Shown here piece after piece: positions 1-64,000 of a stretch of 64,000 bases of DNA. The stretch lies in contig JAPYMA010000406.1 of the NCBI GenBank assembly GCA_035041965.1, forward strand, positions 1 to 64,000. The letters run 5' to 3'. The position numbers were made by a program, and so were the translations under genes. Origin of the DNA: Anisakis pegreffii (taxonomy: Eukaryota; Nematoda; Chromadorea; Rhabditida; Anisakidae). The notes beneath the pieces were generated by a model. It was not told where the DNA came from. It made no database searches and worked only from the letters and a program-made list of their open reading frames with translations. Numbering within the stretch: the stretch's first letter is position 1; every line of letters starts with the position of its first letter.

Positions 1-326
1 ACCAAAATCCTGAAAAAAATTATTCAATAATCTTTTAAACCCTCTGATTGGAAGTCAGATATACATAAATATACTAAAAGACTACAGTATAAAATTAAAA
101 AATCTCCCCATCGACAATGAGATATAATAAAAATTATACTATAATTTTTTACTCAACAACAAGAGAAAACACCTAGAGGGTATGGACCTCGACTAAAAAT
201 TATCCTATCTTATTTAAGACCTAAAACCACCTAATCTGCAATTAGGTATACTAAATTATACTAAAAGTCCAGAATTTTAACACTGTTGATCTATAAAAAA
301 TCTCAGATTGATAACTATGACCAATT
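1..326. other. AT-rich flank left of the retrotransposon
   Basis: Very AT-rich sequence without a convincing reading frame or a recognisable repeat. It runs directly into the TGT that begins the left LTR. The five bases before the LTR (CAATT) do not match the five bases after the right LTR (TCCTC), so it does not look like the other half of a simple insertion site. Confidence 0.5.
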
Positions 327-1012
327 TGTTCTCGACGACAAATCTTATGTTGTTGAGTGGCGTTGTGTTGTGCGGTAACGAGGGAACGAATAGTAGGATT
401 TTATTTGACAATATGATGATGATGTAAGGTTATATTATACAAAGTGAGAAAATGATTGATGGGGATAGGTTATGCAAAAGGGAAGGTGACGGCTCCTTGT
501 TGAAGGTGATGACAAGATAACGGATAGAGTATCCGTTTATCTTATGTCGTTGGGTCAGTCGTTGGTTATCGTAGCGCAGTTGTCGTTGTGTTGTTAGCAG
601 CAATGATCGCAATGATCCATGTGATTGTATTTATACCCTTCTTGATTCGGGACTGCGTGCTGTTCCGACAAATTCCATTTAGAAGATCCAGGTTACGATA
701 ACCGGCTGTGGTGCGTAGATTTGTTTTCCGACAAATTCCATTTAGAAGATCCAGGTTACAATAACCGGCTGTGGTGCGTAGATTTGTTCCTTGAAGACAA
801 CGAGCTGATCTCAATACGTGTATTGCTCCAATTGTCCTGCTGTTCAAACGGCTTTTGGGGCCGCTATTTGATTGATCACTGTTTACGTATTTATTACTAG
901 TTTGGAGATTTGCTTAAAATGACATTTGAATGTCATTAATCATTTCCTAATTTAAATCTATTATTTATGGATTATGGAGGATTATTGAGGTTTACTCGCG
1001 GAGTTCGCGACA
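327..1012 (-). repeat. 3' LTR of the BEL/Pao element
   Basis: 686-bp direct repeat of 8322-9010 with the same TGT...ACA ends. The polyprotein stop codon at 1043 lies only 30 bases from its inner edge. The bases next to the LTR on the minus strand are CTCGGGAG, a short purine-rich run that could serve as plus-strand primer. An AATAAA on the minus strand is at 400-405. Differences from the partner LTR include scattered substitutions and a small replaced block around 595-602. Confidence 0.92.
663..788. repeat. 63-bp tandem duplication inside the 3' LTR
   Basis: Two adjacent 63-bp units (663-725 and 726-788), each running from TTCCGACAAATTCC to GATTTGTT, nearly identical. The same duplication is present in the other LTR, so it predates this insertion. 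Tandem units of this kind in LTRs are often enhancer-like, but nothing here proves that role. Confidence 0.85.
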
Positions 1013-1042
1013 CTCCCGAGCGGAAAAAAAGTCTCACATTTG

Positions 1043-4000
1043 TCATAGTGGACTTATTAAGGGTGAAAATATTGATGCAGGCCTTTGGAGTCGGATCCCA
1101 GGCGTTGCATTTGTTATCCTCGGGCGTTGTACCACCATTGTTGAATTTGTTGGTTCCGGGCGTCGTACCATTTCCTTGAGTTCGATGCCTGTGGCAGTCA
1201 CGCGTTCGTTGTCGGAGGTGGATGGGAATTGGATTCGGACGTTGTTACTCGAGCCGAGGCATCCAGTGAACTTTAAGTACAGCAAAAGCGCTGCGATTCC
1301 CAACAGGGTAACTCCGATGATGATCGCGATGATTACGTATCGGTTGCTGATCGTATTGAGAACAGCTTGTATTTCCTCGGCTGTTTTGGTGACTCGATCT
1401 TCAGCCATCCATAAGATTTTTTCGCCCTCATTCCTCAAACTGTCGAATGTACCGTCCGTCGGTGTATCTGAACCGACGTCGGCGCTAACTTGCTGCATTT
1501 CTTGATGTAAGAGCGAGAGAGCTTGATCAATACGTTGCCTTTCCAAGTTAGGCAATGGACTAGCCTTGAACGTAAACTCGTCTATCGTCTGATTGGATGA
1601 TGACGAATTGGAATCGGTCGTGATATTGCTGTCACACGTCGATACCAGTAACGCATCGTCTGATAGTCGAATTGCTTCGACATCTGTTCGTTGTAACAAG
1701 ATCCTAGCTGCTATTGTAGCTGGGCTAGTTCTTGCTATGAGATTGACGGCATTATTTGACTCACATATTGATTGTTCCATTCTCGGGAAGTGCTGATTGA
1801 TTTGTCTCCGAAGAAGGTTGTAGACGAACTGTAGCTTGACGTTTATTGGGTCATAGCGTGATTTTGACTTTTCCCAGAAATATCCAAGTATTGAGTTCTT
1901 ATCGTCTGAGAAAATAGTCTTATTCATATAAGGTGAGAAACTAGCCGCAATGTCTTTTTCGTGTTCTCGATTCATTATGCTTACCCATCTAGGGTTAGAT
2001 GCCATCCATTTTGAAAATGATCCGCGTATACTTTTGTCCTCGAATACCATTGCGAAATCGTTTTCCAATAAATATACTTGTTGTATATCGCATTTAGGTA
2101 AGGCAGGAACATAATGTTTTAATCCGAAAGAGGCTTCCAAACCTTTCACGCTAACAAAATGTGGAGTAGCGTACACTGTGTAGGTGCCCAACAGTTTGTA
2201 GTGACATTGTTCGTTAGCATTCGTAACGTTCCAAATTAGCGTATGATCAGTGATGCAGACACCATCTTTGGCTTTGCATTCGGCCGACACACTTCGATTG
2301 GTTTCGAAGAGCCGATCATCGGCATAGATAGCAACCGAGCCATATTGTAAGACGTAATTAGACGTTGTTTGACATCTCGTTCCGATCCAGCCGAAAGAGT
2401 AATCTTCTGGTACGTCGGTTTCCCATCGGTTGTTTGATCGTAAGACCATTTGATTTCCATCAATTTTCTTTGTGCGGATTATTTCCGTACATAATTGAGG
2501 TGAAATGCCAGAAACATTTGTATAGTCCGATGTCACGGATAAGGTGAGGTGGAAAAACGAGTTAGTACATACCGTTCTTGAGTGGTTCGTACATGAGTAG
2601 GCTGGAGTGGTGACATATGTTCGAGTGTAGATCGTTGCTTCCGTCCACACACTTCCGCCACCTCGTTCCATCACACTACAGTTTCGGTAAGCGGGAAAGC
2701 GTACTGGAACGCCCCCTTTTGGGTTTCCACATTTCGTTGCTTCACCAAATTGCGTAATGATGGCTAATAGTAAGAGACATGATGTCAACGTCGTACTGGT
2801 TTCGAGCGCTCGCGTTCTGGATCGTGTTATTGGTCCTTGATACTGGTTATTTGAGTTTTTCCTCTCTTCGCTGCCTTTCGGTGTTCTATTTTCACCGTTT
2901 GTCGCCTGCGTTTTGTCACGTTGTGTTCGTGCGAAAGCTGCGTCATCGTTATGGATTTCCAGTGGGTAGAGTAGATTCACTGGGCGTGATAGGTTTTTAT
3001 TGTTGGTACCACAGTTGAGTTCCGCGGATCGAATATTTCCATCTATTCCCGTGATGAGTTTGTCGATAACGCCCAATTTCCAGAGCGGGCGAGGCTTCGA
3101 TTCATCATGCATGATTACTACTTCCCCCAACTGGGGCAATCTATGAGTAATTATTTTTCCCGACTTGTGGTTTCTTTGAGTACGTTCTCGAAGACTTAAT
3201 AAGTAATCAGTCTCCCAAGCATCCCAAAAACGTTCGATGAATCGTTTAGAGTGCGTCCAAGATCTAACCAGTATGTCTCGATTATTAGCTGATTCCATAT
3301 ATTCTTCATCAGATTCGGAATTGGTATCTCGGAATCCTGGGGAAGTTGACATATTTGTTGCAGGAGTGATTAGATCGATTGGCCTTATGACTTGAAGTGA
3401 TTCTTTATCTACGTAAGTCAACGGCCTCGAGTTCACCAGTGATTCGCACTCACTGATTAGGGTTTTTAAGTGTTCGTCGCTGATAAAGGCTCGTCCAATC
3501 ATTCGTTTGAGAGCCTTTTTTGTAGTTTGAATCATTCTTTCGTAAACGCCCCCTTGCCATGGAGCAAATTCCGTTATATTTTTCCATTGTACACGGCTAA
3601 GAATTTGGCTTACTGTTTTTGCTGCGAGTATGAAAGTTGGCGCATTGTCGGATATTATCAACTTTGGTTGTCCCCATCGAGCAACGAATCTTCGAAAGCT
3701 TAGGATGAAGGCTTCTGTTGAGCAATCGGTTACGACTTCCAGATGTACTGCTCGAGTCCACAGGCATGTGAACAGAGATATCCATCGTTTCGAGGTCCTT
3801 TCATTTGTGGCAGACGCTTTGATGCGAATAGGACCAAAGTAATCCAACCCAACATTGGTAAATGGATTGGTTGGAATTGTGCGTTCAGCTGGTAATTCCG
3901 GGAAAGGCGGCAGTTTGAATGGTTTCGCCTTCCAACGTTTGCACTCCATGCAGTGTCTTTGTATAGTATTCTGGATAGTGGCTCTTCCTTGCGGTATCCA

Positions 4001-7000
4001 GAATCGTTTGCGAATTGTGTTTAAAGTATGAGCGGTACCTGCATGAGCGAGTTGGTTGTGAGCGTCCAGTATGATAAGACGCGTCAGCGCATTGTTTTTT
4101 GGTAGAAATATAGGGTGAATGTTGTCTTTTGGAAGACGAGAAGCCATTACGCGTCCTCCACATCGATAGATACCTTCGTCTTGGAACATATCGAACGTAG
4201 TTTTCTCTTCGGATTTGATTTGTTTGTTTTGAATATCTTTCAAAAGATAGAATTCCGCAATTGTTAGATCTTCTGCCGTGAAAGGCCCAAATGAACTAAC
4301 GGAAGCCCATTTGGCTGTAGAACGGCTTTTCATTGTCTTCGTAGCGAACCGTAGGACCGCAGCTGTTGAGTTCAGGAGTCGATTGTAGTTGCTGAAGTGT
4401 TCAGGGTTGAAGATCGATGGCTTATCACACTCGATTGTCGTAAGGCACGTCGTTCGTTCTTCATCATGAGCAGTGGGCTTCGAATGAAACGGTTCAGGCC
4501 ATTCTGATTCAGGTCGTTCCACGAATTTCGGTCCATGGAACCATTCCTTGTGTTGGATTAATTCTCTCGGTTGAATACCCCTGGTAGCGAGATCAGCAGG
4601 GTTCAAAACACCCGGAACATATCGAAATTCGATATTTTGATATGCTTTTATTTTTTCCACTTGATTTCGAATGAATCGTTGGCTTTGATTATTTAGCTCT
4701 ATCCATGAGAGTGAACACTGGCTGTCTGACCATAGGATCCGTGGTACATCTGATTGAAGTTCAGAACTAACGTGATTGAGTAGTCGAGTTCCAATTAAGA
4801 TTGCGAGTAGCTCTAAACGTGGGATTGTGAGTCCTTTGATTGGTGCAAGGCGACTTTTTGCCATGATGAGGTTGCAGCCGGCATCTGATTTGATATACAC
4901 GGCTGCAGCATAAGCGTCTTTCGAAGCATCGACGAAGCAATGAATTGCTTTGGGTTGACCAATATTTCTACTGATTTCGATCAGTTGATTCTTCCATCCC
5001 TTCGCTATAGAGTGGAAATTGTTCATGTCCGTATCGTTTAAAGGCTCATCCCATTTGTATTTAAGCTCCCATAATGACTGAATCAGGATTTTGATTGGCA
5101 GTATTGTGGGAGTGAGGTACCCCAACGGATCAAATATACTCGCGATCCAAGACAGGATTGATCGTTTTGTAACGTTCACTTCATTAAATTCCTTGAAGCT
5201 GAAACTTATTATATCGGATTGAACATTCCAAGATATTCCTAACACTTTGCTTTTTATGGTGTCCTGCCGTTCACTAGGTTCCCAGTGGCTACGGACTTCT
5301 TTGTTGTTCGAGTTGAATTCTCGAAGATTCATGGAGGCTTTAGCAAATAATTTCTTTGCGGCTTCCATTTTGTTAATTGCTTCGTTCGTTGCAGCTGCTG
5401 TGATCATAATATTGTCCACGTACGCATTGTCGATTAGTTCCTTCGCGATTGATGAAGTATCATTCTTTTTCAAATGATAACGGATTGTGGCTGCTAACAG
5501 AAACGGCGATGCGATGACTCCAAATGGAATTCTTTTGAATCGAAAGATTCTGAGATTTTCCGCACTTAATGCTTGATCAGAGTCTTTGGGCCACAGGAAT
5601 CGAGTTGAATCTCGATCCATTGTTTGTAAGCCGATTTGTAGAAAGGCCTTTTCGATGTCTCCGATGATGACGATCTCAGCTACTCGGAAACGTAAGAGGA
5701 CGCCGGATAAATCTGGTAAGTAGACGGGCCCACGTAGTATGGCTTCGTTTAGGCTACATCCACCTGTTCGCATCTTACTTGAGGCATCGAATACAAGACG
5801 AACCTTTGTAGTTACGCTTGTTGACTTGACGACGGTTTGTATCGGCATATAGTACGATCGAAGTTGTTCTTCCTGACCAGTAACTTCTTCGATCACACCG
5901 GAGTCCAGCTGCTCTTGTATTATATCTCCACACTTTTGTCGGAGATTTTCGTTCTGTCGTAGACTGCGCAAGGTTGAGCACAGTCGACGATGACAGAGCG
6001 AGTAATTGTTGGAGAATTGTTTGTCATCTTTCCATGGCCAACAAACGTGGTATCGGTTGTTACTGAATTTAATGGTGTTATTAAACCTTTGAATTGCCAC
6101 TTCGTCGTCCGTAATTGCTGGATTCTCCATTATGCCGATTAGCTCCAGTTTCCAAAATCTCTCCACCGGATCTTCTGATATTGACGTCGTCACAGTGAGA
6201 GAGTCGGCCGATGGGTTGTCGTATGGATCGGTTTTTCCTTTACCACTCAATATCATTCCCAGACGGGATTGGAAGAGAGTAAAACCAGATGGTAGTTTTG
6301 TAGCGGATGCTAAATCCAAGATTCGATCCATTTGATCCACACCAATGAGAACCGATACTGGAGCTGCTTGCGTTTCGAGTGAAAGAATACTTCTCTGTGT
6401 GAGTAATTTTGCGGGTAACTCCACAGTAAGTATTTTATGCGTAAGTTTTGGAACAACTAACGCACGAATTGTAGTTGGCCCGTCGTTTCGAGCCACTTGA
6501 ATTTCGACGATATCGGTTTGCGCGAGTTGGGTTGTAGTTTCTCCAAATCCGCTAATTGTAACTGGTCTTCTGCCGATAATTGGCAGGTTGAGCTGCTGTA
6601 CCAGTTCTTTAGTGACATATGTGCTGTCACTACCGCTGTCGAACAGCACCACTGCCTTGTATCTTTGGTCAGGATTGTTTGGATTGATGACGTCGGCATA
6701 CGTCGTCGGCAGTAGTATTTGATTCGTAGCGAAATTGTCTTCGCCAGAATCTCGTTGCCCAAAAAGTGCAGTGTTAACTCGATTTAACTGCATACTTGAT
6801 ATATTATTGTTGTTGCTGACAGCGGTTGCCATTGTCGGTTGTCGTCTCGATTGTCGTGCACCTCGACTGCCACCGCTTGCATGCTGATGGCTCGATCGAC
6901 TTGTTTTCTTCGCGGCTTCGTAGCAGAAGGCCTGATGGTGATTCGCCTTCCCGCAATAATAGCACGGGATCTTGCTCCAGCAGTCTTTCGCTATATGGTC

Positions 7001-8257
7001 CTTTTTCAGGCACCGTAGGCAAAGCTTCTGTTGCTTTGCGTTGTTTGTACGGCTTTCCGCCGAATTGTATTGCTCACATCGAGCTGCCCAGTGCTTGCCT
7101 CCACAGAAGGGGCATGCACCTGAGCTATTGTATTTGTTGAAGACGATACCTGGTCCTCGTTGTTGTTGCTGCTGAGTGATCGTGAACGCGGAGCTGGATT
7201 CCACGTCCTTGTCTTGACCAATCGATTTTTGTCGTTCGACCGGATGTGACCACTTGATGTTTTCGCGCACCTTCACCATCAATTGTAGCTTCGCACACAG
7301 TTGGTCCACGTTCCAATCGTCTGCGTGTTGTTTGTCGTTGTAAATCTCCAGTAACGCCCATTGAGGCAATTTGCCCTCAATGAGCGTTTCTAGAAGTGGG
7401 TCGTTGACGTTATCTCCCAATTCTCTCAATTGACGTATTATCGTCATGAGAGAATTGACTGACTCGCAGAACGAGTAACGGTCGACCGCCTTCATAGATT
7501 GAAGACTTCGGTGCAATTTTCGGCGCAGAGAATCAGATTCTCCGAACCGTTCGAACAACGCATCTTTTATTGCGTTATAGTTCGATTCTTGTATGGCGAA
7601 GCCAGCCACTGCGCGGGCAGCTTCACCTTGTAAGCTACTTATTAAATAAGTGAGCTTGTGCACCGTCGCAATTGGTGCATTGTCGACTGAATATTTGAAT
7701 GAGGCCCAGAATGTTGGCCATAATATTGGGTCACCGTGAAATATGGGGAGTTGAAGTTTGGGCAATTGAACCCATGAATTATTTGATGTATTTGTTTCTG
7801 GTTGGGTGGGAGTTGGATAAATTTCTGGTCTGGAGATGGCATTTTCTGGATCATCGGAAATTGCCTTACTTGTTGAGGGGAGGGGGGTGGGCGATAAGGT
7901 TTCATCGATAATATCAATATTAGAAATGATCTCATCGATCATATCTTTGCCTTGCGAAATAATGGCAAAGAAACCTGTGGGTTCGGCGATTGTTTGGGTA
8001 TATTGTTCGATTTCCTCGTTTGTCGTTCCTTTCGATTTCAACGCTTTTCTCCATTCGTCGGCGTAGAATTGTAGATCGTCGATGTTTCGACCGATCTTCC
8101 TCTTTGCCAACTGGTATCCTTGTCGGGTGGACCTCAAATAACTTGTGAGGTCCGTCCTGGCTGCTTCACACGTCCAATCGATGGCGGTAGTGCTGTCGAG
8201 TATTCCAGTGAGCGTAGCAGTTAACTGATTAACAATAGGAATAATGATGGCAGTCAT
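1043..8257 (-). CDS. Gag-Pol-Env polyprotein of a BEL/Pao retroelement
   Basis: One uninterrupted frame of 2404 residues. The N-terminal part is Gag, ending with zinc knuckles at about residues 385-450 (CX2CX4HX4C-type cysteine clusters). The aspartic protease active site (DSG) is near residue 540. The reverse transcriptase catalytic box reads YVDN near 946, where many polymerases have YVDD. An RNase H-like region starts near 1105 (CFVDAS). The integrase shows an HHCC zinc region at about 1400-1440 and D, D and E residues near 1471, 1535 and 1570. An envelope-like part begins with a hydrophobic signal-like segment near 1825, is Cys- and N-glycosylation-site-rich, and ends with a transmembrane helix near 2300-2325 and a short tail. 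Fusion of Env in frame with Pol is unusual; elements of this group often place Env in a separate frame. No internal stop or frameshift was seen, so it may be coding-competent. Confidence 0.93.
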   Translation of the reverse strand: MTAIIIPIVNQLTATLTGILDSTTAIDWTCEAARTDLTSYLRSTRQGYQLAKRKIGRNIDDLQFYADEWRKALKSKGTTNEEIEQYTQTIAEPTGFFAIISQGKDMIDEIISNIDIIDETLSPTPLPSTSKAISDDPENAISRPEIYPTPTQPETNTSNNSWVQLPKLQLPIFHGDPILWPTFWASFKYSVDNAPIATVHKLTYLISSLQGEAARAVAGFAIQESNYNAIKDALFERFGESDSLRRKLHRSLQSMKAVDRYSFCESVNSLMTIIRQLRELGDNVNDPLLETLIEGKLPQWALLEIYNDKQHADDWNVDQLCAKLQLMVKVRENIKWSHPVERQKSIGQDKDVESSSAFTITQQQQQRGPGIVFNKYNSSGACPFCGGKHWAARCEQYNSAESRTNNAKQQKLCLRCLKKDHIAKDCWSKIPCYYCGKANHHQAFCYEAAKKTSRSSHQHASGGSRGARQSRRQPTMATAVSNNNNISSMQLNRVNTALFGQRDSGEDNFATNQILLPTTYADVINPNNPDQRYKAVVLFDSGSDSTYVTKELVQQLNLPIIGRRPVTISGFGETTTQLAQTDIVEIQVARNDGPTTIRALVVPKLTHKILTVELPAKLLTQRSILSLETQAAPVSVLIGVDQMDRILDLASATKLPSGFTLFQSRLGMILSGKGKTDPYDNPSADSLTVTTSISEDPVERFWKLELIGIMENPAITDDEVAIQRFNNTIKFSNNRYHVCWPWKDDKQFSNNYSLCHRRLCSTLRSLRQNENLRQKCGDIIQEQLDSGVIEEVTGQEEQLRSYYMPIQTVVKSTSVTTKVRLVFDASSKMRTGGCSLNEAILRGPVYLPDLSGVLLRFRVAEIVIIGDIEKAFLQIGLQTMDRDSTRFLWPKDSDQALSAENLRIFRFKRIPFGVIASPFLLAATIRYHLKKNDTSSIAKELIDNAYVDNIMITAAATNEAINKMEAAKKLFAKASMNLREFNSNNKEVRSHWEPSERQDTIKSKVLGISWNVQSDIISFSFKEFNEVNVTKRSILSWIASIFDPLGYLTPTILPIKILIQSLWELKYKWDEPLNDTDMNNFHSIAKGWKNQLIEISRNIGQPKAIHCFVDASKDAYAAAVYIKSDAGCNLIMAKSRLAPIKGLTIPRLELLAILIGTRLLNHVSSELQSDVPRILWSDSQCSLSWIELNNQSQRFIRNQVEKIKAYQNIEFRYVPGVLNPADLATRGIQPRELIQHKEWFHGPKFVERPESEWPEPFHSKPTAHDEERTTCLTTIECDKPSIFNPEHFSNYNRLLNSTAAVLRFATKTMKSRSTAKWASVSSFGPFTAEDLTIAEFYLLKDIQNKQIKSEEKTTFDMFQDEGIYRCGGRVMASRLPKDNIHPIFLPKNNALTRLIILDAHNQLAHAGTAHTLNTIRKRFWIPQGRATIQNTIQRHCMECKRWKAKPFKLPPFPELPAERTIPTNPFTNVGLDYFGPIRIKASATNERTSKRWISLFTCLWTRAVHLEVVTDCSTEAFILSFRRFVARWGQPKLIISDNAPTFILAAKTVSQILSRVQWKNITEFAPWQGGVYERMIQTTKKALKRMIGRAFISDEHLKTLISECESLVNSRPLTYVDKESLQVIRPIDLITPATNMSTSPGFRDTNSESDEEYMESANNRDILVRSWTHSKRFIERFWDAWETDYLLSLRERTQRNHKSGKIITHRLPQLGEVVIMHDESKPRPLWKLGVIDKLITGIDGNIRSAELNCGTNNKNLSRPVNLLYPLEIHNDDAAFARTQRDKTQATNGENRTPKGSEERKNSNNQYQGPITRSRTRALETSTTLTSCLLLLAIITQFGEATKCGNPKGGVPVRFPAYRNCSVMERGGGSVWTEATIYTRTYVTTPAYSCTNHSRTVCTNSFFHLTLSVTSDYTNVSGISPQLCTEIIRTKKIDGNQMVLRSNNRWETDVPEDYSFGWIGTRCQTTSNYVLQYGSVAIYADDRLFETNRSVSAECKAKDGVCITDHTLIWNVTNANEQCHYKLLGTYTVYATPHFVSVKGLEASFGLKHYVPALPKCDIQQVYLLENDFAMVFEDKSIRGSFSKWMASNPRWVSIMNREHEKDIAASFSPYMNKTIFSDDKNSILGYFWEKSKSRYDPINVKLQFVYNLLRRQINQHFPRMEQSICESNNAVNLIARTSPATIAARILLQRTDVEAIRLSDDALLVSTCDSNITTDSNSSSSNQTIDEFTFKASPLPNLERQRIDQALSLLHQEMQQVSADVGSDTPTDGTFDSLRNEGEKILWMAEDRVTKTAEEIQAVLNTISNRYVIIAIIIGVTLLGIAALLLYLKFTGCLGSSNNVRIQFPSTSDNERVTATGIELKEMVRRPEPTNSTMVVQRPRITNATPGIRLQRPASIFSPLISPL

Positions 8258-8265
8258 GGTGAGTT

Positions 8266-8275
8266 TCTTACCTCA
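8266..8275 (-). promoter_or_regulatory. Candidate 5' splice site in the retroelement leader
   Basis: The minus strand reads GAG then GTAAGA, a near-perfect nematode splice donor, 13 bases upstream of the polyprotein ATG at 8257. A leader donor in this place could make a subgenomic envelope mRNA by skipping gag-pol. No acceptor was proven. Confidence 0.4.
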
Positions 8276-8290
8276 CCGGCTGGGCCCCCA
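8273..8290 (-). promoter_or_regulatory. Candidate primer-binding site
   Basis: On the minus strand the stretch beginning TGGGGGCCCAGCCGG lies about 30 bases inside the 5' LTR. Primer-binding sites of LTR elements start with TGG, complementary to the tRNA CCA end, so this is the best candidate. The distance from the LTR is larger than usual and I could not match it to a particular tRNA. Confidence 0.4.
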
Positions 8291-8321
8291 GATGTCGAGA
8301 AGAATAAAATTAGGAAAGATT

Positions 8322-9010
8322 TGTTCTCGACGACAAATCTTATGTTGTTGAGTGGCGTTGTGTTGTGCGGTAACGAGGGAACGAATAGTAGGATTTTATT
8401 TGACAATATGATGATGATGTAAGGTTATATTATACAATAGTGAGAAATTGATTGATGGGGATAGGTTACGCAAAAAGGGAAGGTGACGGCTCCTTGTTGA
8501 AGGTGATGACAAGATAACGGATAGAGTATCCGTTTATCTTATGTCGTTGGGTCAGTCGTTGATTATCGTAACGCAGTTGTCGTTGTATTGTTTGTCGAGT
8601 GATCGCAATGATCCATGTGATTGTATTTATACCCTTCTTGATTCGGAACTGCGTGCTGTTCCGACAAATTCCATTTAGAAGATCCAGGTTACAATCACCG
8701 GCTGTGGTGCGTAGATTTGTTTTCCGACAAATTCCATTTAGAAGATCCAGGTTACAATAACCGGCTGTGGTGCGTAGATTTGTTCCTTGAGGACAACGAG
8801 CTGATCTCAATACGTGTCTTGCTCCAATTGTCCTGCTGTTCAAACGGTTTTTGGGGCCGTTATTTGATTGATCACTGTTTACCTATTTATTACTAGTTTG
8901 GAGATTTGCTTAAAAATGACATTTGAATGTCATTAATCATTTTCTAATTTAAATCTATTATTATGGATTATGGAGGATTATTGAGGTTTTTACTCGCGGA
9001 GTTCGCGACA
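8322..9010 (-). repeat. 5' LTR of the BEL/Pao element
   Basis: 689-bp direct repeat of 327-1012. On the plus strand it starts TGTTCTCGACGAC and ends TTCGCGACA. Being upstream of the minus-strand polyprotein it should act as promoter LTR. On the minus strand it contains an AATAAA (8395-8400) and, about 30 bases upstream of that, a TATAATATA-like stretch near 8425-8437. It also carries the internal 63-bp tandem duplication listed separately. Confidence 0.92.
8659..8784. repeat. 63-bp tandem duplication inside the 5' LTR
   Basis: Two adjacent 63-bp units (8659-8721 and 8722-8784), counterparts of 663-788. The units differ from one another at only one or two positions. Confidence 0.85.
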
Positions 9011-11340
9011 TCCTCATTCATGAGTAAAATACAGTTATTCCTGGTTATCTTCAAATATAAGTTTCCAAAATGATGCTTACTAAATTTATCGACTATGGTC
9101 ATATCGACAACTGGTATCCAAAACGTGAATGAGAAGTTGTCATCACTATGATTTTTTGTTAACGACAACAATCCAAATCATCATCTCTCCATACCCATAC
9201 ATACATCCCACATTCATATGTTTTTAAAATCACTCATAACTTTAGAATCTGATCAATTTATTCGTTCAATGAATTTCATTCCATTCCAAAAATTTCACTA
9301 TTATTTTCATCAAATTCATTCAGATGTCATTGAATCTGCGATCATTTCCTTCAAATTCCGTCGAAAACACGAATATATCGTATGCACGCAAATGCTGATG
9401 AGTAAACATTCTCACAAACCAACGAACGATTTAAAATCACTCATCCATCGTTCAAGGACAACTTTTCATCGAATTGTGTGTTCTTTAGAATGAAGAAGTT
9501 GATGATGATTATGCTCATTAGTTTAGGTAAGCGAGATAATGACCTAAATGTAACGAGAATCAATCATGACAATTTTATCATTCCTTTCATTTCTAAAATT
9601 ATCATTTCCTTCTGTTATCGCTCATCTTTTTGCATCGTTTTTTGCACCATTCAGCTGAATTTCATTCATTCATTCACCCCGTCTCATTCTCCATTTCTTT
9701 TCTCATATCACCCTCTTTAATTTATCTTTCCTATTGAATTCGTTTGATGAGTTCTCCTTTTATCATTCGTGACATTTCGTAGCTGATCGACTACGGGTAT
9801 TACGTAATTTATTCAATGATAATCGTTATCATTAATCACTGGTAAGTCGACGCCACATGTCACTTTCCTGTGTTGTAATCTCATCATGTTTTTTCCAAGT
9901 TCTCAAATTCCGACTACTTCCCTTTCACCCGTCCTCCTTCCATTGAATCAATCCTGGGATGTCATTTTTGCACTGTCTTTTGTTTGATTCACTGACCTCT
10001 CATCCTCATCATTCATTTTCTTGATCCTCCGTTATCCAATCTTCTTGTCCTTTCAAGTTGCCCTCTAATCCAGTCATCGCCTTTGTTATGATGCATCTGT
10101 AGTGATAATGCAATTAATAACGATACACAATAATGTCAGCAACAAGATTACATCACAATGCCAATTGATCAAAATTCCAAAATATCCTAATTATTATTAA
10201 TCCATCAAACGACTGAAGCGATATTATCAACGCTGCAACGAGGTCATATTCATTATTGACACAGAACAACTCGATCACTCGAAACATTAATCATTTCATT
10301 TTTGATAAATTAACGCCAGCTTGAAACAGCGCGAGAAAAACAGAAGTGCTGAATTGATGCATTTTAATTGAACTTCAGAAGTAGCTACGTTTCGAGGAAT
10401 ATTTTGCAAGCAGGGCTAGTTTTTAGAAAACCTGAATGAAAATTCACTATGAATTCTTAGCTTTTACGGAAAGAACCGAAAATGTTCACTCAAGAAAAGC
10501 AAATGAAGCGAAAGGGAATTTGCAGAAGCAGCACATACATTTTCAATAGCTCTTCTGAGTTTCTTCGCAAACTAAAGCAACCAGCATTGAAAGAACTGAC
10601 CGTGTTGAAACTTCTGACGAGAGAAACTTCTAACTGTTCGTTTCTCACAGATGAATTCACTTGAATAATTTTCACTAGATTTATCTCAGAAGCACGAGCC
10701 AACTCATCAAAAGACCAATATATGCTTTAAAAAACTTTCATTTAAAACCTACAGTAAGTGAGTACTTACAATTAGTTAATGATCAATCAACAGTCGATCA
10801 ACAGTCACCAACAGTTTTGCTAAAATGCGTCGAAAAAGTGAACGGTGACCAGAAAAAATCAACCATTCAAAATAAAAACAGCTCACGAACTACTCAAATG
10901 AACGAACACTATCACTTCATAAGTAACAAAATATTTAAGCAGAGTAAAGCGAATACATCACTGAATTAGGTAGGAGCTGTCACCGAATTGCCCAATAAAG
11001 AATTTCAAATGAAAATTGTAACTGAAAGTGAGGAGTGAATGAATTGAGCAAATTGCAACAATGAAATGAGGAAGACTGGGATTGATTAAATGTTCAACGA
11101 ATGGATTAATGTAAGACAATAGGATTGAAATTCATTTTAACCATTTCAACAAGAGCATTATCAAAAAAAGGCGGAGGAATGTTACGTGTGTGTATGTGTC
11201 CATCACAAACGTGATTTCGTGTAAGAGAAATGAACGAAAAAGAATATTGGACAATGAGATCACTGTGATTTATTTGACCAAATTAGGGCAACTCGTAAGG
11301 TGAGTGTCGCCAACGTTGCTCAATCATAACACGGTAACCT
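9011..11340. other. Intergenic, nothing recognised
   Basis: AT-rich region between the retrotransposon and the first exon of the nidogen-domain gene. Open frames are short and lack splice or family support. It probably contains the promoter of the dex-1-like gene, but no specific element can be pointed to. Confidence 0.5.
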
Positions 11341-14300
11341 ATGAACGGTTCATCTCTACAACGGCTCTTCCTAAATTTTTCTGTTACTATTATTCTTATC
11401 ATTATTGCTGTAATTATTAATTCACCGGATGTAGTCGCTAAAATTCAACATCCTTTCGCAGGTGAGTCAGCTCAATAAAATTACCATTTTCGTAAGATGC
11501 CAGTGAAAGTGCCTCATTTCTTGAAACTAATTTGTCCATTGAGCTAATATGTTGACTGAGAGCAGTTTCGCTTGTCCTACTGCTCAACAGTTACACACAA
11601 TACCTGAATTGCTCATCTTATTTTTAGTTGGATACCGTTTGTAATCATAACAACTCATCTTCAGTCAAATGTATTCCTTAGAATGCTACAATTTGAACCT
11701 TATCTATTTTAAAAGATTTCTCCATTGGTCATTCCACCGTTGAAAATGTCCTAAGCAGATTAATCTTTGCAATTTAAAAACATTAATAGTTGTTGATTGA
11801 ACAAATGATCAGTCAACTGATACATTGAAATGAATGTCGACCAAATCTGAGATTTAAAAACAGAAGACTAGATTAAATTTGGCATATTTATGTTGAGACA
11901 AGATAAGCAAAAGTTGAGTTGCCGATCTTGATCGAATGCGTTAGCATTCAGCAGAACCAGTAGCAATATTCAATATAAGTTCATCATCATATCTGAGTGA
12001 ATCGCCAACCTATTAGCTTCACAATAAATGAACATTAGTCATTGGATTGTATTTGTTCTTGATTTTGACTTAATTATGAAGTAATACTCAATGTATTCGC
12101 ATTCAATTCTTCGATGGATATTAGAGAAGCTCACAAATTTCTGAATATTTCTTGTTATTTTCACAATTTTTTTGAACTAGAATTCAGTTTGGTTTGAAAA
12201 AAAAAACATTTCAAAGAGACAATCCATATCATGAAAGTATTATCGTGTACGAGCGATTTTTTCTGAGTCACGTCTAATCAAATCCAATAAAACGAATCGC
12301 ATTGTTGACCGTTGACAAATTGACATTAATTAGGATCATTTCATACACGAACAGAATGAAATGTTTTTAGCGTATTTATCTTTTTCTCGTGTCATTTTCT
12401 CCGTTTTCTTTTTTTTCTTTAAAACTTCCATGTGTATATGACACTTCGAGTTCCTCGTTTCTTGGTCTATATCTCGGGAGCGCAGATATCTGTACGCCAG
12501 AAAATAAACAAACCTGAAAAAAATCGCTCATCCTAATTCAGTATGACCAGTTGAATTCATGAAATCAAAAATGATTCACTCATTTCCTCGTCATATTGCA
12601 AGAAATGAACCATCGAAACTTTCACTTCAAATTCGGAATTATTAATGACAATATTTTAAAAAAATGAATCCAAACCTCAAATTTTTTCAATCGGCTCTAC
12701 TCACTTCGAAAATATTCACTACATTATCTCACATCAATAATCAGTTTCAATAACCACTAGTAGTATGAAAGATTCTTCTTTATCATTGAACCGATAAATT
12801 GTATTCATGATCAAAACATTGAAATGCGGATCATCAATTACAAAAATGAGAAGTGCGTTTGAGAATTATTATCGATAGCGATTTTGTTTGATTAAACTAT
12901 CTCTAATAATATCACAAGATGCCATTGCACTGTCTTTTAAGTCTTACAAAGATTTCATTTTATCGTTTGATTGATTTTCAATTGATATAGGAATTGATTT
13001 CCATTTCAAAACAAATTCCAAAGTGTGCAAACAGTCGTACGTTGAATTCCTTTCTTATTAAATCATCTAAAGGATTTCACCGTGAAATTAATCCAGTTCG
13101 TGAGCAGTGAGTCGGAAATTTTCAATTTAAATTCCTCTAATTTGTTTTGAGACTTAGTCAGATCGGATTTCATTCAGCGTTTAACGAAGGTCACTTAATT
13201 ATGTTTCGCAAATAAGATAATTAGAATGTGGTGAATTTAATTGAATCTACAATAGAGAAATTCGGATCAGTGAGCGAAAAATTTCACGCATAATTGGGTT
13301 CGACATCAAAGTTGATTGTTGTTTAATTCAACGCATATGCTAAACGCTCATCATGAATTAATCAAAGAGTATTGATGAAGACGTTTTCAAATGCTTGTCA
13401 AGTCGAATCAAATCAGTCAATGACCATTATGTAGATGATGATGAGCGTGTACGATTCTTTAATTCCGAAAAGTTTAAGTATTCAATCAATCAGAATCAAT
13501 TATCAACAAATTTACTTGAAATGATCACAGCCTTACATGAAATGTTACTTGATGAAATTTCTCATCGTAACAAATCTGACTTGTGAGATAGACATAGATA
13601 GAACGGAATCACTTGTATAAACCGATAGAATATCCTATCCCAACTAGTAATCATTTCTCAGTCAAATGTTTGGCTTCATACGATTGATTGGATATCTCAA
13701 GTTGATCGAATGCTTATCTTTAGGACATGCTCGCTACAGACGTCAATCGTTGGATGCATCGCATACTCCACAAATAGATCTTAATATTACCGTCCCATAC
13801 ATATTCAGTGCAAGACTCTATCCGTACGGTAAACAAAAAGGTGATCAGCTACTAACTGGCAGCGTGCAGTCGTTGAAACTTTCAGCGCCGATCAATTTCC
13901 TCGGTCAAAAATACGAAAAACTCTATGTAAGTATTGCAAAATCACTATTCGGGAGCTTCGTTGGATCCTGTTTTGATATCTAATTTCAATTCCTTAATCT
14001 AATTTGCTCGTTGATTTTCACAGATTCGTCGTGATGGTTCTATCGCCTTCTCAAGTCGGTCTATTAAACCGTCCAAACTGCCCACCAAAGAGCCAATCAT
14101 TGCCGTTTACTGGATGCCTTCAGAAGGCGGCAATGTCCACTATCGTGAAACCACTGGTAATTTTTACAACACCATTCAATCCTTGTAATATTTAATAATT
14201 CTGCTCATCAAATTCAACAGTTTCGTACAAAACTGCGACGTATACGTGCAAGATTTTGAGTGTATACATGGTGTAGCTGTCTGTATATAATAAGGGATCT

Positions 14301-17300
14301 TATTGTGGTTTGAAGTCAACGAGTGTGCGCGATGACCTCGAGTTATTCGCGTTGGGTTTATGTGACTTTATTATGATATTATATCGATGATCTTCTTATC
14401 TGATCAGATATGTGACTGATAACACATTATTAATAGATTATACTGTATTGATTACTCAGACCTCCATGATGTCGCATTTGCGAATTAGGAATCCCTCATA
14501 AACCCCATTCTTTCTAAACAGTGAACTTTCGTTGGGGGTGAGTGATAATCGGGTAGTAGTTGATTGGCCATCCAATTATTCAATTGTTCAATGATTTCAG
14601 TTTGAAACGTACGTCATCTTGGGTGATGATAATTATGGTGAATTTAATGATAGGGTCTCAATATGTCACAAGCATTCATTCATCTCATTTATTGAGCAAT
14701 TCAATTAATTGCAAAGAGTTCGGGAATACCAACTAAAAAACAATTCTTTCTGTTCTGAATAATTTCTGAGTGCGGAACTCGATCAGTCAACGGATCCATC
14801 AAAAACACCAATTGATTATTGAAGTGCTGACAATTTTGAATGAAATTCTGCCTGAGTCAAATCAACAGTAATCGATCATTCATTTGAAAATCTTACAGAA
14901 CAATCCGTCCTGAACCTGGCTCAGAATGAGGTGAACATTCAGTACCGTTACGGTTCATCCTTTAAACCGCATTCGGTTGTTGTTGTCACGTGGGAGAACA
15001 CTCACGATCGAAGTGATAAGGTAACAATATCATGAACTACACCTTCTCATAACTTCACATCGCTGCAGTTTTAACATCACCATAGTAACTAAGTCAAAAA
15101 ACTGTCTTCAATTCATTGAACATGTGAAAAGGTACTGTGCATACCTTTTGAGTGTGCATGAACGCAATGAGACTAATTAAGATAGAAACAGAAACAAATT
15201 TATGAGGTGCATTGTCCCATCGACGAACCTGCAATAAATCGGTTAAATTGCCTTATCTCTTGATCGCGATCTGTAGAATATCTTTCGTTTGGAACTGAGA
15301 GGCGATTCGATGAAACAATTTCACTTTCGCGTATGGCATGCATTCGGCCTTCATTGTAAAACTGCAAAGAACAAGAAGATTGTGCCCTAATTTAATGAAT
15401 AACTAACTTTCGCTCATTATAAATCATTGATGAAAGATTGATTGAATCGATACCATCGAAAAAAAATTCACATGAAATTTATCACTGATTTGATGGATGA
15501 CAAAATTGTATTCAAATGTGATAAAATCAAACAGAAGTAATCATAAAAGATGATTTTTACAACTGATAATTTGTAGCATTCATGCATCGTAAAATATTGC
15601 AGATTGCAGATTATGTCATTATAATACAGTTTAATAACGTAGTAGTAGATTATCAGTAATCGAATTTCAATGGAGAAGCGATGCACAAGGCAATTATGTA
15701 ACACCGTGTTAAGAATTTGATAAGAGCATGATGCATTTCATGAAAGATTCTCGCAGAACATTCACTCAAGTCGGAGTCTTTAGGTTAAGAAATGTTACGC
15801 GCTCAGTTATTCTCAAAGGAATTGTTTCCAAATATTTCAGTCATCCGAAGGAAATCTCTTCCAAATTGCGCTTATCTACAGTGAAAGTGGTACTTTTGCG
15901 CACGTTGTCTACAGTAAACTCGTCTCAAATAACGATGCTATTGTACGTTCTCTTTGTTTTTGCTATCAGCGATAACGAATGTTTCCTATTGCATTCGGAG
16001 GGCAATATTTTGTATAAAATGCTTCTATCTATAAATTAAACCAAATTACCCAATGAAAACCATATTATGACGAGAGAATGGATAATATTTCTGATATCCT
16101 CGAGAATCCAGCAGATGTGCTTGTTCAGATGTGTTAAGAGATTGAACCCCAACGAATTAGGAAAGAAAAAAAATTTTCAGGCCGGTTTCAGTGGTCAGGA
16201 CGATCATTATTCGTTGCCTGAATCAGGAACGCATGATGCCATTCAGTTAGCCGAGAAGAGTGATATTGGTATTCCGGGAGAGTTCGTTTTCCGGATTGAT
16301 GCTGATCGTGTGTTTTTGTGTGGCGCTGGCTTTAAGGTTAGAGAAAACGAACATTCATTTCATCGCTTTTCACTTTTTAAATCAACACATCGTCTTGGTG
16401 CTTTACTTGACGTCCTTCATTTTCAAATTATTCCCATTGTTAGCATCTGATCACATTCATTATATCCAATGATACGTTTCCTAGTGCATTCATTCATTTT
16501 GAACTAGAAATCATTCTCCACAAGAGGTACTAGCAAAAAGCGGAGAAGATCTTAGAGTTCAGGTTGATTCAACATAACATATATAGTGCTCATAGTCATT
16601 TACGGTCATATATTTAGAACAAAATGAATCTTTGATGTGGAGATGTACAGAATATTAGCTCGACATGTCTACTTATCCTAAACTGGAAGTCTGTGTAAAA
16701 GATTAATGTGAGATCTTTTAAGTCGTTGAGATGTACTTCATTCAAGTATGATATACCAGTGGTTCTCATATGGGGTGTTTTACCCCCTGACAAGGAATTT
16801 GGGAACGTCATATAGGGGGGGGATCGTAAATTGATATTTCGTGCAGTTGTTATGTTGTGATCGAATGCCGGTATGTTGGTGTTCTTTCACTTAGGTATTT
16901 AAACGCGGTTCGCTTATGGCAACATTCTTCTTTATCTCATTTTATCAATATCTACAGTTCATCTAACCATAAGTGTGAGCAAAAGTCCATTTGAAGTAGT
17001 ACAAGTCTTTTGTAAGTTCTTTAATATATTGGCTGTCATGAGCATTAGCACTTGATTGAGTTCATTAACTTGACAGAAATAACATCGGTTTAGTATGAGA
17101 AGAGCGAGTGTTTTTGAATTCATCTGCACTTATTATTCGATTGCAGTGAAAATTTTTGGGAGCATTTTAATTACTTCATATAGTGGGATTTACGGTGAAT
17201 GAATGTTTTGAACCAGTTATGTCAAAGGTATCTGGTTTGTTTGCTGAAATTGATATGATCCTATAGATCGAAGTTTGATATTCATATAAAGCTCTATTTC

Positions 17301-20300
17301 AATGAAAAAAATTTTTCGTCCGGTCACTTATGGGTTTTCCTCAAACTAGAAGCTATGATCTGTATGATGGACTTATGAATTTTAAACTTGTTAGGAATAA
17401 ATGAGGCGCATCCAATGCTATTTTCCCCTTATCTCATATTGTCAAATGCGATTTCTGTTATTACCTTATGATTGCCGCAAAATGGTTTCTCCCGGACAAA
17501 GTTGCATTGCAGTTCGTTTTCGATACAACGGATATTCAGTTGCCAAGTCATTTTATTTGCAGTAATAAATCAGCTAAAGTGTTGAGCGTTACAAAACTAT
17601 TTAAGTATAAACACGATCCAATTATATTGTATAATTGCAAGGTGTCTCTTATAATTATCGAAATTAAAGGGTTTGGAATGTATTGATGCTTGTGGCACAA
17701 CTGAATGGGGTCTTGATTGCTCACGTGAATGCCATTGTGAGGGTGGATCACAATGTAACGCCGAAACTGGTATATGCGCAAACGGTAGATGCAATCCAGG
17801 ATGGACCGGAGAGCCGATTTGTGATGATGGTAATGAAGTTGAAAGTTGCTTATCCACTTTCACTCTTTTAATTCTTTGCACCATTTGATGAAATCAGCAT
17901 GACTGTTATCTTCATGATCTATCAAACACAGATGGATAGGTATTTCCGACATGTCGTAGACTAAACGAATTCACTGAAGCGAAGATCGATTGGATCTGTT
18001 ATGTTTTCACACAAAGAAGACAATAAAATGCATAGATAATTCACTGGAGTTGTTACATCCAGCATGAACATATGAAGATGAGCAAACATTATCCCAAGTG
18101 TCATCGAAAATAACTGTTTTGAACCGGTTATCCAACATCCACTATATTTCTTCAGCTCCATTACGGATCCTTTTCGCTCATTGTTATTGAAGTTGTTCAC
18201 GCTTGTTTACATAACCTGATTTATGATTGTTTATAAAAACGTCTACAAATAGCACTGTATTCATGAATGAGAACTCTCTGTTTCATGCGGACAAATTTGT
18301 TTTTTGAGCCAAATTTATGATCGTTCACATTGTTGAGCAACAAAACATGTTCACAATTGGGGATGAACCATTTGTTGGCAAATGTAAACATTTTGTACTG
18401 AAATTTACTTAAACTGGGTGGCGTGAACATTTCTGATAGAACTATGAGCCCTAGAGCAACCTATGAGAAAACACCAGCTACTCAACATGAGCATGACATT
18501 CTAAAATCATAAACAATCTGATAACTGATCTGTTTTTAAAGATATTGATGAGTGTGCAGCCGCATCTAAGGATTTGTGTCCACCAGAACAACCGGATTGT
18601 TTGAATACACCCGGTGCTTTTCTGTGCCTGTGTTTCGAATACGATAACGCTACAAAAACTTGCAAAGGTGACCAGATTTTTCATATGTCATCATTGAGTG
18701 TGAAATAGGAAACATTCGATTACAAATAGTCACTTGTTCATTTCGTACTAAAATCCAACAGTGTTACTTAATCTTGAATGCGAATCGTCAGCAATTATTC
18801 AGCACTAAAGATAGTATTCTTTGTTGTTGTTGTTCACGGTCGGTTTCTTTTTCGATCTACAACTCTTTACTTTCCTGGATCTGTAATTGATTCTCACTGT
18901 TTGATCTCAATCATCGCATTAAGTTTCGGCCTAAAATGTCTTCCCTGTTTAGCTGTATATGAATGAAAATCTCAAAAATTAGTCGTTCACACATCAGCTC
19001 TAAGCAATCATCACGTATTTTGAACAAATATCCAGCCAATGAAAACACGATGAGTTATTGGTAAGTTTTGCATTTCAGGATCACCACCACTCGGAAAGCC
19101 ATCAGAAAGTGAGCAGATTCCCGTAAAAGTGGTCCCACTTCAGCCTGTACTTATCGCCAATACCCAACAACCTCTCACCGTAACTCTCACAATCCCAACT
19201 GAGCCAGCCTCTACCGAAACATCTATTGCATCATCTGCATCAACTTCTACTCCATCAGCACCTGAAACTGCCGCTTCACCTTCAGAATCTGCCGAACTTT
19301 CAAGCTTAATGACTGCAGAAACGTTCCGATCAACAACTCCTGATGTTACAGTTGAATCCAAATCGCAATCGCCCACTTCAGAATCAAGCACTACTCAGCA
19401 GCAAACGACTCCATCTACGACTCAGTTTGAAGCTACCACTCAGTCACCATCCGTCACAGATTCTACCACTTCAGCTACTACCAAAGCTATCTCAACAACC
19501 ACTACCTCTCCATCGTCACAAACAATTCGTTTCAGTCCAGTTACTATTCGGGTATGGAGCCGGATCAGTTCTAGCTTTTTCTTTATCATTTTCGCAGTAC
19601 CAACTCCATTCAATGTATCTCATAATTTTGAAGGCCAGTTTCATTCAAGATTCACTATTATTCATCAGGATTGGCGTTCGGATCAAAAATTGAAATGAGA
19701 CGTTCTGATGAAGAAAAGTCATAAGAATTCAAACAGAATGATCAGTGCAATGATAGAGGTCCAATGAACCAAAAGAAACGAGAGAAGCTGTCTGCGCTAC
19801 CAATCTTGTCTTAACCACCCGTCGAACTTTTAGTAATATTGAAAGAAATCTTAGAATTTGGAAAACTGGAAAGGATCATGAAGTATACCCACTCATATGA
19901 TCATGTCAGAAGAACTACAATTCAAAACTGTGACCAAATTTCAGCCTGTTTTCGGTACCACATCATCGCCATGCAAATGCGGTCAAAACGCTGAGTGTAT
20001 CTCGGGTGTTTGTCAGTGCAAACAGGGTTGGACAGGTGATGGTCAGCTTTGCACGGATATCAACGAATGTTTCGGAGAGCCGAGTATTTGTGGACCGCAT
20101 TCGATATGCGAGAATAGTGCTGGATCGTACACTTGCCAGTGCGATATCGGATATATCTTCGATAATGAAGGGAAATGTGTTGGTCAGTCCTATTTCTGAT
20201 GACTTTCGCTTCGGCTACTCAAAATTCGATCAGTCAGAGAAATTTCGCCTGAGTTTCGCTTTGTTCACGTGCATTAATGTGAGTGGGCGATTTTCTGAGA

Positions 20301-23300
20301 TTCTCATATCTGACAATGAGTTCTGAATATCTCATAATTTTAGGTTTGCATTCAATTATTAGAAGAACTTGAAACAGATTAAAATAGATTCTTGAGGGAC
20401 TTCAATCAGATTCACTGTTGAAACTACGAAGTATTCGTAGCTGAATTCGTATTAAGCTTTGAATTTACAGATATGGATGAATGCGCTGAAGGTGTTGTTG
20501 TATGCGGTGATGGTAAGAATAGTTCAGTGTGCGTGAATACAGACGGTGCTTATGAGTGTCGTTGTGCACCAGGATATGTGGGGCATCCTGACACTCAACA
20601 TGGATGCAATGGTCAGCTTTCTGATTTCGATTACCATTCGAAATGTGACAGTTTGCTCACCAGTTGATCCGCCTTATTTTAATAGATCTCATTGGGCTGT
20701 TCAAAAGATGCACACATACATTGCGAAATTACGGATAATTTCGTTTGATTATGAGATCTGTCCGCAATCTCCATATAGATGAATAGATACTTGAACTTTA
20801 ATTCTCTCTTCAATAGTTGAACTTTAATTCCGGATTGAGATTCATTCCAGCGATCTTTTTTATGATAGTGTGGTTTTAGATATCGACGAGTGTCAGTTGT
20901 CGGACTTTTACTGTGGTGAGAAAGGTGTTTGCAAGAATACAATCGGAAGTTATGAATGCGAATGCTCAGAGGGATATCAACAAGACGTAGAAGGAGGCCA
21001 ATGTGTCGATATCGATGAGTGCAAGTGGGTTTTCGGAATTTAGCGACTGCTTTTTGTGTCAGAAAACCGTTATATTTTATCATTCACTTGAGAGTACTGT
21101 CGCAATATTTGACTAGAATTAACATTACTGCTCTGATGGCTACGTTCTTGTGCACATAGACCTTTATAATCGTTGAATTATTTGTTTTCATTGCAAATGT
21201 TAACCTCAAATTTTCTTTGCAAACATCAGTGAATATGACTCGAACATTCAGATATGATCCATGCGATAAGGCTGCATTGTGCACTAATTTACCCGGTACC
21301 TTCAAGTGTACATGCATCGATGGTTTCATCGGTAATGGAATTGAGTGCCACGGTGCGAATTTTTGATGTTCTTCGGGAATTTTCTGAATAAGAATTAAAT
21401 TTCAGTCATTCATCAGTTTGTTCTCCACTCAATATTCCAATGCTGGCATGATTGTTCGGCTATATTCCATGCGGATATTGCTGTTGAAGAAAACTTTAGA
21501 GCTCCTCATATTCACGAATCTCGATGAATAAACGTTACCGCCTCAACTGTGAAAATATTTCTAGCCATAAGGACGTTGTGATCTTTAGATGAAAATGAAT
21601 GAATGACCTACAAGAATAAACTATTGATCTCCAAAAAGTAAATGAAAATTACAAACGCATTTTTTCCAGAAACGATTATGTATCCGATTGAAAATCCAAA
21701 TCTGGTTCTTCAGTCCGTTATGAACTCACTTGGTGAACTTGAACTGCAAATACCGATTGCATTGTTCGGAAACCTGTACAGGAATCTCTTTGTAAGTCAT
21801 CCATTTATGCTCTTAATGTATAACACAATAGTGCACGATTGACTGAAGTGATTCAATAATGTAGTATATGCTCATAAAATGAACTTCTACGAGAAATTCA
21901 ATTTATAATTCATTCGATGACCGTATCAGTGAATCGCCTGCACCTCGATTAGGTCAATAATGCGTAATGACTTTGCTGTGGTCATCAAGCGTAGTCAGAG
22001 AAGGCATTATATGTATATTCCTTGTCAGGATTGAGTTATCCTGTTGGTATTTCGAACAGTCTCAACATAAATTTTGACGACAGTACACCGAAATGTTGCA
22101 GTAGTTGTCTATATTCACCATTTTGCTAGTCCATCAGAGTAATGAATATATAATGATAGATAATCTCGAATGGTGCCGTAAGTTTCGGTTCACCGTTAAA
22201 GCTTCTCAGCAAGGATCCGCCTGAATTTCCCGCATTTGTTCCACTCTATCAACAATACGATCTTCAACGAGGTGGCAACATTTTTGTGAAAGTTATCAAT
22301 GGTAAGTGGCTGATTGTTCGATTGTTATATTATCATAAGCGTTGTTGTGATAAGATTCATCAGTGATATTATCGTTTTGTGGTTTTCATCAACGCTTCCT
22401 CGCAAATAAGATCGTTGCAATTACAGAGGATGATGCACTCAACTACGCACTTTTGACACGATCTTCGCTGATGGTTCAAGACAGGTTCCATGAACGCGAA
22501 TTCAGGACACGTTCTCTGATCATCATATCGTTCGATAAATTGATTCAGTTCGAAACTGATCAGGTATCTGTCTCTTTCATACAGTGTCACTTTCACATTC
22601 AACGTTGCACTCATTTACATATCACATGATCTACATTTGAATTTCGTTATCTCATATTCATTCTCCAAACCTCATTCATCTGTCCTCATTCAAAAAACTG
22701 CCTTTTCATGTGAAACCTTCACAGCACTCAATCACGTTATCCAGTGCAATAAATTAATCCATTATTCAATTGCTCACATCACCATTAGAATATTGAAGTT
22801 TTCTCAAAATCTAGTTAACATGCAAACTTCCTCACAGTTGCAATTGAATTCGCATAACATCATCATTTCAGTTGAATACATTCCAAGTGGTAATAGCTCA
22901 AGGCATGAATGCCACCTTCTTAACGTATTTGTACGAGGAGGTCGAATGTGATAACGCAGTTAGTGGTTTCTCATCAGGAGGCGAATTCTTTGAGTTGCCT
23001 TTTGAGTTGTTGATGAACAGTTCAAATATTGGTGAGAAAGGCAAATGGATGTTCCGAGTTGATCAAAAAGAACCAGTGAGATGTCCTGCTGGCACCCTGA
23101 ATCCACCACTTTGTCAAAAAGGTATCATCAATTAAAATTTTCTCATTTATATTCACTACCTGAATCTGTTCATCATCTTGCGAACTCTCCTCCTCCCCAA
23201 TGAATGATAGAAATCTGGAAAGAAATTCTCAAGAACTCATATATTTCACTGCAGAATGTGCGGCTGGTAAATGGGGATTCAGTTGCCATAATGACTGTCA

Positions 23301-26289
23301 CTGTGCAAATAACATACCGTGCGATTTCTCAACTGGTTTCTGCTCAAATGCACGATGTGCTGAAGGCTGGAGTGGTATCAATTGTTTTGAAGGTGAGTAT
23401 TTGATTCATTGGGCTTCTGGTTTATTCATTAAAGAACTGTGCTCATACTAATGCATTTAGTTTGATCCTCGCAATTTCATTACTGATCTTCAATGAGGTT
23501 TGTTCCCCGGCTGAGAGATTTTCGTTTCATGAATGAAGCTATTCTCAAGAAGAGATGTGGTCTTGCTGTCTTTGAAAGATTGCATAAAAACTCTAAATAT
23601 TGAGTCAGATCCGGAATGATAAATAGACTTTTTGGTGTACGTCATAATGTTCTGATTTGAAGATATCGACGAATGTCTGACTGAGTCACACAAATGTTCG
23701 CCAAAAGCAAAATGTATGAACACGATCGGTTCCTATAAATGTGAATGTGTTGACCCGTTCACTGGTGATGGATTCACCTGTAAACGTCAGTTGTTTACTC
23801 GATGAATCATTTGATTTCCTTGTTGAAGAGCTCATTTTTCAATCGTTTTTTTTCATCCATTCAACAAAACTGAATTCACACTCAAAACAACGAATCGTCG
23901 TCAAAAGTTATCCTCGATCTAATTTTTTAAATTGATAATCATCGAGATCATTCATTTCAGCATTGGGCGCCTGTTATCGCCATTTCAAAGAGAAATGTTC
24001 TGAAAATGCGAGTTGCGACGACACAAATCCAGATCAGCCGGAATGCATTTGTAATGATGGCTATCATGGAGATGGCTTCAGCTGTCAGCTAATCGAGAGG
24101 CTTCTGGGTTAGACATATAGGATTCTATTTTTGAAAATTTAAGTCACTTGACGAATTTCAGCATGAACTGTTCGAGAGTCTTATGATTAAAGTCACTCTT
24201 CTTAAATGCATTCTTGTACCTGTACAGCGAAACTAAATGATTTTGGTCGAATTAACACAGCGTATAGCACCGCTGAATCATCGTCATCTACAAGTGATCA
24301 ATAGGTTCCCACTCGAATTTGCCAAACAATTCTGAGTAGTGAACGTTTCCGTTTGTCGGTCACCCGAGGTAATCAATCGACTGATTAATTCTCATGCTGA
24401 ACTCAATTCCAGAACGTCCATCTGAGCCAACTGATGAAGATGAACCGAAAGTGATAACTGATGGTATCCCGCTGTCAATACCGGGTAAAATTGGTCGTGA
24501 AGAAGGATTCGATGAAACACCCTTCCTGGCTGGCAATTGGATTACCGAAAAGGTTATTTTTCGTGCACACCTCTATCGAACCTCAGTTCGGCTGCACAAT
24601 TTTTTCAGTGACATCAAATCACGCATTTTAAATTGAATGAACATGCAAAATTTATGTTTTTCTGCGAAAGTTGAACACCTAAATTATTTACTTAGAAAGC
24701 TATTAAAGTTATTCTGTCGTTTCTATAAAACTGAGATTCGACGAATTGATTATGAGTATTCATCAAGTAGTTATTCTCATTCACGTTTCATTTCAGGCAT
24801 CACCGGAAGTCACTTCAAGGAGTACAAGGAAACCATTCGTAACACCAAGTGAGCCAATCGCAAAGGATTATAACGATATTGAAAATGAGGTTTTAATTGG
24901 TGGTCGAACGATGGATGACGACACTGATAATGCTAGTTGTGCGTTTTTCTTTCGACCAATTTTTAAAAATCTCAAATTCAAATTATCCGAATGAAGGAAT
25001 TGTTTTACAAACCAAATTGCATGAATGAATCAATTGATAATATCTCTAGAAATCAACAACACCTACAGATATGATATATGCAGAATCCTATTTGGCATCT
25101 TCACTAAACATAACAGTTTCTGATAGTATAGATCAAAATGCTAAGTTTAACTTGATAATGATCTGAATCTCTCTACGCAGCAATTTGCTGACGAAAGAGA
25201 AACTGATTCACACTGATGAGAATCTATCTTACTGAGTATAAGTGCTATCATATCAATATAAGCATTCTTTTTATCGCTGTTGGTATTCTGTCTTTTTTTT
25301 ATTATCGCTGAGAGCATTTTTAACATCGTGATGCAATTTTATTGCAGTGTGGTTCATAATTGTTCCGGTTGCGCTGTGCGGCATTTGGGCGATTTTAATC
25401 GCAGTTATAATTGCGATTTGTTGTAGGAATAAAAGGTTAGTAGTACAAGTCGTCAAGTTCAGTTGACTTTCAATCCTAACGATCACCAAAATCTCGCTCC
25501 TTCATTCATCATCAAGTGATCTTCCGGAATTCTATCAATTCAATGTAACAGTGTTTGACGGCACAACAGTCACCCAAGTCGTTTATGCGAAAAAAAGTTT
25601 CCTTTTGCTTCACAAAGAGAAAATCAAAACTAAGTACAATGATCAAAGTGAAAGAGAGCAGAAATCAATGAGATAGATAATTACTATAAGTACAACATTC
25701 AATCTCTTCACGAACAACTGAAAGTGAGCAAAAAAAGTCAATAGAAAAATAATCCAAAGCTGTCCAAAATCAAATAGTGTAAAGTAAATTAATTACTATA
25801 TACATTAGAATTCGAATTTTTTTAAATCAAAAGCCACCTTTCATGATATTATAAATGAAGATCATTTGTAGATTATTCCACATGTCATTGATCACCCAAC
25901 GAAAATATTTTATGAAAGACAATACTCCTGCCTATACTCGTACCACTCAAAACATATTTCACGACAATTCCTCACATTCCTCGCGAGAGACGTTCACATT
26001 TAAGGCACAACAATTGCACCAACCTCTCACCAGATACAAATACAAACCAAATAGACCATACAAACACTGAAGTGCACAAACAAGCAAAATCCTTGAAATA
26101 CAAACCAAACTCAACGTGTCAAGAAAATTTTGCCTATGAGTTTGAAAAAAACTTTTCCCACTGAACTAATCAGACAATTTCAGGCGAACCTCAAAATTGT
26201 ACTTCAAAGAGCCGGTGGGTATGACCGGCTGGACTGTTCCAAATATGCGACCGTATCACTCATCATTACCACGTTTTGCTCAATATTAG
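11341..26289 (+). CDS. dex-1: DEX-1-like type I membrane protein with two NIDO domains and EGF modules
   Basis: Exons: 11341-11461, 13724-13926, 14024-14156, 14899-15020, 15841-15942, 16181-16336, 17670-17829, 18542-18667, 19079-19551, 19945-20182, 20471-20611, 20880-21024, 21252-21352, 21670-21791, 22160-22301, 22427-22563, 22872-23121, 23255-23392, 23663-23785, 23961-24107, 24413-24552, 24797-24935, 25348-25435, 26184-26289. All junction phases agree, giving about 1250 residues. Order: signal peptide (1-33), NIDO domain (about 62-279), EGF (281-332), calcium-binding EGF (DIDEC, 333-374), Ser/Thr-rich stalk (376-530), four to five EGF repeats (537-740), second NIDO (741-957), three EGFs (958-1093), acidic linker, transmembrane helix (1187-1210) and a 35-residue tail. 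Two NIDO domains plus EGFs and one membrane helix match nematode DEX-1, a matrix protein related to vertebrate SNED1 that anchors dendrite tips and shapes epidermal cells. The weakest junctions are those at 17670, 19551 and 24107. Confidence 0.85.
16757..17070. repeat. hAT-like non-autonomous repeat in intron 6 of the dex-1-like gene
   Basis: It starts with CAGTGGTTCTCA, the terminal sequence typical of hAT-family elements, followed by GGGGTGTTTTACCCC. The stretch after it resembles 50885-51150 and 51205-51365 (shared words such as GCAGTTGTTATGTT, TTTCACTT and ACAAAAGTC). No transposase frame and no clear opposite terminus are visible, so it is read as a degraded fragment. Confidence 0.5.
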
Positions 26290-26409
26290 CTGATGATTCA
26301 CTGATTGTAATAATGTTAAACTTATACGCAAATTACAACAACGAATGTGTTTTGTAATCGAAAATTATCAAACTTTAATTGTTGTCGCTGTTGTTGTTGA
26401 TTGAAATTC

Positions 26410-26415
26410 AATAAA
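26410..26415 (+). promoter_or_regulatory. Poly(A) signal of the dex-1-like gene
   Basis: AATAAA about 120 bases after the stop codon at 26289, the first canonical signal downstream on the plus strand. Confidence 0.55.
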
Positions 26416-27366
26416 ATTGTATAGTTCACGCTGAAAATATCACGAGCAAGAGTAGGAAGAAAATTCTATAATGAAATAACAAAAAAAACAATGAAATAAA
26501 TAAACGAATAATCAAAAATAAACAATTATAAGTATATTATGTTTGCACTGGCGATACAATCAAAAAACGACACGCTCATGGGTTTGCAATCAAAATAACG
26601 ACGTTACACATTTCATGACGAATGAGACGCAATTAAAACATTACACAAAGTCTTGACCTTACTTTCAAATCTATTCCCAATCATAGAAAACCTTCAGCAT
26701 ATCATTAGTCATTCCGTGCTCACAAATACCTTTCTCATTTTCTCCATTGTTATTTTTCTATTCCACTGTTTTTCAATTAACCAGCACCTGTCGTGATAAC
26801 ATGATACTATTTATTTTTAAAGTATTGCATTCTGTTATTTCTGATGAGTTTATGCAAATTCTTCTGACAGTGATCCAAGCATAATCACGGAGTGTAAATC
26901 TTAGCGACTATGAACTGATACGTGAACTTTTTTTATTTATTGGTAATTCCTAATGTCTTTTGAACTACTGCTAACCTAAACTATATGATAAGTCTCACTT
27001 TATCGCTTATATTAGAAAAACACTCAAAGCAATCCCATAAAAATCCCCTAATTTGATCTCGATTGCTCCACTCGCATTAATCTTTCTCTGCCTACCATAT
27101 AGCTTTTTTCCTGCACACTGCAACATTCTAATGGCATACAGATTTCCGCTATTATTTCTTATAAAACAGCATTACTCAACTTTTCCTCTATTCGAATTGC
27201 AAATTTCATTTTTATTGCAAAATTACGAACAATTTCTTCCATTCCTTCAGAACAAACTGCACCTTCAATGTAACGTCGTAACATTTAATCAACGTAACTC
27301 ATTCGTATGTGAAACGAAAAGTTTGCTTCACAATCGAACAGCAAACAACTAATGTGAATGATCAAA
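26416..27366. other. Convergent intergenic spacer
   Basis: AT-rich spacer between the 3' ends of the dex-1-like gene (+) and the STARD3-like gene (-). No coding signal beyond chance open frames; it should include the 3'UTR of the minus-strand gene. Confidence 0.5.
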
Positions 27367-30300
27367 TTAAGGATAATCAGCGGATCGATCGCGGATAAAA
27401 TTACGAAGATTTTTGTTGTACTCAACCAGGAATGAACTCATTGTCCTTTCGATGAGTCGTTTCGGTATCTCACCCTTCAATTCATAACCATTAGCAAAAA
27501 AAAAAACAAATAATGATATTTGTTTAAGCTATACTTTATAAACCTTGCAAACATTTCATCAAAATCTAAAATTACCAATTTGATTCTGATCAAAATCTTA
27601 AATTACATTCCGAAAAAGTCAACAGAAAAGACACTCTCACCTTAACATCACTCGACATAATCCACTCATATACAGATGTATTTGGTGAGTCCTCTGATTT
27701 TGTGACACGTATCAAATTTGGTCCATTGAAGCCTCGAACGGTTTTCTTGGTGGCATTCGGCGGTAAAATTGATGAATCCACCGACACATACCATCCTTCA
27801 TAAATTTCCTTTTCTGTGTCCAAATTTATTCGACGAACATCCAAAAAGTCCCTTAAAATAGCTCACAAAATCAAACACTAATCCCCGAATCAATCAATTA
27901 ACATCATCAACTTTTCATCATCATCATCACCAAACTAAACAGCAACAAATATCCCAATAAATTACCATAAACATTCATTCAAACTACTCCACATACTGAG
28001 TTGTACTCAAAAAAGTACTCATTTCCATTCCATCTATCTGTCTTAATTGCAAAATGTTGCCAAGCAATTCATGATCGTTCTACGGATTGCACAACCACAG
28101 GAAAACATCACCGCAGTACAAACTTGTTAAGATAGCACGGAAAGGAGCAGAACAATATCAGTTGCGTTTAAAAAATCCAATACGAAACGTCAGTCACATT
28201 CAACTGAACAACTTTTTTTGCACATTCAATTCATGGTTCCAACAAACTACACCACTTTCCAAAAATAAAATCTCAATCATTCTACTACCACTATTGCATT
28301 CACTGGTGTGTGTGTATGTGACATCGATGTATAAAACTATTACACAATTTCTTCGTGCCATTTAAAAGGAAACTGCGAGTGTCGTTACACCTTCGTTATC
28401 AAATTCAAAATCAGTTTCAATTCTAAAATTCATAAATCTGTTGATCTATACGAATCAACAACACACGTTCACATCACACAAGTGCCACTGCCATCCAATA
28501 AACTAGTGATAAAGCTGATAGGTAATGTTAGTATGAACAAAATTCACTGCTACATTACTGATGAGATGATTTAAAGATTTCTTTTGAGAGATTGGAACAA
28601 GAGTTTCAAAACTATCAAATGCGCTGCCTACCTTGATGCAATATAGCCACGTAACGCAGGCGCCGTCACTGAATACAACAATTCAGTTTTTGAATCAATA
28701 TGTAATATTACCTGAAATTCAACTACTTTCATTGCAGTGTGCTTTAACATCATCATAACTACACCCGAACCTAGTCATCGATTGTTCCTTCGCTGGGCAA
28801 AGCTATAAGCAACTTTAAAACAACCACTTTGCTCAATGAACAGATAACAGTAGGTCAATTAAGAATACAGAACTGATAATATTACATGGATAGGGCGTGA
28901 TATGGAATATTGAAATATTATTGCAAAATAGAGCGCAATTGACCTTCATTTCAGTAACTTGTTTATTGAACATCTGATTATCCCTCCAAATGGCCATGAA
29001 CAGCGACTGAGGAGAACACTGAATCTCAGATCGAACATAATAGACCCGTTCTCGATCAAAATAACGAATTTCTGGATTATCTCTGCAATTTCTCAAGCAA
29101 ATTTACACATTATTCCAATCCATAACTACTATTAATACCGAATGACACAATTATTACCAACTCATCCAAACTTCTTAAATCTACCTCATAAATTGCATAC
29201 CACATTTTCATCGAGCACATATTTTTCTATGTAAATCTTATTGAATTCAATGAACACAAAAATAGGTTGATAAAACTTCCACATGATCAGACATTAATGA
29301 ATGAAAATCAAATGAATTTCAAAGTTAAGATCTGGAATTGATTCAATTGAGCTTTCAACGGTTTGAACCAAGATTTCAAATTCTGATTGATTTGATAAAC
29401 TTGACTGATTGATTTGGGTTAAGATTTTTTTGAACTGATGTGAGATTGATTTCATTGCTATTAACAAAAATGGTAAAACATACCTGCAGATAACCCGCCA
29501 GGATGCAGCCTGTCTCAAATGTTGCCTAGCACTCTCTTCGGCTTTATCTACCGCATCGACATATTCAGCTTTCGAATAGACTTTGCCATGCAATATGGTC
29601 GACGCTACCTTATCGTCATCCGCATCCGAACCTACATTTATGAACTTTCATCAATTAATGTACAATCCACAATGCTCGCTGTAATGATCATAACAAGGAT
29701 AATCACAATAATGTTAATAATCACCATAACAATACAATTAAAGACCACTCTGAAGTGGATCATCGCGTTGGCCAATAATAATAATATAAAAGACAATCAT
29801 AATAACAGCAGCAATCGGAAAGATTGAAATGAAGAAATCGATTTATGCAACAACGTGTGCTACAAAAACCAATAAACCACAACCTTACTAAGAGTTTATT
29901 CTATAACTTTGCAATTCGACTGAGGACCCAATCGAATCGCATTTGATGTGTGTATTCAGTCAGAATATGCAATGGAATCAGAACTCACAATCAATCATTC
30001 AAAAATAAAATGAAGCAAAGTAAATGAAAATGGCAAAATTTTCAACAGATATGCACGAATGCAACAAAGTGAAAAGAGAACTGCGCTCACCTGATGAGTA
30101 TTCCATTGCCGAACGAAATTCATCATCTGTGGCTCGACGTTCGGCGACAATTCTGCTCGGTTGGGGCGTTTCCGCTTGAGGTGCGATCAGTTGACGCCTT
30201 TCACGGGGCAGAACCCGAAAAGGCACCAGCCACAGCTCAAACCACGCCACCGTAAACGAACTCAATATCACCAAATATTGAGGCAGTGAACCTTGTTCAC

Positions 30301-33082
30301 GTGAAAAGAAAAACAACACCTGAAAATATGTCATCGCATATTCATCATCGCTACTGTTTCACGTTTAGATACAATTGATGGCGAAATGAATGACTAGAAT
30401 TGAGTGATAGTCAACCTTGATAACGAGGAAAAGTGTTGTGATGGCTGTCGTAACAGCCACTGGGATCCAATGATCAACCAATAAAACAGCATATGAAAAC
30501 ACTAATATCAACATACGACATATCGCTATTATCTGAAAACGCAAAATTATCATTTTCGTTTCCCGATTGTGATTCACCTTCCAGGTTTCTGACAAGGTGT
30601 GTATGTCAGCGAAAAAAATAATCGATGAACACAGAAAATTGCATCCCCCAACAGGACATCTGCCTGCTTTGTTTTTGATTTTGTAGAGCTACGAAATAGG
30701 GTTGATCATAAATGTTTTATTAAATTCCATTCAATGCGTAGTGTTTGCTTTATTGCAAGAATTTGTTTGGAATTAAATGTTCGAGTAAATATTATTGAAT
30801 GAGTGAATGTTATCATGTGGGATTACATACATGACGGCTATAAAACTGACTGCCTTCCGCAGAAAATTTATCGCAAAACGATGACATTATATCATTTGAA
30901 TCGATACACTCAGAAATATGTATTTCAATCAAAAAATGAAATAAACCAATCAACAAATAAGATAACAAAACTCACAACAATATCGAAGAGTGAATTTTTC
31001 AAAAAATGTGGATCAAATATATTGATTTCACGCAGAAATACTGTCGCCCAATCATTATCTTTGGTCACCTACAACGGAACAATTTGTCAATTTCCGTTGC
31101 ACAATAAAAAATCTCAAAAACTCAGCTTCAAAAATCGAAATAATTTGAGGAATAATTTGAGGAGCAATTCATTGAAACTCAAAGGCATTTACATTATAAC
31201 TCAATATTGAGTTCATTTAATCTAGCTGAAATGAAATTCAATTGAATTACCCATAGTCAGCAATGAGAATATCGAATTTCTGCTATGAGAAAAATTCAAA
31301 TGTTCGATAAAAAAATTAATTGTTCCATGAATTCTCAAACAAAAAAAAATATCTTTCAAAGTGAATGAAGAAGAAAATAATTACCGTACAAATCAGCCAG
31401 AGAAGAACGATGAAACAGAAGTCGAATACAGAAACAATGAGAAAACGTCGACGGTCCTGTAATCTTTTTAGTTCCATGAGATTTGCAGTTCGTTCGAAAC
31501 CGACTCACAATGGACCACGTTACAATGGGTTCAAATCAATATGGATGGAACAAACACCCACAATGGTATTTATTCTATAGATGAACTGAGTGAACACGCC
31601 GTCATTTGTTATTAAGACGTTAAAGTTTTGTTTCATTCGTGCTGATGATGTTCGATGAATCGTTCAAAAACAAAAAGAAATTCAAGACAAAGACATCATC
31701 ATTCCCATATAATCAATTCTATTCACGCAACAACACCAACACAGTGCACCGTGTCTCTCAATTCTTCGCTCTTCCACAAATCATCAATATAAATTTTGCA
31801 TTTCCCAAGAATACATAACATATTCCTGTTTTAACATATTCCTATTATCATATTCCTATCACTCCTAAAAATTTTCATGTTTAAATGTCTGAGAACTTCT
31901 TCAGGCTTCGATAAAAATTATCATGCATTACGTATTGCTACCAGATCATCCTCTGTATTAATACTATCTGTACATTATTCTTCAAGGAAATATTCAGTAT
32001 GATCAAGAAACCCTGACTGAAAGAATACCAACAAATATATTTTTTTAAACAATTCATTGAAAATGCTCAAAAATATTCCACTTATTGATGAGAAGGAATT
32101 AGGAGAGTAAAGTTTCATCAATCATATTCGGTGAATTCTCATCAAAACGTTTGTTTTTCTGTGTTATTGTTGAGTGCGATAAAGAGACGAGACAAGGATA
32201 ACGAATACACAAAACATACTTATACAAAATTGAATTACCAATAAATTAAATTTTCAAAACGAAAAACGAGGTGATTGTATTTCATTGAGTTGAAGTGAGT
32301 GAAAAATGCGATCAGCATAAACCCTCGAAAAGTGAATACTAATGGTGAGCAAGATTAGTGAACATGCGATTGAGCTTACATGCGATTGTGCTGTGTTATG
32401 GCAGTCGTAGTCACGTTAAAAACTTTTTTGACAAACTCAAAGAGAACTTCAATTATAATATACCTCTCTCATCGTTTAATTCAGGCACTCTTCCCTCTTT
32501 CTCACTCGCAATTAAGCTAAAGCTGACGAAAAAAGTTACGTTTTCCACATCAATATTCTACTGCAAACAATTGGAATCGATCAGTTTTTTCTCTTGTTCA
32601 GAATGGACAAAGATTCCTCAAAGGCCTTATTCACTTTCGAAATACGCTGACCAGAAATGGAAATACATCCGTCGAAATATGCACCTACCGCATGAATTGG
32701 TATTTATTCGAAGAGATTTGAAACCTAACTGCTGTTGAAACTTCTAATGATCAAATAAATGCGTACTAGTTGATCGCATGTTATACGATTTAAATGGGAT
32801 TTCAATCTCATGAATTTTCAAGATTCCTTAATTTCAATAACTCTCAACGATTCGAATTCAACTGACTGCTCATCAGCACGTCATTTAATAGAGAATGGAA
32901 TTTGGCAAATAAAACGGAATCATTGAATGAAAATAAAAAGGAAAATTCAACGTATTCATTGAATGTTTATTTCAAAAGAGATAAACACTTCAACACATTG
33001 CACAAAAATAAGTTCTTTAAGTTCTACTCACCTTTCCCATGCCAGGTTCACAATTCAACAACGGATCGCTAATACTACTCAT
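27367..33082 (-). CDS. STARD3: STARD3/MLN64-like protein: MENTAL membrane domain, FFAT-like motif, START domain
   Basis: Exons in transcript order: 33082-33032, 31456-31385, 31068-30976, 30532-30416, 30319-30091, 29631-29484, 29082-28944, 28711-28632, 27851-27641, 27474-27367. Phases agree throughout, giving 415 residues (human STARD3 is about 445). The start is the only in-frame ATG after an upstream stop. Residues 22-145 contain four membrane segments resembling the MENTAL domain, ending in WFELW...VLPRE. Residues 178-184 read EFRSAME, an FFAT-like motif with Ser at position 4, in the place where vertebrate STARD3 carries its phospho-FFAT. Residues about 225-400 form a START lipid-binding domain (RDFLDVRRI, VRGFNGP, then KGEIPKRLI near the C-terminal helix). 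The family moves sterol at endosome-ER contacts by binding VAP. The N-terminal cytosolic part is short, so an additional 5' exon is possible. Confidence 0.88.
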
Positions 33083-36000
33083 ATTGAACGTTTGATAAGT
33101 CGTTAAAGGATTCCGATTCGAATTATTAGTCGTGTTACGTTGATTAGCAGCAATGTTGAATGAGTGCTTCGTGAATATATTCCAGTGCGAATAAAGATTA
33201 CCTGTTAGCTGGTCAGTTCATTTCTTGTTCAGAGTAGCTCTTGTTCAGAATATACAATAAGAAACAGCGTGAATCTCTGCAAAACAAAACCGTTTCTACT
33301 ATTGTTTTAAATTTCAATACAAACGACATACGCTTCTGGTTGATTCAGTCTATAGAACGCAGTGCTTCCCGTATGAAGGGCAAGGAAACTTGAGGATGTT
33401 AATGACTTAAAGGTGACTAATTGCTTTTCCTTATCTCCATCATAATTGTTAAACACGTAATGCTTTTAAAATGCATCCTTGACAATGAAGAGACAAATGA
33501 TTCCATTTATACTGTTGCTGAATTATTATCTGTAAACTTTTTGACCACTAAATCGGTATTTTCATCGCTTAGGATCAATAGGAAATTTCAAAGGAACGCG
33601 AAAAACTATTATACAAGCAAAATGAAGTATAGAGCACATCAATCACATAATCTTCCAATATATTCATTCCACCTGAGATGAACAATAACCACAACTAATA
33701 ATCAATCAAACGTCCCATAAATTATTGAAATGTAATACGGTAGCACATACTGGTCAAGTCAAGCGCAATAAAAAATCTTCAAAAAGATGAACTTTTGAAG
33801 AGTAAATTGAAAATATTTCCTCTGAACACGTCCCAAGTACAACATTTAACACGTAACCCATGACAATCATTGTCATATTGTTTAGAAATATCAAAGTTGA
33901 CTCTATCACGTCAATAAAATGCATGTCTCTGACTACATCAACCAAGCACTTCAGTAAAAATAAATTCAGATAATGCGAACAAAAATGGCAATCGCATAGT
34001 TAAGAAGATATCACTAATTTATTGGTATGAGACAAGAAAGTATAGCGCGACCACGGTAAATGGAACATGCATAGTTAAGAAGAGATTAGGAATCTACTGA
34101 TATCAGACAAAATAAACATAAATACACACCAACATACACACTGATATGATGAATTTATAATCAGAGGTAATGAATATTATAACGTGCTATCATAAAGTAT
34201 GAACAGCAAACATGCATAATGTACAACAATCAAATGTATACAGCCGTTTTGAGAAAATACCATCGAAAATCGAATGAACCATGAAATGTGAAAGCTTATT
34301 GTTTCAACGATAGAATTTGATATTCAGATAATTCACAGTAATCAGGGTCACCATGCCATAAATTCATTAAAAAGAGGTTCTTGAATTGAATGTTGCATCA
34401 CCTTCAAGCAGGAGTGCTTGTTGAGGCCAGCAGTAAATATGAAACGTCGCAGCAACTCTGCGTTTTCAATACGGATTCAAAAGAACGCGATCAGTAACGA
34501 TGATAATTTTGTACTCAATGATTCTCAATCACGCAATCATCAATCTCGACATGCAAGGAATTTACAAATTATTTAAACAATACTAAATTCAAGAGGTAAG
34601 TTATAAAACCTCAAGAACAACAAAATCAATGAATGAGGAAAATGTAATATGAAAGAGTAAATATGTGTATAAGGATGGTTCATGGTCACATGAAATTGAT
34701 GAACAGCATAATAAACACGATATGAGGACTCGATGCTATCGGCAAGAACAGCCTTATCAATCATTACTGATAGATACGTGTGCAAATAGCGACGGTATAA
34801 TGTCGTATAAAATGTTATACAATCACATATAAATATCTGTACATGGATGATAGCCTTTGATTAGCAATAGTACATGGCCAACAATATGAAAGGATTTTTA
34901 ACTAACAATGAGCATTCTTTTACTACGAGAATAACCACGTCAGGAATTTGTTTTTAGATGCGATTTAAAATTGTGATTATGATTCATCTAAAATTGTGAT
35001 TATGATTCAGCTGTCACAGTCAAAAAGCATGATGACTACAGAAAATGACGACTGAATGGACCAATGCTATGCAAACAACCAGTGATAGGAAATTACACGA
35101 AAGGTGGTAAATGTATTTGCATATATGATTAAATGCGCATTCTTGAGTAAATTGTCACGCAAAAATATGCTGGACAATAACCAATCGCGATGATTCGAAG
35201 ACAATAATAACCTGACTTCTGATTGTGAGTACTAAATGTGAACGTAAATTCTTTATTCAAAAGAAAATGATCTCAACCACTTTTAAATATGTTAAGGATT
35301 GAGATTCAGCTGGATAGCCGTATTCGGTGAGACTGATCGAATAAGATAATTCATGAACATGTTCTATATAATTCAGCATCGAGCACAAAATTTGTGAGCT
35401 CTGCTGAACAAAGAATTCCACTGCAATAAAAACGAACTGATAATTTTATGTCAAAAATCATGAGGCTCGTTCAAAATCACGATTGTCAGTTCAGGTGTTT
35501 ATTACCCTTGAAACGACTTTTTTGCAATGAGATAATGGCTTATGAGGCAGGCTGATTGATGAATACTCGCAACAATCATAAATATTTGTTAATTCGGAAT
35601 CCTGATGCGCGAACAATGGATTGACAAAACACTTTATGAATATTAAAAGCCGAACCTTCTTTTATGAGACGAATGGTAATATAAATTTAACAGTTTATGA
35701 ATATACATTTAATAATGAATATATTTTGTGAATGTTTTCGATATTCTACATTTATGGTATATATTGAAGTGGCTGTACTTATGAGACTTTTTTAGATAAA
35801 CAGAGTTCCAGTGTGAATCATTTACAGAGTTTCGTGTGGAAACAACTGGTTCGTTGCACGCGACGGAGTTTTCTGAGTGTGATTCATTTTCGACGATCAT
35901 CCGGTTAACGTGGATTGTGTTGGTGATTAGACCTGGCCTTTCGATCACGCTCAATCGTTTCGTAGAGTTAAGATCCAATTTGAGCAGAACCTCAGGTCTG

Positions 36001-37556
36001 GTTCTCAGTATGGGCAACGGTGTGAATCATTAGGCGGGTTGTTCTTTTGCAGGCGCTTAACTTTTTTATGAGATAATTTCATTTCTTATACATTTATGTA
36101 CTGATTTCATCGGATGCACGATAATTTTTCTGCATAATTTGATGAGCATTAATCAAATGCGTGCAGACAATATGTGTGAGCATGGAAATGACAGATGCTG
36201 AATGGAAATTCCTGCAGATTTAGTGCGAAGACGGATTATTGAGACATGAATACAAGAATGAAAAAAATTTCGCGATATTTTTGCACAAGAATAATGAATT
36301 GATTGCGTGATGAAAACTCCAAAAAAGATGCTAGTAGTCGAAATTATAGCACTCTCAAAATTCTAATTTTCAACTTCACTACTTCAAATCGTCATTAATT
36401 TGCACAAAAAAAAGCAAATTCATCCGAAGAATATACGCTGAATTTGCGTTGAGTTTTTCATACTTTCAGCACTAAAAATGGTCAACAGGTTTTTGCATAA
36501 TAACTAGCACATATTCCGCAAATATCATTTGTGTCTTTCAAGAAATTCATTTCATACTCGAAACCACATAAACCATTATTCAAAGAAACATTCGTGTGAA
36601 ATCAGGAAATTAATTGAAATAAAAAAATTCAAATCCGAATCATGTGTTCGAATAGTATCGAACTCTGGCGAACTTTTCCGATTGCAAACTCGCATCGTAA
36701 AGTATCAATCGTTCCAAGATCTATCTATTCAAGTGAATCTAGAAATCTAAAAATAAAACGCGTTTCAGTATCGTCCACTATTCTCTTCACGTTTTGATGC
36801 ACATTCAGCACTTCAGAGAATGTGAATGAATGAATGCGGCGTGCGTGTTTGTTGAATAGCAGTGTTAACGAGTGTGTTAGATAGAAGATAGTTACACTAT
36901 AAATATCTATACATTATATCACATACACATATAAATATATTCTATCAGTTCTATGTGTGTGCTATTATAGATGTGAAATGATGTGTGTTCGTTCGTTGTG
37001 TATCTTTTCAGTTTGACGTACGTTCTATGCACACCAGTCTAATGGTTTATGTGCAATCTGTAGAGGACTATTTTATATAATTGATTATTATTCTCGTTGT
37101 TGTTATTGTTATTGTTATTATTCGTTGTTGTTTTCCGTTATGATCATCACATAATTGTTGCTAGATTCTTAGCAGCACTGTTATCCCCGTTATCTGGCGT
37201 TATAATTATTGTTCTCGAATTCATATCATGGTTATTAATGATTCATATCATTATTATTGATGATGAATTATGGTTTATCAGATAGATTTCATATCGATGC
37301 GTTATAAATGATGTATGATTCCATATAATCACCCAACAGTGTGACGCTTTATCTCGTACTTCGTCTCCGTATCAAAGCTGTCAATTACTGATGATCTCAT
37401 CGATATTCTCATTTCGTTGCGTTTTAGTTTTTCGATCTGATTCGATAGTCCTTTTGTCACATAATAATTCATTTTTCCGTCTTTAGTGTTCTCCATCACG
37501 AAGGTTATTTTATGCCGGCGAACTAACGGACTTAGCTGAACGCTTGAACACACGAG
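33083..37556. other. Long intergenic region between divergent STARD3-like and S6 kinase genes
   Basis: Both neighbours read away from this 4.5-kb AT-rich stretch, so it should hold both promoters and 5'UTRs. No conserved coding exon could be proven. One GC-richer island at 35824-36017 is listed separately. Confidence 0.5.
35824..36017. other. GC-richer open island, possible untranslated or unplaced exon
   Basis: A 190-base island richer in GC than its surroundings and open on both strands. On the plus strand it follows a good acceptor (CATTTACAG) and contains CAG-GTCTGG and ACG-GTGTGA donor-like sites. On the minus strand an open frame of about 60 codons ends at a donor-like GTAAAT. It could be a 5'UTR exon of the downstream kinase or a lone exon on the other strand. 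The sequence does not decide which. Confidence 0.3.
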
Positions 37557-43646
<6,090 letters not shown>

Positions 43647-45144
43647 GATTACCGTCATCATATCGTCTGTTATCACAACTCTCTCACGTTCATCGTTCGA
43701 AGTTATCGTATCGCTGCTCTTCGACAAATCCATCTCGCTTCATTCGCCGGCTCCCATATTTATTCGCTTGTTTTTTCTCCAAATTCTCCCCAAATGTTTT
43801 TCGTTATCTTCGTATTTTATCCGGTCCTCTCGAAATTTCAAATTCTTTTTTAAATTTTTTATTTTTTCATCAAATTTGGAACGTATCTATATAGTACTCA
43901 AACTTTAGTTGTTGTGCAAAAAAAAGCGTCACTTTATCTTTTAGATTTTGGTCGTAGGGTATTAGTAGTACGGATTTGAACGTGGAATAACTTCTGTTTC
44001 ATCGTTGGCATATATCGCATCTTTTGGTTTTGGTTTATGATAATTTATTTTGAATTCTTTTTCGAATTGCTTTTCTGAGAGTGCCTTCTGTTTCGTTATC
44101 CACTTTTCGTTGTTTTCTTCTCATTCTTTTTGCGTTTATGCCCCGGCTTCCCTTTGTTTTATGGTGTGATTTAAATACGGCTTGATTGTGGTGTTTTTAT
44201 CATTCTCATCAGAGGTTCATTGTTATTGTTGTCATCTTATTATTATTTTTATTTTTATTATTCATTATCGCGTGAATGTTTTTGTTATTGATTAGTGATA
44301 TTTGTTATCATTATCATTTATATTATTATTAATTTTATTATCGCTACTGTTATTATTATCGTATCAATAATTGTTTTTTGGTTTCGTTTAATCGAACCTA
44401 ATTTATTTTAGCGTTTCATAATGTTTTTAATTCATGATTCTGATTGAAATAGATGCTGGTTTTCGATTTCTTAAAATAATAAGGTCGAATGTTAAGGTAG
44501 CAAGTAAAAAGGAAAGCAGATATGTGTGTGGGCATATGATGTACGTATGCTCTGCACTTTGACGTATTGTTTTGTTTTTTGTAATCGCTTTTTGTTGTAG
44601 TGATATGATGATAATACTATTTTTGTTGGATAATTTCATTGAGTCTTCCCTCTCGCCTCCTTTCTCGTCGTGGACAATTTATTGTGTGTTGTTCAGTGAA
44701 ACTATTCCTCGAAAATTTGGTAGTATATTATTTCTCTATTGAATTTTATCTTTAAAGTGCAAATGATGCTGTTCGTCGTTCCATTTTTTTGTTGTGTTTC
44801 TTTTATTTTGTTTGTTTGTTTTTTTTGTTAATTTTCGTTTCATCGATTTTCCTGAAAAGAAAAACGTTTTTTTGGTTCATTTTTGGTTTTGGTTTTTCTG
44901 TCGTCTAAATTCACATTGATTTTGTTGTGTGTTCAGAGTGGAATCCGTTTTGGAGAGTAGAGGGAAGGAAGTGAATGTTTGAGACTACTACTCACAGCAA
45001 TTCAGCCATTGCAGTCGTTATTGTTGGCTTCTTTCCCCGAAAGATAAAAAATATATCAACGATTATATCACGAAGTTTCTGTTGCGTCGTACGTCGGTGG
45101 AAGTTGAGAACAAATGCAAATTTTATGAACGTCTAATCAATAAA
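43647..45144 (+). other. 3'UTR of the S6 kinase gene with poly(A) signal at 45139-45144
   Basis: About 1.5 kb of T-rich, low-complexity sequence follows the stop codon (many TTATTA and GTTTTT runs, 44200-44370 most extreme). The first plain AATAAA on the plus strand lies at 45139. No coding frame is supported. The 3' end is inferred only from that signal. Confidence 0.5.
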
Positions 45145-46530
45145 ATATCTGTTTGAATTCATCATTGTTTCACTTCATTTCGAGCACACACACACAGAGC
45201 AGTGAATTTGTATTGATGAAAGTAGTTGAGATGTATGGACTCGTTTAATTTTCGATTTTTTTGTGCTTTTATTTTGGAACATCAGTGAGAGTTATATTGG
45301 GATATGAGTTGTGGTCGAATTGAGTTAGTGACAAGACGATATGGTGTATTTGAGCAATGCTGTGAAATATGAGGCGTTCAAGTTTCGAACAACAGCTGCT
45401 TGGGGATTACGTAAGAATATATATATATATATGTATCTATAAGAAAGGTAGAGTCTGAAGATAGTTGCAAAGGAGATCATTTTGATGAGAAATACTGGAC
45501 CTTTATCAGTTACATTATTATGATAATGTGGTATTGGTAGGATTAGGGATGAGGTCGTCGTTGAGGTGGTGGTCATCGTTCATTGTGTTTTTTCTTCTTC
45601 ATTTACCTTCAAAAAAAAATTTCATTGTTTTGTTTCTAAATGTTTTCTTTATTTATTTTTGTGAATTTTGAATTTGTTTCATTCTTCCACAATCGAAATT
45701 CAGTGCAATATTGAAGGAGTATGCATTGAATGGTATTGTCTTTTTGAATCTTTTTTTTCGGATATTGACCGTTGTTTTAGAGTTGATTTTATTGTTGATC
45801 GGATTTGTTTTGTTATATCATCGGATTTGTTTTGTTATATCATTTATTATATTTTACTTATTTGTTTTTTGTTCGTTTGTTTTTCTAGATTTTTTTGTTT
45901 TTTTGAATCGACGATGGATGATCATTATCAATGATATATATTCGTCATCATTATATGATTGTTGCGTAACGTGCAGAAATTCTTCATTAAATGTTGTTAT
46001 TATGAATGATTACTTTGGTGAAGTAATTGTTGTTGGTTGTGCAGCCGTCTTCATCCTCGTCCACGACAATACACTAGTGAGTGAATGCTATCATCGTCGC
46101 ATTACTATGAGCAGATTTGAGCAATGAGTGAGAATTTTCACTGGATTTTGACGAATGAAGAAGAACATTCCTTGGAGACAGTTGAAGGAGAGTCTTTTTC
46201 TGAAAACTCTTGTGATAGCGAAATTGCTACCCGAAGGAATTTTTGAAAGGAATGAAGACGAAAAATTGTTTTCATTTCAGATACTCAGAGACTCTCATAT
46301 TGAGAATAATGAAATGTTGTTGCCGTTATTCTTTGTACGATCATGTGTGTCTCTCAAGTGTCAATTGCACTGAAGGTTTCATCAATAAAAGCTCAGCAAA
46401 CGAATTCCAGAGCAGATGGTTCTGAATAGAACGAACCATCGAATGGGTCTCAAAACAGCAAAAGCGGATAATCATAATTGGGGGACCGAAAAAAGTTATC
46501 GTCAAGAAGAAAATGGTGTCAATATCAAAA
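45145..46530. other. Intergenic, nothing recognised
   Basis: T-rich sequence without supported exons. The open frames around 45668-46127 are dominated by Phe, Leu, Val and Ile from low-complexity DNA and lack splice sites or a family match. Confidence 0.45.
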
Positions 46531-46533
46531 AAA

Positions 46534-46607
46534 AGTATCAAAATGATATTCCTATAGAAGTGTATCAAAAAGTATCAAAATGATATTCCTATAGAAGTGT
46601 ATCACTG
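46534..46607. repeat. 37-bp tandem repeat, two units
   Basis: Two identical adjacent units, 46534-46570 and 46571-46607, each beginning AGTATCAAAATGATATTCC. The unit resembles the GTGATATTCCTATGG word at 47141, so the duplication arose within a dispersed repeat. Confidence 0.8.
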
Positions 46608-46880
46608 ATCACATCATAAAGATCAAAAAGGCAGAGTTGGGCGCAGTTATAGAATCGTTGAAGTAGTTTGACATATCCTCAGAAAGTCACTTATATCTCT
46701 TAAATTGAGCAAAACAACACATGCTGACATATCCTCAGAAAATCATCCGATAACACAACACTCCGAAAGATGAGAATTCGCTGAATCCGATTTCACCAAC
46801 AAACCGTAGTGTTGTGGGGCAAACTTGAAGGTAAATGTAACTGGAAAATGGTACTCATACTAGCAATACAGTAATAAAGT
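46560..46880. repeat. Dispersed repeat family 2, copy 1
   Basis: Similar to 46975-47400 and 50634-50850. Shared landmarks are a GATATTCCTATxGAA...GTATCA start, CATATCCTCAGAAA, GAGAATTCGCTGAATCCGAT, and GTTGTGGGGCAAACTTGA near the end. No coding potential; identity of the element is unknown. Confidence 0.5.
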
Positions 46881-46955
46881 TAGTAAGTAGTAATTAGTAA
46901 GTAAATTAGTGAAGTAATAAGTAGATTAGTAAATTAGTAAGCAATACAGTAGTAA
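46858..46955. repeat. Degenerate AGTAA/ATTAGTA simple repeat
   Basis: About 100 bases made of variants of GTAAGTAGTAATTAGTAA, between copies 1 and 2 of dispersed family 2. Confidence 0.7.
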
Positions 46956-46974
46956 AATCTCAATCAACTAGTGA

Positions 46975-47400
46975 CATGACAGGCTTAACTGGACTGTATC
47001 TAAGGCAATTATGCAAAATCGCTCGACAACATGTATACTTTCCTGAAACTAGGGAACTCCTGAAGTCCATTTTGAAAAGCACTCGCGGGTTACTGAGCAA
47101 ACCTGATTGTGAGGATACAGATAGTCTGAAAATGCTACACGTGATATTCCTATGGAACTGTATCATTGATCAGGTCACAGAGATCAAAAATGTGCAGCTT
47201 GACTGCATTACAAAGTGGCTCAAATATCTTCAGAAAATCAGCTATAACTCTTGAAATAAGCGGAATCTCCGACAACGTATGTGATATTTTGAAAACTGAG
47301 AATCTGCTGAATTCGATGGTACCAAAAAACCATGGTGTTGCCAGGCAAACTTGAGGATAAAGGTAGTTTGAAAATAGCACTCATGACAGCCCTATGAAAT
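46975..47400. repeat. Dispersed repeat family 2, copy 2
   Basis: Matches copy 1 in the words GATATTCCTATGGAACTGTATCA, ATCTTCAGAAAATCA, GAGAATCTGCTGAATTCGAT and GTTGCCAGGCAAACTTGAGGA, in the same order and spacing. Short frames on both strands are chance. Confidence 0.5.
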
Positions 47401-47559
47401 CGCTCAGCTGTATAACTCATCTAGCTTAATTGAGCTGCATCTAAAGAAAGTATGCAAAATTGTCATTGATATTTAGGTCTGGCACAGATCATTTCCCGAG
47501 TTACTTTAATCTCTTTGCATTTGTTCACTACAAGTTCCCTTTGTAGCCGTGATACTAAA

Positions 47560-47665
47560 GGTGTTGCATGGCCACCGTTTCGCTGAGATCATGGCTCATC
47601 GCTGCGAAATCATTCAACATAATGTATACATTGAATGCAAATAAGACATATTTTGTGAAAAGTTG
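47560..47665 (-). pseudogene. Decayed counterpart of the 51991-52247 frame
   Basis: On the minus strand the frame reads VYIMLNDFAAMSHDLSE, then VAMQHL and a stop. The intact counterpart at 52050-52190 reads VYITLEDLVAMSQDLGK and continues. It is therefore a broken copy of an exon-like frame. Confidence 0.4.
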
Positions 47666-48213
47666 TCAAATTATGAAATAGCGATGTATTGAACATGCTA
47701 ACATGAGATGATCAGTTCAGCAGAGAACAAAATGAAGAAACAACAAATGATTTGGATGACATGCTGAGGTGATCAGTTCGGCAGCGAATGAAATCACATC
47801 AAATTCAACAGCGAATGAAATCACATCAATTAAATGAAACAACAGAATGAATGATCCTTCTGAATCTTGAGATTGCATTTGAAGATCATCGAGCACAATT
47901 TCACATCGTCACATTTGTGGTGTTTCATTCTAATCTGGTATCGCCTTCGACGGTTCGTTCATCTGTTAACTTGGATCATCTCAGAAATATCAGTTTGTAT
48001 GGTTAATATCCACTGTGAGATGAATGATGATCAAAGGAACGCCAACTGATGCATTATTCCATTCGAAAACTATTTGCAGTTTAGATTTTAAATTGTTTTA
48101 ATGAAAGTATGAGGATTGCATTAGTTAACAGTGGATATTAATTATGATCGAGACGCTTTAATGATTTAGTTACATTCACGTTACGTGATCCAATATTGAC
48201 AACTCATTGCATA

Positions 48214-49823
48214 CTAAATCGAAAGATGGATCATCTGAACCTGAGATGTGGCAGATTGTGCTTGAATCTCTGGTCTCAATACTTCAGATCCCATTGCCGA
48301 TTTATCGGATTGATCCAATTGCTTGTTCAACTTCTTTCCAACTGACAACTTTCCAATCACATCTGCCCACATACGTGCCAAACAATACCCGATTCCCAAA
48401 TCCAAATCCAGCAATAAACTCAGTAACGGTCCTAATATGACAGGTAGCGTTAATGATGATGAGCAATCTGAAACGGTAATGTTCTTCAGACGCACACGTT
48501 TAAAAATCTAGTCTATGAAAAATCTGACCCAAGTCGTGGGAATGGGATGGGACGCTCAGTTCAATTTCAAACTCAAACTCAAAAAAAAACCAAACCAGTC
48601 ACAGCATGTCTCTGCGAATGAATTTGATATTTCTTAAATATTCATTTCTCCATTTCTAATCTGATATTTATTTCTTGACCAATCCCAACTGGAGACTCAT
48701 CAACGTGCAATGATAATCATCGAGAGCAAATGACGTTTCGATGTGTGCCAACCTGGTTGTGAATATGCTATCGACTCCCAGTCATCCTCATCTTCATCCA
48801 TAAGCATTGGATTAATTGCATGTTTTTGTTGTTGTACGGGTGTTGTTTGGGTTGATATTGTTATGGTATCGGTTGTCGATGCGGTTGTGGTTGTCGATGT
48901 ACTGCTTGTGGTTGGGGTTAGGGTTGTGGTTGGGGTTGTAGGTGTGGTTGGGGTTGTAGTTGTGGTTGGGGTTGTAGTTGTGGTTGGGGTTGTAGTTGTG
49001 GTTGGGGTTGTAGTTGTGGTTGGGGTTGTAGTTGTGGTTGAGGTTGTAGTTGTGGTTGGGGTTGTAGTTGTGGTTGGGGTTGTAGTTGTGGTTGGGGTTG
49101 TAGTTGTGGTTGGGGTTGTAGTTGTGAATATGGTTGCGATTGTAGGTATCGGTATGGTTGTGGTTGTGGTTGACGGTGTGGTTGTGCTTGAGGTTGTCAA
49201 TATGAGTGGGGATTCGCACCAGGCACCGAACCAATATTCGTAGTTTGTGTCGCCTGTCCATCTAATATCGATTGTTCTCATAGAACAGTCAGTCATCAAA
49301 TCGCACTGCAATGTGAGACAGATTTCTGTCAATTAAATTCAACTAAGTAAGTGTTCACGATTCCCTCTCCCTAGAAATTATTGCGCAATACGGGAGAGTG
49401 GCTCAACACCTGTGTGCTCGTCAAATCATCAATAATCCAAGTTAGAATTTAATGAACACAAATGTTATTATCGTTAGCTGCACGGAAGAATGTCAATGAA
49501 GGAAGAATGTGATATTAGTGATACTGTGATAACAGAGAGGCATAAACTCGTAATGAGTTGCAGTTGGATTTGCTGACGATGAGTGTTGACGAGTAAGGAA
49601 TTTATGAAACGATTACAATATTACGAAAATGAATTTGCGCAAGTTCAGTGTGCTACTTACTGGGTTAGAAGGATGACATGAAATAATAAAGGTGCCAGCG
49701 TGTGTCTCGTTGACTCCCAACATTCTGAATAGTTTAGGCAAATCTTGTCGACACTGTACGTTGGGGTGCTTTTGAGGATGAAAGCGCATTGAATTCAACT
49801 TAAAGATATCAACATCAGTAATA

Positions 49824-49897
<74 letters not shown>

Positions 49898-50453
49898 AAC
49901 GTCACCATCAGCCACAATATCAACATCGAGATCACGGCAAACTCTCTCTATATTACTGATTTCCTGAAAATGTGTTCGCATGAAAGTGCTAAACTTCCAT
50001 TACAAGACCGCACTGATATGCCATAATATGGTGGTTTTGTTGAACGAACGATCTTCGAACGGCGCATATCAGGAACACCGAAACGAAGACTGAACAAAGT
50101 AGTCATAAATGAAAACATTCGTGACAAGTGGAAAGAAATGCCCTGAGTAAAGCAGTTCGAAGTACTGAGGCGTTAGTATAAGCAGTAAACAAAAAAGAGG
50201 TCAACGCTCATCACTTATTAAATTAAGCTTTCTAGAAATGCATAAACGCTTGCTAAGAAACAAGACAGAGATTGAAAGCAGAGATTAAATTAGCCAACGC
50301 ATTTCCGTTGCTTACTTCGTACATCGTTCTATTGTAAAGAGCACACGCTTTGAATCTTTTCGCAGCCGTAGAGCGCGAAGCTGCGGTAAAAAGCACCGCC
50401 AGCAGCAAACAAGAGCGCATCCCACTCTCGTTGACCTTCCAAATGATCAACAT
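48214..50453 (-). CDS. Tandem paralog A: unrecognised secretory-pathway protein with Thr-rich stalk
   Basis: Exons in transcript order: 50453-50316, 49963-49661, 49305-48705 (alternative donor 48735), 48467-48214. Phases agree; about 431 residues. The ATG at 50453 gives MLIIW; a second ATG 11 codons on begins a better signal peptide (MRSCLLLAVLFTAAS). Exons 2 and 3 encode a small Cys-containing ectodomain with a conserved core, FRMLGV. A poly-Ile run of over 20 residues (about 70-96) comes from an ATT microsatellite. A mucin-like stalk built from TTTTTP units comes from an 18-bp minisatellite. A conserved acidic DEDEDDWES segment follows, then exon 4 with a Leu-rich hydrophobic stretch that may span a membrane and a basic, Gln/Ser-rich end. 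I do not recognise the family. The paralog at 52986-54865 supports the model. Confidence 0.6.
48910..49126. repeat. 18-bp minisatellite inside exon 3 of paralog A
   Basis: About twelve units of GGTTGGGGTTGTAGTTGT on the plus strand, with a few variants at the edges. In the gene's frame each unit encodes TTTTTP, so length changes stay in frame. The paralogous exon at 53476-53815 lacks the array. Confidence 0.9.
49817..49894. repeat. AAT/ATT trinucleotide microsatellite inside exon 2 of paralog A
   Basis: About 25 AAT units with few interruptions on the plus strand, read as ATT (Ile) codons by the minus-strand gene. A short duplicated DVDI-type coding segment flanks the array on both sides, as if the array was inserted with duplication. 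Absent from paralog B. Confidence 0.9.
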
Positions 50454-50633
50454 TTTCGGTGAAAGTAGAAAGGCAATAAAACAATTTGCAAATTTCGCTG
50501 TTACTCGAACGTATTCAAATCATTTTTGGTCGGTATTTGTTCCGATCGTTGATATTCAAAATTTAGCTGTATTTGAAGTGAACGAAAGTTTCATCTAGGA
50601 AGACACAAAACTTTTCAGAAATTACAAGGCCTT

Positions 50634-50850
50634 TTCTGTTTGGCGGAATTCAAGAATTATCACAATATTGATAAGATTGAAGATATAAGTCTGTTCGGTG
50701 ATCTCAACAGCTGCTTCTCTGAAGGTAAATAAAATTGCCCGACAAAATTCATATTTTTCTGAAAGTAGAGAACCTGTGGAATTCGATGATGTGAAGAAAC
50801 CACTATGTTATTGGGAAAACCTGAGAGGACTGACTCTTTGAAGATGGTGA
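50634..50850. repeat. Dispersed repeat family 2, copy 3
   Basis: Shorter and more diverged than the copies near 46.6 and 47.2 kb. It shares the arrangement GAGAACCTGTGGAATTCGAT followed by AAACCACTATGTTATTGGG and AAACCTGAGAGGA. Confidence 0.4.
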
Positions 50851-50884
50851 CCCTCAGACTGCCGCGCTGATGTATGTATTGATC

Positions 50885-51365
50885 TATAGCAGTGCTTCTA
50901 TAGGGGTGAGATTACGCATTTTGAGTAATTTGGGGGTGTCGGGAAATTAGTATTTCATGCAGTTGTTATGTTATAATAGAACGCCATTGTGATGGTGCAT
51001 TTTCACTTGGGCATTTAAATGCGGTTAGTTCATGCAAATACTCTTCTTTCTCCTATTTCCTCACTATCATTAGGTCGTCCGAGGCTAAACAAAAGTCTGT
51101 TCGGTCGCCAATGTTTTGTAAGTCCATCGATATATTCACTGATATCGTCACTCATCAACACTGACGACTGACTGAGAGAAACTAATGCTTGGTGATGTTT
51201 TGGCAGGGTGAAACGCCGTTGTGATGGTGCATTTTTCACTCGGATATCTAAACGTGGCTCGCTGATGGAAACATTCTTCGTTATCATATTTTTTGAGTAT
51301 CTCCAACTCGCCTAGTCCTGAACAAAAGTCAGTCTGAAGTAGGTACAATTATTTCGTAGTCAAAA
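50885..51365. repeat. Two partial copies of the hAT-like repeat
   Basis: 50890 starts CAGTGCTTCTAT and continues with sequence similar to 16780-17070. A second partial copy begins near 51205 (GAAACGCCGTTGTGATGGTGC, then AACATTCTTC and ACAAAAGTCAG). The second copy repeats the middle of the first, so this looks like a nested or tandem fragment pair. Confidence 0.5.
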
Positions 51366-51437
51366 GGTCAAAGATACGTCCGTCCTGTGTTCTGCCCTGG
51401 AACAATATGTTTTCTTGGTATCATTGCTTCTTTATTT

Positions 51438-51915
51438 TTTTCTTTTGAGACAGAGAATTTCAATTCCTTCAGTATATACGCCAATTATGACAATCGAACA
51501 TCACCATTGGTCACGCCAAGTGGCATAACTCCCGTAATTTATCAACTGGCGTTAATATTCAAACGAAGCTTCTGTAGTACTCAATCTCGGCTGCAAGATG
51601 GTATATATCGTGATTATAAATTCCCCTGTCGGGTGGGTAACAATTCAAATTATTTCTTGAACTTTTACACTTAAAGCGAAATCGAGAAGAGCTCGAACAT
51701 ATCTTGATTGCTGGCAAATCTATATATATCATGTTTAATCCACTTAGATCTGCGCTACAACGTGGTATATAAATTGCCCGGATTTATTCCAGTTCAATGG
51801 GGAAGAAATTATCGAGTGATTTCTGAACTCATATCGAGTGATAATCCGAGTTCCGTTACGTGGCGAAATATCGGTCCGTTCTTACTTAGCGAATTGTCAG
51901 CATTCCGATTTCATT
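51438..51915 (+). pseudogene. Possible relic of a Cys-loop receptor ectodomain
   Basis: Two open stretches on the plus strand. The first (51438-51660) contains NYDNRTSPLVTPSG, resembling the first strand region of Cys-loop ligand-gated channels (YDxRxxP). The second (51740-51917) begins LDLRYN and includes WRNIGPFLLSEL, reminiscent of the loop before the WxPDxFFxNE motif. Key residues are missing and no signal peptide, Cys loop or membrane segments follow. If the resemblance is real it is a fragment; chance similarity is possible. Confidence 0.22.
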
Positions 51916-51990
51916 AACGTTGGAAAGTTAACTGAACTGAAAGTGCAGCGTTGAGAAATTGATACAACACAGACGGCCCATCTCTGATGA

Positions 51991-52247
51991 TTATTTGTTA
52001 GTAATCAGCGTAGGTTGTGTTATTGTAACTGGTGCAGATGATGTCCCAGGTGAGTTTAATCTCTTTGCATTTGCTTTTAAAAGTGCCCTCGTGACATTTG
52101 TGTTTTTATCCGCGAGATGTTGCATGGCCAATGTTTTGCCGAGATCTTGGCTCATCGCTACGAGATCTTCCAACGTAATGTAGACACCATAAGGAATGGC
52201 AGTTGAGAAAAAGAAAACCGTTTTGGAGATGTTGGATGATTCTGATT
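51991..52247 (-). CDS. Exon-like frame with acceptor, possible terminal exon of the duplicated family
   Basis: After an acceptor (TTAATCAG) at 52248 the minus strand is open to a stop at 51991. The frame includes VYITLEDLVAMSQDLGK and ends PTLITNK. It is in phase 1, the same phase as the end of exon 3 of paralog B, so it could be an alternative last exon instead of 53239-52986. Its counterpart near copy A (47560-47665) is broken. Not matched to any family. Confidence 0.3.
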
Positions 52248-54974
52248 AATGTGGCATTATGATGCGTGTATAACTGTCATTTAGAAGAAATAAGTTTATT
52301 GAAATTATAATATCAAACAACAAAAAATTCACGATGTTGAATTGCACAAATGATCACAAAAGATCGAAGTCGAAATATAATTGATCAATGTTATTTTTGG
52401 ATGTCCTCAAATAGATTTGCTTGCAAATTTCATTGAATAATCAATTTCTTATCAATAGAATTGAAAATATTCATTACAAACTCGATGACCTTTGAAAATA
52501 TTATTGCAGAAACAACAAATGATGAAGAAACAAATGATTCGGATGGCATATTGAAGTGATCAGCTCGGCAGAGAATGAAATCACATCAAATTCAACATCA
52601 ATTAAATGAAACAACAGAATGAATGATCCTTCTGAATCTTAAGATTGCAATTGAAGATCATCGAGCACAATTTCACATCGTCACATTTGTGGTGTTGCAT
52701 TCAAATCTGGTATCGCATTCGACGGTTCGTTCATCTGTTAACTTGGATCATCTCAGAAATATCAGTTTGTATGGTTAATATCCACTGTGAGATGAATGAT
52801 GATCAAAGGAATGCCAACTGATGCATTATTCCATTCGAAAACTATTTGCAGTTTAGATTTTAAATTGTTTTAATGAAAGTATGAGGATTGTATTAGTTAA
52901 CAGTGGATATTAATTATGATCGAGACGCTTTAATGATTTAGTTACATTCACGTTACGTGATCCAATATTGACAACTCATTGCATACTAAATCGAAAGATG
53001 GATCATCTGAACCTGAGATGTGGCAGATTGTGCTTGAATCTCTGGTCTCAATACTTCAGATCCCATTGCCGATTTATCGGATTGATCCAATTGCTTGTTC
53101 AACTTCTTTCCAACTGACAACTTTCCAATCACATCTGCCCACATACGTGCCAAACAATACCCGATTCCCAAATCCAAATCCAGCAATAAACTCAGTAACG
53201 GTCCTAATATGATAGGTAGCGTTAATGATGATGAGCAATCTGAAACGGTAATGTTCTTCAGACGCACACGTTTAAAAATCTAGTCTATGAAAAATCTGAC
53301 CCAAGTCGTGGGAATGGGATGGGACGCTCAGTTCAATTTCAAACTCAAAAAAAAAACAAACCAAACCAATCGCAGCATGTCTCTGCGAATGAATTTGATA
53401 TTTCTTAAATATTCATTTCTCCATTTCTAATCTGATATTTATTTCTTGACCAATCCCAACTGGAGACTCATCAACGTGCAATGATAATCATCGAGAGCAA
53501 ATGACGTTTCGATGTGTGCCAACCTGGTTGTGAATATGCTATCGACTCCCAGTCATCCTCATCTTCATCCATAAGCATTGGATCAATTGCATGTTTTTGT
53601 TGTTGTACGGGTGTTGCTCGGGTTGATATTGATTCTATTGCGATTTTAGGTATCGGTATGGTTGTGCTTGAGGTCGTCGATGTGAGTGGGGGTTCGAGGG
53701 TCGTTGATTCTGTATCCTTGCACTCGACATCGAACCGATATTGGAATTTTGTTTTGGTTTGATCATACACCGTACTGATTTTAATCACATAACACTTGTA
53801 AAACATATCAACGCACTGCAATGTGAGAGAGATTTCTGTCAATTGAATTCAACTAAGTGTTCACGATTCCCTCTCCCTAGAAATTATTGCGCAATACGGG
53901 AGAGTGGCTCAACACCTGTGTGCTCGTCAAATCATCAATAATCCAAGTTAGAATTTAATGAACACAAATGTTATTATCGTTAGCTGCACGGAAAGAAGAA
54001 TGTCAATGAAGGAAGAATGTGATATTAGTGATACTGGTGATAACAGAGAGGCATAAACTCGTAATGAGTTGCAGTTGGATTTGCTGACGATGAGTGTTGA
54101 CGAGTAAGGAATTTATGAAACGATTACAATATTACGAAAATGAATTTGCGCAACTTCAGTGTGCTACTTACTTTGATTTCAGGTGGACATGAAATAACAA
54201 AGGTGCCAGCGTTTGGCTCTTCGACTCCCAACATTCTGAATAGTTTAAAAAACCTTCGTTTACATACTGTTTTCGGCTGCCGTTCAGGATAAAAGCGCAT
54301 AAAACCCTTCTTAAAGATATTAACATCGAGATATCGGCAAGTTGCTAAACTTTGGAATTCCTGAAAATGTGTTCGCATGAAAGTGCTAAACTTCCATTAC
54401 AAGACCGCACTGATATGCCATAATATGGTGGTTTTGTTGAGCGAACGATCTTCGAACGGCGCATATCAGGAACACCGAAACGAAGACTGAACAAAGTAGT
54501 CATAAATGAAAACATTCGTGACAAGTGGAAAGAAATGCCCTGAGTAAAGCAGTTCGAAGTACTGAGGCGTTAGTATAAGCAGTAAACAAAAAAGAGGTCA
54601 ACGCTCATCACTTATTAAATTAAACTTTCTAGAAATGCATAAACGCTTGCTAAGAAACAAGACAGAGATTGAAAGCAGAGATTAAATTAGCCAACGCATT
54701 TCCGTTGCTTACATTGGGCATCGGTTTATCGTTCCAAACGGACGCGTAGAAACCTCGATCTGGTTTTTTTTCCGCAGCCGTAAAGCGCGAAGCTGCGGTA
54801 AAAAGCACCGCCAGCAGCAAACAAGAGCGCATCCCACTCTCGTTGACCTTCCAAATGATCAACATTTTCGGTGAAAGTAGAAAGGCAATAAAACAATTTG
54901 CAAATTTCGCTGTTACTCGAACGTATTCAAATCATTTTTCGTCGGTATTTGTTCCGATCGTTGATATTCAAAAT
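52050..54974. repeat. Segmental tandem duplication, copy B
   Basis: Counterpart of 47520-50563, offset by 4.4 to 4.8 kb. The right edge is sharp: copy A diverges after CGTTGATATTCAAAATT, and at the same point copy B joins a third partial copy. Confidence 0.9.
52986..54865 (-). CDS. Tandem paralog B: unrecognised secretory-pathway protein
   Basis: Exons in transcript order: 54865-54713, 54360-54172, 53815-53476, 53239-52986. Phases agree; about 311 residues. The signal peptide (MRSCLLLAVLFTAAS from the second ATG) and exon 4 are almost identical to paralog A. The mature N terminus, exon 2 and the start of exon 3 differ strongly. Exon 2 encodes a 63-residue Cys-containing segment sharing FRMLGV and AGTF...SC with paralog A but without the poly-Ile insertion. 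Exon 3 has Cys residues in a FYKCYVIKISTVYDQ region, a short Ser/Thr stretch in place of the Thr/Pro array, then the conserved DEDEDDWES segment. It is probably the less altered form of the gene. Function unknown; probably secreted or membrane-anchored. Confidence 0.62.
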
Positions 54975-55450
54975 TCACAAAAGATCGAAGTCGAAATATA
55001 ATTGATCAATGTTATTTTTGGATGTCCTCAAATAGATTTGATTGCAATTTTTATTGAAGAATCAATTTCTTATCAATAGAATTAAAGATATTCATTACAA
55101 ACTCGATGACCTTTGAAAATATTATTGCAGAAACAACAAATGATGAAGAAACAAATGATTCGGATGGCATACTGAGATGACCAGTTCAACAGAGAATAAA
55201 ATGAAGAAACAACAAATGATTTGGATGACATACTGAAGTGATCAGTTCGACAGAGAATGAAATCACATCAAATTCAACAACAATTAAATGAAACAACAGA
55301 ATGAATGATCCTTCTGAATCTTAAGATTGCAATTGAAGATCATCGAGCGCAAGTTCACATCGTCACATTTGTGGTGTTGCGTTCAAATTTGTTATCGCCT
55401 TCGACGTTTCATCAGTCTCTTAATTTGGCTCATTTCAGAAATATCAGTTT
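54975..55450. repeat. Segmental duplication, partial copy C
   Basis: Resembles 52356-52770 (CACAAAAGATCGAAGTCG, CAAATGATGAAGAAAC, GAATGATCCTTCTGAATC). It contains only the 3'-flanking part of the repeated unit and no exon. It adjoins copy B directly, so the unit was once at least triplicated. Confidence 0.85.
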
Positions 55451-56623
55451 GCACTGTGACGATTTCTTGCTCTTGTGAAGGGGATTTAGCGAACAACGTA
55501 ATAGAAAGACCCTAGCGAATAATATTCTCACCAGCACTACCCATATTACTTCTAGATCTCTCAGGGAATTGCCACGATAATCACCTCTAGCCAACCATCA
55601 CACTTATTTCTTTTTTCCTTCAATTTTGCTGCAAGTTGTATGAATTCTCTCAAAACATGCTCAGACTGAGAGTCACCTGAACAAAACATTTTCCCGATTT
55701 CCATTTCTTGTTTGATTCAATCACCAAAAATGCTATCACTTCTAAATTCATGTCATAAAACCATAAATCAATATCAAAATTATAGTGTCATAAAATCATC
55801 AAAATTTATTGTAGTATCAGCTTCTCCGATCAATCATACATTACGCCATGTGCATGTAGAAAACACCCTCGTAAAATTCATTTGTATTTATTCACATTCA
55901 ATAAATTTAGACAATTAGTGAAACATCCAATAGCATATTCTTAAGACGATTTACAACAGAACCGGTAGTGACAATAAATAATCAGTGATTCCAGTAAACA
56001 ATGCAAGAAAATGCAAATAAATCAAAGAATCAAACTAAACAAAAGAAAATCAGCTGAAAACATGATTACAATCAATCAATCAAAACGAATAAAATCAGCA
56101 CAATCACATGAAAAACTTATGATCAAGTCACTTTCATAAACATACAAAATTTCACAATATTAACATACATCCAAAATTAACGAATAACAACAACAAAGAA
56201 ATGAATGAATATTAAACTATCAACAACAGCAATCAACGAACAGAAATCCTAATATTGAATGAGCGAGCGCACAGGTGAACAAAGCACATCACTTATAAAC
56301 TTGAAATAAGAAGAAAATTCGCATCAACTTAAAGAAATAAAAGCAAATCCGTATAAAAAGCAGCTGAAAACGTTCAACTGCTATGTGAAATCAAACAACC
56401 TTTAATGACAGACTGCACTCAATAATGCTCATCAAACCCGGCAAATCAAATGAATACTTTCTATATGCTTTTAGGGCAGTAAATGCTCTTAAATCATAAG
56501 TGAATAAATTCTTCTGCAATTACAACGGTTATTAACACGAATGTGCAACTCTCACACACAATTTTTAGCGTCGAACAACCATTTCAACATTGTTTTGACA
56601 CTACGAAACTATATTCTGAACTA
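55451..56623. other. Intergenic, nothing recognised
   Basis: A-rich stretch between the last duplication copy and the final exon of the zinc-finger gene. Should include that gene's 3'UTR. No supported exon or repeat. Confidence 0.45.
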
Positions 56624-59600
56624 TCATCTGAACGTTGCAGATTCCACGTCTGAGTCATCGACGATCCATTCGCAAAGTTTTGCACATTCTTCGCAACCGA
56701 AACGACAATTTTGAAGGCACTAATAAGAAAACAAATTCACGAACATCGAATTGAGCTGATACAATAAATATGGATGCAGTTGCTCGGATGATAAGTTACT
56801 GCGAACTTATGATGATTGCATATTCCCAACTTATGAATCTCCATACAGTTAGGGAACATTATCCTGTAATTCTTTCTTCATTAGACCAATTCGTTGACCA
56901 ATGCGTTGTAAAGTGCTCATATTGATAGCTGAAAGTAAGCAAAGCAATGAGACATTCATTCGATGAAAAGCACTCAAAAATTCAGCTATTCCATGTGAAC
57001 AATATTGATTGTGAGAATGTTTCAAGTAAAAAGCGATTACGAATCGGTAAAATGTTTGAGAAATTTACCATTTCATGATTTTGAAAAAAAACACAAAAAT
57101 TCTTTCCGCAAATGAGATTATGTTTTGAAAAAAATGGAACAACAATAAATAAAGTTTTCTCTTAATGTGGATAAAATTCAGCAATTGCAATGCGCATTTC
57201 GAACCTCTCTCAGCACTATCAACGCTTGATTTATTTGCTTCTCATCTGTATGCAAAAAAAAAGGAACGAATAAATGAATGAATACAGCATCAAATGAGAT
57301 GATTAACGAAAAACGCACAATTTGCATCGTCTGTTGGTGACGACTGTTCACTTTGATCCAAACGAATTCGTTTACCACTCCACTTGGTTGCTACTTGCAT
57401 TGGCACTGAACTTGCCACTGAAATACTCTCGTTCAATTCAGTTTTGATGATGGACACATACGGATGGTTTGCTGTTGTACCTGCATAGTGAATTTGGTCA
57501 ACGTGATGCTGCGAATCCCAGCGCTTCAATGGCGACTCGTTCGGTTCGCTTTTTATCGCTGACGATGGCAGCTGATGGCAGCCACGCTTTTTTGGTGGTT
57601 TCTGTTTGGGGGTTCCGTTTCGGCTTAGTAGTGCCATGCGTTTTCGTTTCTGTCTTTTAGACTCTTGCTTGGACGCTTTCGAAGCATCACATAGCAACAA
57701 AGCGCTTTTCGATAGCCGTGAAGAGGCCGCCTTGACGGCACGACAGCATTTCCCAGCGGCCGTTGCTGCTTTCGGTGGCCTCTCTTTTTTGGTCTTTTTA
57801 GAGGTAGGCGACTCTTTTTTAATTTTCCTAGGCTGCGATTGCTTTTTTTTGTTCATTGAAGGATAACCTAGAGGGACTGATTCGCCGCTATTTGGGGACG
57901 ACGTTTTGGCTGCGATAACTAAACTATTATTACCAGGTTGATGGGATGAGGATGAAGGATCATCGTATTGAACTTTCCACTCGAATTGCTGATTGTTGCG
58001 TTTAGTTGGTTGAGTGGATCTTAGATGAGATTTATGATGTGAGATCCCCCTATTGATTCCCCTTTTCGATGCTAATACATTTGATTTGTGACTATGACTG
58101 GTGTGCACATGGCGATGATTCTTTTCTGATTGGTGGCGCTGAAATTAGTTTGGATTATCTGAGGTGCAAAAAGAATCAATATGAAACTACAAAGACTGTA
58201 TTCAGAATGAGTAGTAGTCCCAAAACGTTTGGGATCGTCAAATGGGAAGGATGACTGACGTCCCCTTAAGAGGACTATTGGTTTTTGACACTGACTATTA
58301 AATGATCATCTATCGATCATTTAGAATCGAATGTATAGAGGAATAGTGTCAAAAGTGAACTCTTGAAACTTGAGGAAATCAGATTAATCACACAGTGTTC
58401 CGAATACTGAATGCAAAAAATCACGTCGAAAGTTACCGGAAAATTATTCAAACGAATACCTTTGTAGTACTATCCGAATGAACCTCGGTGTGATGCGAAG
58501 GTTGCACTGACTCTGGCGATTTCGTTTTTTGCGACTCTGGCGTTCTATAAACGTACCACTCCTTATTATCCGTATCAGTTGGTCCGCTCCGATACCTGAA
58601 ATACCTGAAATCATCATCATTTCCTCAATCCACGGATATGTTCTTCTAAAACCGGACAATTCCGCACATCGCCATGTCCTCAAGTTTTACAAAATGCCTC
58701 ACACTGGAAAAATCTACCCACAAATGAAAATCACAAATGACAAAAAGTGTGAACCTCTGCTAGAAATCAAATTGACAGTTTAAAAATTTTCATGTACACT
58801 AAAATCTCGAGAAGATACCTGGCATATCCACCGTTATCGTACTGATTGTGTTGCTCTTGCTGCTGCTGTTGTTGATCTGTTTGCTGATCTCCACTGATGG
58901 CATTGCGGAAAGATGGAGACGTTTGATAGGGAGTGTGTTGTCGATGGTGATGCCAACCGTTTGAATATTTTGTCGAATGATTGTTGCTGGTAGCGTCGGT
59001 GTTACTGCTGTCATATCGATGCATTTGCTGATCAGTATTATATGTTGATGATGCAGAGGAATATGGAGCTGAGTTGTAGCCGTTGTTCACTGGAGGCGTT
59101 GGTGGAGTCGGTAATAGGGTTCGATGACGAGTCGGCTGCATTGTTAGGTTCGACTGATTACTCCGATCAGTTTTTGGTGATGCTGATGAAGGGTGTTGGT
59201 TCATTTGCAAAAGCTGAGCTCTTGTCTGAGACTGCGCTATCTCGAGCTTAGACTTCATGCAGCCACTTGTCGACGGTGATTGCGTGAGCTGAAATTGAGG
59301 AGTAGGAGAATGATCGTTGTTCGAGGATGTCTGTCTGACTGATGTTAACGATGCGTTTAGCAACAAGGACAGAGGCGATGGTTTTGCGATATGTTGTGCC
59401 TGTAATGGTGTGGCATCCGCAACATCATCAGATGACACGAGGGGATTCCGTCGATTCGAGTTTTCGATCAGATACTCGACGTGAGTGGTTGAAATCGATG
59501 AGACATTTGCTGCTACGGTTTGTGATGAAATAAGCTGAGGGTGGGATGAAGACTGACAATCATTATTAGCGACACAACGCTGTGATTGAGGACGGCGTAA

Positions 59601-62600
59601 TACAGTGAGATTTGCTGGCGTACTTCGATTATGCATCGCTCGTTCGAAACGTTCTTCATCAGAATCTCGTTCACTGTCCGACGAGGACAGCGTTACTACA
59701 GTGTGGCTTTTGTTCGGTGCATTTTCATTATTATTCTTATTAGGATTACAATAACTGGCATTACTAGCACTTGCACTAGCATTCTTAGCAGTGCTGTCGT
59801 TATTATTATCGAATGCTTCTTGAATATTTTTCATATTCGTTCTTTTAGGTGTCACATTCTCATCGACTTCATTTTGTTGAGGAGTTGAACATACCGTTCG
59901 TGATGATGTTGTATTTTCTTGTGACGGCGTTGCTTCAGCTTCTATCGTTTCATCATTTCTTGTGGGCGTTTTACATTTATTTACAGTTGATGGAACGGCC
60001 GAATTCACCGTTCGCGACTTTAAATCTATTGGGAAATAGCGAATTACCTGAAATGAAACGTTCTTAATAATAAGTTCAGTGAATGTTTTTTAAAAAATTT
60101 TCAAAACCAATTCAGAGACGTTTACTTCTCTCAGTTCCAAGTAACTTTTCATTCTATTCTCTGAAATCATTCGCCATTTCCACAAATCATTTTTCTACAA
60201 CAACACAGAAATTAACAATAACAAAAAAACAAAAATTTGATCGCACATGCAAAACATTTCCAAATCAACACTGAAAATATCACACACTACAACGCGATTA
60301 CCTCGACCGCTAGGGCTGCATCAAATTTTTTCTTAGCACACAAGAAGACACGGAAAATGTCAGCATTTATTTCAGTTGATATCACCATCTTATGATCATT
60401 CTGAAACTTGACAAAATTGAGATGAGAAATTTTTGCCATTCACAACACTCCAAAAGACTGATTGAATGAAAACAATCTGATTGAATTGAATGAAAACAGC
60501 CACTATTGAATAAGAATAATCAAAAAACATTCATAAAAACATCGCTAAGTTAGGAAAATAAAAAGAACGACCTGAATGTGAAGCTTGAGAGCTGCTGGAC
60601 AATTGTTTTGTATTGTGCATCCGTGGATGACACACTTCATCATTCGCTTCATATGGTCTCGTATAACATGAAACTTACGGCCACTCTCCGACTTGTACTG
60701 TTTACCGCATTCATTACACTAAAAAGTCACAAAACTATACCTCACAATGAGATATTTTCCAGGAATCCAAGACATTATGACCTTTCCACGGAATCTAATG
60801 CAACGAATTCAATTCACTTAAGTGCATTCCGATTTAGTAACACAGTGATATTACGAACACATTAATACTGCAATGAATTGTTTCTAAAAATGAAAAGCGC
60901 CGTCAAAATTTCAAAAATTATGCGAAAATTGCTCTCAACGTAAAATATTTTAAAGATTTGAACAAGTGATAAATAGAATGCACGGTTGTACCTGGAGGTC
61001 ACCAGAAATGATACACGCCGGGAAACAACAACGAACTTCACATGACAATACATCATCAAAATCAGTCTCATCCACATCATTGTTGTGATGATACCTCATG
61101 ACGTGTCGCCGTCGACGGACATAACTACTTCTGATTTTCTAAGAATAAGACGGAATTAAACGTCTTCAAATATCATTCCATTCAATGACCTATCTATGCG
61201 CACAACAGAAAACTTGCGACTAGCTTTTGGAATTTTGTTCTTCACGTGAAACCTCGTCGGCTGTCAAGAAATGTCACTTTCAAAAAGTAAACTGAAAATT
61301 CAGAATATTGAATAGGACTTACCTTGCCACATTTTTGACACACAACTTTATCAAACTGTTTGCTCTTCACCGCTGAATCGAATTGCTGAGCGTCAGACTG
61401 TGACGCCTCTTCAATCGAACTCTGCAGAGTTAAACAGGCAAAATTTATGAACACGACAGTACAGTGAGGAAAATATAAACGAAATTTGAGATACACTTTG
61501 GAATTATGCTTTGAAAACAAGTCTCAAACTATTAAAGCCTTCTAAACAGATGGGGATTTGGTACTTGGGAAAACTTGGGAATGGGCGCAAAGAGTCGACC
61601 TTACCGCAGTTTTGTCGACATTCTTCGACGACACCTCCTCCAAAACTTGTATTTCGGATGTCGCAGTTTCGTTTCGAGATTCCGTCTCTAGTGACGTGCT
61701 GGTGCGTTTTTTCTTTTTGCACTTTACTGCATCCGAACTGCTCGTTACATCTGCGCAAGGCGTTGTGCTGGAGGAGGTTGTTATCTGCGAATCGGAATTT
61801 GTTCGACGTTTCTTTTGCGATACTTTGATTTTGTGTGAACATGCCTTCTGTACGCGTTTTGAATTCTTTTGCACGGAATCGTCAACGTTCAAATGTGCAT
61901 TCCACTGATTTTCATTTTCTGCCTCATTTTCAACCTGTTCGAAATTATCTTCGTCCTGATTTTCGAGCATCGTCGGATTCGTTTCGCTGTTAATTTCGAA
62001 GGTATCCTCAGTCGCATTTTGCTGAAGATGTTGTTCTTCATTGAGCACAGTTCTTGATTTCTTTGACGATTCACCCCTTAAATTTTATGATTTTATGACG
62101 GACCACAATCTTCTCTAATATCCGCGATTGTCGTGTTAGGTTCAGAAACATTGCGACAACTGAAGGAACTCAACAAACAGAGGTGGAAATTCCAAACACT
62201 CCACTGAATTTTCGATGAGTATTACGTTCTTGGGATAATGGCATTGAACTCAAGTCTAGATTTCAGCTGATACTGCTGGGCACCAAAAGTGAAATCCACT
62301 GAAATGAACAGAAGATTAACCGACTTTCTGGGTCTATTCACGCCTTGGGCTCGAAGTTCGTCCAGCACACGTTCAATACCCAGATCAGTGGCACGTAAAC
62401 AATCCATATAAATTTTTGATGCCAACAATTCCATGTATTCGTTTTTAGAACACTAAAAATGACTGGTCTTTAACTTGCAATTACTTTCCAATGACTATCC
62501 GAAGTTCATAAAACTGTCAGCCCGAAACTCAACAGTGACGGTTATATTCCTTGATTATTGAAAATTTTCAATCTAAGTATCGTCTGAAGAAAGAAAATCC

Positions 62601-63313
62601 ACACAACATGAACAACAACAAAATGCAACGAATATGGATGGTCTCAGTGGTTGAAAAATGGAAAGCAAAACACAATACTAAAGTACTCAGTGAACATATA
62701 TACCTTCATTTGATGACCAGTTTTCCATGTATGTACCATTGAGGTCTCTTCTGTGGCGGCTTTGTACGCGCATTTTGTACACATGTATTTTTTAAATGAT
62801 AAGTGGCTTTCAATATGGCCTAACGAGCAACCTGGCCGACGTTTTTGATCGCTGCATAGGAGGCAAACAACGTTATTGCGGTACTTGCTCAGTCTGAATT
62901 AAGAAACTACAATCAATGGATAACGAACGAGTGATGAATTTCAACTACTGGCAATGCAAATATCCCATATCTGCTTCTGAATCCCACTGACGAACGTCCT
63001 TTGCAAACTCATAACTCACAGGTAATAGTGCTAGCTTTATCAAAAACATTAGATTGAATTTACGTTAAGTATAATTAATTTGACATAAAATCTGCAGTTG
63101 GTATCGTTTAATTTAAGATCTACAATTGTTACCATTCCAATGAGACTTCAGTTCGAAAGTAACCCGACAACGAAGACCACTACAACGCTAGACAAAATTT
63201 GGAGCTTACGATCAAATTTTATGAAATTAAAAAATATATATATTGCAAAAATGTAGTTTGGAGAAAGCATTCGATTACTTTTTACACGGTTTTATTCCAC
63301 CTCCAGACGCCAT
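56624..63313 (-). CDS. C2H2 zinc-finger nuclear protein, probable transcription regulator
   Basis: Exons in transcript order: 63313-63279, 62893-62704, 62452-62321, 62060-61605, 61421-61323, 61138-60992, 60718-60572, 60400-60302, 60047-58819, 58595-58460, 58120-57319, 57245-57205, 56928-56858, 56719-56624. Phases agree except between 57205 and 56928, so the last three exons are tentative and one small exon may be missing. About 1200 residues. Zinc-binding motifs: CLLC...H...H then CTKC...H...H (about 20-75), CQKC followed by RRRRHVMRYHH (about 300-325), and CNECGKQY...H...H with a further Cys pair (354-400). Residues 436-845 are a Ser/Thr/Asn/Gln-rich low-complexity region with a short polyQ. 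Residues about 890-1157 are Lys-rich with sumoylation-type IKSE, IKTE and IKKE motifs. The C-terminal exons encode a helix and a Cys-rich end (CRFGCEECAKLC). I do not recognise the gene. The start exon (MASGGGIKP) joins in correct phase. Confidence 0.7.
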
Positions 63314-64000
63314 TTTGAAGGTTTTCCAATGCGACTGTCGTTCTGATCGAACACGCGCTGAATAGAAGCCAAAACGGAAATTTTCGCTATTTTCCAATCA
63401 ATTAAATGAAGTGACAAAAATTCAGAAAACCTTTAACAAACACGATTTACAATGCAAACATTATACAATCAAAAATGAGAGTTCTCCTCGGAAACCTCAC
63501 GAATTCAGGATTCCTAATGCCCACATCCATCCCTCAAAACCATAACTATTCACAACAAACCGAAAAGAGATAAACATTCATTCACAAAATGTTTTCCATG
63601 GATTTGAACTAAAATTTCCATGTAATCCTTCAAAAACTGAATATTCTTGTGGAGGTATTGCCACAACGATTTGTAGCGCCACACTGCCTAAGCGGTAATT
63701 GAGTTTCTGCTTAAACGGTGATGATTTACGATAAATATTGCTGAACATGATGGAACACAGTGAGATATTCGGATGAAATCAAACATATTATGACGATGAA
63801 CCGTACACAATCAGAACAGTCACATGAAAGAAGTTAAATCAAGCAGAAACCGATAGTTTCAAATACCATTTCAAAATTCAGCATAAATTCTGAGATACTC
63901 AACTGTATTGCTTATCAGTCATAAATTTCAACCAAAAATAAAAACTCTAGTAGAATCTTGCGGTACGTCCAATTAATCCATGAACAAACAAACAAAACAA
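63314..64000. other. Upstream flank of the zinc-finger gene
   Basis: AT-rich sequence with no supported exon. It should contain the promoter and 5'UTR of the minus-strand zinc-finger gene; no specific element was identified. Confidence 0.45.

Follow-up and report, generated by a model that had tools for sequence, protein, structure and literature searches.

We identified two closely related genes on the minus strand of a 64,000-nucleotide stretch of the Anisakis pegreffii genome, called the window below. Copy A occupies positions 48214-50453 and copy B positions 52986-54865, each with four exons; position 48214 is the stop of copy A and 54865 the start codon of copy B. Exon limits were chosen to keep a single open frame with GT/AG splice sites, and the boundaries are thus predictions from the sequence. 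The inner limits of the exon 3 parts come from a hand count on the alignment.

50316..50453, minus strand: copy A exon 1, conserved presumed signal peptide and a 45-nt variable end (50316-50360); open frame, GT donor
49964..50315, minus strand: copy A intron 1, 352 nt, 2/352 sites differing from B
49661..49963, minus strand: copy A exon 2, three cysteines, variable ectodomain, in-frame (ATT)20 inside
49835..49894, minus strand: (ATT)20 microsatellite in copy A exon 2, read in frame as 20 isoleucines
49306..49660, minus strand: copy A intron 2, 355 nt, 3/351 sites differing from B
48705..49305, minus strand: copy A exon 3, made up of a Cys block that varies (49216-49305), a stalk rich in Thr (48841-49215) and an acidic end that is conserved (48705-48840)
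48468..48704, minus strand: copy A intron 3, 237 nt, 5/236 sites differing from B
48214..48467, minus strand: copy A exon 4, which ends in the stop codon and encodes the tail and a hydrophobic segment that probably spans the membrane
54713..54865, minus strand: copy B exon 1, presumed signal peptide and a 60-nt variable end (54713-54772)
54361..54712, minus strand: copy B intron 1, 352 nt
54172..54360, minus strand: copy B exon 2, three cysteines, variable ectodomain
53816..54171, minus strand: copy B intron 2, 356 nt, with a stretch (53864-54000) similar to an interspersed repeat
53476..53815, minus strand: copy B exon 3, made up of a Cys block that varies (53720-53815), a stalk that is short (53612-53719) and an acidic end that is conserved (53476-53611)
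53240..53475, minus strand: copy B intron 3, 236 nt
52986..53239, minus strand: copy B exon 4, which ends in the stop codon and encodes the tail and a hydrophobic segment that probably spans the membrane
54952..55451, minus strand: remnant of a third tandem unit; contains no gene and is similar to the unit's 3' flank

The 19-base word adjoining the (ATT)20 microsatellite is unique genome-wide at up to one mismatch.

Copies A and B, together with a third copy on another contig (C), are predicted to encode type I surface proteins consisting of a signal peptide, a Cys-rich ectodomain, a Thr-rich stalk, an acidic stretch, a transmembrane segment and a short tail. The ectodomain would be built on a framework of six cysteines, three from exon 2 and three from exon 3, which is common to two further paralogs, D and E. 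This framework is not strict, with six ectodomain cysteines in B and D, seven in A and nine in E; copy C is without the second cysteine of exon 3 and carries an additional cysteine where exon 2 ends. A hydropathy scan (19-residue mean of at least 1.6) flagged the exon 4 region with peaks of 1.87 in A, 1.89 in B and 2.55 in D, as well as the N-terminus of E (1.84), and did not flag the N-termini of A, B and D. Judged from hydropathy, A, B and D probably carry a membrane-spanning segment. The signal peptide of A, B and C is presumed, and their products may reside at the surface. An effector or toxin, among the possibilities named in the sequence-only reading, is not supported for A, B and D; only E is without the hydrophobic segment. 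Pfam gave no match for exons 1-3 of B, the ectodomains of B and D, or E, and for exon 3 of A only DUF4757 at an E-value of 0.35, below its cut-off. Exon 2 of B, modelled alone, is predicted to adopt a beta-beta-alpha-beta arrangement (mean pLDDT 82.6). We infer that these proteins may function as surface recognition receptors.

The introns of A and B were claimed to be almost identical, and they are (98.9%, 10 of 939 sites differing), as are the exon 3 tail (98.0%) and exon 4 (99.6%, one residue, V/I). Nucleotide identity is 55.6% at the end of exon 1, 71.4% in exon 2 and 60.0% in the exon 3 Cys block, the parts singled out earlier as strongly different. The signal-peptide codons, also counted as conserved, are 98.9% identical, yet one residue differs there too (S/F). 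Including copy C, intron differences number 9/940 (A-C) and 7/944 (B-C), so that the three pairs are 98.9-99.3% identical in introns and only 46-77% identical in the variable blocks. An in-frame insert with (ATT)20 is found in exon 2 of A but not in B or C, and the Thr-rich stalk encoded by exon 3 measures 126 residues in A and 37 in B when counting starts at the final cysteine of the ectodomain. Both frames are open, and every difference in exon length between A and B is divisible by three.

At the exon 1 donor, both ends of exon 2 and the exon 3 acceptor, identity is lost on the exon side and regained on the intron side, as had been noted: over the pairs A-B, A-C and B-C, with 15 nt counted per side, 115 of 180 positions are identical on the exon side and 178 of 180 on the intron side. 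So abrupt a drop is what gene conversion templated by spliced cDNA would leave, replacing exon sequence only and with edges exactly at splice sites, and a retroelement-like open frame lies within the same window. However, the divergence begins partway through exon 1 and stops partway through exon 3, close to the last cysteine of the ectodomain, with almost none in exon 4, and we consider such an origin extremely unlikely. On the gene models used here, the divergence follows the predicted mature ectodomain and not the exons as such.

Copy C repeats the pattern of uniform introns and divergent ectodomain blocks, which argues that the A-B pattern is not an artefact of assembly. Over the 30 kb that surround C, matches to the window are limited to the gene unit and a single stretch of 138 bp; C is thus no allele of either A or B. 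Paralog D keeps the splice phases 0/0/1. Paralog E is truncated, ending after the Cys block, and is apparently soluble. Its intron 1 is 71% identical to that of B and its exon 2 only 45%; the 65% identity in intron 2 is inflated, with 99 nt placed within 356 nt. A genome search turned up ectodomain exons at five loci and, in addition, a relic of exon 4, a word-based first count that diverged members may escape. On this count, to speak of a hypervariable family seems to overstate its size. A, B and C are probably paralogs within a small family of nematode genes, with five or more loci.

Pooled over the variable blocks, dN/dS is 2.03 for A-B, 2.28 for A-C and 2.04 for B-C (one-sided Fisher p of 0.015, 0.004 and 0.009), from only three close copies, in pairs that are not independent and with small synonymous counts. 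The ratio is above 1 in all three pairs, rather than near or below it, and at 2.0-2.3 (p 0.004-0.015) it agrees with the strong diversifying selection on the ectodomain that had been proposed. For A-B the excess in the exon 1 end and exon 2 alone falls short of significance (p 0.098). The exon 3 Cys block, the alignment of which is uncertain, gives 3.2 (A-B), 1.3 (A-C) and 0.8 (B-C). The Nei-Gojobori method spreads changes in codons with several differences and can inflate dS; among codons with a single difference in the three variable blocks, 30/33 (A-B), 27/30 (A-C) and 32/36 (B-C) are non-synonymous by hand sum. Diversifying selection on the predicted ectodomain is supported by these comparisons.

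Synonymous differences in these blocks are also frequent relative to the introns. Among codons with identical amino acids we counted 3/26 (A-B), 3/26 (A-C) and 6/28 (B-C), or 11-29 times the intron divergence (p of 0.004, 0.003 and 5e-7), compared with 0/108, 2/105 and 2/108 in the conserved coding parts (p of 0.0066, 0.053 and 0.001). In exon 2 alone the excess has p of 0.002, 0.026 and 0.15 against introns and 0.0038, 0.15 and 0.4 against conserved coding sites. Because these synonymous differences lie so far above intron divergence, the introns and the ectodomain blocks do not seem to share one common history. The flanks bear on the same question. The DNA around A and B had been described as near-identical, and this is so in the 3' flank within 250 bp of the stop codon (2/250 sites differ), but at 250-450 bp 9/185 (A-B), 9/185 (A-C) and 14/200 (B-C) differ (p of 0.0015, 0.0009 and 6e-7 against introns). 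In the A-C 5' flank 25/695 sites differ beyond about 320 bp (p 0.0002); closer in, the count of 6/320 is not distinguishable from that of introns (p 0.16). Distal flanks are thus 3.6-7% divergent, as opposed to about 1% for introns.

These observations bear on the possibility that very strong diversifying selection alone followed a recent duplication, the introns recording its young age with no conversion involved. The excess of dN over dS in three of three pooled comparisons and the mostly non-synonymous single-difference codons agree with it. Yet an exon 2 dN of 0.32-0.40 at an intron divergence of 0.007-0.011 would call for a ratio between roughly 34 and 54, block synonymous differences exceed intron divergence more than tenfold, and distal flanks are more divergent than introns. 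Since the last two points make selection since duplication insufficient, we regard this explanation as improbable. Homogenisation of the surroundings, or an older ancestry of the blocks, appears to be needed besides selection, and the choice between selection and cassette exchange offered by the sequence-only reading, right about selection, was too narrow. From this contrast within one assembly, gene conversion is suggested as the homogenising process.

Older ancestry could have come about by exon-cassette exchange, in which blocks from older divergent paralogs or old alleles were put into young duplicates and then shuffled. The age of block synonymous sites relative to introns fits this idea, as does a mosaic in exon 2, where 15 of 26 two-against-one sites before alignment column 60, a split picked by eye, favour B-C and 25 of 37 after it favour A-C (runs test p 0.014 for exon 2, 0.030 for all blocks). 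No donor was found, however: exon 2 of B matches A, B and C only (E-values up to 1), and exon 2 of paralog E matches itself and, marginally, C (E-value 0.065). Moreover, the edges of imported tracts are not expected at splice sites and the end of the signal peptide unless selection trims them, which is what the model we prefer already says. Cassette exchange is in our view unlikely, if somewhat less so than selection alone.

Functional constraint on the introns, regulatory or at the RNA level, with an ordinary or relaxed exon rate, would account for the E introns still aligning to those of B. But conserved coding parts are equally uniform, synonymous sites included; no Rfam family reaches its gathering threshold in 47000-56500; and the frames of A and B remain open, with length differences in multiples of three and dN/dS above 1. 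The repeat-like stretch within intron 2, near-identical among A, B and C but 77-82% identical at 37 other listed genome places, also counts against constraint. This explanation is already disfavoured and very unlikely.

We therefore favour, with a probability of roughly 0.6, a combination of selection keeping ectodomains different and gene conversion making the remainder alike in a small family of surface proteins. The exon 2 mosaic and, in paralog E, the lower identity to B of exon 2 than of intron 1 fit this reading as well. Conversion or unequal exchange between copies would homogenise the introns, near flanks, signal peptide, acidic stretch, transmembrane segment and tail. Selection would favour differing ectodomains and purge conversions reaching into them, and islands of old, divergent coding sequence would therefore persist with their edges at the last selected codon. 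Such edges would coincide with splice sites for exons that are wholly ectodomain; elsewhere they would lie inside an exon, following either the signal peptide or the final cysteine of the ectodomain. The likely role of the proteins would be to recognise, on the cell surface, a partner that changes or is specific to the individual, and E would be a secreted relative.

A broader and more tentative possibility is that the family represents a recognition system of nematodes that has no name in Pfam, consisting of stalked six-cysteine receptors and a soluble member. Individual-specific or antagonist partners, such as mates, kin, hosts or microbes, would drive the ectodomains apart, while conversion would keep signalling and anchoring parts identical. 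If so, binding specificity and functional identity would evolve separately inside one gene. Coding ectodomains that diverge faster than their own introns mark interfaces under conflict or recognition, and the divergence edges, which outline the predicted mature ectodomain, nominate this protein as a candidate recognition or conflict molecule. A, B and C would also allow selection and gene conversion to be tested against each other in a natural setting.

The evolutionary pattern is already known; here it is seen in a family of nematode genes that numbers five loci or more. The HYP effectors of cyst nematodes form a variable gene family of plant parasites with variable tandem repeats. The present family is likewise a variable nematode family but, as far as the general description of HYP goes, is set apart by its Cys-rich ectodomain and probable transmembrane segment. 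In snake venom phospholipase A2 genes, conotoxins and abalone lysin, introns, UTRs or signal peptides are more conserved than mature coding parts. Those products are soluble and secreted, whereas A, B and D have a stalk, a probable transmembrane segment and a tail, and by hydropathy do not show the secreted, anchor-free form of venom proteins. As in positively selected recognition and effector families, dN/dS exceeds 1 in the ectodomain, the B-C exon 3 block (0.8) excepted. In MHC class I and II genes the peptide-binding exons are older and more divergent than adjacent introns, a likeness in recognition-domain exons. However, MHC variation is allelic and its domains are known, while the nematode genes are paralogs and the ectodomains of B, D and E are without a Pfam match. 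Primate long- and middle-wave opsins and human RHD/RHCE are tandem paralogs in which gene conversion homogenises introns and selection keeps particular exons different. A, B and C resemble them in that introns are more alike than the selected exons and block synonymous divergence lies above that of introns. The opsins are kept apart at few sites, whereas the differences among A, B and C take up whole Cys-rich ectodomain blocks, where dN/dS exceeds 1.

Two genes, A and B, lie in tandem in the window (G000:C309:1-64000), and the genome (122.7 Mb, 1740 contigs) was searched for further members. The members and fragments of the family are as follows, where C1683, C162, C32 and C764 are other contigs of the same genome.

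Window 50453-48214, minus strand: gene A, four exons, in tandem with B
Window 54865-52986, minus strand: gene B, four exons, in tandem with A
Window 54952-55451: remnant of a third tandem unit, its 3' flank alone kept, directly upstream of B
C1683:152410-150588: copy C, a third close copy, found by genome search
C162:341840-343807: paralog D, distant, with the splice phases of A and B, six ectodomain cysteines and an acidic stretch
C32:48259-47427: paralog E, with a related signal peptide and both cysteine exons, ending in exon 3
C764:21508-21846 (L012 6508-6846): exon 4 relic, 86% identical, read in two frames

Where corresponding exons of A and B differ in length, the difference is divisible by three, and the splice phases stay 0/0/1. 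The predicted proteins (431 residues in A, 311 in B) share a layout of presumed signal peptide, cysteine-rich ectodomain, threonine-rich stalk, acidic stretch, hydrophobic segment around exon 4 and short tail. Counted from the last ectodomain cysteine, the stalk has 126 residues in A, 83 of them threonine, and 37 in B, with 10 threonines. In A, B and D alike, a hydropathy scan picked out the region of exon 4, while their N-termini fell below its threshold; the signal peptides of these three are presumed from a hydrophobic run after the start codon. An (ATT)20 tract at window 49835-49894, in frame within exon 2 of A, would encode 20 isoleucines and thus place a very hydrophobic insert in the ectodomain; possibly A is impaired, or its splicing uses a later in-frame AG. 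The 22-base SL1 leader has 132 exact copies in the genome against none for its reversed control, which points to a nematode. Elsewhere in the window, a minus-strand open frame of 2409 residues (1043-8272) has a hydrophobic stretch near its end and resembles, as we take it from the list of frames, a BEL/Pao retroelement polyprotein.

A and B differ at few sites in the introns (10/939), exon 4 (1/249) and the tail of exon 3 (3/153), and at many in the end of exon 1 (20/45), exon 2 (54/189) and the cysteine block of exon 3 (36/90). The sequence-only reading had placed a drop of identity on the exon side of four splice junctions, and the counts bear this out: within 15 nucleotides of each junction, over the three pairs of A, B and C, identity is 115/180 on the exon side versus 178/180 on the intron side. 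Divergence begins midway through exon 1, beyond the signal peptide as presumed, and stops midway through exon 3, close to the final cysteine of the ectodomain; it therefore tracks the mature ectodomain.

Selection on these three variable blocks was measured as dN/dS (Nei-Gojobori, one-sided Fisher test) for A-B, A-C and B-C, the order used for all triplets below; these comparisons are not independent, and C was compared in parts only because its stalk contains 10 N. An excess over one holds for the pooled blocks, at 2.03 (p 0.015), 2.28 (p 0.004) and 2.04 (p 0.009), and is less clear for the exon 3 block (3.2, 1.3, 0.8). The end of exon 1 and exon 2 together give 1.71 (p 0.098), 3.53 (p 0.0015) and 4.45 (p 0.0004).

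If selection alone were at work, the introns would date the copies. Set against their divergence of 0.007-0.011, the dN of exon 2 (0.32-0.40) would then mean a ratio between about 34 and 54. Synonymous sites also argue against this explanation. Among codons of the variable blocks that specify the same amino acid, 3/26, 3/26 and 6/28 synonymous sites differ, compared with 10/939, 9/940 and 7/944 intron sites (p 0.004, 0.003, 5e-7) and, for conserved coding sequence, 0/108, 2/105 and 2/108 (p 0.0066, 0.053, 0.001). Exon 2 alone gives weaker values against introns (p 0.002, 0.026, 0.15) and conserved coding sites (p 0.0038, 0.15, 0.4), so that the evidence from the synonymous excess is moderate. 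The flanks point the same way. Up to 250 bp past the stop codon, 2/250 sites differ in each pair, and from 250 to 450 bp 9/185, 9/185 and 14/200 differ (p 0.0015, 0.0009, 6e-7 versus introns), a count that omits the last 55 to 60 bp, where the alignment enters repeats and with which the contrast is larger. Farther out, the 3' flanks of B and C show 22 differences in 609 sites (p 6e-5). The A-C 5' flank shows no excess over introns in its nearer 320 bp (6/320, p 0.16), and differs at 25/695 sites beyond about 320 bp (p 0.0002). B shares only about 110 bp of 5' flank with A and C because the 3' flank of the lost unit adjoins it upstream. From the excesses in synonymous block sites and distal flanks, the introns are younger than both the variable blocks and the flanks, as gene-centred homogenisation would give. 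Within intron 2 of B, window 53864-54000 resembles an interspersed repeat. A 1-kb query had 43 listed matches, of which 37 join this stretch to other places, at 77-82% identity; this is a lower bound, since only 40 of 286 candidates were scored.

We favour, with a probability of roughly 0.6, selection for different ectodomains combined with homogenisation of all else. Conversion or unequal exchange would be the homogeniser outside the ectodomain. Exchange may occasionally reach inside it as well. Exon 2 has 63 sites at which two of A, B and C agree against the third; before alignment column 60 (a split made by eye) 15 of 26 group B with C, and after it 25 of 37 group A with C. This mosaic (runs test, p 0.014 in exon 2 and 0.030 over all blocks) fits such exchange.

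Comparison with E shows the same order of divergence as among the close copies: identity is 71% in intron 1, 65-69% in the signal codons, 40-48% in the exon 1 end and 45-48% in exon 2. Globally aligned unrelated DNA is assumed to reach about 45%, so exon 2 shows only that its divergence is near the measurable limit while intron 1 still aligns. The 65-66% for intron 2 is inflated, with 99 nucleotides placed freely within 356.

The introns of C are 99.0-99.3% identical to those of A and B, and in the 30 kb around it only the gene unit and one 138-bp stretch match the window. Open frames nearby resemble what we take, from their translations, to be citrate synthase and a TFIIH p44-like protein. 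D has a related transmembrane segment and tail (40% over 79 residues); its stalk is a TVQKPKP-type heptapeptide repeat (L022 4901-5140, on C162), versus a Thr-Pro repeat in A. E is apparently a secreted form. The exon 4 relic sits just downstream of a gene that we take, from its translation, to encode a PDK1-like kinase. The cysteine framework is not constant across members: the ectodomain has six cysteines in B and D, seven in A and nine in E, and in C the second cysteine of exon 3 is missing and exon 2 carries one more at its end. Genome searches that started from exons 2 and 4, from intron 1 and from the 5' end yielded no further loci; they score word-sharing candidates only, so that very diverged members could escape.

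Architecture and selection pattern together suggest a surface recognition receptor. For exon 2 of B taken by itself, with three relatives, the predicted fold is beta-beta-alpha-beta (mean pLDDT 82.6), and structural comparison of this model gave no convincing match. Pfam gave no match above cut-off for B exons 1-3, the B and D ectodomains, E or A exon 3, nor Rfam at gathering threshold for window 47000-56500.

That introns can be better conserved than exons is already known from primate opsins, RH genes, the MHC, venom phospholipase A2 and lysin, which A, B and C resemble in this respect.
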